Origin: Betaproteobacteria bacterium
GTDB taxonomy: Bacteria > Pseudomonadota > Gammaproteobacteria > Burkholderiales > Usitatibacteraceae
Direction: 5' to 3'
Assembly (NCBI GenBank): GCA_016790765.1
Contig: JAEUMZ010000044.1
Span: 1 to 52,516, forward strand
Length of the DNA stretch: 52,516 nucleotides
In this document: positions 1-52,516 of the stretch, piece after piece
Numbering within the stretch: the stretch's first letter is position 1
Layout: each line of letters starts with the position of its first letter
Notes under the pieces: model-generated
The model's input: the letters and a program-made list of their open reading frames with translations, nothing else
Told to the model about the DNA's origin: nothing
The model's database searches: none
Made by a program: the position numbers and the translations under genes

Positions 1-1110
1 GCGAAGAGCATTGCGGTCGCGGTGGCCGATATGGGCGCAGGGGAGGTGCGGTATCTGGGGGAGATCGGCAACGATTGCGAAGCGATTGCCAAGTTGGTAC
101 GGCGGCTGAAGTCGCGCGGTACGCGGCTATCGTTTTGCTACGAAGCCGGGCCATGCGGGTACGGCATTGAGCGGCAGATCAAGAGGCTTGGAGCGCAGTG
201 CAGCGTGATTGCGCCCACGCTCATTCCGAAGAAGGCCGGGGATCGGGTCAAAACCGACCGGCGCGACAGCCTCAGTCTGGCGCGGCTGCACCGGGCGGGG
301 GAACTGACGGCCGTGTGGGTGCCCGACGGCGAACACGAAGCCTTGCGCGACCTGGTGCGTGCGCGCGGCGATCAGAAGGGCATTGAACGCCGCGCGCGCC
401 AGCAGCTCCAGGCCTTTCTGCTGCGTCACGGCCACCGTTACGACGGCAAGACGCGCTGGACGCAGGCGCACTATCGCTGGATCGAATCGGTCAAGTTCGT
501 CCAGCCGGTGCAGCAGATTGTTTTGCAGGAATACGTGGACACGGTATTGGCCAGCACGGCGCGGCTGGCCGGGCTCGACCGGCAGATCGAACAGGCCGCC
601 CATGCGGCCAAGGCCTGGCCGGTGATCGAGGCGCTCATGGCGCTGCGCGGGGTGCAATTACTGACGGCAGCGACCGTGGTGTCCGAGATCGGCGACCTGA
701 CGCGCTTTGCCAACGCCCGGCAACTGATGGCCTATCTGGGGCTGGTGCCGGGCGAACACTCCAGCGGCGAGCGCTGCCGCCGGGGAGGCATCACCAAGAC
801 CGGCAACAGCCATGTGCGGCGCGTCCTGGTGGAGGCTGCGTGGACTTACCGGTACGCGGCCAGGAAGACGGCGACCCTGCAACGGCGTGCCGAGCGCTGC
901 GAAGCCAAGGTGCAGGCCATCGCGTGGGAGGCGCAAAAGCGCCTGTGCGCGCGCCACAGGCACCTCGCCGGGACGGGCAAACTGCCCGTCCAGGTCACCA
1001 CCGCCGTGGCGCGCGAACTGGCAGGGTTCATCTGGGCCATCGGACAGGCAGTGGCGCTACAAACCGGCAAGTCGAAACCGGCCGGCAAGCAAGGAGTTGC
1101 GCATTCATGA
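1..1110 (+). mobile_element. IS110-family transposase, 5' end cut by window edge
   Basis: DEDD-type recombinase of an IS110-family element; it moves the element through a circular intermediate, and in characterised members target choice is guided by a bridge RNA. The frame is open from base 1 to a TGA at 1108-1110, so 369 residues are visible and roughly ten are missing, including the first catalytic Asp. The second acidic residue lies in YEAGPCGYG and the DxxD pair in KTDRRDS. The C-terminal Transposase_20 domain shows LRGVQLLTAATVVSEIGDL and the GEHSSGERCRRGGITKTGN stretch that holds the conserved Ser. No frameshift is seen, so the visible part looks functional. Whether it belongs to the IS110 or IS1111 subgroup cannot be decided without the left end. 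Confidence 0.93.
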
Positions 1111-1363
1111 TCACCCACCGTGTGCCGAACGCAGCGCGGGCAACGAGAGGAGAACCCTCGCAAACCCTATGAGGCATCCCCAACGGGACGATCCTCGACA
1201 CTAGACCGAGGCAGCTCCACGACGTTTCCAGGTCCTGCGGTATCCAACCCGCGCATATCAGACTGATCCATCGTCGTCATGCCGCCCGCTCTGCGTTCAG
1301 CACACGGAACCGCACACCGAACCATATCAACGAATTCGACTACGATTGACAGGTCAACACATA
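1111..1363. other. Non-coding flank of the IS110 element, probable right end
   Basis: These 253 bases between the transposase stop and the stop codon of the next gene hold no convincing ORF. They should contain the right end of the insertion sequence and, if it is of the IS1111 subgroup, its bridge-RNA gene, which in that subgroup lies downstream of the transposase. The exact element boundary cannot be set here because the left end is outside the window. The motif CATATCAG occurs at about 1252 and again at about 1360, but its meaning is unclear. Confidence 0.4.
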
Positions 1364-2266
1364 TCAGGGTTTCATCTTTGGGCGCGTGGCGAGGGCGTGA
1401 TCGATGATCGCCAGCGCTTCCTCGCGCTCTGTGCCGGACAGCACCAGGCGTGGCGCGCGCACCTGCTCGGATCCCATGCCCGCGCGCGCCTGGGTGAGTT
1501 TGATCAGTTGCACGAACTTCGGCACCACATCGAGCCGCAACAGCGGCAGGAACCAGTGGTACAGCGGCTCGACGTCGGCATGGCGTCCGGCGCGCGCCAG
1601 GTCGAACAAGCGCACGCTTTCCTGCGGGAACGCCGCCACCAGCCCGGCCACCCAGCCGACGGCACCCGCGGCGATGCCCTCCACGATCAGGTCGTCGACG
1701 CCGACCAGGATGTTCAGCCGGTCGCCGATCAATGCGCGAATCGCGGTGATGCGACGGATGTCGGCCGAGGATTCCTTGATGGCCACCAGGTTGGCGAACT
1801 CGCCGGCCAGTTCCTGTACCTGCGGCGGCAGGAAATCGGTCTTGTAGGCGATGGGGTTGTTGTAGAGCATGCATGGCAGCGGCGTCGCGCCGATCACGGC
1901 GGCCACATGCGCCTTCATCTCGCGCCAATCGGTGGAATAGACGTAGGGCGGCAGCACCATCAGGCCGTGGCAGCCGGCGTCCGCGGCGGCCTGCGCCAGT
2001 TCCACGGCCTGTGCGGTGGACAGCGCCGCGATGCCCGGCGTGACCACGCCGCGGCTGCCCACTGCACCAACAACGGTTTTCATCACCGCGCACTTCTCGT
2101 CGAAGGTCAGCGTGGCGGTTTCGCCCAGCGAGCCGAGCGGGACGATGCCCTTGCACCCGGCTTCCATCAGCTGCCGTACGTGCTGTGCGAGGAAGGCGTG
2201 GTCGACGGCGCCGGAGGCGTCAAAGGGCGTGGTGATGGCGGGGAGGACACCGGAGAACGGATTCAT
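1364..2266 (-). CDS. DapA-family lyase, probable 1-pyrroline-4-hydroxy-2-carboxylate deaminase
   Basis: A 300-residue class I aldolase of the dihydrodipicolinate synthase family. Visible family features are GSLGET (45-50), the Tyr of LYNNP (Y135) and the Schiff-base Lys of VAIKESS (K164). DapA itself makes lysine precursors, but this copy lies 34 bases downstream of a 4-hydroxyproline 2-epimerase on the same strand. In hydroxyproline catabolism a DapA-like deaminase turns 1-pyrroline-4-hydroxy-2-carboxylate into alpha-ketoglutarate semialdehyde, so that role is inferred from context. The start MNPFSGVLPAITTPF fits the family; the longer open frame to 2686 runs back over the epimerase and is not used. 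No D-hydroxyproline dehydrogenase or semialdehyde dehydrogenase is visible nearby; an IS110 element lies directly downstream. Confidence 0.8.
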   Translation of the reverse strand: MNPFSGVLPAITTPFDASGAVDHAFLAQHVRQLMEAGCKGIVPLGSLGETATLTFDEKCAVMKTVVGAVGSRGVVTPGIAALSTAQAVELAQAAADAGCHGLMVLPPYVYSTDWREMKAHVAAVIGATPLPCMLYNNPIAYKTDFLPPQVQELAGEFANLVAIKESSADIRRITAIRALIGDRLNILVGVDDLIVEGIAAGAVGWVAGLVAAFPQESVRLFDLARAGRHADVEPLYHWFLPLLRLDVVPKFVQLIKLTQARAGMGSEQVRAPRLVLSGTEREEALAIIDHALATRPKMKP

Positions 2267-2300
2267 GTTGGGCAGCTTGTCAATGGTTGGAAGGGAGTGA

Positions 2301-3266
2301 TCATCGAGCGTCGTCGCGGGCCGGAATCCCGAAGCCGAAGGCGTCATCAGGGTCGACCAACAATTCGCCGCGAGCGCACACGAACGCGCGGCCGGTGATT
2401 GTGGGAATGATGCGGCCGCTGGTGGGAGTCGTCTCCCAGCGGAAACGGGCGTCAAAGGTGCTGCCGATGACGCTCTCCTGACGCCAGGCTTGGCCGGGCT
2501 GGAGTGCGCCGTCGGCGGCCAGGCAGGCGAGCTTGGCGCTGGTGCCGGTGCCGCACGGGGAGCGGTCGTACTCGAGACCGGGGCACAGCACGAAGTTGCG
2601 GCTGTGGCAGCCGGGAGTGGGGGAGTCGCAAAACAACTCGATGTGGTCCACCACATGGCCATCGGCCCCGCGCACGCCGCTTGCATCCAGGGCGCGCCGG
2701 ATGGCCTCCGCCTGCGCCATCAGTGCGTCGATGGTGTCAGGCGCCACGCGGGGATTCGGCGCGCGGACCAGGAAGAACCAATTGCCGCCCCAGGCGACAT
2801 CGCCCACCACCCGTCCCATGCCGGGCACCTGCAACTCAACATCCGCAGCGTGGCGCCATGACACGACGTTGTCGACGCTGACGGAGCGGTCCGGATGCAG
2901 GGTGGCGCTGACCGTGCCGGCGGGCGTCTCGATGCGGTGCACGCCCGGCCGGATGCGTCCGAGGAATTGCAGTGTCTCCACGAGCCCGATGGTGCCGTGC
3001 CCGCACATGCCCAACGTGCCCGCATTGTTGAAAAAGATCACGGCCGCGGCACTGGTGGGGTCCAGTGGGGGCGTGAGCACGGCGCCCACCACCACATCCG
3101 AGGATCGCGGCTCGCCCACCACGGCGCGCCGCCAGCGGTCGTGCTGCGCGGTCAGCCGTGCGGCACGATCGGCCAGCGGACCAGCCCCCAGGTCGGGAAA
3201 GCCGGAAAGCACCACGCGCGTGGGTTCCCCGCCGGTGTGCGAATCGACGAATTCAAGGCGATGCAT
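2301..3266 (-). CDS. 4-hydroxyproline 2-epimerase (proline racemase family)
   Basis: A 321-residue enzyme that interconverts trans-4-hydroxy-L-proline and cis-4-hydroxy-D-proline by a two-base mechanism. Both catalytic Cys are present, in TLGMCGHGT (C88) and RSPCGTGTS (C238). This favours a true epimerase or racemase over the hydroxyproline dehydratase relatives that replace one Cys. The N-terminal [19 protein letters not shown] is the usual family start; the longer frame to 3410 is rejected because it covers the divergent regulator. The gene is transcribed away from a PAS-AraC regulator (79 bases between starts) and towards the DapA-like deaminase, forming a small catabolic unit. Proline racemase activity is the main alternative, though the neighbouring deaminase supports hydroxyproline. 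Confidence 0.88.
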
Positions 3267-3345
3267 GGCGTCATTGTGGACGAATCGGGCCGAGCTGTCT
3301 TGGGCGGAATCGGCATCCGGACGACGATTTGGGCACAATGGCGGC

Positions 3346-4065
3346 ATGATCGATGCCGCCAGCCTGACCGCGTTGTTCGACGCGCTTCCCGATGTGGTGT
3401 TCTTCATCAAGGATCGCGACGGGTGCTACACGCATGCCAATCGAACCCTGCTTGGGCGCCTTGGGAAACGTGCCTTGCACGATGTGCAGGGCCGGACGGC
3501 GGCCGACCTGTTTCCCGCTCCGCTGGGCGATCGGTACCTTGCGCAGGACCTGGCCGTGATTCGCACCGGCGAGGCGATTCGCGACGAACTGGAGTGGCAC
3601 CTGTTTCCCAGCTTTGCGCACGGCTGGTGCCTGACCCAGAAGCTGCCGTTGCATGAGCACGGCAAGGTGATCGGCCTGGCCGGCATTTCGCGTGACCTGC
3701 CCAGCGCCGGCGCCGGCACGTTTGGCCGCGTCAAGGCGGCGCTCGATTACGCGGAGCGCCACCTGGACAGCCGGCTGGTGATTGTGGACCTCGCGGCGCG
3801 CGCCGGCCTGTCGATCGCGCAGTTTGAGCGCCAGGTGCATCGTGTGTACGAACTCACGCCGCGCCAGTGGCTGCTGGCGCGGCGCATCGAGCGCGCGCTG
3901 CCATTGATCGAGTCGGGACAGAATGTGGCGCACATCGCGCAGGCCTGCGGATTTTCCGACCACAGCGCCTTCACCCGCGCTTTTCGCCGCCACGTCGGCG
4001 TGGCGCCGCGCGACTATGCGCGCGTCGCCGGACGGGGTGCGGCGGGTCAGCCGAAGAACAGGTAG
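3346..4065 (+). CDS. PAS-domain AraC-family transcriptional regulator
   Basis: A 239-residue regulator with an N-terminal PAS-like sensory domain (about residues 5-115; [16 protein letters not shown] at its start) and a C-terminal AraC double helix-turn-helix (about 130-230; the second motif around [25 protein letters not shown]). It starts 79 bases from the divergently transcribed hydroxyproline epimerase, which makes it the likely local activator of that cluster, with the PAS domain as the candidate ligand sensor. The ATG at 3346 is chosen because the PAS domain begins immediately after it; upstream extension would overlap the epimerase. Its last 19 bases overlap the end of the convergent SpmA/B-type gene. 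Confidence 0.87.
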
Positions 4066-5285
4066 GCGACCAGGATCGCGGCGACCACGCCGCAGAACTC
4101 CGCGATCAGGCCGTAGCCGATGGCGTAGCGGATCTTGTTGATGCCCACATAGCCGTAGTACAGCGCGGCGATGTAGAAGGTGGTGTCGGCCGAGCCCTGG
4201 AACACCGCCGCCAGCCGCCCGGCGAAGGAATCGACGCCGTAGGTCTGCATGGTTTCGATCATCATCGCGCGCGCGCCGGAGCCGGACACCGGCTTCATCA
4301 GCGCGGTGGGCAGCGCCGGCACGAAGTCGGTGTTGACACCGGTCTGGGTGAACAGCCAGGTCAAGCCCAACAGCACATAGTTCAACACCCCCGATTCGCG
4401 CAGTACCGAGATCGCCACCAGCATGCCGACAAGGTAGGGAATGATCTTGAGCGAGGTCTCGATGCCGCCCTTGGCGCCCTCGATGAAGGCGTCGTAGACG
4501 TTGATCTTCTTCCACAGCGCGCCGCCGATGAAGGCCACCATGATGAGCAGCAGCAGCAGGTTGCTCACCACGCCCGACACCAGCGTGATCTGCTCCTTGG
4601 TCATCTGTGTGCTCATCGCCCACACCAGCAGCACGATGGCGCCAGTGATGCTGCCCAGCCACGCCACGATCACGCGGTCGAACAGATTGATGCGCTGCTT
4701 GATCGCCACCGCGATGAGGCCCGCCACGGTGGCCACGTAGGTGGCGATCATGCAGGGGATGAAGATGTCGGCCGGATTCTGCGCGCCCATCACCATGCGC
4801 TGCGCCATGATCGACAGCGGGATCAGGGTGAGGCCCGAGGCGTGCAGCACGGTGAACATGATCATCGCGTTGCTGGCCTCGTCCTTCTTCGGGTTTATCT
4901 CCTGCAGGCTCTGCATGGACTTCAGCCCGAATGGCGTGGCGGCGTTGTCGAGGCCGAGGAAATTGGCCGAGAAGTTCATCACCATGTGGCCGGTGGCCGG
5001 ATGGTCCTTGGGCACCTCCGGAAAGATGCGCGAGAAGAACGGCGCGATCAGCTTGGCGATCCAGGTGATCGCGCCGGCCTTTTCGCCGATGGTGAGCAGG
5101 CCCAGCCACAGCGTCATGATGCCGGCCAGCGGCAGCGCGATGTCCATCACGCCGAACTTGGCCATCTTGAAGGTGCCGTCGATGATGCGCTTGAACACGT
5201 CGGCGTCGCCGCCGATGAGCCACTGTGCCATCGCGGCGATGAAGCCGACGATGAAGAACCCGCACCAGATGTAGGTCAGGGTCAT
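4047..5285 (-). CDS. SpmA/SpmB-type nucleoside-recognition (Gate) membrane protein
   Basis: A 412-residue polytopic membrane protein resembling a fusion of spore maturation proteins SpmA (first half) and SpmB (second half). Many hydrophobic segments are visible, for example near IWCGFFIVGFIAAM at the N-terminus, IALPLAGIMTLWLGLL, VSNLLLLLIMVAF, and a C-terminal [14 protein letters not shown]. Conserved stretches include MNFSANFLGLDNAATPFGLK and, in the second half, VSGSGARAMMIETM. Gate-domain proteins are transport-related, but the substrate of this group is not established in non-spore-formers. It lies 22 bases downstream of a peptide-type solute-binding protein on the same strand and no ABC permease genes follow, so the two may act together. 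Its 3' end overlaps the AraC regulator tail to tail. Confidence 0.82.
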   Translation of the reverse strand: MTLTYIWCGFFIVGFIAAMAQWLIGGDADVFKRIIDGTFKMAKFGVMDIALPLAGIMTLWLGLLTIGEKAGAITWIAKLIAPFFSRIFPEVPKDHPATGHMVMNFSANFLGLDNAATPFGLKSMQSLQEINPKKDEASNAMIMFTVLHASGLTLIPLSIMAQRMVMGAQNPADIFIPCMIATYVATVAGLIAVAIKQRINLFDRVIVAWLGSITGAIVLLVWAMSTQMTKEQITLVSGVVSNLLLLLIMVAFIGGALWKKINVYDAFIEGAKGGIETSLKIIPYLVGMLVAISVLRESGVLNYVLLGLTWLFTQTGVNTDFVPALPTALMKPVSGSGARAMMIETMQTYGVDSFAGRLAAVFQGSADTTFYIAALYYGYVGINKIRYAIGYGLIAEFCGVVAAILVAYLFFG

Positions 5286-5307
5286 GGTGTGCCGCTCCGG
5301 CCTCGGC

Positions 5308-6888
5308 TCATTTCACCGTGATCCACAGCGGCGCAAACTTGTTGTCCGGCCGGTGCACCAGGGTGACGTTGGCGCGCGAGACCCACGGGATCACCTGCCG
5401 GTGCAACGGGATCGCCAGCACCTCGTGGTGCAGCAGTTCCATGGCCTTGTTGATCGTCGCCTGCCGCGTCATGGGGTTCATGTCGGTTTCGGCCTTCACG
5501 ATCAGCGCATCGAGATCGGCGTGCCTGAAATTGCCGTAGTTGGTTTCACCGTAGCCCTTGTCGTTGAAGCTGTGATAGAGCGGCTTGAGGGTGAACATGG
5601 CATCGCGGTTGATGTCGCCCCAGCCCTGCAACATGGCGGAGAACTCTTTCTTCGGCGTGCGCGCGAAATACTGGGCCTTGGGCATGGCGTCCACTTTCAC
5701 GGTCAACCCGATCTTGGCCCACATGCCCGCCAGCGCCACGCAGATCTTTTCGTCGTTGATGTAGCGGTCGTTGGGGCAATGCAGCGTGAAGCCGAAACCG
5801 TTCGGGTAGCCCGCGTCGGCCAGCAGTTTCTTCGCGGCGTTCACGTCGAAAGGGTGGCGCCTTTCCATCGCGGCCGGCATGCCCTCGCCTTTCGGGTTGG
5901 GCGTGAGCAGGCCGGTCGGTGTGGCCAGGCCGCGCATCACCTGCACCTTGATCGCGTTCGTGTCGACCGCCTGGTACAGCGCCAGGCGGACGCGCCGGTC
6001 CTTGAACGGGTTCCTGCCCTTGACGTCCGAAAACAACAGCTCGTCGCGCGCCTGGTCCAACGCGATGGAGATGACGCGGTACTCGTCGCCCTCCCAGACG
6101 GTCAAGCCGCGGTCTTCTTTCAGGCGCGGGATGTCCTGCGGACTCGGGTCGAGGACGAAATCGACCTCGCCGGATTTCAGCGCCGCCATGCGCGTGGCGC
6201 CCGAGGCGATGGGGCGGTACTCGATGGTCTCCACATTGCCCTCGAAGCGCTTTTCGGCGAGGCCCCACCAGGCGGCGTTCTTCCGGTGCACCGTCTTCAC
6301 CCCGGGCTCGAACGACACCAGCACGAAAGGCCCGGTACCCATCGCATGGCGCGATGCATGGGGCGTGTCCTTCTTGGTCATGTCGTGGGGTTCGACGGCC
6401 ATGTTCTTCTCCGCCCAGGCACGGCTCATGATCGGGATCTGGCCGATCGAGGAGAGCGCCGTCGGGTTCGGCACGTCGTTGACGAACTCCACCGTGTGGG
6501 TATCGACCTTGCGCGCCTTGCCGGCCGGAATGGCGTAGTTCTTGAACTGCCGCGAGCGGGTGGCGCGCTCGAAGCTGAACACGACATCGTCGGCGGTGAA
6601 CGGCGTGCCGTCGTGGAACGTCACGTTCCTGCGCAACTGCATGGTGATGCGGCCGGGCGCGGTGGATTTCCACGATACCGCGAGCCAGGGCGTGGGCGAC
6701 ATGTCCCGGCCCGGTTGGATCAGGCGCTCGTAGACCAGGTTGTTCATCGCGTTGGTGAAGCCCTCATCTTGCCCGTGCGGGTCGAGCGTGGTGGTGTCCC
6801 CGGCCGAGGCCCAGCGCAGGGTCCTGGCGTCCGCCAGCGGCGTCCACGCCGCCAAGGCCAGCAGCACGATTGCAATGCGATTCCCCAT
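5308..6888 (-). CDS. ABC transporter solute-binding protein, family 5 (peptide/nickel type)
   Basis: A 526-residue periplasmic binding protein with an N-terminal signal peptide (MGNRIAIVLLALAAWTPLADA). Family landmarks are the ASAGDTTTLDPHG start of the mature protein, VSWKSTAPGRITMQLRRNV and DVVFSFERA. Family members bind di- and oligopeptides, murein peptides, nickel or opines; the ligand here is unknown. The ATG at 6888 is chosen over 6903 because GGAGG sits 8 bases before it and none precedes the longer start. No permease or ATPase genes accompany it, so it is an orphan binding protein. It is divergent from the peptidoglycan-salvage operon and shares its control region, hinting at cell-wall peptides as ligand; that is inference. 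Confidence 0.9.
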   Translation of the reverse strand: MGNRIAIVLLALAAWTPLADARTLRWASAGDTTTLDPHGQDEGFTNAMNNLVYERLIQPGRDMSPTPWLAVSWKSTAPGRITMQLRRNVTFHDGTPFTADDVVFSFERATRSRQFKNYAIPAGKARKVDTHTVEFVNDVPNPTALSSIGQIPIMSRAWAEKNMAVEPHDMTKKDTPHASRHAMGTGPFVLVSFEPGVKTVHRKNAAWWGLAEKRFEGNVETIEYRPIASGATRMAALKSGEVDFVLDPSPQDIPRLKEDRGLTVWEGDEYRVISIALDQARDELLFSDVKGRNPFKDRRVRLALYQAVDTNAIKVQVMRGLATPTGLLTPNPKGEGMPAAMERRHPFDVNAAKKLLADAGYPNGFGFTLHCPNDRYINDEKICVALAGMWAKIGLTVKVDAMPKAQYFARTPKKEFSAMLQGWGDINRDAMFTLKPLYHSFNDKGYGETNYGNFRHADLDALIVKAETDMNPMTRQATINKAMELLHHEVLAIPLHRQVIPWVSRANVTLVHRPDNKFAPLWITVK

Positions 6889-6962
6889 GCCCGAATCCTC
6901 CATGTGAAGGGACGCCGGCGTGCCTTGACTCCCTCTCGCAAGCGCCGTTGACAGTCCGGATA

Positions 6963-7008
6963 TTTGGTATTAAAGTGGTCTGACCGCGCTTTGGTATTAA
7001 AGTGGTCT
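6963..7008. promoter_or_regulatory. Tandem operator candidate: two direct copies of a 19-bp motif
   Basis: The 19-mer TTTGGTATTAAAGTGGTCT occurs identically at 6963-6981 and 6990-7008, a period of 27 bases. Each copy holds two direct TGGTNT half-sites, and AGTGGTCT matches one half of the TGGTCTAGACCA-type sites known for HutC-subfamily GntR regulators such as DasR and NagR. The pair lies between a solute-binding protein gene and a GntR regulator gene, so it probably controls both directions, most likely as the regulator's own operator. This role is inferred. Confidence 0.65.
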
Positions 7009-7040
7009 TACGGAATTCTATCCCAAGGACAGAGGTGACG

Positions 7041-7097
7041 ATGCAACGGTCGATCGGGGAATGTTCGCACCGGCGCGATGGCGGGATGCACGCATGA
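7041..7097 (+). CDS. 18-codon upstream ORF coupled to the GntR gene
   Basis: A short ORF begins at ATG 7041 three bases after a strong SD (AGAGGTG) and encodes MQRSIGECSHRRDGGMHA. Its TGA at 7095-7097 overlaps the ATG at 7094 of the regulator in an ATGA junction. The regulator's own start has no comparable SD, so translation of the short ORF probably feeds ribosomes to it. It resembles no known peptide. It could also be a chance frame if the regulator instead starts at ATG 7061. Confidence 0.5.
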   Translation: MQRSIGECSHRRDGGMHA

Positions 7098-7855
7098 ACA
7101 AGCGCCTGCTCGCCAAGCTCAAGCCCAGCGCGCGCGACGCCTCGCCCCTGTACCTGCAGCTGGCGCGCAAGATGGCCGAGGCCATCCGCGCCGGCCACTA
7201 CCAGGCGCACGAGGCGCTGCCGTCGGAACGCGTGCTGTCCGAGCAGCTGGAAGTCTCGCGCGTCACGGCGCGCAACGCCATCGACCTGCTGGTGGAGCAA
7301 GGCTTGATCCTGCGCCGCCGCGGTTCGGGCAACTACATCGCGCCGCACTTGGAGCAACCGCTGTCGCGCCTGACCAGTTTCTCCGAGGAGCTGCGCCTGC
7401 GGGGCTACGAGCCGAGTTCGAAATGGCTCAAGCGCGAGGTGTCGCGGGCGACCGCCGAGGAGCAGGCGCGGTTGGGACACACGCCCGGCGGCAAGCCGAT
7501 CGCCGTCGCGCGCCTGGAGCGGTTGCGGCTGGCCGATGGCGTCGGCATGGCGTTCGAGGCCTCCGTGCTGCCCTTGGATGTGTTGCCCGATCCCGCCGGC
7601 CTCAATGGATCCCTGTACGAATACCTGGACCGCATCGGCAAGGCGCCGGTGCGCGCCGTCCAGCATATCCGTGCCGCCAATTGCCCGGCGCGGCTTGCGC
7701 CCCTGCTGGGCCTGCCCGAGGGCCATGCGGTGCTCGACATCACGCGCACCGGCTTCCTGGCCACGGGCGCGGTGATCGAGCTGACCCATTCGTATTCGCG
7801 CAGCGATTACTACGATTTCGTCGCGGAAATGTCGCGGTTGCGGCCGGCTGCATGA
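7094..7855 (+). CDS. GntR-family (HutC subfamily) regulator of amino-sugar genes
   Basis: A 253-residue repressor-type protein. It has an N-terminal winged helix (about residues 15-85; SPLYLQLARKMAEAIRAGHY, then LPSERVLSEQLEVSRVTARNA) and a C-terminal UTRA ligand domain (about 100-245; YEYLDRIG and ITRTGFLATGAVIELTHSY). HutC-subfamily members such as NagR/YvoA and DasR sense phosphorylated amino sugars. It overlaps nagA by four bases (ATGA) and heads the salvage operon, so it most likely controls that operon from the 19-bp repeats upstream. The start at 7094 suits the family and couples to the upstream ORF; an in-frame ATG at 7061 would add 11 residues. Confidence 0.9.
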   Translation: MNKRLLAKLKPSARDASPLYLQLARKMAEAIRAGHYQAHEALPSERVLSEQLEVSRVTARNAIDLLVEQGLILRRRGSGNYIAPHLEQPLSRLTSFSEELRLRGYEPSSKWLKREVSRATAEEQARLGHTPGGKPIAVARLERLRLADGVGMAFEASVLPLDVLPDPAGLNGSLYEYLDRIGKAPVRAVQHIRAANCPARLAPLLGLPEGHAVLDITRTGFLATGAVIELTHSYSRSDYYDFVAEMSRLRPAA

Positions 7856-8970
7856 ACTTCAGGACCGGCAACGTCCTGACGCCGGGCGGCCTGGTCGCGG
7901 GGCGGCTCGAGATCGGTGAGGACGGCCGCGTGGCTGCCGTGCGCGGCGCGCCCCTCGCCGAATCGGCGGCCCGCGACGGCAGCGACCCGCTGCTGGTTCC
8001 CGGCTTCATCGACCTCCACGTGCATGGCGGCAGCGGCCGCGACATCATGGAGGGCGGCGACGCCGCGCGTGCAGTGGCGCGCTGTCACGCGGCCGGCGGG
8101 ACCACCGCCTTGCTGGCGACCACCATGACCGCGCCGCCGGAAGACATTCGCGCGGCCTTTGCTGCACTGGCACCCGTGTGCAGCGAGCGGCGCGCGAACG
8201 AGGCGCGCGTGATCGGCGTGCACCTCGAAGGTCCCTACATCAACCCGGGCAAGCTCGGCGCGCAACCAGACTTTGCCTGCCCGATCGACCTCGACGAGGT
8301 GCGGCGGTTGCATGCGCAGGCGCCGATCCGCGTCGTGACCCTGGCACCGGAGATGGACGGTCACCTGGCCGCGATCCCGGCGTTGCGAGACCTTGGCATC
8401 CGGGTGCAACTCGGGCACAGCCTCGCCGGCTACGAGGACGGGGTCAAGGCGCTCGCGCAGGGCGCGGCCGGCTTCACGCACCTGTTCAACGCCATGACCG
8501 GATTGCACCATCGCCAGCCGGGCCTCTCCGGTGCCGCTCTGGCCCACGCCGCCTATGCGGAAATCATCCCGGACCTGTTGCACGTCCATCCCGGCGCCAT
8601 CCGCGTGGCGCTGCGCGCGATCCCCGGCCTGTTCTGCGTCACCGATTCGACGGCCGCCGCGGGCATGCCGGACGGCGACTACCGCCTGGGGCGCCACACG
8701 GTCACCAAGTGCATGGGCGGCGTCCGTTTGCCCGATGGCACGCTGGCCGGTTCGACGCTGACCATGGACCAGGCATTTCGCAACCTGGTGGAGGTGCTGA
8801 ACCTCGATCTGGCCGACGCGTCGCGGCGCGTCTCGACCCACGCGGCGGATTTCCTCGGCCTCACCGACCGCGGGCGGCTGGTGCCCGGCGCCTGGGCGGA
8901 TATCGTCGTGCTCGACCGCGACCTCAAGGTGTGCGAGGTGCTGGTCGAAGGCCGGCCGGTTCGCGGTTGA
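7852..8970 (+). CDS. nagA: N-acetylglucosamine-6-phosphate deacetylase
   Basis: A 372-residue amidohydrolase that removes acetate from GlcNAc-6-phosphate to give glucosamine-6-phosphate in the cytoplasm. The metal site is visible: HxH in GFIDLHVHGG (H56, H58), Glu in GVHLEGPY (E126), His in QLGHSLAGY and in AGFTHLFNAM, and the catalytic Asp in FCVTDSTAAAG. Length fits the family. It overlaps the GntR gene at ATGA and is followed 35 bases later by the deaminase that uses its product. Since MurQ in the same operon yields GlcNAc-6-phosphate, NagA is the point where the GlcNAc and MurNAc branches meet. Confidence 0.96.
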   Translation: MNFRTGNVLTPGGLVAGRLEIGEDGRVAAVRGAPLAESAARDGSDPLLVPGFIDLHVHGGSGRDIMEGGDAARAVARCHAAGGTTALLATTMTAPPEDIRAAFAALAPVCSERRANEARVIGVHLEGPYINPGKLGAQPDFACPIDLDEVRRLHAQAPIRVVTLAPEMDGHLAAIPALRDLGIRVQLGHSLAGYEDGVKALAQGAAGFTHLFNAMTGLHHRQPGLSGAALAHAAYAEIIPDLLHVHPGAIRVALRAIPGLFCVTDSTAAAGMPDGDYRLGRHTVTKCMGGVRLPDGTLAGSTLTMDQAFRNLVEVLNLDLADASRRVSTHAADFLGLTDRGRLVPGAWADIVVLDRDLKVCEVLVEGRPVRG

Positions 8971-9005
8971 ACGGCAGTCCTTGCAACGGATCCCCGGTGA
9001 ACCCA

Positions 9006-10022
9006 ATGTCCTGCATGGCGCGCGAGGCGCGCGAGACCCCGCAGGCGATCCAGCGTCTCCTGGTCGAGGGTGCGGCCTACCGGGCATTCGGGGCCGAACT
9101 GCGGCGCCGGCCGCCGGTGTCGGTCCTGACCATCGCGCGCGGCAGTTCCGACCACGCCGCGCATTTCATGGCCTACCTCATCATGGCCCGGCTCGGCCGG
9201 TTGGTGACGTCGCTGCCGATGTCGCTGGTCACGCTCTACCAGTCGAACATCGAGGCGCGCGGGTTGCTGGCGCTGGCCTTTTCGCAGTCCGGCCAGAGCC
9301 CCGACCTGGTGGGACCGATGCAGTATTTCTACAGGGGCGGCGCTTTGACGGCCGCCTTTGTCAACGATGCGGCCTCGCCGTTGGCGAACGCTGCCGGGCA
9401 CGTGTTCCCGCTGCACGCCGGCGAGGAAACCAGCGTGGCGGCCACCAAGAGTTTCGTGGCCCAGCTGGTGGCGGGTGCGCAGGTGGTCGCCGCCTGGCAG
9501 GAGGATTCGCCCTTGGCGGCGGCCCTTGGTGAACTGCCCGGCGTGCTCGACCTCGCACTGGCGACCGACTGGACGCCGGCGCTCGAAGTGCTACGCGATG
9601 CCGAGTGCATGTTCGTCATCGGCCGCGGTACCGGGCTTGCGATCGCGATGGAGGCGGCGCTCAAGTTCAAGGAGACCTGCGGCATCCAGGCCGAAGCGTT
9701 TTCCGGGGCTGAAGTCCGCCACGGGCCGATGGCGCTCATCGACCAGGGCTTCCCGCTGCTGGTGTTTGCGCCGCGCGGTCCTGCGCAGGCCGGGCTGCTG
9801 GCCATGGCCGACGAGATGCGCCTGCGCGGCGCCCGCGTACTGCTGGCTGCGCCCGCGGGCACGCCGGGGGTTGAGTTGCCGCTCATTCCGGCCGGCGCGA
9901 TCGACCTCGACCCGATCCCGGCTATCCTCAGCTTTTACCTCATGGTCGAGGCCCTGTCGCGCGCGCGCGGCCACGATCCGGACCGGCCGCGCCACTTGTC
10001 GAAAGTGACGCGGACGCGATGA
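9006..10022 (+). CDS. SIS-domain glucosamine-6-phosphate deaminase (NagB-II type)
   Basis: A 338-residue protein with two sugar-isomerase (SIS) domains, like the isomerase half of GlmS without the glutamine amidotransferase half. Conserved stretches are LTIARGSSDHAAHF, ALAFSQSGQSPDLV, EETSVAATKSFVAQL, FVIGRGTGLAIAMEAALKFKE and SGAEVRHGPMALI. NagB-II enzymes convert glucosamine-6-phosphate to fructose-6-phosphate and ammonia and replace the unrelated NagB-I. Its place right after nagA supports this role over an AgaS-type galactosamine function. ATG 9006 is preferred because GGTGA lies five bases upstream; a GTG at 8997 and an ATG at 9015 are also in frame. Confidence 0.9.
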   Translation: MSCMAREARETPQAIQRLLVEGAAYRAFGAELRRRPPVSVLTIARGSSDHAAHFMAYLIMARLGRLVTSLPMSLVTLYQSNIEARGLLALAFSQSGQSPDLVGPMQYFYRGGALTAAFVNDAASPLANAAGHVFPLHAGEETSVAATKSFVAQLVAGAQVVAAWQEDSPLAAALGELPGVLDLALATDWTPALEVLRDAECMFVIGRGTGLAIAMEAALKFKETCGIQAEAFSGAEVRHGPMALIDQGFPLLVFAPRGPAQAGLLAMADEMRLRGARVLLAAPAGTPGVELPLIPAGAIDLDPIPAILSFYLMVEALSRARGHDPDRPRHLSKVTRTR

Positions 10023-10065
10023 ACACGCCGGCCCACACACGCCGCAACCCTTACAGGAGACCCGC

Positions 10066-10632
10066 ATGATCCGCATCGCCATCGTCACCGGCAGTACCCG
10101 TCCCGGCCGCAAGTCGCGGGCCGTGGCGGACTGGGTGCTTGCGCTCGCCGCCGGGCGCAGCGATGCTGAGTATGTGCTGCTCGACATTGCCGACTACCAA
10201 CTGCCGCTGCTGGACGAATCATCGCCGCCGGCCAAGATGCAGTACCAGCACGAGCATACGAAACGCTGGTCGGCCGCCGTCGCGGGCTTTGACGGTTTCG
10301 TGTTCGTCACGCCCGAGTACAACCACGGGCCATCGGCGGCGCTGAAAAACGCCCTCGACTTCCTCTACCGCGAGTGGAACCACAAGGCCGCCGGCTTCGT
10401 GAGCTACGGCAGCGCGGGCGGCGTGCGCGCGGTCGAGCAGTTGCGTCTGGTCATGGGCGAGATCTCGGTGGCCGACGTGCGCGCCCAGGTGGTGTTGACC
10501 CTGGCGGACGATTTCGAGAACTACGCGGTGTTCAAGCCGCGTGCGCACCACGAAAAATCCGTCAAGGCGCTGCTGGACCAGGTGGTGGCCTGGGCGGGCG
10601 CGCTCCAACCGCTGCGCATTCCAGGCGCGTGA
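10066..10632 (+). CDS. NADPH-dependent FMN reductase family protein
   Basis: A 188-residue flavodoxin-fold oxidoreductase with the FMN phosphate loop IVTGSTRPGRKS at the N-terminus, the family motif TPEYNHGPSAALKNALDFL and FVSYGSAGGVRAVEQLR. Such proteins reduce FMN, quinones or azo compounds with NAD(P)H. A good SD (AGGAG) precedes the ATG. It sits between the deaminase and murQ genes without an obvious step in amino-sugar catabolism, so its role in this operon is unknown. Its stop overlaps a possible GTG start for murQ. Confidence 0.9.
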   Translation: MIRIAIVTGSTRPGRKSRAVADWVLALAAGRSDAEYVLLDIADYQLPLLDESSPPAKMQYQHEHTKRWSAAVAGFDGFVFVTPEYNHGPSAALKNALDFLYREWNHKAAGFVSYGSAGGVRAVEQLRLVMGEISVADVRAQVVLTLADDFENYAVFKPRAHHEKSVKALLDQVVAWAGALQPLRIPGA

Positions 10633-10649
10633 GTCCGGGTCCGCACGCC

Positions 10650-11531
10650 ATGTCGCTCACCGAATCCCCCAGCACCGAGCACACCGACCTCGATCGCTAC
10701 GACGCACGGCGCCTGGTCGAGGCGATGATCGCCGACCAGGCGCGAGCGGCGACCGCCGTGGCGGCCGCGGCCGCCGACATTGCGCGTGCCGTCGAGGCCG
10801 CGCGCCCGCGCATCGAGGCCGGCGGGCGGCTGGTGTACGTGGGGGCGGGCACGTCGGGACGATTGGGACTGCAGGACAGCGTCGAGCTCTACCCGACGTT
10901 TTCCTGGCCGCACGATCGCGTGGTCGCGCTGCTGGCCGGCGGGGCCGGCGCGGTCTACCAGGCGATCGAAGGCGCGGAGGACCGGCGCGAAAACGGCGGC
11001 CACGACATCCGCCACGCCAAGGTGCAGGCCAACGACGTGGTGATCGCCATCGCCGCCTCGGGCACCACGCCGTATGTGCTGGGCGCCATCGAGGCGGCGC
11101 GCGAGCGCGGGGCGCTCACCCTCGGCATCGTCAACAACGCGGGCGCGCCGGTGGCCGCCGCGGCCGACATCGGCATCACGCTCGACACCGGCCCCGAGAT
11201 CATTTCCGGCAGCACGCGCATGAAGGCCGGCACGGCGCAGAAGATCGCGCTCAATGTGTTTTCAAGCGCCTTGATGGTGCGGCTGAACAAGGTGTACGGC
11301 AATCTCATGGTGGACCTGAAGGCCACCAACGAGAAACTGCGCCGGCGCGCCGTGCGCCTGACCATGCTGGCCACCGGTTGCGACGAGGCACAGGCGACCG
11401 AGACGCTGGCGCGCTGCGACAACCAGGTGAAGACCGCCATTGTCGCCATCCGGGCCGGGGTCGACGTTGCCGATGCGCGCGCCCGCCTCGATGCGGTGAA
11501 CGGCAGCGTGCGCGCGGCCCTGGGCACCTGA
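10650..11531 (+). CDS. murQ: N-acetylmuramic acid 6-phosphate etherase
   Basis: A 293-residue SIS-domain lyase that splits the lactyl ether of MurNAc-6-phosphate to give GlcNAc-6-phosphate and D-lactate, a dedicated step of cell-wall recycling. The signature LVYVGAGTSGRLGLQDSVEL contains the catalytic Glu (E79); EGAEDR, AIAASGTTPYVLGAIEAA and ISGSTRMKAGTAQKIALN also match. The C-terminal half shows the usual three-helix region with NLMVDLKATNEKLRRRAVR. The product feeds NagA in the same operon. The ATG at 10650 gives the usual length; an in-frame GTG at 10629, overlapping the previous stop, would add seven residues. No dedicated MurNAc kinase or PTS is visible. Confidence 0.95.
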   Translation: MSLTESPSTEHTDLDRYDARRLVEAMIADQARAATAVAAAAADIARAVEAARPRIEAGGRLVYVGAGTSGRLGLQDSVELYPTFSWPHDRVVALLAGGAGAVYQAIEGAEDRRENGGHDIRHAKVQANDVVIAIAASGTTPYVLGAIEAARERGALTLGIVNNAGAPVAAAADIGITLDTGPEIISGSTRMKAGTAQKIALNVFSSALMVRLNKVYGNLMVDLKATNEKLRRRAVRLTMLATGCDEAQATETLARCDNQVKTAIVAIRAGVDVADARARLDAVNGSVRAALGT

Positions 11532-11544
11532 CGCGGTGGCGCCC

Positions 11545-12885
11545 ATGAGCCTCTCCGACACCGCGCTGGTCCTGGCGCTGCTGATCGTGCTCAACGCCTT
11601 CCTTGCGTTGTCGGAGCTCTCCATCGCCAGCGCCAAGCGCATCAAGCTCACGCAACTGCGCGACGCGGGCAACAAGGGTGCTGCAGTGGCATTGCACTTG
11701 AAGGACAATCCCAACAGCTTCCTGGGCGTCGTGCAGATCGGCCTGAACGTCGTCGGCATCCTGGCCGGCGTGTTCGGCGAGGCGGCGCTGAATGCGCGCT
11801 TCGCCGTGTTGCTGGGCCAGGCCGGCGTGTCCGAAGGCTGGCTGCGCGAGACGCTGTCGCTCACGCTGGCGGTCGGGGTGATCACCGCTTTTTTCCTCTT
11901 GCTGGGGGACCTGTTGCCGAAACGCATTGCCATCCATGCGCCGGAGAAACTGGCCTGTGCACTCGCGCCGCTGGTGCTGGCGCTGCAGAAGCCGTTCGCC
12001 CCCTTGCTGTGGTTCTTCGGCAAGCTGGTCGATGCGATCCTCACCTTTTTCAACATCCGCAACACCGGCGAGGAGGCCGTGACGGCCGGCGACATCCACG
12101 CCATCGTCGAGGCTGGCGCGCGCGCCGGTGCGGTGGACCGCGACGAACGGCACTTGATCCGCAACGTGCTCTCGCTGACCGAGCGGGCCATCACCAGCGC
12201 GATGACGCCGCGCGCATCCATCGTGTCCATCGACATCGGCGACGACGAGGAGACCATCAAGACCGTGCTGGCCGAGGCGCCGAAGGCGCGCTTCGTCGTC
12301 ACGCACGGCGACATCGACCACCCGGTGGGGTACATCGATGCGGCCGACCTGCTGGCGCGCCTGATCCACAACCAGTCGCTCAGGCTGCAGCGCGAGGAAC
12401 TGAAGGCCTGGGGCATGAAGGACCTGTTGATGATGCCCGACACCATCACCGTCCTCGACGTGCTGGACCGTTTTCGCAATGTCGGTGAAGACATCGCGCT
12501 GGTGGCCAACGAGTATGGCGTGGTGGTGGGCCTGATCACCCTGAATGACGTCATGGCGGCCATCATGGGCCGCATTGCCGAGGAAGTGGCGGGCGAGAAG
12601 AGCATCGTCAGGATGACCGACCGCGAGAACGCCTGGCTGATCGACGGCATGGCCGCGATCGCGGACGTGAAGGAATTGTTCGGCTGGGCCAGGTTGCCGG
12701 GCGAGGAAAACTACGAAACCATCAGCGGATTCCTCATGTCGCTCATCAAGAAGTGGCCGCGCAAGGCCGACGTCATTGCATACCAAGGCGTGAAGTTCGT
12801 CATTGTCGATACCGAAGGCTCGCGCATCGACCAGGTCCTGGCCACGCTGGAAGGCCACCCCGGGGTTGAAAGGCCGCATCCATGA
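11545..12885 (+). CDS. CorC/HlyC family membrane protein (CNNM-CBS-CorC_HlyC)
   Basis: A 446-residue protein. It has an N-terminal DUF21/CNNM membrane domain (about residues 1-190; LVLALLIVLNAFLALSELSI and GVVQIGLNVVGILAGVFGEA), a CBS pair (about 215-345; MTPRASIVSID, VVTHGDIDHPVGYIDAADL, ALVANEYGVVVGLITLNDV) and a C-terminal CorC_HlyC transporter-associated domain (about 360-440). Family members are linked to divalent-cation (Mg or Co) efflux and were once annotated as hemolysins. It is packed between murQ and the AmpG-like gene and overlaps the latter by four bases, so it is co-transcribed with salvage genes. Why a cation protein belongs here is not clear. Confidence 0.88.
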   Translation: MSLSDTALVLALLIVLNAFLALSELSIASAKRIKLTQLRDAGNKGAAVALHLKDNPNSFLGVVQIGLNVVGILAGVFGEAALNARFAVLLGQAGVSEGWLRETLSLTLAVGVITAFFLLLGDLLPKRIAIHAPEKLACALAPLVLALQKPFAPLLWFFGKLVDAILTFFNIRNTGEEAVTAGDIHAIVEAGARAGAVDRDERHLIRNVLSLTERAITSAMTPRASIVSIDIGDDEETIKTVLAEAPKARFVVTHGDIDHPVGYIDAADLLARLIHNQSLRLQREELKAWGMKDLLMMPDTITVLDVLDRFRNVGEDIALVANEYGVVVGLITLNDVMAAIMGRIAEEVAGEKSIVRMTDRENAWLIDGMAAIADVKELFGWARLPGEENYETISGFLMSLIKKWPRKADVIAYQGVKFVIVDTEGSRIDQVLATLEGHPGVERPHP

Positions 12886-14177
12886 GCACTCCGCCGCCGT
12901 CCGCCGCGCCACCACCGGATCGCAACCCCTGGGCCTGGATCCCGACGCTGTACTTCGCGCAGGGCATGCCGTACGTGATGGTGATGAGCGTGTCGGTCAT
13001 CATGTACAAGAACCTGGGCGTGTCCAACGCCGACATCGCGCTGTACACCAGTTGGCTGTACCTGCCGTGGGTGATCAAGCCGCTGTGGTCGCCGCTGATC
13101 GACCTGTTCAAGACCAAGCGGCTGTGGGTGGTGGCGACGCAGTTCGTGGTCGGCGTCACCCTGGCCCTGGTGGCCTTCACGCTGCCCACCGAGTTCTTTT
13201 TCCAAATGACGCTGGCGATGCTGTGGCTGATGGCGTTCGCCTCCGCCACCCACGACATCGCCGCCGACGGCTTCTACATGCTGGCGCTGCCCACCCACCT
13301 GCAGGCGGCATTCGTCGGCGTGCGGAGCACCTTCTACCGCATCGCCAACATTGCCGGGCAGGGTGCGCTGGTGTACTTCGCCGGCCAGTTGATGGAATCG
13401 AACATGGATGCCAAGGCGGCGTGGCAGATCGTGCTCATCGCGCTCGCCGTGCTGTTCGCGGTGCTGTTCGCGTATCACGCGTGGGTGTTGCCGAGGCCGG
13501 CCAGCGATGCGCCGACGCTCAAGGGCGAGAGTGTTTCCGAGGGGTTCGTCGAGACGCTGACCTCGTTTTTCCAGCGCAAGGACATCGTGGTGATCCTGTC
13601 CTTCCTGCTGCTCTATCGCCTGGGCGAGGCGCAAGCACTGAAACTGGTGGCGCCGTTCCTGCTCGATGCGACCGCCAAGGGGGGATTGGGCCTGACCACC
13701 AAGGATGTCGGCATCGCCTATGGCACCATCGGCGTGGCCGCACTGACGGTGGGCGGCATCCTGGGCGGTGTGGCGATCTCCATGGGCGGATTGAAGCGGT
13801 GGATCTGGCCGATGCTCATCGCCTGCCATGTCCCCAACTTCGCATTCGTATTCCTGGCCTATGTGCAACCCTCGAGCCTGGCGGTGATTTCCACCGCCAT
13901 TGCCATCGAGCAGTTCGGTTACGGTTTTGGCTTCGCGGCATTCCTGATGGTGATGATCATGGTCGCCGACGGCCCGCACAAGACCGCGCACTACGCCCTG
14001 TGCACCGGCTTCATGGCCCTGGGCATGATGCTGCCCGGCATGATCAGCGGCAAGGTCCAGGAGTTCCTCGGCTACCAACACTTCTTCATCTGGGTGCTGG
14101 TGTGCTGCCTGCCCTCGGTGGTGGCGACCTGGTTCGTGAAGATCGATCCGGGGTTCGGCAAGAAGGCGCAATCGTGA
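12882..14177 (+). CDS. AmpG-like muropeptide MFS permease
   Basis: A 431-residue major-facilitator transporter with about twelve hydrophobic segments. AmpG-type features are the N-terminal YFAQGMPYVMVMSVSVIMYKN, LPWVIKPLWSPLIDLF after the second helix, and SATHDIAADGFYML. AmpG imports GlcNAc-anhydroMurNAc and its peptides across the inner membrane with proton coupling. The identification is supported by the neighbours: MurQ, NagA and NagB-II inside the cell, DigH- and AmiD-like lipoproteins outside. It overlaps the CorC-like gene at ATGA. A siderophore-type or other MFS substrate cannot be ruled out, and the nagZ expected to process anhydro-muropeptides is not in the window. Confidence 0.85.
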   Translation: MSTPPPSAAPPPDRNPWAWIPTLYFAQGMPYVMVMSVSVIMYKNLGVSNADIALYTSWLYLPWVIKPLWSPLIDLFKTKRLWVVATQFVVGVTLALVAFTLPTEFFFQMTLAMLWLMAFASATHDIAADGFYMLALPTHLQAAFVGVRSTFYRIANIAGQGALVYFAGQLMESNMDAKAAWQIVLIALAVLFAVLFAYHAWVLPRPASDAPTLKGESVSEGFVETLTSFFQRKDIVVILSFLLLYRLGEAQALKLVAPFLLDATAKGGLGLTTKDVGIAYGTIGVAALTVGGILGGVAISMGGLKRWIWPMLIACHVPNFAFVFLAYVQPSSLAVISTAIAIEQFGYGFGFAAFLMVMIMVADGPHKTAHYALCTGFMALGMMLPGMISGKVQEFLGYQHFFIWVLVCCLPSVVATWFVKIDPGFGKKAQS

Positions 14178-14187
14178 CGGACTTACA

Positions 14188-14315
14188 TCCGCCGATGAAC
14201 GCCGGTGTTGCGCCGATGGACGCCGATAAAGTCAAAATCGATTTTGCGCATGGTTTCATCGGCGTTCATCGGCGTGCTTCTATCGGCGTGCTTCTATCGG
14301 CGTCCATCGGCGGAC
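14188..14315. repeat. Decamer-based inverted repeat, copy A
   Basis: Between the AmpG-like and NagX-like genes. The left arm carries GATGAACGCC and GATGGACGCC units; the right arm carries the reverse complement ATCGGCGTTC and ATCGGCGTCC units plus two direct ATCGGCGTGCTTCT 14-mers (about 14282-14309). The arms could form a long, imperfect stem around a short centre at about 14230-14250. Related copies lie at 33317-33457 and 41043-41187. Confidence 0.7.
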
Positions 14316-14340
14316 GCGTCTTTGACGTTTTCTTCTAGCG

Positions 14341-15480
14341 ATGAGCGACAATCGACTCGTTTCCCTCGACGCCTTCCGCGGCTTCACCATCGCGTCGATG
14401 GTGCTGGTGAACAACCCGGGGGATTGGGGTCACCTGTATCGCCAGCTCGGCCATGCGGAATGGCACGGCTGGACCTTCACCGACTGGGTGTTTCCGTTCT
14501 TCCTGTTCATCGTCGGCGTGGCGATGACGTTCTCCCTGGCGCGCAGGCAGGGGCAGGTTCAAGAACGCTGGCCATTGGTGTTGAGCCTCTGGAGGCGCGC
14601 AGCGATCATCATCGGCATCGGCTTGATGTTGAACCTCATCCCGAATTTCGATTTCGCGACCGTGCGCATTCCCGGCGTGTTGCAGCGCATCGGGCTATGC
14701 ATCGTCGTTGCCGCGCCGATCGTGGTGTACGCCGGGTGGCGTGCGCAGGGCGCGTGGATTGTGGTGTGCTTCGCGGTGTATTCGGTCCTCATGCTGGCCG
14801 TCCCGGTGCCCGGGCCGGATGGCGTGGTGGCGGCGGGCGCGCTGGAACCGGGTCGCGATGCCGGCGCGTACATCGACCGCCTGCTGCTGTCGGGCCACTT
14901 GTGGGCGCGGTCGAAGACCTGGGATCCGGAAGGGCTGGTGTGCACGTTGCCGGCGGTGGCCACGCTGCTGTTCGGCGTGCTCACCGGCCACGGGCTGGCG
15001 GCGAAGATGGATGCGGCGGCCAAGACCGTCTGGATGCTGCTCGCGGGATTGCTGTGCCTGTGGATCGGGGCCATGCTCGACGCCGTGTTCATGCCGATCA
15101 ACAAAAGCCTGTGGACACCGAGCTACGCGATCTTCATGACCGGCTGGGCCCTGGTGGTGTTCGCCGCGTTTTACTGGCTGATGGACGCGGTGGAGGACGA
15201 TGCGATCCGCGCGCGAAGCCGCGCCTGGCTCCAGCCGATGACGATCTATGGCATGAATGCGTTGTTCATCTTTGCGTTCAGCGGCCTGGTGGCCAAGATG
15301 ATGGCCTTCATCAAGGTCGGTGAACCGGCGCAATCCCTCAAGGCGCTCGCCTATGCCCCGATCAAGGCGCTGCCGCTGGCGCCGGTGAACGCATCGCTGG
15401 TGTTCGCGATCCTGTTCAACCTGGCGATGTTTGCGGTGGCGTGGTTCATGTGGAAGAAGAAATGGTTTGTCAAAGTCTGA
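14341..15480 (+). CDS. NagX-like transmembrane acyltransferase (heparan-alpha-glucosaminide N-acetyltransferase family)
   Basis: A 379-residue polytopic membrane protein of the DUF5009/DUF1624 type. It has the family N-terminus RLVSLDAFRGFTIASMVLVN, then WHGWTFTDWVFPFFLFIVGVAM and IPGVLQRIGLCIVV. The human relative acetylates glucosamine ends across the lysosomal membrane. Bacterial NagX genes recur in predicted GlcNAc regulons but the reaction is unproven. Its position between the AmpG-like permease and the DigH-like hydrolase supports an amino-sugar role, for instance acetylating free glucosamine ends. No good SD is seen; a repeat element ends about 25 bases before the ATG. It is followed after 7 bases by the next gene. 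Confidence 0.85.
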   Translation: MSDNRLVSLDAFRGFTIASMVLVNNPGDWGHLYRQLGHAEWHGWTFTDWVFPFFLFIVGVAMTFSLARRQGQVQERWPLVLSLWRRAAIIIGIGLMLNLIPNFDFATVRIPGVLQRIGLCIVVAAPIVVYAGWRAQGAWIVVCFAVYSVLMLAVPVPGPDGVVAAGALEPGRDAGAYIDRLLLSGHLWARSKTWDPEGLVCTLPAVATLLFGVLTGHGLAAKMDAAAKTVWMLLAGLLCLWIGAMLDAVFMPINKSLWTPSYAIFMTGWALVVFAAFYWLMDAVEDDAIRARSRAWLQPMTIYGMNALFIFAFSGLVAKMMAFIKVGEPAQSLKALAYAPIKALPLAPVNASLVFAILFNLAMFAVAWFMWKKKWFVKV

Positions 15481-15487
15481 GGGTGTG

Positions 15488-17152
15488 ATGGCTTCATCGG
15501 CAAAGTCTAGCAGGGACAAGGGGTTTGAGGCGTTTTCGGCTGGGAAGGCTCGCCAGTGTTTGGGTTTGGCATTGACATCCCTTGTGCTGGTGCTCGGCTC
15601 CTGCACCAGCGTGCCCACCGCGCCGCGCGACCCGGGAACCGCAGACTTCCCGGGGGTCGACATGCCGCCGCCGGCGCCGCGCGAGTTTCGCGCCGCCTGG
15701 GTGGCCACCGTGGCCAACATCGACTGGCCCAGCAAGCGCGCCACCACCACGGAGGCGCAGAAGGCGGAGGCCATCCAGATCATCGAGACCGCGCGCGCCC
15801 TCGGCCTCAACGCGCTGATCTTCCAGGTGCGCCCGGCGGCGGACGCGCTGTATGCCTCGGCCATCGAGCCGTGGTCGGAGTACCTGACCGGGGAACAGGG
15901 CAAGCTGCCCGACCCGTACTACGACCCGCTGCAGTTCTGGATCGAGGAATCCCACAAGCGCGGCCTGGAGCTGCATGCCTGGTTCAACCCGTACCGAGCG
16001 CGGCACACCTCGGCTAAGTCGAGGAACGCGCCGAACCACATCGCCAACACACACCCCGGCGTGGTGAAGAACTACGGCACCTTCCAGTGGATGGACCCGG
16101 GCGAGCCGTTCGCTGCGCAGCGCACGCTGGAGGTGATCCTCGACGTGGTGCGCCGCTACGACATCGACGGCGCGCACATCGACGACTACTTTTATCCCTA
16201 CCCGGTCAACGTGCCGGGATCCATGCCGCCGGTGGAAGTGGATTTTCCGGACGAGCGGCCGTGGACCGAATTCGTCTCGCTCGGCGGCGTGCCGGACCGC
16301 GCAGCGTGGCGGCGCAACAACGTGAATCGTTTGGTCGAGGCGATCTACGCCGGCATCAAGAAGGAAAAACCCTGGGTGCGTTTCGGTGTGAGTCCATTCG
16401 GCCTGGGAAAGCCGGAAAGACGCCCGCCGGACATCAGGGGCTTCAGCCAATACGACAAGCTGTACGCGGACGTGGAACTGTGGCTGCAGAAGGGCTGGAT
16501 GGACTACCTCGCGCCGCAGCTGTACTGGCCGATCGCGCAGAAGGAACAGGCCTACGAGGTGCTGCTCGACTACTGGCACCGCGAAAACACCGCCGGGCGG
16601 CATGTGTTCCCGGGCCTGTTCACCAGCCGCATCACGAATCCTGCGGACGCCGCCGAGCGCACCTGGATGCCGCAGGAGATTTCGGACCAGATCGCGCTCA
16701 CGCGCCTTCGCAAGGTGCCGCAGGGGCACATCCACTTCTCGGCGATTGCGTTGAAGGAGAACCGGCGCGGGATCAACGAGGTGTTGAAGGCGGAGCGCTA
16801 CAACAGCGATGTGGTGCCGCCCGCGGCGCCGTGGTTGTCCACCGTCCGGCCGGTCGTGCCGACAGTGTCCTTCAATGCGGCGGGTGGACGCGAAAGCGTG
16901 CGCATGGACGTGACGGCGCCGTTGCCGGCGCGCCTGGGTCTATGGTTGAAGCAGGATGATGCCTGGACGTTTTTCGCCTTCCCCGTGGAAGCGGGTGACG
17001 GGAAGCCGCACGCGTATTCGCATGAAGTGGTGCCGCCCCCCGGCCCGAAAGGCGGCCGCCTGCAAGCGGCGGTGGCCTCCGCGTTCGATCGATACGGCAC
17101 CGAAAGCCTGCGCGTGCCGGTCGAGATTCCGCGCACCGGGGGATCGCGATGA
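15488..17152 (+). CDS. DigH-like glycosyl hydrolase-like 10 (GHL10) lipoprotein
   Basis: A 554-residue outer-membrane-type lipoprotein. The signal ends in the lipobox LGSC (Cys about residue 37), followed by a GHL10 (DUF187) domain starting at PREFRAAWVATVANIDWP. Further conserved stretches are LIFQVRPAADALY, LHAWFNPYRA, YDIDGAHIDDYFYPYPV (acidic residues near the expected active site), RFGVSPFG and WMDYLAPQLYWPI. E. coli DigH (YddW) of this family cleaves glycan strands stripped of peptides. An AmiD-like amidase encoded two genes later would supply such denuded strands. The C-terminal 120 residues look like a small beta-rich module. The ATG at 15488 gives a clean lipoprotein signal; it overlaps the kinase gene at ATGA. 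Confidence 0.88.
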   Translation: MASSAKSSRDKGFEAFSAGKARQCLGLALTSLVLVLGSCTSVPTAPRDPGTADFPGVDMPPPAPREFRAAWVATVANIDWPSKRATTTEAQKAEAIQIIETARALGLNALIFQVRPAADALYASAIEPWSEYLTGEQGKLPDPYYDPLQFWIEESHKRGLELHAWFNPYRARHTSAKSRNAPNHIANTHPGVVKNYGTFQWMDPGEPFAAQRTLEVILDVVRRYDIDGAHIDDYFYPYPVNVPGSMPPVEVDFPDERPWTEFVSLGGVPDRAAWRRNNVNRLVEAIYAGIKKEKPWVRFGVSPFGLGKPERRPPDIRGFSQYDKLYADVELWLQKGWMDYLAPQLYWPIAQKEQAYEVLLDYWHRENTAGRHVFPGLFTSRITNPADAAERTWMPQEISDQIALTRLRKVPQGHIHFSAIALKENRRGINEVLKAERYNSDVVPPAAPWLSTVRPVVPTVSFNAAGGRESVRMDVTAPLPARLGLWLKQDDAWTFFAFPVEAGDGKPHAYSHEVVPPPGPKGGRLQAAVASAFDRYGTESLRVPVEIPRTGGSR

Positions 17153-18060
17153 GCGCACCGCTTGGCCTTGGCCTCGACGCCGGCGGCACCACCACGCGCT
17201 GGGCGCTGTCGGACGCCGAAGGACGTATCGTCGCCGAAGGTGTGGCTGCGGGCATGACCGGACTGCAACTGGTCAACGAACATGGCCGCGCCGCGCTGGC
17301 CGCGGCGTTGAACGCGCTGGGCGCCGAGGTGCGCAAAGTGGGCACGCCCGGGGCGGTGTGCGCGGGATTCACCGGACTGGACCAGCACACCGACGTGATG
17401 GCCGGACTGATCGCGAACGCGCTGGGCATTGACGCCAAGGCGGTTGCGTTGAAGAGCGACATCGAAATCACCTATCACGACCTGTTCCAACCTGGCGAGG
17501 GCTACGTTGTGTACGCGGGCACCGGGACGGTGGCCGCATTCATCGATGCCGACGGGCAGATGCAGCGCGCTGGTGGGCGCGGCGCCATCATCGACGATGC
17601 CGGCGGAGGGTTCTGGATCGCGCGAGAGGCGCTCAAGCACATCTGGCGCGCGGAAGACCAGCGCCCCGGCGCGTGGCGCGAGTCGCCCCTGGCGCGCCGT
17701 GTGTTCGAGCACATCGGCAGCGCCGATTGGGGCGCCACGCGGGCCTTTTTTTACGGCAAGGAACGCGGCGAAATCGGCCAGTTGGCTCGCGCCGTGGCCG
17801 CGGCGGCAGGCGAAGACCCGGTGGCGCTGCGCCTTTTGGTTGATGCGGGCCGCGAATTGGCGCGCCTCGCCCACGCCCTGACGGGGCGCTTCGGGTCGCG
17901 GCCGGTGGCGCTGTGCGGTCGGGTCTTGTTGCTGCACCCGGCCATTGAACAGAGTTTCCGCGAAGCGTTGCCGGGCGAAGACATTCGCGTGCGCATTGCC
18001 GCCGCCCATCACGCCGCCGCGCACATCGCGGCACGCAATGCGAACGAGGAGTCCCGATGA
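17149..18060 (+). CDS. BadF/BadG-type N-acetylglucosamine kinase
   Basis: A 303-residue ASKHA-fold sugar kinase. The phosphate-1 motif is LGLDAGGTTTRWALSD at the N-terminus; the Asp of SDIEITYHDLF and the adenosine-side VVYAGTGTVAAF and GGRGAIIDDAGGGFWIAREAL are typical of the BadF/BadG/BcrA/BcrD group that contains GlcNAc kinase. In this operon it would phosphorylate GlcNAc released by glycan cleavage, giving the NagA substrate. A MurNAc kinase activity is also conceivable because the etherase MurQ needs MurNAc-6-phosphate and no other kinase gene is present. Both ends overlap neighbours by four bases (ATGA), showing tight translational coupling. Confidence 0.87.
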   Translation: MSAPLGLGLDAGGTTTRWALSDAEGRIVAEGVAAGMTGLQLVNEHGRAALAAALNALGAEVRKVGTPGAVCAGFTGLDQHTDVMAGLIANALGIDAKAVALKSDIEITYHDLFQPGEGYVVYAGTGTVAAFIDADGQMQRAGGRGAIIDDAGGGFWIAREALKHIWRAEDQRPGAWRESPLARRVFEHIGSADWGATRAFFYGKERGEIGQLARAVAAAAGEDPVALRLLVDAGRELARLAHALTGRFGSRPVALCGRVLLLHPAIEQSFREALPGEDIRVRIAAAHHAAAHIAARNANEESR

Positions 18061-18872
18061 ACCGCCTTCCATTCATGCGCCTTGCGCTGGGCGTGGCCGC
18101 CCTTGCGCTGTCCGGCTGCACCACGCTCACCATCGACCGGAGCTACACGGCGAGGGGCCAGGACAGCCGCGCGCAGTTCCTGATCCTGCACTACACGGTC
18201 ATCGACTGGCCGACCTCGCTGCGCGTGCTCACGCAGCAAGCGGTCAGCTCGCACTACCTCATCCGTGACGACCCGCCGGAGATCTACCAGCTGGTCGACG
18301 AGAACCGGCGCGCCTGGCACGCCGGCGTGAGTTCCTGGAAGGGTCAGACCCAGCTGAATGCGGCCTCGATCGGCATCGAGATCGTCAATCGCGGCTTCGT
18401 GAAGAACGAGAAGGGCGAACGCGAGTGGTTCGACTACCCGCCGGCGCAGCAGGACGCCATCATCGCGCTGGTCAAGGACATCGTGGCGCGGCACCAGATC
18501 CCGCCGGACCGCGTGCTCGGCCACAGCGACATCGCGCCGCAGCGGAAACAGGACCCGGGCCCGCGGTTTCCATGGAAACGCCTGGCGGAAGCCGGACTCG
18601 TGCTGTGGCCGGATGAAGGCCGGGTCCGCGACGTCCTGCCGCGCTTCGAGAAGGAGCTGCCGGATGTCGAGTGGTTCCAGCGCCGCCTGGTGCAGCACGG
18701 ATTCGAGCTCAAGGTGAACGGCCAGTACGACGAAGCCACGCTCAACGTGCTGGCCGCGTTCCAGATGAAATACCGGCCGTCGAACATCGAGGGCGGCATG
18801 GACGCCGAGACTGCGGCCCTGCTGGCGGTCCTGACGGCGCGGGATGGCGATGCAGACAACGAACCGGGGTGA
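18057..18872 (+). CDS. amiD: AmiD-like N-acetylmuramoyl-L-alanine amidase lipoprotein
   Basis: A 271-residue lipoprotein with lipobox LSGC (C21), an Amidase_2 (AmpD-type) zinc domain (about residues 35-175) and a C-terminal peptidoglycan-binding domain (about 190-260; WFQRRLVQHGFELKVNGQYD). Zinc ligands are visible as H45 (LILHYTV), H156 (GHSDIA) and D166; H88 lies in AWHAG. This is the architecture of E. coli AmiD, an outer-membrane amidase that removes stem peptides from MurNAc in the periplasm. It overlaps the kinase gene at ATGA and ends two bases before the next start. A cytoplasmic AmpD role is excluded by the lipoprotein signal. Confidence 0.92.
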   Translation: MNRLPFMRLALGVAALALSGCTTLTIDRSYTARGQDSRAQFLILHYTVIDWPTSLRVLTQQAVSSHYLIRDDPPEIYQLVDENRRAWHAGVSSWKGQTQLNAASIGIEIVNRGFVKNEKGEREWFDYPPAQQDAIIALVKDIVARHQIPPDRVLGHSDIAPQRKQDPGPRFPWKRLAEAGLVLWPDEGRVRDVLPRFEKELPDVEWFQRRLVQHGFELKVNGQYDEATLNVLAAFQMKYRPSNIEGGMDAETAALLAVLTARDGDADNEPG

Positions 18873-18874
18873 AC

Positions 18875-20257
18875 ATGACGAACGGATGGAACGCCACGCT
18901 GGCCGTGCTCGGGTCCGCCATGTGGATTAGCGCGGCGGCGGCACCGCTGGCACCCGCGCTGCGGGCCCAGCTCGATGCGGAACTGCAGGCGGTGGTCGAT
19001 GCGCCGGGCCGCGAACTGGCCAGCCTGTCGGTGCTCGCCCTGCGCAACGGGCGCGAGGTGTACCACCGCCAATTCGGCCGCATGTGGATCGACCCGTCCA
19101 AGCCGGACCAGGGCCAGCCCGCCCATGAGCGCACGATGTACCGCATCGCCTCGATCTCCAAGCTCATCACCACGCTGGGCGTGATGAAGCTCAGGGAGGA
19201 GGGCAAACTCGACCTCGACCGCGATGTGGGCGACTACCTGGGCTACCGGTTCCGCAATCCGCACTTTCCCGAGGTGCCCGTCACGCTGCGCATGATGATG
19301 AGCCACACGTCCTCGTTGCGCGACGACGGCGGCTACTACTGGGACGCGAAGAGCAATACCCACCTCAGGGACGTGTTCACCCCCGGCGGCCGCTTGTATG
19401 GCGAGGGAAAGATGTGGGCCGCCGTGGCGCCACCGGGCAAGTACTTCCAGTACGCCAACCTGCCGTGGGGCGTGATCGGCACCATCATGGAGCGGGTGAC
19501 CGGCGAACGCTTTGATCGCCTGATGCGCCGGCTGATTCTCGACCCGATGGGGCTGCCGGGCGGGTTTCATCCGGCCGACTTCTCCGCCGCCGAACTAGCC
19601 GATGTCGCCACGCTTTATCGCAAGCGCAAGACCATCGATGGCAAGGAGACCTGGGACAGCGCAGGCCCTTGGATCGCGCAAGTCGATGATTACCGCGCCG
19701 CGCCGCCGGTTCCGCGTGCCTTGCCGGACTACGAAATCGGCACCAACGGCACATTGTTTGGCCCGCAGGGCAACTGCAGGCTCTCTGCCGCAGGGCTGGC
19801 CAAGGTGATGCGCATGCTCATGGAGGGTGGCCGCAGCGACGGCAAGGTGATCCTCAAGAAGGCATCGGTGCGCGAAATGCTGAAACAGCACTGGCACGTC
19901 GATGCGTCCGGCCGCAAGGGCAACAGCGACGGCGAGACCGGGTTCGGCAAGCACAAGCACTACATGAATGCCTGGGCGCTTGGTGTTCAATTGTTCCTGG
20001 ACAAGAGCCTGGGGGAGGGCGCCGGGGACCGGCTGGTCGAACCGGGCGGCTTCAAGGCCATGGGTCACCTGGGCGATGCCTGGGGACTCACCGCCGCGTT
20101 CGCCTTCGATCCCAAGTCACGCCACGGCTTCATTTTCCTGGTCGGCGGGCCGGCGGCGGACCCGGACACACACCCGGGCGCGTATTCGGGCTTCTACCGC
20201 CATGAGGAGCGCATCATGACGGCGCTGTGGACCCGGGCGATCCTGCAGCGCCGGTAG
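18875..20257 (+). CDS. Secreted beta-lactamase-fold serine hydrolase
   Basis: A 460-residue exported protein with an N-terminal signal (ATLAVLGSAMWISAAAAPLA) and a class C beta-lactamase / DD-peptidase-type domain. The SxxK motif is in YRIASISKLITTLGVMK, the YxN motif in YFQYANLPWGVIG, and a GHLGDAWG stretch may stand in for the third (KTG-like) motif. Family members include DD-carboxypeptidases, esterases and AmpC lactamases. It ends the salvage operon, so a D-amino-acid peptidase acting on cell-wall stem peptides is plausible but unproven. GGGGTG lies just upstream of the ATG. Its stop is 9 bases from the convergent purB stop. Confidence 0.85.
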   Translation: MTNGWNATLAVLGSAMWISAAAAPLAPALRAQLDAELQAVVDAPGRELASLSVLALRNGREVYHRQFGRMWIDPSKPDQGQPAHERTMYRIASISKLITTLGVMKLREEGKLDLDRDVGDYLGYRFRNPHFPEVPVTLRMMMSHTSSLRDDGGYYWDAKSNTHLRDVFTPGGRLYGEGKMWAAVAPPGKYFQYANLPWGVIGTIMERVTGERFDRLMRRLILDPMGLPGGFHPADFSAAELADVATLYRKRKTIDGKETWDSAGPWIAQVDDYRAAPPVPRALPDYEIGTNGTLFGPQGNCRLSAAGLAKVMRMLMEGGRSDGKVILKKASVREMLKQHWHVDASGRKGNSDGETGFGKHKHYMNAWALGVQLFLDKSLGEGAGDRLVEPGGFKAMGHLGDAWGLTAAFAFDPKSRHGFIFLVGGPAADPDTHPGAYSGFYRHEERIMTALWTRAILQRR

Positions 20258-20266
20258 CGCAGCCCG

Positions 20267-21784
<1,518 letters not shown>

Positions 21785-21856
21785 TCAAGCGACAGCTGCA
21801 AACAAAAGGATTCACGCGACAAGAAAAACACACATCGCGGATTCCAGGGACCTGAC

Positions 21857-22465
21857 ATGAAGCTCATTGCATCACTGACCAGCCCGTACGCGCGCAAGGT
21901 GCGCATCGTGATGGCTGAAAAGCGCATCGAATGCGAGTTTGTTGCGGAAAACGTGTGGGCGGCAGACACCCGCGTGGGGGAGTTCAACCCGCTCGGCAAG
22001 GTGCCGGTGCTGGTGCTCGATGACGACCTGTGCCTGTACGATTCGCGCGTCATTGCCGAATACCTGGACGGGGTCACCCCGGTCTCGCGCCTGATTCCGG
22101 AAGGCGGCCGCGAACGCGCGCTGGTCAAGCGCTGGGAAGCGCTGGCCGACGGCATCACCGATGCCGGCGTGGCGATCTTCCTCGAGCGCAAGCGCGATGC
22201 CGCATTGCAGGGGACGGACTGGATCAAGCGCCAGGCGGGCAAGGTCGAGGCAGGCGTCGCCGCCGCGGCGCGCGAACTGGGCGATCGCGACTGGTGCCAT
22301 GGCGTCGGGATCACGCTGGCGGACATCGCGCTCGGATGCGCGTTGCTGTGGCTCGAGTTCCGCCTGCCGCAGTTTTCCTGGCGCGCGCAGCATCCGAACC
22401 TGAAGGCGCACGTCGACAAACTCGAGGCGCGGGCCTCCTTCGCGGACAGCATTCCGCGCGTTTGA
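21857..22465 (+). CDS. Glutathione S-transferase family protein
   Basis: A 202-residue two-domain GST. The thioredoxin-like N-terminal domain begins MKLIASLTSPYARKVRIVM, where SPYARK is the usual active-site region of this bacterial group. It continues with FNPLGKVPVLVLDD (cis-Pro loop) and LYDSRVIAEYLD (glutathione contact). The helical C-terminal domain holds GITLADIALGCALLW. Substrates of such orphan GSTs are not known; in betaproteobacteria a GST gene often sits beside purB, as here. It converges on mnmA with 16 bases between stops. Confidence 0.9.
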   Translation: MKLIASLTSPYARKVRIVMAEKRIECEFVAENVWAADTRVGEFNPLGKVPVLVLDDDLCLYDSRVIAEYLDGVTPVSRLIPEGGRERALVKRWEALADGITDAGVAIFLERKRDAALQGTDWIKRQAGKVEAGVAAAARELGDRDWCHGVGITLADIALGCALLWLEFRLPQFSWRAQHPNLKAHVDKLEARASFADSIPRV

Positions 22466-22481
22466 GGCGCGGCGGCCCGGC

Positions 22482-23555
22482 CTAGGCGATGATGCCGCCG
22501 CCCAGGCAGATTTCGCCGTCGTAGAGCACCGCCGATTGTCCGGGCGTCACGGCCCATTGCGGGGCGTCGAACGCCAGGCCGAATTCGCTGCCGGAAGGTG
22601 ACCGCAGCGTGCAGGCGGCATCGCCCTGCCGATAACGCGTCTTGGCGCCGAACGCACCGTCCGCCGGCGCGCTGCCGGCGGCCCACGCGGCATCGATTGC
22701 CCGCAAATCGCGCTTGAGCAACAGCGGATGGTCGTGTCCCTGGACGACGATGAGGCGGTTGCCCGGCAGGTCCTTGTCCGCCACGAACCACGGGTCCTGC
22801 GATCCGTTGCGCGTACCACCGATGCCCAGCCCTTGGCGTTGGCCGATGGTGTAATACATCAATCCCTCGTGGCGGCCCACAAGGCGCCCCTCGGGGGTCA
22901 CCATGTCGCCAGGCGCCTTGGGCAGGTAGCGTTGCAGGAACTCGCGGAATGGACGCTCGCCGATGAAGCAGATGCCGGTCGAGTCCTTCTTGGCATGATT
23001 GGGCAGCCCGGCCGAGCGCGCGCGTTCGCGCACCTCGGACTTCTGCAGGTGTCCGACCGGGAACACCGCCCTCGACAGTTGGGCCTGCGTCAGGCGGTGC
23101 AGGAAGTAGCTTTGGTCCTTGCCGGCGTCGAGGCCGCGCAGCAGTTCGAACCGGCCCTCGATTTCGCGCACCCGCGCATAGTGCCCGGTGGCGATCCGGT
23201 CGGCTCCCATGCGCACCGCATGGTCGAGGAAGGCCTTGAACTTGATCTCCGCGTTGCACAGCACGTCCGGGTTCGGCGTGCGCCCCGCGGAGTACTCGCG
23301 CAGGAAGTCGGCGAAGACGCGGTCCTTGTATTCGGCGGCGAAGTTGACCGCCTCGAAGTCGATGCCGATCACGTCGGCCGCCGCGGCGGCGTCGATGAAA
23401 TCCTGGCGCGTCGAGCAATATTCGTCGTCGTCGTCATCCTCCCAGTTCTTCATGAACAGGCCGGTCACCTGATGCCCCTGTTGCTTGAGCAGCAGGGCGG
23501 AGACGGCGGAGTCCACGCCGCCGGACAGGCCGATGACGATGTGTTGCTTGGTCAT
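22482..23555 (-). CDS. mnmA: tRNA-specific 2-thiouridylase MnmA
   Basis: A 357-residue ATP-dependent enzyme that thiolates U34 of tRNA-Lys, -Glu and -Gln. The PP-loop [15 protein letters not shown] begins at residue 9. The catalytic pair of Cys is in [12 protein letters not shown] and [12 protein letters not shown], and [15 protein letters not shown] and [15 protein letters not shown] also match. Length and motif order are normal. A stem-loop with A/T tracts stands just upstream (23606-23627), separating it from the small Lys-rich gene on the same strand. Confidence 0.97.
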
Positions 23556-23605
23556 GAGCGGGATTATCGATGAGGGCCGCTCGCGCGGCGCGACAAAAAC
23601 AAAAA

Positions 23606-23627
23606 GGGCGGAACCGAAGTTCCGCCC
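23606..23627 (-). terminator. Rho-independent terminator, possibly bidirectional
   Basis: GGGCGGAAC (23606-23614) and GTTCCGCCC (23619-23627) form a perfect 9-bp stem with loop CGAA. It is flanked by A-runs on the left (a U-tract for the minus strand) and TTT on the right. It ends the small Lys-rich gene transcribed on the minus strand. Confidence 0.85.
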
Positions 23628-23664
23628 TTTCTGCTCAAGCCGGTATTGCGATGCAGCGGAAGAA

Positions 23665-23970
23665 TTACTTCTTCGGGGCGTCAGCCTTCTTCTCTTCCTT
23701 CTTCTCTTCCTTCTTCTCGGCCTTGGCGTCCTTCTTCTCTTCCTTCTTGTCGGCCTTCTTGTCGGCCTTCTTCTCGGCCTTGGCGTCCTTCTTCATTTCT
23801 TCCTTCTTCTCTTCCTTCTTTTCTTCCTTCTTGGCTTCAGCCTTTGCCGGGGCAGCGGCAGCGGCCGGGGCGGCAGCAGGAGCGGCCGGCTTGGCGGCAG
23901 GCGCCTGTGCGGCAACGGTCAGGGAAGCGGCGGCGAACAGGGCGGCCACGAGTGCGGAAATGGTCTTCAT
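23665..23970 (-). CDS. Small exported Lys/Glu/Ala-rich repeat protein, function unknown
   Basis: A 101-residue protein with a clear signal peptide ([23 protein letters not shown]). An Ala/Pro-rich linker follows, then about 60 residues made almost only of K, E, A and D in short repeats ([24 protein letters not shown]). The tail is extremely charged and probably a single helix or disordered. A good SD (AAGGA, 7 bases before ATG), a TATAAT upstream and a strong terminator downstream show it is a stand-alone transcribed gene. No family is recognised. The repeats in DNA (CTTCTT/TTCCTTCTT types on the plus strand) make the length prone to slippage. Confidence 0.8.
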
Positions 23971-24050
23971 CGATGATTCCTTTGTGAGTGAGTGATTAAC
24001 GTTAGTCAGTTCAGACAGATTGCAGCCTGTCGGGGAACATAACGCGCCGC

Positions 24051-24056
24051 ATTATA
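24051..24056 (-). promoter_or_regulatory. -10 box for the Lys-rich small gene
   Basis: On the minus strand a perfect TATAAT lies at 24056-24051, about 80 bases before the ATG of the Lys-rich gene. The -35 match at a 17-base spacing is poor (TTCCAA). Confidence 0.5.
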
Positions 24057-24119
24057 GAGGGTTGACAAAATCCTTGGAAGGACCTTTTTGCAAGAAATCG
24101 ATTCCAAGCCATTCAATTT

Positions 24120-24698
24120 TCAGGGTTTTTTCGGGTGGCCGCCGCGCTGCACCATGCCCGGGGGCCAGGCTTCCGCCCGCCACCGGCCCGGGGGCAACCC
24201 GTCCAGCGCATACGGCCCGATGGCGGCCCGGATCAGGCGCAGGGTGGGAAAACCAATCCTGGCCGTCATCCGGCGGACCTGGCGGTTCTTGCCCTCGGTC
24301 AGGATCACTTCCACCCACGCGGTCGGAATGTGGGCCCGGATGCGAATGGGCGGATCGCGGGGCCACAGCCCGGCTGGCGCGTCGATGCATCGAGCCTTGG
24401 CTGGCAGGGTGAGGAAATCCCCAAGGTCGAGGCCGCGCCGGAACTTTGACAGGTCACTTTCCGCCGGTTGGCCCTCCACCTGGACCCAGTAGGTCTTTTC
24501 CATTCGCCTCGCCGGATCGGAAATCTTGGCCTGCACGACCCCATCGTCGGTGAGCAGCATGAGGCCCTCGCTGTCGGTATCCAGGCGTCCCGCGGGATAG
24601 ACACCCGGCACATCGATGTAGTCCTTGAGGGTGGGTTTGGCACCCGAAGGGCTGAACTGGCAGATCACGCCATGGGGCTTGTTGAAGGCGATCAACAC
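24120..24698 (-). CDS. rluE: 23S rRNA pseudouridine synthase of the RluE/RsuA family
   Basis: A 192-residue pseudouridine synthase of the RsuA/RluB/E/F group, closest by eye to RluE, which modifies U2457 of 23S rRNA. It begins VLIAFNKPHGVICQF. The catalytic Asp is in YPAGRLDTDSEGLMLLT; EKTYWVQVEG, WPRDPPIRIRAHIPT and TEGKNRQVRRMTARIGFPTLRLIR follow. It has no S4 domain. The start is uncertain: GTG 24698 matches the family start but has no SD. The open frame reaches ATG 24761, which would translate through the csp terminator hairpin, so that start is disfavoured. Confidence 0.85.
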   Translation of the reverse strand: MLIAFNKPHGVICQFSPSGAKPTLKDYIDVPGVYPAGRLDTDSEGLMLLTDDGVVQAKISDPARRMEKTYWVQVEGQPAESDLSKFRRGLDLGDFLTLPAKARCIDAPAGLWPRDPPIRIRAHIPTAWVEVILTEGKNRQVRRMTARIGFPTLRLIRAAIGPYALDGLPPGRWRAEAWPPGMVQRGGHPKKP

Positions 24699-24734
24699 GC
24701 GGGCCGGGTCGCTGGCAGGAAATGGGGGCCGAAA

Positions 24735-24766
24735 ACAAAAAACCCCAGTGGGACGAGCCACTGGGG
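24735..24766 (-). terminator. Rho-independent terminator of the cold-shock gene
   Basis: CCCCAGTGG (24743-24751) and CCACTGGGG (24758-24766) form a perfect 9-bp stem with a 6-base loop. On the minus strand the stem is followed by TTTTTTG, a proper U-tract. It lies 20 bases after the cold-shock stop codon. Confidence 0.92.
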
Positions 24767-24786
24767 TTCCAGGATCGCCCGGCCAA

Positions 24787-24990
24787 TCAGCCGGCGGTGA
24801 TGTTCGATGCCTGCTTGCCCTTCGGCCCTTGGGTCACTTCGAAGTTGACCTTTTGGCCTTCCTTCAGGGTCTTGAAGCCGTTCATCTGGATCGCGGAGAA
24901 GTGCGCGAAGAGGTCTTCGCCACCATCATCGGGGGTGATGAAACCAAACCCCTTTGAGTCGTTGAACCACTTGACTGTTCCTGTTGCCAT
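24787..24990 (-). CDS. CspA-family cold-shock protein
   Basis: A 67-residue single cold-shock domain, an RNA chaperone that melts mRNA structure. RNP1 is visible as [10 protein letters not shown] and RNP2 as DLFAHFSAI; the start [17 protein letters not shown] is typical. An SD (AGAGGA) precedes the ATG by 9 bases. It has its own promoter about 110 bases upstream, giving a long leader, and a strong terminator. It is divergent from clpS. Whether it is cold-induced or constitutive cannot be told. Confidence 0.96.
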
Positions 24991-25097
24991 GCAAATGCAT
25001 CCTCTTGAAGTGCGGGTGGAGTGCCCCGGAATGATCGTGCTATCGAGGCTGCTCCTGCGATGCTGCATGAAGAACCCGATGCCTGACTCCAGTTCGC

Positions 25098-25126
25098 CTT
25101 TTACCGGGGTTGCCCGTTCAAGTCAA
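25098..25126 (-). promoter_or_regulatory. Promoter of the cold-shock gene
   Basis: On the minus strand TTGACT (25126-25121), a 17-base spacer and TAAAAG (25103-25098) match a sigma-70 promoter. The predicted transcript has a leader of about 100 bases before the csp ATG at 24990, as in cold-shock genes whose leaders fold in a temperature-dependent way. Confidence 0.6.
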
Positions 25127-25221
25127 GGATTCATGCCCGCCGGCGCTGGTGCGCGTTGCATGGACGCAAAAAAGCCCCGCTCCGGCGGCGCCCCGCACCG
25201 GGACGGTGCGCGCACCCGGCC

Positions 25222-25250
25222 TTGAAGGGCTGGCAGCTTGCCCCTATGAT
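25222..25250 (+). promoter_or_regulatory. Promoter of clpS-clpA
   Basis: TTGAAG (25222-25227), a 17-base spacer and TATGAT (25245-25250) give a sigma-70-like promoter starting transcription about 20 bases before the clpS ATG. The remaining bases between this and the csp promoter show nothing recognisable. Confidence 0.6.
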
Positions 25251-25276
25251 TGATTGCATCACTTTGCCCATCCGAC

Positions 25277-25597
25277 ATGGCGACCAGACCCAAGACCGGA
25301 GACGAAAGCTCCACCGTCCTGCACGAGAAACCGGCGCAGACCAAGCCGCCGGCCATGTGGCAGGTGGTCATGTACAACGACGACTACACGCCGATGGAGT
25401 TCGTGATCGACGTGCTGGAAAAGTTCTTCGGGCATGCGCACGAACGCGCGACGCAAATCATGCTCAAAGTGCATACCGAGGGCCGCGGCGTGTGCGGCGT
25501 CTTTCCGCGCGACGTCGCGGCGATGAAGGTCGAGCAGGTGGTGGACCATGCGCGCAAGCACCAGCATCCGCTGCGCTGCGGGATGGAGGAAGTGTGA
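25277..25597 (+). CDS. clpS: ATP-dependent Clp protease adaptor ClpS
   Basis: A 106-residue adaptor that delivers N-degron substrates to ClpAP. The core shows [21 protein letters not shown], containing the NDDYTPME motif that helps bind the N-terminal residue, then [27 protein letters not shown] with the conserved H of the pocket. The disordered N-terminal tail (about 30 residues) is normal. ATG 25277 gives the usual size. clpA follows after 112 bases, the standard pairing. Confidence 0.96.
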
Positions 25598-25709
25598 TGG
25601 CGGGCGCGGCGGGTGCGGATCGTTGTATGCTAGGTTCAACGGTCGGCTGGTTTGCAGTACGTGGTGGCGGCTCGGGGTCGCCGGCACGCTTGGAAGAAAG
25701 AAGGGCACC

Positions 25710-27977
<2,268 letters not shown>

Positions 27978-28002
27978 CCCGTCCGCCGCAAGCGTTGCTT
28001 GT

Positions 28003-28032
28003 CGCAAAGGCCGCGCAAGCGCGGCCTTTGCG
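28003..28032 (+). terminator. Perfect 13-bp stem-loop after clpA
   Basis: CGCAAAGGCCGCG (28003-28015) and its exact complement (28020-28032) enclose CAAG. There is no U-tract after it, so it may act as a weak or Rho-assisted terminator or protect the 3' end. Confidence 0.6.
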
Positions 28033-28122
28033 TCATGGGCATCCTGCATGGCGCTTGGAGTTGCGCTATTCTTCGCGCTGCAACCGGCAGGCCCACACCA
28101 TTCCAGAATTCGAGGAGAACCT

Positions 28123-28515
28123 ATGAGGATCACGACCCTTGCGGGGGCGCTGGCGTTCGCCGCCAGCGCCGGCCCGCTCGCCGCGCAGACGCCTGCGCCC
28201 GCGACGACACCACCGCCCGCAACGCCAGTTGCCGCGCCTGCGCCGCCGGCTGCGGCGTTTGCGGCGTCGAACCTCTCGCCGCACGGCGTGCGCTCCATGG
28301 CGGCCACGTGCGCAGCGTGTCATGGCACCAATGGCAACAGCGCCGGGGGCGCGGTGCCCGGACTGGCGGGCACCAACAAGGAATACTTCGTCAACCAGAT
28401 GGCCGCGTTCAAGCAGGGCAAGCGCGAGGCCACGATCATGCATCAACTCGCCAAGGGCTATTCGGACGCGGAAATCACCGCGTTGGGCGACTACTTTGCC
28501 GCACAAAAGAAATAG
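28123..28515 (+). CDS. Monoheme cytochrome c subunit of flavocytochrome c (FccA-like)
   Basis: A 130-residue periplasmic cytochrome with a signal peptide (ITTLAGALAFAASAGPLAAQ), a Pro/Ala-rich linker and one heme motif CAACH in MAATCAACHGTNGNS. The axial Met is probably that of NQMAAFKQGKR or IMHQLAKGY. It is 9 bases upstream of a flavocytochrome c sulfide dehydrogenase flavoprotein, so it should take electrons from the flavin subunit. GAGGAG precedes the ATG by five bases. Confidence 0.9.
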   Translation: MRITTLAGALAFAASAGPLAAQTPAPATTPPPATPVAAPAPPAAAFAASNLSPHGVRSMAATCAACHGTNGNSAGGAVPGLAGTNKEYFVNQMAAFKQGKREATIMHQLAKGYSDAEITALGDYFAAQKK

Positions 28516-28524
28516 GAGCGCGCC

Positions 28525-29796
28525 ATGACCATGCAACGCAGGGATTTTCTGAAGGTTTCCGGTGCGGCGGCAGGCGTGTCGGTGTTTGGCGGGTGCGCCA
28601 CCGTCGGTGCGCCGGCCGGGCCGAAGGTCGTCATCGTCGGCGGCGGCTACGGCGGCGCCACGGCGGCCAAGTACATCAAGTTGTTTGCCCCGCATATCGA
28701 TGTCACGATCGTCGAGCGCAACAGCGAATTCATTTCCTGCCCGATCTCCAACCTGGTGCTCGGTGGCAGCAAGTCGATGGCCGACATCACCGTGCAGTAT
28801 TCGGCGTTGACGGCCAAGTACGGCATCAAGTTCGTGCGCGGCGAAGCCTCTGCCGTTGATGTCGAGAAGAAGCAGGTGCGTTTGGCGGATGGCACGGCGT
28901 TGCCGTTCGACCGCGTGATCCTCTCGCCCGGTATCGATTTCACCTATGCAGACCTGCCCGGCCTGAACAATGCCGCAGCGCAGGCGGCGGTGCTGCATGC
29001 GTGGAAAGCCGGCCCGCAGACCGTGGCGTTGAGGAAGCAGCTCGAAGCGATGCCCGACGGGGGTAGTTATGTCATCAGCGTGCCCACCGCGCCGTACCGC
29101 TGCCCGCCAGGGCCTTACGAGCGAGTGTGCCAGGTGGCGAGCTACTTCAAGGCGGCGAAGCCAAAGTCGAAGATCATCGTCCTCGATGCCAATCCGGATG
29201 TCACCTCCAAGCCGGGGCTGTTCAAGAAGGCGTGGTCGGAGATGTATCCGGGCATGATCGACTATCGCAACAACTCCAAGGTGGTCGACGTCGATGTGAA
29301 GGGCATGGTCGCCAAGCTGGAAGTGGGCGACGACGTAAAGGGCAATGTGTTGAACATCTTGCCGCCGATGAAGGCCGGCGCCATCGCCGACCCCTTCATC
29401 ACCGCCAACAAGCGCTGGTGCGAAATCAACTGGCTGACCTACGAAGCCAAGAACGTGCCGGGCGTGCATTTGCTGGGCGACGCGCTGCAGATCGCCCCGG
29501 GCATGCCCAAATCAGGGCACATGGCCAACTCACATGGCAAGGCCTGTGCGGCAGCCGTGGTGGCGTTGCTGGGCGGCGAGACGCCGAGCGGCGCGCCGGT
29601 GCTCAACAACACCTGCTACAGCTTCGTGTCGGCGGACAAGGTGATCCACGTGGCGTCGGTGCACAAGTACGACGAGAAAGACAAGACCATGAAGACCATC
29701 CCGGGCTCCGGCGGCATCTCCTCGGCGGCCAACGAGCTGGAAGGGCAGTACGCGATGGCGTGGGCGAAGAACATCTGGGCCGACATGTTTGCCTGA
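28525..29796 (+). CDS. fccB: Flavocytochrome c sulfide dehydrogenase flavoprotein subunit (FccB/SoxF-like)
   Basis: A 423-residue Tat-exported flavoprotein (RRDFLK at residues 6-11, then a hydrophobic stretch) that oxidises sulfide in the periplasm and passes electrons to the adjacent cytochrome. The FAD-binding GGGYGGATAAKYIKL follows VVIVG. The two redox Cys are in EFISCPISNLVLGG and in the APYRCPPGPYERVC region. The C-terminal FCSD flavin-binding domain ends with NELEGQYAMAWAKNIWADMF. AGGAG lies upstream of the ATG; ATG 28531 is an alternative. A strong terminator follows the stop by 24 bases. Confidence 0.93.
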   Translation: MTMQRRDFLKVSGAAAGVSVFGGCATVGAPAGPKVVIVGGGYGGATAAKYIKLFAPHIDVTIVERNSEFISCPISNLVLGGSKSMADITVQYSALTAKYGIKFVRGEASAVDVEKKQVRLADGTALPFDRVILSPGIDFTYADLPGLNNAAAQAAVLHAWKAGPQTVALRKQLEAMPDGGSYVISVPTAPYRCPPGPYERVCQVASYFKAAKPKSKIIVLDANPDVTSKPGLFKKAWSEMYPGMIDYRNNSKVVDVDVKGMVAKLEVGDDVKGNVLNILPPMKAGAIADPFITANKRWCEINWLTYEAKNVPGVHLLGDALQIAPGMPKSGHMANSHGKACAAAVVALLGGETPSGAPVLNNTCYSFVSADKVIHVASVHKYDEKDKTMKTIPGSGGISSAANELEGQYAMAWAKNIWADMFA

Positions 29797-29821
29797 TTGC
29801 GCGAACAAGGTGTGAAGGAAA

Positions 29822-29845
29822 CGGCGGCCTCGGCCGCCGTTTTTC
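29822..29845 (+). terminator. Rho-independent terminator after fccB
   Basis: AACGGCGGCC, loop TC, GGCCGCCGTT and then TTTTC form a very stable hairpin with a U-tract on the plus strand, placed just after fccB. It could also slow transcription from the opposite side. Confidence 0.92.
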
Positions 29846-29931
29846 ATTCGACGAATCGTAAACACCAGATCCGGCGCGCCGTTCCGGCCAAAATGCCGTG
29901 AAACGCCGCGCCGAATATGGGGTTTGCCGTT

Positions 29932-31572
29932 TCAACGGATCGTGAACGTCCCCCGGTCCGCCGACCAAAATTGCGTTGTGCCGCCCGTGCCGGTAAAGGT
30001 GTTCATGTTGAACGTGTTCGCTCCGGAAGCAGTGCCCGGCACCCGGTAGACGTTCAACGCCTGCTGGCCCACGTTCCAGGTCAATGGCGAACCGGCAGCG
30101 AGCACTTCCGGTGCACCGGTGGCCTTGGCAAAAAAGCACGCGTTGCTGCCAAACACCTTTCCGCTGCCGTTGGCGTCGAGCGCGTAGGCGGTGGCTTCGT
30201 CGCAGGCGATGCCGCGCACGTCTTGCCAGGCCACGCCATGGTTGTGCAGGGTGCTCGCCATGAACGCCATCAAACGCGGCTGGCGCGCGCGCTGCGAGAA
30301 GTGCGTGTCGGTGACGGCGTTGGCCAGCAACGCGTTGGTCAGGAAGTTGTTGGTGATCGCCACCGTCGTGGGGTTTTGCAGCACCGTCGCGTCGTTCGGT
30401 GCGCCGCCGTTGTGGGTGTATTGCGCCTGGATGTGCATGCCGGCGCTGGTGCCGCCGACGGGCGCGCGTTTGGTGTTGATCAAATGGTTGATCGCATGGC
30501 CCACCGCGCGCCCTTTGAAGAAATCGATGTAGTTCTGCTGATCGCCGCCCGCGATGAACAGCATCTCCGCGCGGCGGATGGTCTCGGCCACGCAAGCGTT
30601 GTCGCCTTCGGCGGTGGTGTTGACCAGCAGCGTCTGTACCGAATTCACCGTGCCCAATCCCTGGAGGTAACTGTTGTACGCGTTGGTGCCGGTGGACCGC
30701 AGCACCACCACGTCACCGCCGCCGGACTTGCCGATCATCCATTGGAGGGCGGCATCCACATCGCTGCCGCCGCCCATCAGCACGAAGCCACCCGTGGTCG
30801 TCGCCACGCGGTCTGTGGTGCTGCCCACTTTGCCGAGGTTCACGCCGGTGGGCAGCGTGCAGGGCCACGGGGCGCCGGCGCTCACGGTCAAGGTGGCGCT
30901 GGTGCTGCCCGCCGTGTGCGTGGCATCTGCTGCCTGATGGGCCGTGATGGTGCTGGTGCCCGCGGCGACGAGGGTGACCGTGCTGCCGGAGATCGTTGCC
31001 ACGCCGGTATTGCTGCTGCTGTAGGTGAATGCGCCGCTGCTGTTTGAGGTGGGTGGGGTCAGTGTGAACGCGGGATCGCCCACGGTTTTGCCCGGTACCG
31101 AAAAAGTGCCAAACGTGGGGGGCGGCAAGCCGGAACCGGCAAGCGGGCCGGTGACGGTCAAGCTGTAGCTGCCCGTCCCGCTGTAACGCTTGACGCGAAT
31201 GAAATAGTTGCCGGCTGCATTCACGTTGACGCTGCCGGTTTCCGGATTGCTGGTGGTCGAAGCGTAGGCGGTGTAGCTGCCGGTGGCCGGATAGAAGAAC
31301 CAGTCGAAATCGGTGTTCGCGGCGTGCGAGAGGGAAACTGCGATCGTGCCGGGCCCGGTGACAACGAGCTTGTACCAGTCGACATCGTTGCCGTTGCTGA
31401 TGGACCCGCTGATCGCGGTGCCTGAACACACGTCTGCATTGGCAGCCGAATCGGTGTTGTTCGATTCGGTCTCCGCAGTCCGGCACGCGGCGGACGCCAG
31501 GGGAGACTGGAAAACCAGCGCTGCAACGACCGCGCACGCGAACATCCGGACCTGCAAGCCAAAGCCGTGCAT
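29932..31572 (-). CDS. Secreted peptidase S51 (cyanophycinase-like) with PPC and Ig-like domains
   Basis: A 546-residue exported protein. A signal peptide (about 1-29; MFACAVVAALVFQSPLASA) leads to a pre-peptidase C-terminal (PPC) domain (about 35-142; DVDWYKLVV, GNYFIRVKRYSG). An Ig-like/Big_2-type segment follows (about 152-232; SSNTGVATISGSTVTLVAAG), then an S51 domain (about 245-545). The nucleophile Ser is S376 in VGGTSAGMH, and FIAGGDQQNY is the family's second landmark. S51 enzymes cleave Asp-containing peptides, cyanophycin in the case of cyanophycinase. GGAGGAG six bases before the ATG fixes the start. Usually PPC is C-terminal; here it is N-terminal. The substrate is unknown. Confidence 0.85.
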   Translation of the reverse strand: MHGFGLQVRMFACAVVAALVFQSPLASAACRTAETESNNTDSAANADVCSGTAISGSISNGNDVDWYKLVVTGPGTIAVSLSHAANTDFDWFFYPATGSYTAYASTTSNPETGSVNVNAAGNYFIRVKRYSGTGSYSLTVTGPLAGSGLPPPTFGTFSVPGKTVGDPAFTLTPPTSNSSGAFTYSSSNTGVATISGSTVTLVAAGTSTITAHQAADATHTAGSTSATLTVSAGAPWPCTLPTGVNLGKVGSTTDRVATTTGGFVLMGGGSDVDAALQWMIGKSGGGDVVVLRSTGTNAYNSYLQGLGTVNSVQTLLVNTTAEGDNACVAETIRRAEMLFIAGGDQQNYIDFFKGRAVGHAINHLINTKRAPVGGTSAGMHIQAQYTHNGGAPNDATVLQNPTTVAITNNFLTNALLANAVTDTHFSQRARQPRLMAFMASTLHNHGVAWQDVRGIACDEATAYALDANGSGKVFGSNACFFAKATGAPEVLAAGSPLTWNVGQQALNVYRVPGTASGANTFNMNTFTGTGGTTQFWSADRGTFTIR

Positions 31573-31724
31573 CGTGGACTCCTCCGTGCGGGAATTGTGG
31601 TGGGTACCACCTGCGCGCCCCGCGTGCGTCGCGGTGTTGCGAGCAATCTAGGCCGCGCTTGGTCAAAACGCGATGTGCAGACGCGACGGGGAGTTTTGTT
31701 TTTGCGACATGGCGCCGCAATCGG

Positions 31725-32330
31725 TCAGCGGGCCGAGGGCGTGACGGTGCGCGGCGCGGCGCCCGCAATCCACGACACTTCGAATGCCGGATTGACCTTC
31801 GACGTCAGGATGTGATCGCGCCAGGCGCCGTCGATGAACAAATAGTCCTTCGCGTAGCCCTCGATGGTGAAACCCAGCCGCTGCAACAGGCGGCCGCTGC
31901 GCACATTCTCCGGCCGGTAGTTGGCGGCGATGCGATGCAGTTTCTGTTCGCCAAACATGTACGCGTTCGACGCCGACAACGCTTCGCGCATCAGACCCGA
32001 ACCTTCGCATTGCGCATCGATCTGATAGCCGAGGGTGGCGTTGCAAAACACGCCGCGGTGGATTTGCGAATAACCGATGCTGCCGATCACGCGCGCCGCA
32101 TCGTCGTGCGGCGACAGCCACAGGCGCACCGCCGTCCCGGCGGACAGCGCTTGCTGCGCCGTTTCGACCACGCCCAGCCAGTGATCAAGGGTGTCGATGC
32201 CGTCGGGCGCTGGCGGACTCCAGGGTTTCAGGTGCGCTGCATTTCGCCGCACAAACTCCAGCGCGCCTTGCGCACGCCCCGCCTCAGGCGTGGCGATGAT
32301 CAACCGCGCGGTTTCAATCGCGACGCCCAT
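31725..32330 (-). CDS. GNAT-family N-acetyltransferase (RimJ/RimL type)
   Basis: A 201-residue acetyltransferase with the RimJ-like opening ETARLIIATP and LEFVRRNAAHLKPWSPP. The acetyl-CoA site lies around GYQIDAQCEGSGLMREALSA, and the C-terminal half has NYRPENVRSGRLLQRLGFTIEGYAKDYLFIDGAWRDHILTS. This group acetylates protein N-termini, ribosomal proteins or small amines; the substrate is not predictable. It lies 24 bases downstream of the SnoaL-like gene on the same strand, in a small minus-strand run with the SlmA-like gene. Confidence 0.9.
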   Translation of the reverse strand: MGVAIETARLIIATPEAGRAQGALEFVRRNAAHLKPWSPPAPDGIDTLDHWLGVVETAQQALSAGTAVRLWLSPHDDAARVIGSIGYSQIHRGVFCNATLGYQIDAQCEGSGLMREALSASNAYMFGEQKLHRIAANYRPENVRSGRLLQRLGFTIEGYAKDYLFIDGAWRDHILTSKVNPAFEVSWIAGAAPRTVTPSAR

Positions 32331-32354
32331 GTCGTCCCTGACTCCTGCGCTGCG

Positions 32355-32690
32355 TCACTTCTCGCGCAGGAAGCGTACGTGCTCGATCCGCCCGCCATCC
32401 GGCGTCAGCCGGTAGATGGCCACCGCGCGCCGGAAATCCGGGACGCGGCCGGTGATTTCCTCTTCATCGAGGACGTAGCGCCCGATGCGCGTGCGGTGCA
32501 CCACCACGCAATGCAAGTTGGGCGACGTGGCGAACATGCCGGCGTAGCGTTCGCGCATTTCGGCGTGCCCCTGCATCAGTCGCTCGCCGGCGCCGTCCTC
32601 GACCCGGCAATCGGGCGTGTAGCAGGCGAGGAACGCCTCGACATCGCGTGCGTTGTACGCGACGAGTTGTGCTTCGACCGGGTCACGCAT
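32355..32690 (-). CDS. SnoaL-like / NTF2-fold protein
   Basis: A 111-residue single-domain protein with the cone-shaped NTF2/SnoaL fold expected from EAQLVAYNARDVEAFLACYTPDC, RVEDGAGERLMQGHAEMRERY and the C-terminal strand pattern AIYRLTPDGGRIEHVRFL. Members include steroid isomerases, polyketide cyclases and many of unknown function. ATG 32690 is used; a GTG six bases earlier, just after the SlmA-like stop, is also possible. It probably shares a transcript with its neighbours. Confidence 0.8.
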   Translation of the reverse strand: MRDPVEAQLVAYNARDVEAFLACYTPDCRVEDGAGERLMQGHAEMRERYAGMFATSPNLHCVVVHRTRIGRYVLDEEEITGRVPDFRRAVAIYRLTPDGGRIEHVRFLREK

Positions 32691-32698
32691 CGGCACGC

Positions 32699-33274
32699 TC
32701 AGCCGGCAAACACCTGCCAGGCCTGTGGCAGGTTCTCGATGGGCGACTTGCGGAAGCCGGACTTGGCGAACTGGTGCCAGCGTCCGGCGACGAAGCAGAT
32801 GACCGCATTGGCATAGGCGGCGGCATCGAGGCCGGGCAGGGCGCCCGCCGTCATCGCCAGCCGCGCGCTTTGGCGCAGCGAACTCTCCAGCCGGTCGTGC
32901 AACTGGTTCATGCGCGCCTGCAGCCGCTCGTCCTCGTTGACCAGCGCGTCGCCGATCAAGACGCGTGTCATGCCCTGGTTCTTGTGTGCGAAGGCGAGCA
33001 GCATGGCAACGATTTTCTCGACCTGCTTTGCGCCATCGGGTTCTTCGGTCTGGATCTGGTTGACCAGGGTGAACACGGATTCCTCGATGAACTCGATCAA
33101 TCCCTCGAACATCTGCGCCTTGCTGGCGAAGTGCCGGTACAGCGCGGCCTCCGACACGTCGAGCCGCGCGGCGAGCAGGGCCGTGGTGATTTTTTCGCCC
33201 TTCGGGTTTTCCAGCATCGAGGCAAGGACCTGCAGGATCTCCTTGCGCCGCTCACCGGGTGCGCGCTTTGCCAT
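32699..33274 (-). CDS. slmA: SlmA-like nucleoid occlusion factor (TetR family)
   Basis: A 191-residue TetR-fold DNA-binding protein that matches SlmA closely by eye: RRKEILQVLASMLENPKGEKITTALLAARLDVSEAALYRHF (helix-turn-helix, about 7-50), SKAQMFEGLIEFIEESVF, and later GMTRVLIGDALVNEDERLQAR and FRKSPIENL. SlmA binds chromosomal sites and blocks FtsZ assembly over the nucleoid. GGGAG eight bases before ATG 33274 fixes the start; the longer frame to 33331 would read into a repeat element. The SnoaL-like and GNAT genes follow on the same strand. Confidence 0.87.
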   Translation of the reverse strand: MAKRAPGERRKEILQVLASMLENPKGEKITTALLAARLDVSEAALYRHFASKAQMFEGLIEFIEESVFTLVNQIQTEEPDGAKQVEKIVAMLLAFAHKNQGMTRVLIGDALVNEDERLQARMNQLHDRLESSLRQSARLAMTAGALPGLDAAAYANAVICFVAGRWHQFAKSGFRKSPIENLPQAWQVFAG

Positions 33275-33316
33275 TTGTTGTGCTCCCTTCGCTACTGGAA
33301 AAACGAAATCCGAAGC

Positions 33317-33457
33317 CACTGATGAACACAAAAGAACGCAGATGAAACACTAGCGCTGGCGCGGCGTTTGTGGCACTTTCCTCTCGGAAGGTGCGCCAAT
33401 GCTTGAGTTTGGCTAAAGCGCTTCCAGCAATCTGTGTTCATCTGTGTTGATCTGCGG
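33317..33457. repeat. Decamer-based inverted repeat, copy B
   Basis: The left arm at 33317-33345 reads GATGAACACA, AAAGAACGCA, GATGAAAC in ten-base steps. The right arm at 33430-33457 reads ATCTGTGTTC, ATCTGTGTTG, ATCTGCGG. Over 28 bases the arms are complementary at about 22 positions; about 85 bases lie between. It fills the space between the SlmA-like gene and the end of the HerA-like gene. Confidence 0.8.
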
Positions 33458-33471
33458 CCCCGCCTTTGACC

Positions 33472-34971
33472 TTACCTCTTGCCCCCCAAAATCGAACCCA
33501 ACACCCCACGGATGATGCGCCGCCCGGCTTCAGAGGCCATGGCGCGCGCCGCGCTTTTCATTGCGGCCTCGACCACACCCTCGCGCTGACGCCCGCTCTT
33601 CTCGTTGCCGCCGGGCAGCCCGATCTTGCCGAGGATGCTGCCCAGCCCGCTGTCCGCGCCCTGACCGGCCGTTGAGGGTGTCGCTGCATCGCCGCGGCGA
33701 TCCTTGAGTTTTTCGAACGCGGACTCGCGGTCGACGGTTTTCTCGTATTGCCCGGCCACCAGCGAGGACGCCCGCAGCGCCGTGCGCTGGTCCGGCGTGA
33801 TGGGACCAATCTGCGATTTCGGCGGGCACACGTAAGCGCGCTCGACGATGTTCGGCCGTCCCTTCTCGTCCAGGAACGACACCAGCGCCTCCCCCACGCC
33901 CAGCTCCGTGATCACCTCGACGACCTTGAGCTTGGGATTTTCGCGAAACGTCTCGGCCGCGGCGTTCACCGCCTTCTGGTCGCGCGGCGTGTAGGCGCGC
34001 AAGGCGTGCTGGATGCGGTTGCCGAGCTGGCCCAGCACGGTGTCCGGGATGTCGAGCGGATTCTGCGTCACGAAATACACGCCCACGCCCTTGGAGCGCA
34101 CCAGGCGCACCACCTGCTCGATCTTTTCCAGCAATTCCTTCGGCGCCTCGTTGAACAACAGGTGCGCCTCATCGAAGAAAAACACCAGCTTGGGCTTGTC
34201 GCGGTCGCCCACCTCGGGCAGGTTCTCGAACAGCTCCGAGAGCATCCACAGCAGGAAGGTGGAATAGAGCCGCGGGCTGGACAGCAGCTTGTCGGCGGCC
34301 AGGATGTTGATCACGCCCTTGCCGTCGACGGTTTGCATGAGGTCGTCGAACGACAACGCCGGTTCGCCGAAGAACTTGTCGCCGCCCTGCTGTTCCAGCG
34401 CCAGCAGGCTCCTCTGGATGGCGCCGATGCTGGCGGCAGAGATGTTGCCGTAGTCGGTGGTGAACTGGCTGGCGTTCTCCCCCACCCAACTCAACAGGGC
34501 GCGCAGGTCCTTCAGGTCCAGCAACAGCAGGCCGCCGTCGTCGGCGATCTTGAACGCCAGCGTCAGGACGCCCGTCTGCGTGTCGTTCAAATTGAAAATG
34601 CGTGACAGCAGCACCGGCCCCATTTCGGAGACCGTGGCACGCACCGGATGGCCCTGCTCGCCAAAGACATCCCACAGCGTGACCGGGCACGCCGCCGGGG
34701 TGTGGTCGAGGCCGAGGAGCTTGACGCGCTCTTCGACCTTCGGGTTCGGCTTGCCCGGTTGCGAAATGCCGGTCAGGTCACCCTTCACGTCGGCCATGAA
34801 CACCGGCACGCCGATGGCGGAGAAGTGTTCGGCCAGCACCTGCAGGGAAATGGTCTTGCCGGTCCCGGTGGCGCCGGCAATCAGGCCGTGGCGGTTGGCC
34901 ATCTGCGGCAGGATTGCCAGGTCGGTGTGCGATTTGTCGCTGGTCTTGGCAATCAACAGGGGCTCGGCCAT
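33472..34971 (-). CDS. HerA/YjgR-type ATPase (DUF853)
   Basis: A 499-residue AAA+-like ATPase of the FtsK/HerA superfamily. Walker A is [16 protein letters not shown], Walker B is [17 protein letters not shown], and [13 protein letters not shown] and [35 protein letters not shown] are hallmarks of the YjgR group. The C-terminal 90 residues are Gly/Ala/Arg-rich and probably flexible. The cellular role of YjgR proteins is not established; DNA pumping or nucleic-acid remodelling is likely from the fold. It is divergent from yebC. Confidence 0.88.
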
Positions 34972-35089
34972 GGCGGGAATCGTGAGGGTGGCGAAGGAGA
35001 AAGCGGTGAGTGAATGTTAACATTGCACCTTGGAAAATGTGTTGATTCCCCCCGGGGAACCACGCGGCGTTTGAGAACAGAAGGGCAAC

Positions 35090-35818
35090 ATGGCAGGACA
35101 TTCGAAGTGGGCCAACATCCAGCACCGCAAGGGTCGCCAGGATGCCAAGCGCGGGAAGATCTTCACGCGGCTGATCAAGGAAATCACCGTCGCCGCCAAG
35201 CTCGGCGGGGGGGACGCCAACAGCAATCCGCGCCTCCGGCTGGCGATGGACAAGGCGTACGACAACAACATGCCCAAGGACACCGTCGAGCGCGCCATCA
35301 AGCGCGGCTCGGGAGAGCTTGAAGGCGTCCATTACGAGGAAATCCGCTACGAGGGCTACGGCATCGGCGGTGCCGCCGTGATGGTCGACTGCATGACCGA
35401 CAACCGCACCCGCACCGTGGCCGAAGTACGCCACGCGTTTTCCAAATTCGGCGGCAACCTCGGCACCGATGGCTCGGTGGCCTTCCTGTTCAAGCACTGC
35501 GGCACGCTGCTCTTTGCACCGGGCACGAACGAGGACAAGCTGATGGAGGCCGCGCTGGAAGCCGGCGCCGAGGATGTGATCGCCAACGACGACGGGTCCA
35601 TCGAGGTCGTCACCGGGCCGTACGAGTTCGCCGGCGTGAAGGCGGCGCTGGAGAAGGCCGGCTACAAGGCCGAGTTCGGCGAGGTCACGATGAAGGCCAA
35701 CAACGAAACGGTGCTCAGCGGCGACGACGGCGTGAAGATGCAAAAACTCCTCGATGCGTTCGAGTCGCTCGACGACGTGCAGGAGGTCTATACCTCGGCG
35801 GTGATCGAGGACGCGTGA
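35090..35818 (+). CDS. yebC: YebC/PmpR-family regulatory protein
   Basis: A 242-residue TACO1-family protein with the classic start [21 protein letters not shown], then [36 protein letters not shown] and [23 protein letters not shown]. Members act as transcription regulators or help ribosomes through proline-rich stretches. It lies directly upstream of ruvC and overlaps its possible GTG start, a common proteobacterial arrangement. Confidence 0.96.
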
Positions 35819-35826
35819 CGGCGGGG

Positions 35827-36345
35827 ATGATCATCCTGGGCATCGATCCGGGCCTGCGGGTCACCGGCTTCGGCGTGATCATGAAGGCCGGCTCGGCGTT
35901 GTCCTATGTCTCCAGTGGCTGCGTGAAATCGACGACGGGAGAACTGCCCGAACGCATCAAGACGATCTTTGCCGGTGTGAACGAGGTGATCGCGCGCTTT
36001 TCGCCGGGGGAGGTCGCGGTGGAGAAAGTGTTCGTCAACGTGAATCCCCAATCGACCCTCCTTCTTGGACAGGCGCGCGGCGCGGCCATTTCGGCCGCCG
36101 TGTCGCGCGACCTGCCGGTGGCCGAGTACACGGCCCTGCAGGTCAAGCAGGCGGTGGTGGGCAAGGGGCATGCGAAAAAGGACCAGGTGCAGGAGATGGT
36201 CAAGCGCCTGCTGAAACTGCCCGGGCTTCCGGGTCCCGACGCCGCCGACGCATTGGCCTGTGCCATCTGCCATGCCCACGCCGGCCAGATGGGTGCGATG
36301 TCGACGCGCGGCTATCGCGTGCGCGGCGGGAGGCTGGTGAAATGA
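35827..36345 (+). CDS. ruvC: Holliday junction endonuclease RuvC
   Basis: A 172-residue resolvase that cuts Holliday junctions symmetrically. The first catalytic Asp is in [14 protein letters not shown], Glu in [14 protein letters not shown], and the Asp pair in [18 protein letters not shown] 35827 gives the standard length; a GTG at 35815 overlaps the yebC stop and would add four residues. The stop overlaps the ruvA start (ATGA). Confidence 0.96.
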
Positions 36346-36929
36346 TCGGCCGCATCAGCGGAACCCTGCTGGAAAAAAACCCGCCGCAGATCCTGGTGGA
36401 GACGGCGGGCGGCGTGGGCTACGAGCTCGACGTGCCGATGAGCACCTTTTACCAACTGCCGAAGACCGGCGACAAGGTCAGCCTGCTCACGCACCTGGTG
36501 GTGCGCGAGGATGCCCAGTTGCTCTACGGCTTCGGGAGCGAGGAAGAGCGCGCCACGTTCCGGCAGTTGCTCAAGGTGAGCGGAGTGGGTCCCAAGGTGG
36601 CATTGGCCGTGCTCTCGGGGCTGAGCGTGTCCGACCTGGCGCAGGCGGTGGCGCTGCAGGAATCCGGGCGCCTGACCAAGGTGCCGGGCATCGGCAAGAA
36701 GACAGCGGAGCGCCTGCTGCTGGAATTGAAGGGCAAGCTCCTGGTCGACGTGCGCATCGCCGTCGGGGGCAGCGGTGACGCCGCCCCGGCCGCGCAGGAC
36801 ATCCTCAACGCCTTGCTGGCGCTGGGCTACAGCGACAAGGAGGCGCTTGCCGCGATCAAGCAGTTGCCGAAGGACGCTGCGGTATCGGACGGCATCCGGC
36901 AGGCGCTCAAGCTGTTGGCCAAAGCCTGA
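36342..36929 (+). CDS. ruvA: Holliday junction branch migration protein RuvA
   Basis: A 195-residue junction-binding protein. Domain I begins [20 protein letters not shown]; domain II has two helix-hairpin-helix motifs ([17 protein letters not shown] and [20 protein letters not shown]); the C-terminal domain III ([19 protein letters not shown]) contacts RuvB. It overlaps ruvC by four bases and the DUF4442 gene by three (TGATG). Confidence 0.96.
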
Positions 36930-37471
36930 TGCCCTCCTCCAAGCAAAGCTTCCTCGGCAACCTCACGCTGTCGCCCGCGGCGGTCAAGCTTCTGATGAAC
37001 GTCTGGCCGCCCTTCGTGGGGATGCGCATCCACGTGGTGAAGATCTCGGCCGACTGGCGCCATGTGCGCATCCGCATGAAGCTCGGTTTGTTGAATCGTA
37101 ATTTCGTCGGCACCCATTTCGGCGGTGCGCTGTTCGCCATGGTGGACCCGTTCTGCATGATCCCCATGATGCAGGTGCTCGGTCCCGACTACCTGGTCTG
37201 GGACAAGGCCGGCCGCATCGATTTCGTTGCCCCCGGCCGCGGCACCGTGTATGCCGACATCCACCTCACGGACGCCCAGGTCGAGGAAGCCCGCGCCCGG
37301 ACCGCCGACGGCGACAAGTTCGAGCCGACATATGTCGTGGAGGTGGTCGACAGCAAGGGCACGCTGGTGGCGCGCGTGGAAAAGACGCTTTACATCCGCA
37401 AACGCCGCGAGGCGCAGGGCGCCGGTGCCGCGGGGCGATCGCCTGGCGCCCGCGCCAAGGGCGTCCAGTAG
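36929..37471 (+). CDS. DUF4442 hotdog-fold protein between ruvA and ruvB
   Basis: A 180-residue protein of the DUF4442 / PaaI-like thioesterase superfamily. WPPFVGMRIHVVKISADW, NRNFVGTHFGGALFAMVDPF (the expected active-site helix) and RIDFVAPGRGTVYADIHLT are visible; the last 25 residues are basic and low in complexity. Acyl-CoA thioester hydrolysis is the family expectation but no substrate is known. It overlaps ruvA (TGATG) and ends 9 bases before ruvB, so it is embedded in the ruv operon. A second hotdog gene (ybgC) directly follows ruvB. Confidence 0.85.
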   Translation: MPSSKQSFLGNLTLSPAAVKLLMNVWPPFVGMRIHVVKISADWRHVRIRMKLGLLNRNFVGTHFGGALFAMVDPFCMIPMMQVLGPDYLVWDKAGRIDFVAPGRGTVYADIHLTDAQVEEARARTADGDKFEPTYVVEVVDSKGTLVARVEKTLYIRKRREAQGAGAAGRSPGARAKGVQ

Positions 37472-37480
37472 AATCGCCCC

Positions 37481-38517
<1,037 letters not shown>

Positions 38518-38518
<1 letters not shown>

Positions 38519-38961
38519 TGGCCAAGCTCTCGCTCCGCCATGCGGAACAATCGCCGCTGTTCACGTTCGAATGCCCGATGCGGGTGTATTACGAGGACAC
38601 CGACGCCGGCGGCGTGGTGTATCACGCGCAGTTCGTCAAGTACCTGGAACGGGCGCGCACCGAGTGGCTGCGTCACCTGGGGTTCACCAACAGCGACCTG
38701 GAGCGCAAGCACGGGCTGGTGTTCATCGTGTCGGAACTCCACGTGGAGTACCTGAAACCCGCTTTGCTCGATGACGCGTTGAATGTCACGGTGGGCATCG
38801 AATCGGTGGGCCGCGTGCGCATCGTGTTCGCCCAGGAAGTGCGGCGCGACCACGACCTACTGGTGAAGGCACGGGTCGTGGTGGCCTCGGTGGCCGCCAA
38901 CGGGTTCAAGCCGGTGGCGTTGCCGCCGGAGCTGGAAAAGAAAATGGAGGCCATGTGCTGA
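38518..38961 (+). CDS. ybgC: Tol-Pal-associated acyl-CoA thioesterase YbgC
   Basis: A 147-residue hotdog thioesterase. The 4HBT motif is MRVYYEDTDAGGVVYHAQFVKYLERART, with the catalytic Asp in the EDTDAGG loop. YbgC cleaves short acyl-CoA or acyl-ACP thioesters and is the usual first gene of the tol-pal operon. ATG 38518 overlaps the ruvB stop. Its 3' end carries GGAGG, which serves as SD for the overlapping tolQ GTG start. Confidence 0.95.
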
Positions 38962-39638
38962 ACGTCGCAAGCGACACCGAGATCATCCACCTCATCCTGC
39001 AGGCCTCCCTGGTGGTCAAGGTGGTGATCGGCATCCTGGTGCTGGCCTCGCTGATGTCCTGGTGGTACATCTTCGTCAAGCTGTTCACCGTGCGCGCGGC
39101 GAAGAAGCAGGCCGAGGAGTTCGAGCAGGAGTTCTGGTCAGGCACCGACCTGGTCGGCATGTACCAGCGCGCCACCTCGGGGCAGTACGAGCCGGCCGGC
39201 ATGGAAAAGATCTTCGAGGCCGGTTTCAAGGAATACCTGAAACTGAAAAGCCGGTCCAATGCCGACATCGGCGCGATGATGGACGGCACGCGGCGCGCCA
39301 TGAAGGCCGCGTTCCAGCGCGAGGTGGATTTCCTCGAGTCGCACCTTTCATTCCTGGCGACCGTCGGTTCCGTGAGCCCGTACGTGGGGCTGCTGGGGAC
39401 CGTGTGGGGCATCATGCATGCGTTCCGGGGTTTGTCCAATGTGGCACAGGCCACGCTCGCGCAAGTCGCACCCGGCATCGCGGAAGCGCTGATCGCCACC
39501 GCCATCGGCCTGTTCGCCGCCATCCCCGCTGTGATCGCCTACAACCGATATACCGCCGAGATCGATCGCCTGGCGACGCGGTACGAGAGCTTCATGGAAG
39601 AGTTCACCAACATCCTGCAGCGGCAGGCAACACATTGA
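38955..39638 (+). CDS. tolQ: Tol-Pal system proton channel subunit TolQ
   Basis: A 227-residue inner-membrane protein with three membrane segments: VVKVVIGILVLASLMSWWYIF near the N-terminus, and two in the second half, including PYVGLLGTVWGIMHAF and PGIAEALIATAIGLFAAIPAVIAY. With TolR it uses the proton motive force to power TolA during outer-membrane constriction. The GTG at 38955, four bases after GGAGG and overlapping the ybgC stop, is the start. Unusually, tolR does not follow directly: 192 bases with an inverted repeat intervene. Confidence 0.96.
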   Translation: MLNVASDTEIIHLILQASLVVKVVIGILVLASLMSWWYIFVKLFTVRAAKKQAEEFEQEFWSGTDLVGMYQRATSGQYEPAGMEKIFEAGFKEYLKLKSRSNADIGAMMDGTRRAMKAAFQREVDFLESHLSFLATVGSVSPYVGLLGTVWGIMHAFRGLSNVAQATLAQVAPGIAEALIATAIGLFAAIPAVIAYNRYTAEIDRLATRYESFMEEFTNILQRQATH

Positions 39639-39641
39639 AAG

Positions 39642-39824
39642 CGGGACTGGGGACTGGGGGCTAGGGGCTGGGGGGAGTTGCACGAAACCTGCCTTCCCAG
39701 CACAAGCCACCGAAACTCCAGTTCCCACGTGGTCTCCCAGCCGAAAATGCCCCAAACACCGCACCAGTCATAGACCTTAGAGCTTTTCCCGAGCCCCCGA
39801 TCCCGAGCCCCCAGTCCCGAATCC
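39642..39824. repeat. Heptamer-based G-rich inverted repeat between tolQ and tolR
   Basis: The left arm at about 39643-39674 is built of GGGACTG / GGGGCTA / GGGGCTG units in seven-base steps. The right arm at about 39788-39824 is the complement (CCGAGCC / CCCGATC / CCAGTCC types). Both share GGGACTGGGGGCT. About 113 bases without ORF or known motif lie between. The element fills almost the whole tolQ-tolR gap and leaves tolR without a recognisable SD. Confidence 0.8.
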
Positions 39825-39830
39825 CAACCA

Positions 39831-40241
39831 ATGTCCCGCCGCCGCCGCGCCATGTCCGATATCAACGTCGTGCCGTACATCGACGTAATGCTGGTGCTGC
39901 TCATCATCTTCATGGTGGCGGCGCCACTGATCCAGCCGGGGCAGATCGACCTGCCGAGCGTGGGGCAGGCGCTGAACCCGGCCGTGGCGCCGCTGGAAGT
40001 GCGGATCAAGAAAGACGGCATCATCCTGCTGGTGGACCGCAGCAAGGGCGCCGACGAGCAGCGCGTGACGCGCGACGCCCTGCTGCCCGCGGTGAAGGCG
40101 ATCCAGGGCGCCAAGCCGGACCAGGCGGTGGTGATTTCGGCCGACAAGAACTTGAAGTACGACGATGTGCTCAAGGTGCTCGACATCCTGCAGACCGGCA
40201 AGATCAAGAAGGTCGGGCTGCTGGCCAAGCCGGAGAAGTGA
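39831..40241 (+). CDS. tolR: Tol-Pal system protein TolR
   Basis: A 136-residue protein with a basic N-terminus (MSRRRRAMSDINVVPYIDVM), one membrane segment (MLVLLIIFMVAAPLI) carrying the proton-path Asp of YIDVMLVLL, and a periplasmic ExbD/TolR domain ending VLKVLDILQTGKIKKVGLL. Length is normal. The ATG lies directly after the G-rich repeat and has no clear SD, so its translation may depend on read-through from tolQ or on new sequences. Its 3' end carries GGAG, the SD for tolA. Confidence 0.95.
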   Translation: MSRRRRAMSDINVVPYIDVMLVLLIIFMVAAPLIQPGQIDLPSVGQALNPAVAPLEVRIKKDGIILLVDRSKGADEQRVTRDALLPAVKAIQGAKPDQAVVISADKNLKYDDVLKVLDILQTGKIKKVGLLAKPEK

Positions 40242-41015
40242 TTGGCGGCGACCATTCCTTCCCGCGCGCCGCAGCGATTCGACATCAGTGCACGCGTCGA
40301 GCCGGGGCGCCTGCCCGCGGCGATCCTCGCCGGCTTGGTGCACCTGGGATTTTTCGCCGTGCTGGTCCTGGGCGTGTCGTGGCAGGTGAGGCACCCGCCG
40401 CAGGTGGTGGCCGAGTTGTGGGAGCAGCTGCCGCCGCTGAAGGTGCCCGAGCCGCCGCCGCCGGAGCCGGAGAAGGTCGTCGTCAAGGATGAGCCGCTGA
40501 CGGTCAAGCCCGACGTGGCCGCCGCGCAGAAGGAGGACATCGCGCTCAAGGCGCGGAAGGCGAAGGAGCAGCGGGAAAGGGAAGAGAAGGAACTGCTCGA
40601 AAAGAAGAAAAAGGCCGAAGCCGAGAAAAAGAAGCGCGAGGAGGAGGCCGCAAGAAAGGCGCAGAAAGCGGCCGAGGACAAGGCGCGCGCCGAGCAGGCC
40701 GAGCGTGAGGCCGCCGCCCAGGCCTCACGCAACGCGGCGCTCAACGACTATGCAAGCCGGATCCGCGCCCTCATCACCAGCCGCGCCAATATTCCCGACA
40801 CGGTATCCGGCAAGCCGGCGGTCCAGGTGAAGCTGCGCCTGCTGGTCAACGGCGCGGTGTTCGATGCCCAGGTGGTGAAGCCCTCCGGCAACCGCGTCTA
40901 CGATGAGGCCGTGGAGCGCGCCATCAACGGCATCCGCAACTGGCCGCTGCCCGCGAATGCGGAACTTTTCGGCGGCCGGCGTGAACTCATCCTCAATATT
41001 GAACACGAACGGTAG
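40242..41015 (+). CDS. tolA: Cell envelope integrity protein TolA
   Basis: A 257-residue protein spanning the periplasm. It has one N-terminal membrane segment (AAILAGLVHLGFFAVLVLGVSW), a Pro/Val-rich stretch, a long charged helix (about 85-165; runs such as KAKEQREREEKELLEKKKK) and a TonB-like C-terminal domain (KLRLLVNGAVFDAQVVKPSGN, RRELILNIEHER). It links the TolQR motor to Pal and TolB. The only start matching the N-terminus is TTG 40242, directly after the tolR stop with GGAG six bases upstream. Confidence 0.93.
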   Translation: MAATIPSRAPQRFDISARVEPGRLPAAILAGLVHLGFFAVLVLGVSWQVRHPPQVVAELWEQLPPLKVPEPPPPEPEKVVVKDEPLTVKPDVAAAQKEDIALKARKAKEQREREEKELLEKKKKAEAEKKKREEEAARKAQKAAEDKARAEQAEREAAAQASRNAALNDYASRIRALITSRANIPDTVSGKPAVQVKLRLLVNGAVFDAQVVKPSGNRVYDEAVERAINGIRNWPLPANAELFGGRRELILNIEHER

Positions 41016-41042
41016 CTTGCCGTGCACAACCAAGAGGCCTGG

Positions 41043-41187
41043 CCACAGATGAACACGGATGAACGCGGATTTCCCGATGGCTTCAGAGCGCTGCGAGCCT
41101 TGCCGGTGCCGAGTATTGCGAAGCGATCCCCAATCATGAAAGGGAGTGTGCGGGTCTTATCTGTGTTCATCCGTGTTCATCTGTGGC
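41043..41187. repeat. Decamer-based inverted repeat, copy C, inside the tolB 5' end
   Basis: The left arm at 41043-41070 (CCACAGATGAACACGGATGA and on) and the right arm at 41160-41187 are complementary over about 27 bases with two mismatches. Unit length is ten bases (GATGAACACG). About 90 bases lie between. The tolB start codon is in the spacer and the right arm is translated as part of the TolB signal peptide. Confidence 0.9.
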
Positions 41188-42449
41188 TCATGCTGTTGTT
41201 TTGCGGGCTTGCACCGGTTCACGCCCAACTTGTCATCGACGTCACCACTTCCGCCGGGCGGCAGATTCCGATCGCCATCATGCCGTTCGCCAAGGAGGAC
41301 ATGGCGCCGCAGAACGTGACGCCGGTGGTCGGCAGCAACCTGGCGCGCACCGGCTTGTTCCGCATCGCCAACACCACCGGGTTGAGCAAATTACCCACGG
41401 CGCCGTCGGAAATCAATTTCCTCGACTGGTCGAGCCGCGGCATGGAGGCCCTGGTGATCGGTGCGATCGAGCCGCTGCCCGACGGCCGCTACTCGGTCAG
41501 CTTCCGGCTGTTCGATGTGGCCAAGCAGATGCAGACGGCGGGCATGAGCTACACGGTGGCTGCCACCCAGCTGCGTGCCACGGCACACAAGATTTCCGAC
41601 GAGATCTACGAGAAGTTGCTCGGCGAACGCGGCGTGTTCTCGACCAAGATCGCCTATGTGTTGAAGCGCGGCAACACGTTCGAGTTGCAGGTCGCGGATG
41701 CCGACGGCTTCAACCCGCAGGCTGTGCTGAAGTCGGTCGAGCCGATCCGCTCGCCCAAGTGGTCGCCGGACGGCACCAAGCTCGCCTACGTATCGTTCGA
41801 GAATCGCAAGTCCTCGGTGTTCGTGCAGGACCTGGTGACCGGGCAGCGGCGGCAGGTGGCCAATTTCAAGGGCGACAACTACGCACCCAACTGGTCGCCG
41901 GACGGCAAGACGCTGGTGGTGGCCCTGTCCAAGGATGCCATCTCGCAGATCTACACCCTCCCCGCCACCGGGGGCGAGGCCACGCGCGTGACGCAGAGCA
42001 GCAGCATCGACACCAATGCCACGTTCAACGGCGACGGATCGGAAATCATCTTCGTGTCCGACCGCTCGGGGGGGCCGCAGCTCTACAGCGTGCCGGTGGG
42101 CGGCGGCACCGTCAAGCGGCTGACCTTCGAGGGCAGCTACAACGTCAACCCGCGCATGAGCCCGGACGGCAAGCTGGTGGCATTCATCGCACGCGAGGAA
42201 GGGCGCTTGCGCGTGGCCACGCTGGAGCTGGCCACCGGCCAGGTGACGGTACTTACCGACGGCCCGCTCGACGACAGCCCGAGTTTCTCGCCCAACGGCC
42301 GCACCATCCTCTATGAATCCAAGGCGGGCGGTCGCGGTACGCTGGGCGCGGTGTCCGCGGACGGCCGCGTCAAGCAAAAACTCAGTTCCGCGGCCGGCGA
42401 CGTGCGCGAACCGGCGTGGGGACCGTACGGAACATCCGGTGCGAGATGA
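41136..42449 (+). CDS. tolB: Tol-Pal system beta-propeller protein TolB
   Basis: A 437-residue periplasmic protein: signal peptide, N-terminal TolB domain (about 31-165; LVIDVTTSAGRQIPIAIMPF) and a six-bladed propeller with repeats such as SPKWSPDGTKLAYVSFEN, NYAPNWSPDGKTLVVALS and SPSFSPNGRTILYESK. It binds Pal and TolA. The signal peptide MKGSVRVLSVFIRVHLWLM and on to VHA is partly encoded by a decamer repeat arm (LSVFIRVHLW), so the 5' end seems to have been rebuilt by a repeat insertion. The ATG at 41136 has no good SD. An upstream in-frame extension to 41022 exists but would bury the signal. Confidence 0.93.
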   Translation: MKGSVRVLSVFIRVHLWLMLLFCGLAPVHAQLVIDVTTSAGRQIPIAIMPFAKEDMAPQNVTPVVGSNLARTGLFRIANTTGLSKLPTAPSEINFLDWSSRGMEALVIGAIEPLPDGRYSVSFRLFDVAKQMQTAGMSYTVAATQLRATAHKISDEIYEKLLGERGVFSTKIAYVLKRGNTFELQVADADGFNPQAVLKSVEPIRSPKWSPDGTKLAYVSFENRKSSVFVQDLVTGQRRQVANFKGDNYAPNWSPDGKTLVVALSKDAISQIYTLPATGGEATRVTQSSSIDTNATFNGDGSEIIFVSDRSGGPQLYSVPVGGGTVKRLTFEGSYNVNPRMSPDGKLVAFIAREEGRLRVATLELATGQVTVLTDGPLDDSPSFSPNGRTILYESKAGGRGTLGAVSADGRVKQKLSSAAGDVREPAWGPYGTSGAR

Positions 42450-42537
42450 TGCGGATCAAACCCGGACAGGTGAATCGGGATACACTTCGCCTGTGCATCT
42501 GATGGTATTTCGACCTGATCAGCAAAGGAGAGCAACG

Positions 42538-43077
42538 ATGAACAAGCTGCTTGTTTCCGTAGGCATGGCGATGGTCCTGGGGGCATGCTCCTCGACGCAG
42601 CAACCCGCGCAGGTGGCGGACTCGAAGCCAGCGCCCGTGCAGCAGGCGACTGCGCCCACGCAACCGCCCACCACCGCCCCCACCACCACCCAGCAGCCCA
42701 CCGGCGTGCGCGTCGATCCGTTGAAGGATCGCAACAGCCCGCTGTCCAACCGCGTGATCTATTTCGACTACGACAAGGATGCGGTGAAGCCGGAGTTCCA
42801 GGCCCTGGTGCAGGCGCATGCGAAGTACCTGTCGGAAAACCGCACGCGCAAGATCCGGCTGGAAGGCCACGCCGACGAGCGCGGCTCGCGCGAATACAAC
42901 ATGGCGCTCGGCCAGCGCCGTTCCGACGCGGTGAGGAAGGCCGTGTCGGTCCTGGGGGTCGGCAACGAGCGTGTCGAGACCGTGAGCTTCGGCGAGGACA
43001 AGCCGAAATCCAATGGCCACGACGAGGCCGCGTGGGCGCAGAACCGCCGCGTGGAAATCGTCTACGACGGCGAGTAG
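42538..43077 (+). CDS. pal: Peptidoglycan-associated lipoprotein Pal
   Basis: A 179-residue outer-membrane lipoprotein with lipobox LGAC (C17), a Pro/Thr/Gln-rich linker (about 20-60) and an OmpA-like domain. Visible in the latter are VIYFDYDKDAVKPEFQALV and the meso-DAP-binding stretch LEGHADERGSREYNMALGQ, then AQNRRVEIVYDGE. It anchors the outer membrane to peptidoglycan and binds TolB. AAAGGAG stands before the ATG. An 88-base gap separates it from tolB, room for its own promoter, though none is evident. Confidence 0.97.
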   Translation: MNKLLVSVGMAMVLGACSSTQQPAQVADSKPAPVQQATAPTQPPTTAPTTTQQPTGVRVDPLKDRNSPLSNRVIYFDYDKDAVKPEFQALVQAHAKYLSENRTRKIRLEGHADERGSREYNMALGQRRSDAVRKAVSVLGVGNERVETVSFGEDKPKSNGHDEAAWAQNRRVEIVYDGE

Positions 43078-43080
43078 TTG

Positions 43081-43953
43081 ATGCGTTTGAAGGCGGGCAT
43101 CGCTGCAATCCTGGTCGCGGCGGCAGTCACCCCTGCCGCCGCAGGCATTTTTGACGAGGACGCGCGCAAGGAAGTCGCGCAGCTGCGTGCCGAGATCGAC
43201 AAGCGCATCACCGACATCGACGCGCGCATCGGGCGGCTGGACGACTCGGTCAGGAACCTCGGCATCATCCAGCTCCTGAACCAGATCGAGCAGCTCAACG
43301 GCGAGATCGCCAAGCTCAGGGGCCAGATCGAGGTGCTGGCCAACCAGAACGACCAGTTGGCCAAGCGCCAGAAGGATTTCTACCTCGACATCGACACGCG
43401 GCTGAGGAAGCTCGAAGGACTGCCCCCCGAGGGCGGTGCTGCACCCGCCGCCGCCGTGGTTCCCCCGGTGGTGACGCCGCCCGCGACGCCGGCCGCAGCC
43501 CCGACGCCTGCGGCTTCGGCGCCCGCCGCACCGGCTGCGAAGCCGCTGACGCCGCAGCAAGCGGCGGCGCTGAAAAAAAAAGAGGAAGACGCCTATGACG
43601 TCGGGTCGAACGCGTTCAAGCGGAACGATTTCGCCGCCGCCATCCGCGCCTTCCAGATCTACATGACCGATTACCCGGCGGGCAGCCTGGTGGCCAACGC
43701 CCAGTACTGGATCGGCATCAGCCACCGCAACCTCAAGGACTACGTGGCCGCACGTGCGGCGCAGGATGCGCTGCTGAAGAATTTTCCCGACTCGCCCAAG
43801 GCCCCCGACGCGATGCTCGAGATCGCCAATGTGCAGATCGAGACCGCCGACCTGGGCGCGGCCCGCAACACCCTTGAGGACATCATCGCGCGTTACCCGA
43901 TGTCCGACGCCGCCGCCAAGGCGCGCATGCGTCTCGCAGCGCTCAGACGCTGA
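43081..43953 (+). CDS. cpoB: Cell division coordinator CpoB (YbgF)
   Basis: A 290-residue periplasmic protein: signal peptide (LKAGIAAILVAAAVTPAAAG), N-terminal coiled coil for trimer formation (about 25-110; repeated I/L heptads in ARIGRLDDSVRNLGIIQLLNQ), an Ala/Pro linker (about 115-160) and C-terminal TPR repeats (about 170-290; FQIYMTDYPAGSLVANAQYWIG). CpoB coordinates outer-membrane constriction with peptidoglycan synthesis. The ATG is three bases after the pal stop. Confidence 0.95.
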   Translation: MRLKAGIAAILVAAAVTPAAAGIFDEDARKEVAQLRAEIDKRITDIDARIGRLDDSVRNLGIIQLLNQIEQLNGEIAKLRGQIEVLANQNDQLAKRQKDFYLDIDTRLRKLEGLPPEGGAAPAAAVVPPVVTPPATPAAAPTPAASAPAAPAAKPLTPQQAAALKKKEEDAYDVGSNAFKRNDFAAAIRAFQIYMTDYPAGSLVANAQYWIGISHRNLKDYVAARAAQDALLKNFPDSPKAPDAMLEIANVQIETADLGAARNTLEDIIARYPMSDAAAKARMRLAALRR

Positions 43954-43960
43954 CCCGTCC

Positions 43961-44692
43961 ATGACGTCGGTGACCCGGATTCCTGCTGCGATTCCTCGCA
44001 ACGCCGAAGGGCAGGGGACGGGCCCGGCCGCGGGGCCGAAAAGTGCGCGCGCGGATGAACTGCGCATCAACGAGGTGTTCTTCTCCCTGCAGGGCGAATC
44101 GACGCGCGTGGGTTTGCCCACCGTGTTCGTCCGGCTTACCGGGTGCCCGCTGCGGTGCGGCTATTGCGATACCGCCTATGCGTTCCATGAGGGCAGCACG
44201 CGCACCCTCGACGACGTGCTGGCCGAAGTGGCGACCCACGCCACGCGCACCGTGTGCGTGACCGGGGGCGAGCCGCTGGCGCAGAAGAACTGCCTCTCAC
44301 TGCTTTCCGCGCTGTGCGATGCCGGGTATTCGGTGTCGCTGGAGACCAGCGGAGCGATCGACATTTCACCCGTCGATGCACGCGTGTCGCGCATCGTGGA
44401 CATCAAGACACCGGGTTCCGGGGAAGTGGACAAGAACCGCTGGGAAAACCTCGCACACCTCACGGCGCACGACGAAGTGAAGTTCGTGCTCGTCGATCGT
44501 GCCGACTATGACTGGGCGAAGGAAGTCATCGCGCGCCACGCGTTGGATCGCACCTGCACGGTGCTAATGTCCCCCGCGTTCGGCCAGGTGGCGCCCGCCG
44601 ACCTTGCCTGCTGGATCCTTGCCGATGGCCTGCCCGTCCGGCTGCAGCTCCAGCTGCACAAGGTTCTGTGGGGCGAGAAGCGCGGCGTGTAG
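43961..44692 (+). CDS. queE: 7-carboxy-7-deazaguanine synthase QueE
   Basis: A 243-residue radical-SAM enzyme making 7-carboxy-7-deazaguanine, a queuosine precursor. The cluster motif CxxxCxxC is in [20 protein letters not shown]; the N-terminal [35 protein letters not shown] and [11 protein letters not shown] also fit. The first 30 residues are low complexity and ATG 43961 may be further upstream than the real start. queC follows after 10 bases, and both are commonly found after cpoB. Confidence 0.95.
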
Positions 44693-44702
44693 CCACCGTG
44701 CG

Positions 44703-45383
44703 ATGTCCATGACACCGGCCATCCTTCTGCTTTCCGGCGGCCTCGATTCCGCCACCGTCCTCGCCATCGCGCGCGAACGCGGGTTTGCCTGCCATGCCCT
44801 GTCCATCGACTACGGGCAGAAACACCATGCCGAATTGGACGCCGCCCGGCGCGTCGCCCAGGCCGGCGGTGCTGTCGCGCATCGCATCGCCAAGCTCGAC
44901 CTCACCGCTTGGGGCGGGTCGGCGTTGACCGATGCGCGCATCGATGTGCCGACCGCGCCCACATCCGGCATCCCGGTCACCTACGTCCCGGCGCGCAACA
45001 CGATCTTCCTGTCGCTGGCGCTGGCCTGGGCAGAGACGATCGGAGCCGCAGACATCTTCGCCGGCATGAATGCGGTGGACTATTCCGGGTACCCGGATTG
45101 CCGGCCGGAGTACGTGGCCGCGTTCCAGGCCATGGCGCGCCTGGCCACCAAGGCCGGCGTCGAGGGCCAGGGCCTCACCATCCACGCGCCGATCATTCAC
45201 CTGACCAAGGCGGACATCATTCTCGAGGGCACCCGGCTCGGCGTGGACTATGCAATGACCGTTTCCTGTTATCGCGCGGATGCGGAAGGGCGCGCCTGCG
45301 GCGCATGCGATTCCTGCCGCTTGCGGCGCGAAGGATTCGTTGCGGCAGGCATCGCGGACCCCACGCGCTACACAAAAGCCTAG
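44703..45383 (+). CDS. queC: 7-cyano-7-deazaguanine synthase QueC
   Basis: A 226-residue ATP-dependent enzyme converting 7-carboxy-7-deazaguanine to preQ0. The PP-loop [17 protein letters not shown] is at the N-terminus. The zinc Cys cluster lies in [39 protein letters not shown] and [20 protein letters not shown] are typical. ATG 44703 or 44709 could be the start. queD is not in the window. Confidence 0.96.
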
Positions 45384-45508
45384 GACCGGTATGGCGTCCC
45401 GGGCCATGCCGGCCCGAACGCCGCGTATATTCTGGAGTTTGCAATCTGTAACGACCGCACGGCGCGGTCGCGATAGACTGGTTCACATTCCGAGTCCAAG
45501 CCCCCGTC

Positions 45509-45826
45509 ATGACCAGCGTTTTCGATCAGGACAACCTTCGCACTGTCGAGTTGAAGCCTTGCCCGTTCTGCAGCGACAACGAGGTGTCCTCCTATGTGCG
45601 CGACGGCCTGGTCGGTGTGGTCGAATGTCCCTGTGGGGCGCAGATGGTGCAGGAAATGCCGCGCCTCGGAGTCGGCGCGGATGGCCGGCCCGGCCTCTCG
45701 GAGCAGCAGATTCAGATGCTCGAACGCTTCCGCAAGAAGCACCGTCTGGCGACCCAGGTCGAGGCGGTGAACCTGTGGGCCCGTTGTCTGGCGGTGGACG
45801 CCTGGAACCTGCGCGGCGGCAAATAG
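45509..45826 (+). CDS. Lar-like zinc-ribbon protein
   Basis: A 105-residue protein with CPFC near residue 18 and CPCGAQM about 20 residues later, a two-part zinc ribbon, and AVDAWNLR at the end, where Lar proteins have a similar W-N-R ending. Rac-prophage Lar moderates type I restriction, but chromosomal copies like this are uncharacterised. The insert between the ribbon and the C-terminus (about 45-85) is helical and Gln/Glu-rich. No phage genes are adjacent. The 125 bases before it show no gene. Confidence 0.65.
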   Translation: MTSVFDQDNLRTVELKPCPFCSDNEVSSYVRDGLVGVVECPCGAQMVQEMPRLGVGADGRPGLSEQQIQMLERFRKKHRLATQVEAVNLWARCLAVDAWNLRGGK

Positions 45827-45879
45827 ACGGCCGGGCGGCGCCCGTAAAATAAGGGCCCGATTCGCTCACACCATCGCCC

Positions 45880-46992
45880 TTGAATACAGCTGCCACCCTA
45901 GCGTCCACCGTCGCGTGGGGCGCCTTTGCCATTGCCTTCGTGCTGGGCGCGATTTCCGCGCGCACGCAGTTCTGCACGCTCGGCGCCGTGTCGGACATCG
46001 TCAACATGGGCGAATGGACGCGCATGCGCATGTGGGTCCTGGCGATGGCCGTGGCGATCCTCGGGGCGCAGGGCCTCTATGCGGCGGGACTGATCGATTT
46101 GTCCAAGGCGTTCTACGTGCGCCCCGCATTCACCTGGCTTTCCTACATCGTGGGCGGCGCCATGTTCGGCGTGGGCATGACGCTGGCGAGCGGTTGCGGC
46201 AGCCGAACGCTGGTGCGCATTGGCGGGGGCAACGTGAAATCGGTGGTGGTGTTCGTCTTCATGGGCATCGCCGCGTACATGGCCATGAAAGGACTGTTCG
46301 GCGTGTGGCGCGTGAACACGCTGGATGCGGTCCAGATCGACTTCGCCGCGCGCGGGGTTGCTACGCAGGAACTGGGTGCCGTGTTGTTCGGCGCGTCGGC
46401 CAAGCAGGCCCAGCTGGCCTGCGGCACCGTGATTGGCCTGGCCCTGCTGGCCTTCGTGCTGGCCGGCCGCGAATTCCGGTCCAGCGCCGACGGCTGGATG
46501 GGCGGCCTCGGCTATGGCCTGGCCGTGGTGGCGGGCTGGTACCTGAGCGCGCACCTGGGGTTCGCGGAGAATCCGGACACGCTGGAGAACACCTACTTCG
46601 GCACCAACAGCAAGGCACCTGAATCGCTCACATTCGTGGCACCGATGGCCTATAGCCTGGAACTGCTCATGCTGTGGAGTGACAAGTCGCTGATCGTCAC
46701 CTTCGGCATCGCGACGGCGGCGGGCATGATCCTGGGCGCGCTCGCGTATTCGCTCGCGTTCCGGCGCTTTCGCTGGGAGGGATTTGCCAGCGTGGCCGAC
46801 ACGCGCAACCACATCGCAGGGGCCATGCTGATGGGCGCGGGCGGGGTCACGGCCATGGGCTGCACCATCGGGCAGGGGGTGACCGGCCTGTCCACGCTGG
46901 CACTGGGCTCTTTCCTGGCGCTTGGCGCCATGATTGCGGCCTGCTGGGCGACGTTGAAATACCAGTACTGGCGGATGATGCAGGAAGAATAG
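45880..46992 (+). CDS. YeeE/YedE (TsuA-like) sulfur-compound transporter
   Basis: A 370-residue polytopic membrane protein. The YeeE family in TsuA carries thiosulfate through conserved Cys residues, seen here in ARTQFCTLGAVSD, LASGCGSRTLVRIGGGN and TAMGCTIGQGVTGLS. About nine hydrophobic segments are visible, consistent with the duplicated sulf-transport fold. The start is a TTG at 45880 with no obvious SD; there is no ATG before the first membrane segment. No tusA or rhodanese gene is adjacent. Confidence 0.88.
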   Translation: MNTAATLASTVAWGAFAIAFVLGAISARTQFCTLGAVSDIVNMGEWTRMRMWVLAMAVAILGAQGLYAAGLIDLSKAFYVRPAFTWLSYIVGGAMFGVGMTLASGCGSRTLVRIGGGNVKSVVVFVFMGIAAYMAMKGLFGVWRVNTLDAVQIDFAARGVATQELGAVLFGASAKQAQLACGTVIGLALLAFVLAGREFRSSADGWMGGLGYGLAVVAGWYLSAHLGFAENPDTLENTYFGTNSKAPESLTFVAPMAYSLELLMLWSDKSLIVTFGIATAAGMILGALAYSLAFRRFRWEGFASVADTRNHIAGAMLMGAGGVTAMGCTIGQGVTGLSTLALGSFLALGAMIAACWATLKYQYWRMMQEE

Positions 46993-47009
46993 CCCGCGCG
47001 CGGTCGGGT

Positions 47010-47039
47010 TTGACCGTCAAGCAACGGCTTTGCTATAAT
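47010..47039 (+). promoter_or_regulatory. Promoter of the tRNA-Lys genes
   Basis: TTGACC (47010-47015), an 18-base spacer and a perfect TATAAT (47034-47039) lie 36 bases before the first tRNA-Lys gene. Confidence 0.85.
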
Positions 47040-47075
47040 TTTTGGCTCCGTAGGTCGTAACAGCGATCGACATCC

Positions 47076-47151
47076 GGGTCGTTAGCTCAGTCGGTAGAGC
47101 AGCGGACTTTTAATCCGTTGGTCGCTGGTTCGAATCCAGCACGGCCTACCA
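47076..47151 (+). tRNA. tRNA-Lys (anticodon TTT)
   Basis: A 76-base tRNA including encoded CCA. The acceptor stem GGGTCGT pairs with ACGGCCT (a G-U pair at 1-72). The D arm holds TAGCTCAGTCGGTAGAGCA, the anticodon loop CTTTTAA gives TTT, and the T arm holds GCTGGTTCGAATCCAGC. MnmA and the Que pathway (for other tRNAs) are also encoded in the window; MnmA thiolates U34 of this tRNA. Confidence 0.97.
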
Positions 47152-47157
47152 GTTTCA

Positions 47158-47184
47158 ACGCCAAGCGCAATGCTTGGCGTGCTT
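47158..47184 (+). terminator. Stem-loop between the two tRNA-Lys genes
   Basis: ACGCCAAGC (47158-47166) and GCTTGGCGT (47172-47180) with loop GCAAT are followed by GCTTTT. It resembles a terminator but may be a processing signal, since the next tRNA lies only 18 bases further. Confidence 0.65.
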
Positions 47185-47201
47185 TTGTGGATGTCCAAGA
47201 G

Positions 47202-47277
47202 GGGTCGTTAGCTCAGTTGGTAGAGCAGCGGACTCTTAATCCGTAGGTCGAAGGTTCGAATCCTTCACGGCCCACCA
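47202..47277 (+). tRNA. tRNA-Lys (anticodon CTT)
   Basis: A 76-base tRNA with encoded CCA. GGGTCGT pairs with ACGGCCC, the anticodon loop CTCTTAA gives CTT, and the T arm is GAAGGTTCGAATCCTTC. Its body differs from the TTT gene mainly in the variable loop and the T arm. Its 3' half is the source of two degenerate repeats downstream. Confidence 0.97.
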
Positions 47278-47326
47278 CCTCTTGGTTTCAGCCCCCTTCG
47301 TTGTGCACTGGTGATGTGTTGCGAAC

Positions 47327-47419
47327 GCAGCGGACTCGTTCGGCCGGCGCGGAGCAGTGCTCCGCGAACTCCCGGCCTCACTCCGTAGGTCGAAGGTTCG
47401 AATCCTTCACGGCCCACCA
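47327..47419 (+). repeat. tRNA-Lys-derived 93-nt repeat, copy 1
   Basis: It begins with the tRNA-Lys(CTT) anticodon-stem strand GCAGCGGACT. The six loop bases CTTAAT of the tRNA are replaced by about 46 bases, including a perfect 8-bp hairpin (CGCGGAGC, AGT, GCTCCGCG) nested inside GGCCGG/CCGGCC. It then returns to the tRNA 3' half with an intact T arm, acceptor 3' strand and CCA. The 5' half of the tRNA is absent. A terminator follows at 47434. Confidence 0.85.
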
Positions 47420-47433
47420 AGTTTCCAAAGAAG

Positions 47434-47458
47434 CGCCGCCCAGACTGGGCGGCGTTTT
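47434..47458 (+). terminator. Rho-independent terminator after tRNA-Lys repeat 1
   Basis: CGCCGCCCA (47434-47442), loop GAC, TGGGCGGCG (47446-47454) and TTTT form a strong terminator, 14 bases after the first tRNA-derived repeat. It implies that transcription from the tRNA promoter can reach this far. Confidence 0.9.
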
Positions 47459-47491
47459 CGTTTGCAGTGGCCGCATCCAGTCCGTCGGGCC

Positions 47492-47584
47492 GCAGCGGAC
47501 TCGTTCGGCCGGCGCGGAGCAGTGCTCCGCGAATTCCCGGTCTCACTTCGTAGGTCGAAGGTTCGAATCCTTCACGGCCCACCA
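47492..47584 (+). repeat. tRNA-Lys-derived 93-nt repeat, copy 2
   Basis: It is identical to copy 1 at 90 of 93 positions (three C-to-T differences), 165 bases further on. The inserted hairpin and the tRNA 3' half are preserved. Just upstream GGGCCG (47487-47492) could pair with the acceptor strand CGGCCC, which copy 1 lacks. Its last 13 bases provide the C-terminal codons and stop of the gene on the opposite strand. Confidence 0.85.
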
Positions 47585-48465
47585 CCTCTTGAATTCAAGC
47601 CTCGCTGCTGCGCGAATTCGAACGCGATCGAATCGAGGTGTCCCCGCCAATAGGGCCGCAAGCCTTCAGCCATCTCCCACGCCACTTCGCCCTCACGCGG
47701 GACGCGCATGCCTTCACGATCCTCGTAATTCCAGAACCGCCCCACCCACGGGGTCAGCACCGTCTTGTCGCCCACGCTGCGATGCCGCGCGGGTGAACGC
47801 ACAGATGCGATCAGGCCGTCGGCATCGAACCGGAAGTCGAGCGAGACCGTCGTCGCGCCATCGGTGAGTGTCGCGCGTGCTGACCGATCATCGAGGGCCT
47901 CCCAACGCACGCCCTGGCCGGGCAACAGCGCGGTCGGGTACCAGGGGGTCTCGGCCAGGAAGCGCATCAGTTCGCCGCTCGCGAGTTCGGGCGTGCCGCG
48001 CTGGTCCACGAGGGTGAACCAGCCAAGGAACGCGGCATGCAGGCGTCCCTCACCGGCGACGTAGGCGTCGTGCACGCAAGCATTGAGGCCCGGCGCCATG
48101 GCGATGCGGCCGTCCCAGTCGAAACCGGGCCGTCGCGTGACGGTCAATTGGGTCGACTTGAACGGCTTCCATCGCGCTTCCGCCTCGCCCATGTTGAACT
48201 GGCCCGCGTGCGAGAGGTGCACCGCGGCAACGAGATGCTGCCCGGGCGTCAGTGCGGCGCGCAAGTACCGCTTCACCGGAGGCGGAAGGACCTCGATGTC
48301 GCGCGGGTCGTACCCGGCCGGCGCGTGCGGTTCCCGCGTGGCGTCCAGTTCGGCGCGCAAAGTGGCGGTGCCGGACGACCAGCGTGCTGCCCCAAGCGCG
48401 ATCGCTGCAACAGCCGCCAGCACCAACAGTGCGAGCGCGACGCCCACGAGGGCCAGGGCGTGCAC
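47572..48465 (-). CDS. DUF6544/DUF6920-like membrane-anchored protein
   Basis: A 297-residue protein with one N-terminal membrane segment (ALALVGVALALLVLAAVAAI) and a soluble domain beginning PPPVKRYLRAALTPGQ. Later stretches QLTVTRRPGFDWDGRIAMAPG, RFLAETPWYPTALLPG and VSLDFRFDADGLIASV recall the DUF6544/6920 family, whose function is unknown. GTG 48465 is chosen because GAGG lies seven bases upstream and the segment before it is not protein-like; the frame is open to 48609 over napC. The final GGGP and stop come from the tRNA-Lys repeat on the other strand. It lies 25 bases downstream of napC and may be co-transcribed with it. Confidence 0.7.
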   Translation of the reverse strand: MHALALVGVALALLVLAAVAAIALGAARWSSGTATLRAELDATREPHAPAGYDPRDIEVLPPPVKRYLRAALTPGQHLVAAVHLSHAGQFNMGEAEARWKPFKSTQLTVTRRPGFDWDGRIAMAPGLNACVHDAYVAGEGRLHAAFLGWFTLVDQRGTPELASGELMRFLAETPWYPTALLPGQGVRWEALDDRSARATLTDGATTVSLDFRFDADGLIASVRSPARHRSVGDKTVLTPWVGRFWNYEDREGMRVPREGEVAWEMAEGLRPYWRGHLDSIAFEFAQQRGLNSRGGGP

Positions 48466-48490
48466 GTGCTCGCCTCGCCGGTCGGTGCGT

Positions 48491-49165
48491 TCAGGAGCCG
48501 CCGCGCGGTCCTGCCACCTGCTCCACCTGCCCATCCAGGGACACCTTCGGTGCACCGATGTTCTGCTCGATCGCCGGCAGGGTGTGCGCAATGCCCTTGT
48601 GGCAGTCAATGCAGGTGCCGCGTGCCTCGAAGGCGGCTTGGTGGATGCGTGCCGAGCGGCGGTTCTGTTCGGCGTAGTCCATGAAGGTGAAATTGTGGCA
48701 GTTGCGGCACTCGCGGCTGTCGTTCTTCTTCATGCGGTCCCACTCGTGCTGCGCCAGTTCCGCGCGCTTGGCGTTGAACTTCTCCGGTGTGTCGATCGAG
48801 CCCAGCACCTTGTGCAGCAACTCGTTGCTGGCCTGGATCTTGCGAACCATCTTCGGTCCCCAGTCTTTCGGCACATGGCAGTCGGGGCAGGTGGCGCGCA
48901 CGCCGGTGCGGTTCTGGTAGTGGATGGTGTTGCGGTATTCGGCGTAGACGTTCTTTTCCATCTCGTGGCAGGAGATGCAGAAGGTTTCGGTATTCGTCGC
49001 CTCCATCACCGTGTTGAATCCGCCCCAGAACAGGATGCCGCCGATGAACGCGAGGCCCACCATGCTGGTGGCGATGCCCCAGGCCCACTTCACCCAGCGG
49101 CGTGCTTTGGCGGGCAGTGTCGCAGGTGCGGTGCGGTCATCCATGCCGTCGTTCCTCTCGCTCAT
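48491..49165 (-). CDS. napC: NapC/NrfH-family tetraheme quinol dehydrogenase
   Basis: A 224-residue membrane-anchored cytochrome with one N-terminal membrane helix ([19 protein letters not shown]) and four heme motifs: CISCH, CPDCH, CRNCH and CIDCH. It passes electrons from the quinol pool to NapB and NapA. ATG 49165 overlaps the napB stop (ATGA); ATG 49144, with AGAGG nine bases upstream, is an alternative that removes seven residues. It ends the nap genes seen here. Confidence 0.95.
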
Positions 49166-49641
49166 TGCAATCCGCGCGCGCGCTGGAAGGTGTTCTCCAC
49201 CAGCGGCTTGGCGTCGGTTTGTGCCACATGGCACTGCGTGCAGAAGTACCGGCGCGGACTCACGTTGTCCAGCTCCTGGCCCTCGCGGTTGCGAAAGTGC
49301 GTCACGCTCACCTTGGTTGCGCCGCTGGTCTTGGTCTTCTGCCATGCATGGCAATCCATGCACTTGTTGAAGTTCCGGGTGATCTGGTAACCCGCCGTGG
49401 TGTGCGGGATCAGCGGTGGTTGCTGCACGAAGTCGCGGTCGGACACCGCATGATCGCGCTCCTGGTGCGAAGCGGTGGGCGGATTGTCCCGGTTGAGCGG
49501 CGTGCCGCCGCGCAGGCCTTGCAGTTTCACTTCTTGCGCCTTGGCAGGGCCGGCCGCCACGGCCATACCGGCGCCGAGGGCGGCCACGAATGCCACCGCC
49601 ACCACCAGCCCGGCGTGGCTCAGGGTTTGTTGGAGTCTCAT
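49162..49641 (-). CDS. napB: Periplasmic nitrate reductase diheme cytochrome NapB
   Basis: A 159-residue periplasmic cytochrome with a signal peptide ([21 protein letters not shown]), two heme motifs (CMDCH and CTQCH) and the family stretch [20 protein letters not shown]. It transfers electrons from NapC to NapA. It is 23 bases downstream of napA and overlaps napC by four bases. Confidence 0.95.
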
Positions 49642-49664
49642 GTTGTCATCCGTAGGGAGTTGCA

Positions 49665-52217
49665 CTAGACGCGAACCACGCGCACCGCGCATTTCTTGAA
49701 GTCCGTTTCCTTGGAAATCGGGCACGTGGCATCGAGCGTGAGCTTGTTGATGAGCCGCCCTTCGTCGAAAAACGGCACGAACACCAGGCCCTTGGGCGGC
49801 TTGTTGCGGCCCTTGGTCTCCAGCTGGCAGAGGATCTCGCCGCGGCGCGACTGCACCTTGACCTGCATGCCGCGCTGCATGCCGCGCGACTTGGCGTCGT
49901 CCGGGTTCATGTAGATGACGGCCTCGGGGATCGACTTGTGCAGCTCGGGCACGCGGCGTGTCATGGTGCCGGTGTGCCAGTGCTCCAGCACGCGGCCGGT
50001 GCACAGCCACAGGTCGAACTCCTTGTCCGGCGATTCGGCGGCCGGTTGGTAAGGCAGGGCAAAGATCACCGCCTTGCCGTCCTTGTGGCCGTAGAAACGG
50101 ATGCCCTCGCCCTTTTTCACATAGGGGTCCGAGCCCTCGCGGAAGCGCCACAGCGTTTCCTTGCCGTCCACCACCGGCCAGCGCAGCCCGCGCACCTCGT
50201 GGTAGGTGTCGAAGGACGCCAGGTCGTGGCCATGGCCGCGGCCGAACTCGGCGTACTCCTCGAACAGGCCTTTGTGCAGGTAGAAGCCCAGCGCGGTCGA
50301 TTCGTCATTGGCGTAGTTCCTGATGTATCTGCCATTGACCTTCGCCACGTCGCCGAGTGGGAACTTGTTGACCTTGCCGTTCTTGTACAGCACGTCGAAC
50401 AGCGTCTTGCCCTTGTACTCCGGCTTCTTGGCCAGCAGCTCGGGTGTCCATACGTCTTCCATCCGGAAACGCTTGGAGAACTCGATGTATTGCCACAGGT
50501 CCGAGCGCGCGTCGCCCGGGGCCTTGACCTGCTGGCGCCAGAACTGCGTGCGGCGCTCCGCGTTGCCGTACGCGCCTTCCTTTTCCACCCACATGGCCGA
50601 CGGCAGCACCAGGTCCGCGGCCATCGCGCTGACCGTGGGATAGGCATCGCTCACCACCACGAATGTTTCCGGATTGCGCCAGCCCGGCAGGATCTCGCCG
50701 TTGACGTTGGGGCCGGCTTGCATGTTGTTGGTGGTCGAGGTCCAGTAGCACTTCAGCTTGCCGTCCTTGAGCGCGCGGCTTTGCGCCACCGCGTGCAGGC
50801 CGATCTTGTCGTTGAGCGTGCCCGGCGGCAGTTGCCAGATCTCCTCGGTGTGCTTGCGGTGCTCGGGGTTGGTCACCACCATGTCGGCCGGCAGGCGGTG
50901 CGCGAAGGTGCCGACCTCACGCGCGGTGCCGCAGGCGGACGGCTGGCCGGTGAGCGAGAAGGGGCTGTTGCCCGGCTCGCTGATCTTGCCGGTCAACAGG
51001 TGCAGGTTGTACACCATGTTGTTGGCCCAGGTGCCGCGCGTGTGCTGGTTGAAGCCCATGGTCCACAGCGACATCACCTTGGTTTTCGGGTCCGCGTAGA
51101 TCTTCGCCAGGTCCTCGAGCTGCTTGACCGGCACGCCCGAGAGCTTGCTGGTGTATTCGGCCGTGTAGGTGGAGACGAACTTGGCAAACTCCTCGAACGT
51201 GCTGGGCGTGGAGTCGTTCGGGTTGCCCTTCGGCTTGCCGTCGGCGCCCGGGTAGCCGTTGCTCTTCGCGTCCTTTTCCAGCGCGTGCGCGGGCCGCAGG
51301 CCATAGCCGATGTCGTCGGCGCCCTTCTTGAAGTTGACGTGCTTGGCCACGAACGCCTTGTTCACCTTGTCGTGGGTGATGAGGTAGTTCGCGATGTAGT
51401 TCATGATCGCGAGGTCGGTCTGCGGCACGAAGATGACGCCTTGGTCGGCCAAGTCGAAGCTGCGGTGTTCGAAAGTGGACAGCACCACCACCTTCACGTG
51501 CGGGTTCGACAGGCGCCGGTCGGTGATGCGCGTCCACAGCACCGGGTGCATCTCGGCCATGTTCGAGCCCCACAGCACGAACGCGTCGGCGGCCTCGATG
51601 TCGTCGTAGCAGCCCATCGGCTCGTCGATGCCGAAGGTGCGCATGAAGCCGGTGACCGCGCTGGCCATGCAGTGGCGCGCGTTCGGGTCGAGGTTGTTGG
51701 AGCGAAAGCCCGCCTTCCAGAGTTTCGCCGCCGCGTAGCCCTCGAAAATGGTCCACTGCCCGGAGCCGAACATGCCCACTGCGCCGGGACCGTCCTTCTT
51801 CAGCGCCTCCTTCCATTTCGCGGCCATGAGGTCGAAGGCCTCGTCCCAGCTCACGGTGGTGAACTCGCCGTTCTTGTCGTACTTGCCGTCCTTCTTGCGC
51901 ATCAGCGGCGTGGTGAGGCGGTCCTTGCCGTACATGATCTTGGACAGGAAGTAGCCCTTCACGCAGTTCAAGCCCTTGTTGACGGGCGATTCCGGATCGC
52001 CTTGCGTGCCCACCACGCGGCCGTTCTGCACGCCCACCACCACCGAGCAACCGGTGCCGCAGAAGCGGCAAGGCGCCTTGTCCCAGCGCACGGCCACGTC
52101 GGCGGCAGTCTTGGGTGGGGTGGCGTCCTGGGCCACGACGGCGATGGGGAAACCGGCCGCGGCGGTCGTGGCCGCCAGCGCCTGCGATTTCAGGAAGTCT
52201 CTGCGATTGAAGTTCAT
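49665..52217 (-). CDS. napA: Periplasmic nitrate reductase catalytic subunit NapA
   Basis: An 850-residue molybdoenzyme of the bis-MGD (DMSO reductase) family that reduces nitrate to nitrite in the periplasm. It has a Tat signal ([20 protein letters not shown]), a 4Fe-4S site formed by C50, C53, C57 and C85, and the Mo-ligand Cys C183 in [12 protein letters not shown]. The C-terminal molydopterin-dinucleotide domain includes [23 protein letters not shown] Cys as Mo ligand and the single cluster distinguish Nap from Nar. ATG 52217 overlaps the napD stop (ATGA). Confidence 0.97.
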
Positions 52218-52516
52218 GCGGGGTCCCTGCGGGTGCGTGTGCGTGGGTTGGGGGGCGCGCCCGGCGGGCTGCGCCAATCGTGGAAGTCGTTGGATTGCTC
52301 GGAACCGGGCGGCGGTGCATCGGGGCCGGAATACTCGTAAACCAGCGAGGCCGCCAAGACTTCCGGCCATTGGGCAATCCGGGCAAAGCGTGCGGCGGCA
52401 CTGTCGCCGGAGTCGTCGTTGACTGCGCGCGTGACCGCGTCGACGTCCTCCAGCACGATCACGATCCGCCCGTCACCCGGGTGAGGGGCCACTTCGACGC
52501 CCGGCACCAAGGCAAG
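52214..52516 (-). CDS. napD: NapD chaperone, start beyond the window edge
   Basis: The visible 100 residues run from the window edge to a TGA overlapping nap[23 protein letters not shown] and [15 protein letters not shown] are typical of NapD, the small ferredoxin-fold chaperone that binds the NapA Tat signal and delays export until the cofactor is inserted. The N-terminal strand is outside the window. After the domain there is an unusual Pro/Arg-rich tail (about 30 residues; [13 protein letters not shown]) longer than in most NapD proteins. Confidence 0.87.

What the first reader, a model, noticed from the sequence alone, without database searches (positions are those of the whole stretch)
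41043..41200. A repeat element has become the TolB signal-peptide coding region
The inverted decamer repeat (arms 41043-41070 and 41160-41187, two mismatches in 27) spans the start of tolB. The start codon ATG 41136 lies in the spacer and the right arm is read as LSVFIRVHLW, the hydrophobic core of the signal peptide that continues to VHA. The same arm sequence family occurs as non-coding DNA at 33317-33457. Seen directly: the repeat, the frame, the lack of an SD at 41136. Inferred: a repeat landed in the 5' end of tolB and was adopted as an export signal. A stem between the arms would also bury the start region, so it may control tolB translation.
Basis: partly seen in the sequence, partly recalled or inferred. 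Interest (0 to 1): 0.72.

Follow-up and report, generated by a model that had tools for sequence, protein, structure and literature searches.

The report
Repeat element fronts TolB signal peptide
A small inverted-repeat element of a family with many copies in this bacterium's genome lies across the start of the tolB gene with its end in the gene's reading frame, so it likely inserted there and likely encodes the front of the predicted tag that exports TolB, as similar repeats likely do for other exported proteins in related bacteria.

Summary
A 146-bp element (arms 41042-41070 and 41159-41187, 27 of 29 positions complementary) lies across the 5' end of tolB; its right arm is in frame as SVFIRVHLW, just before LMLLFCGLAPVHA|QLVID. 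The decamer family is abundant in this genome (102 loose matches, reversed control 0) and patchy elsewhere (exact arm in 9 of 399 genomes of the order). None of 10 readable congener tolB genes has it. Seven of nine in-frame start codons put the right arm in the leader; the two that do not leave 12 or 10 residues. By comparison with other cases ATG 41049, in the left arm, is the likelier start. It is not a one-off: another TolB (P0002) reads both arms in frame; in another family 6 of 11 dacB leaders run out of repeat arms, one insertion being shared by three species; several TctC receptors show the same. A repeat-derived signal peptide was proposed in 2007 for one Yersinia gene, so this is a new, recurrent variant. 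Translation and export are untested.

The parts
40242..41015 (+). tolA-like gene upstream; stop TAG 41013-41015
   Evidence: PF13103 TonB_2 51.7 bits, cut-off 22; TIGR02794 tolA 35.3 bits, below its cut-off 59.45; name rests also on position before tolB
41034..41037 (+). GAGG, SD-like, 11 nt before ATG 41049
   Evidence: anti-SD duplex -5.8 kcal/mol
41042..41187 (.). decamer-type inverted-repeat element
41042..41070 (.). left arm; contains ATG 41049, read MNTDERG in the tolB frame
41071..41158 (.). spacer, open in the tolB frame; contains ATG 41136
41159..41187 (+). right arm, read SVFIRVHLW in the tolB frame; GTG at 41163, 41173 and 41183, one in each frame
41049..42449 (+). tolB from the start judged most likely (left-arm ATG)
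   Evidence: TIGR02800; start is an inference
41187..41225 (+). LMLLFCGLAPVHA, hydrophobic stretch and predicted cleavage site; its first base is the last of the arm
   Evidence: judged by eye and the conserved AQ[LV]xID junction; no signal-peptide predictor was available
41226..42446 (+). mature TolB
33316..33457 (.). second T/C-type element of the window, arms less perfect

Best explanation
A 146-bp decamer-type inverted-repeat element lies across the start of tolB with its right arm in the tolB frame; it likely inserted there and is likely translated as the front part of TolB's predicted signal peptide, the hydrophobic core and cleavage site being likely older tolB sequence. Shown: the element, the frame, the dispersal of its family in this genome, its absence from the readable congeners, and the same arrangement in other genes. 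Inferred: that the right arm read outwards works as a ready-made 5' coding end, because its ten-base units hold no stop in any frame and put a GTG in each of the three, while the left arm adds ATGs. Such insertions would survive mainly in genes for exported proteins, whose leaders tolerate many hydrophobic N-terminal sequences. The start is most likely ATG 41049 in the left arm (about 0.45), otherwise one of GTG 41022, ATG 41136, GTG 41148 or GTG 41163 (TTG 41100 and GTG 41106 less likely); all of these translate the right arm or most of it.
For: Element and frame. Family dispersed in the genome: 49 forward and 53 reverse matches with up to 3 mismatches, reversed control 0. T/C arm in 1 of 13 genomes of the genus, this one; no decamer at the tolB 5' end of 10 of 10 readable congeners. 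Seven of nine in-frame starts read the right arm; the others leave 12 or 10 residues with SD duplexes of -1.5 kcal/mol. P0002, a TolB of another organism, reads MNADER...SAFTRVHLR, both arms in frame. dacB in the genus of G169: 6 of 11 leaders run out of repeat arms; G169, G414 and G417 share one insertion whose coded part is 90.0, 96.7 and 90.0% identical between them against 77.8, 80.7 and 81.1% for the mature part. TctC receptors L159 and L218 have no in-frame start upstream of the GTG inside the arm; L221 and L290 have a left-arm ATG.
Against: No call shows translation, cleavage or export. The start is unknown, and in a folded RNA ATG 41049 and GTG 41163 would be buried. The long tolA-to-mature distance (210 nt) is no proof of insertion: G004 (213 nt) and G012 (229 nt) have it without repeats. 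An ATG-led frame through such an element is common (204 of 375 oriented readings; 0.60 in a shuffled-spacer simulation), so an open frame is not evidence of selection. P0001, nearest by mature part (92%), has another leader. Element-coded parts are not always better kept: TctC L221/L290 71.7% against 75.8% mature, and L226/L307 has 1 synonymous and 3 nonsynonymous codons.
Confidence: 0.8

Rival explanations
1. The element is untranslated 5' RNA: tolB starts at ATG 41190 just after the right arm, and the open frame through the arm is an accident.
For: ATG 41190 is in frame. Arms are stop-free in every frame, so an open frame costs nothing.
Against: It would leave MLLFCGLAPVHA, 12 residues with no basic residue, and an SD duplex of -1.5 kcal/mol. 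In dacB L163-L165 and TctC L159, L218 and L221 no such later start is near, so there the arm must be read if the genes are expressed.
Confidence: 0.12
2. The element matters as RNA: the stem between tolA and tolB controls message processing or tolB translation, and the coding is a by-product.
For: Arms pair at -53.7 kcal/mol and the region folds at z -4.8. NEMIS stems of Neisseria are reported to be cut by RNase III (PMC2229807, passages).
Against: Any insertion of this family brings the stem, so the stem alone shows no role. The differences between dacB G169 and G414 include changes on one arm only (by eye). Not exclusive with the coding reading.
Confidence: 0.2
3. The junction is an assembly error of the draft genome.
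For: The genome is a draft in 216 contigs, 80% complete, and repeats can be misjoined.
Against: tolA-like and tolB genes flank it in the order seen in the congeners, and the spacer differs from the other copies printed. P0002, in another record, shows the same arrangement.
Confidence: 0.03

Closest known systems
RU-2 (YPAL) element as part of the predicted signal peptide of YPO1552 (Delihas 2007, PMC2759123; section 16 and passages seen)
   Different: One gene for a 144-residue putative exported protein there; here conserved envelope genes (tolB, dacB, tctC), several insertions, another repeat made of 10-nt units, and an insertion shared by three species.
Rickettsia palindromic elements, RPE (seen through passages of the review PMC2229807)
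   Same: Palindromic elements found in frame inside protein genes, many of them conserved.
   Different: RPE as described there are 105-146 bp units inside reading frames; here the element sits at the 5' end and would provide start and leader. No RPE sequence was compared.
Correia/NEMIS elements of Neisseria (passages of PMC2229807)
   Same: Non-autonomous inverted-repeat elements beside genes with a strong RNA stem; one size class has reading frames fused to genes.
   Different: NEMIS is listed with 24-bp terminal repeats and target duplication; here arms of tandem 10-nt units with variable spacers, and no duplication seen by eye at tolB.

Membership tests
MITE-like small mobile element | Short, non-coding, many dispersed copies | tested here: met
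   102 loose matches in the genome, reversed control 0
MITE-like small mobile element | Terminal inverted repeats | tested here: met
MITE-like small mobile element | Target-site duplication at the insertion | tested here: inconclusive
   none seen by eye in the flanks of the copies; no empty site of the same species was available
MITE-like small mobile element | A partner transposase with matching ends | tested here: inconclusive
   only Y1 transposases were tested: arm within the fetched flank in 1 of 30 loci; other transposases not tested
REP/REPIN moved by Y1 (RAYT) transposases | Repeats flank the Y1 gene | tested here: not met
   1 of 30 loci from six genomes
Rickettsia palindromic element | Sequence similarity to RPE | not tested
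   no RPE sequence was compared
Sec signal peptide (TolB leader) | Basic n-region, hydrophobic core, small residues at -3 and -1 | tested here: inconclusive
   by eye only: R before LMLLFCGLA, then VHA before Q; no predictor available
Sec signal peptide (TolB leader) | Cleaved and directs export | not testable with these tools
   needs proteomics or a reporter fusion
TolB | Curated equivalog model over its cut-off | tested here: met
   TIGR02800, 486.8 bits, cut-off 343.15

The most novel reading that the evidence does not exclude
Decamer inverted-repeat elements are portable leader cassettes: the left arm ends upstream translation and offers an overlapping ATGA restart, and the right arm is a stop-free, hydrophobic, start-bearing exit in all three frames. 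They have repeatedly replaced the start and signal-peptide front of exported-protein genes (tolB, dacB, tctC) in several bacterial families, and in dacB a borrowed leader has been kept across species.
Probability: 0.4. Interest if true: 0.8.

Novelty: new variant of a known kind. Interest (0 to 1): 0.62.

Why it matters
Where new signal peptides come from is rarely visible. Here the donor would be an identifiable repeat family, the recipients are conserved envelope genes, and orthologs with and without the element exist, so the gain of an export leader from a mobile repeat can be tested directly. It also warns that N-termini such as MNTD... or SVFIRVHLW... may be repeat-derived and that start calls near such repeats need checking.

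Tried and rejected
Searching the protein collection with the first 40 residues of the 41136 form gave 4 candidates and none at E 10 or less; the full-length search worked. A link to Y1 transposases was tested and dropped. I first held an open frame from left arm to right arm to be improbable; one search showed it is common (204 of 375 readings; simulation 0.60), so it is not used as evidence. The tolA-tolB distance was dropped as evidence because G004 and G012 have as long a gap without repeats. One origin for all T/C-type dacB arms by simple descent is not what the tree shows: it needs three changes, although the shared left-arm text argues for one insertion with later losses or exchange of the 5' end. 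A crude signal-peptide filter gave 32 rows, many of them spurious frames; of its rows I use only those with a Pfam family. Literature: the statement about arm strings rests on (0 papers; 1 paper, a Staphylococcus study seen in the listing only). PMC3110155 was seen as passages only, PMC2996958 in a listing only.

Full report
What is there. Between the stop of the tolA-like gene (41013-41015) and the conserved start of mature TolB (QLVID, from 41226) lies a 146-bp inverted-repeat element, 41042-41187: two 29-nt arms built of 10-nt units (TTCATCYGTG and its complement), 27 of 29 positions complementary, with an 88-nt spacer. The right arm with up to 3 mismatches occurs three times in the window against none expected. 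The gene is tolB (TIGR02800, 486.8 bits). Of the six matches to it in this genome the window's is the only full-length one among those listed.

The repeat family. A loose pattern with up to 3 mismatches gives 49 forward and 53 reverse matches in the draft genome and 0 for the reversed control. Copies are mostly inverted pairs with varied spacers, some of which share short motifs. There is a T/C type (as at tolB) and a GGCG type (as at 14189-14313). The T/C arm with up to 2 mismatches is found in 1 of 13 genomes of the genus, this one. A looser pattern with up to 1 mismatch is found in 18 of 28 genomes of the family. The exact arm is found in 9 of 399 genomes drawn from the order, in 6 of 158 genera, and in 2 of 120 drawn from the phylum, this genome included. 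So it is patchy and abundant where present, as a mobile element would be. No mobiliser was found: Y1 transposase genes have an arm in the fetched flank in 1 of 30 loci from six genomes; other transposases were not tested.

Relatives of tolB. Of 12 congeners, 10 have a readable tolB 5' end (G009 starts within the gene at a contig end, G007 holds a part). None of the 10 has a decamer with one mismatch or fewer from 300 nt before to 50 nt after the start of mature TolB. The nine close loci read (L031-L038, L062) have the same leaders as nine of these and are not counted again. Single decamers, likely chance, appear in four more distant loci (L090, L092, L093, L101). Leaders in this group vary freely: among 134 homologs (the best 120 listed of 7959, and 14 new ones) they are 15 to 70 residues long, median 33. 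One of the 134, P0002, has the same arrangement: MNADER...SSAFTRVHLR, then LLLILSLAMAAATPSHA|QLIID. The other 133 do not match the pattern used; P0003 begins MNSDHR, which may or may not be a remnant. On the tree of mature parts the window groups with P0001 (92% identity, another leader; support 84/36), then P0002, then P0003. So the element is either independent in the two genes or was lost in P0001.

Where translation starts. Nine in-frame ATG, GTG or TTG codons lie between the tolA stop and QLVID. Best anti-SD duplexes are -3.0 (GTG 41022), -5.8 (ATG 41049), -2.2 (TTG 41100, GTG 41106), -1.7 (ATG 41136), -7.9 (GTG 41148, with no spacing), -8.5 (GTG 41163, 12 nt away) and -1.5 kcal/mol (ATG 41190, TTG 41196). 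The first seven translate the right arm, wholly or nearly so. The hydrophobic stretch LMLLFCGLA follows the arm, so the arm gives the front of the leader with its basic residue, not the core. As RNA the arms pair at -53.7 kcal/mol and the region folds at z -4.8; in that fold ATG 41136 is exposed while 41049 and 41163 are buried. Comparison favours the left-arm ATG: it is the first residue of P0002 as held in the collection, the nearest upstream ATG in dacB L163 and L165, and the only ATG upstream of the arm's readout in frame in TctC L221 and L290. This is an inference.

Parallels elsewhere. Reading outwards from arms in other genomes uncovered the same thing in other genes. dacB (PBP4, TIGR00666 238.3 bits, cut-off 107.8): of 11 loci in 12 genomes of the genus of G169, six leaders run in frame out of repeat arms and five are plain. 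G169, G414 and G417 share the T/C arm and the left-arm text, hence one insertion; G417 has extra DNA in the spacer. G418 has a TTCGTG-type repeat, and G088 and G416 a CTCTGTG-type repeat (types and frames judged by eye). The coded part is 90.0, 96.7 and 90.0% identical in the three T/C pairs against 77.8, 80.7 and 81.1% for the mature part. The dacB tree needs three changes for the T/C label, so losses, gains or exchange of the 5' end occurred. In G414 the upstream reading frame ends at a TGA that overlaps the dacB ATG inside the left arm, and plain relatives such as G041 also have an ATGA overlap (by eye). TctC receptors (PF03401): L159 and L218 have no in-frame start upstream of the GTG inside the arm; L221 and L290 have the left-arm ATG; in L226 and L307 the nearest upstream ATG lies in the spacer. 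Across the six ortholog pairs the element-coded part has no frame gap, but in L221/L290 it is less conserved than the mature part (71.7 against 75.8%).

How often. In 351 arm registers (overlapping registers of one arm count apart, and L163-L173 came in through the dacB search) there are 35 arm-through frames of at least 110 codons without ATG, GTG or TTG in the next 20 codons. A simple codon-position GC filter keeps 7 and drops 28. The 7 are four rows for three dacB genes, TctC L221, DUF2069 membrane protein L352, and L320 with no Pfam family. Those with a family are exported or membrane proteins, but they are few, not independent and partly found by a targeted search, so this is a hint, not a test. 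The arm explains why capture is easy: its consensus is stop-free in all frames with a GTG in each, a property that 7% of composition shuffles and 19% of random tandem decamers also have, and eight readings of it have positive mean hydropathy, 0.46 to 2.11. An ATG-led frame through the whole element exists in 204 of 375 oriented readings, so openness alone shows no selection.

What speaks against. Nothing here shows translation or export, and no signal-peptide predictor was at hand. Synonymous excess in element-coded parts is weak (dacB G169/G414: 4 synonymous and 2 nonsynonymous codons; P 0.03 to 0.10 by assumption); other pairs give 1/0, 2/1, 1/0, 1/3 and 6/13. One assembly shows this tolB junction.

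Known ground. Delihas 2007 (PMC2759123; passages, and section 16) described RU-2 as residues 1-30 of a predicted signal peptide in YPO1552; the review PMC2229807 (passages) covers RPE and NEMIS. So the kind of event has been proposed before. New here, as far as reach, are this repeat family as a leader source, the conserved envelope genes it enters, its recurrence, and its retention across species.

Noticed in passing
L163-L173 (dacB, genus of G169): The dacB 5' end carries repeat arms of three different types in 6 of 11 species, always in frame with the leader; it looks like a hot spot for such insertions.
   Followed up: partly
L117:1920-2106 (G000 contig C120): A T/C-type element whose right-arm end holds the GTG that would start a glycosyltransferase-like frame (GTGGCTAACCTC...); gene name judged by eye only.
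   Followed up: no
L165, left arm before dacB: The upstream gene reads into the left arm and its TGA overlaps the dacB ATG (GGATGAGA), so the decamer itself makes an ATGA stop-start overlap.
   Followed up: partly
window 14189-14313: A GGCG-type element of the same decamer architecture, which is the more numerous type among the matches listed for this genome.
   Followed up: no
L226 and L307, spacer before TctC: The nearest ATG upstream of the arm lies in a stretch translated ILACARMT that resembles another common repeat (resemblance recalled, not tested).
   Followed up: no
L352:204-581, minus strand: A DUF2069 membrane protein (PF09842) whose frame runs out of a repeat arm with no start codon in the next 20 codons.
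   Followed up: partly
P0003: A TolB leader beginning MNSDHR, similar to the left-arm readout MNTDER or MNADER but without a right arm; possibly a remnant.
   Followed up: no
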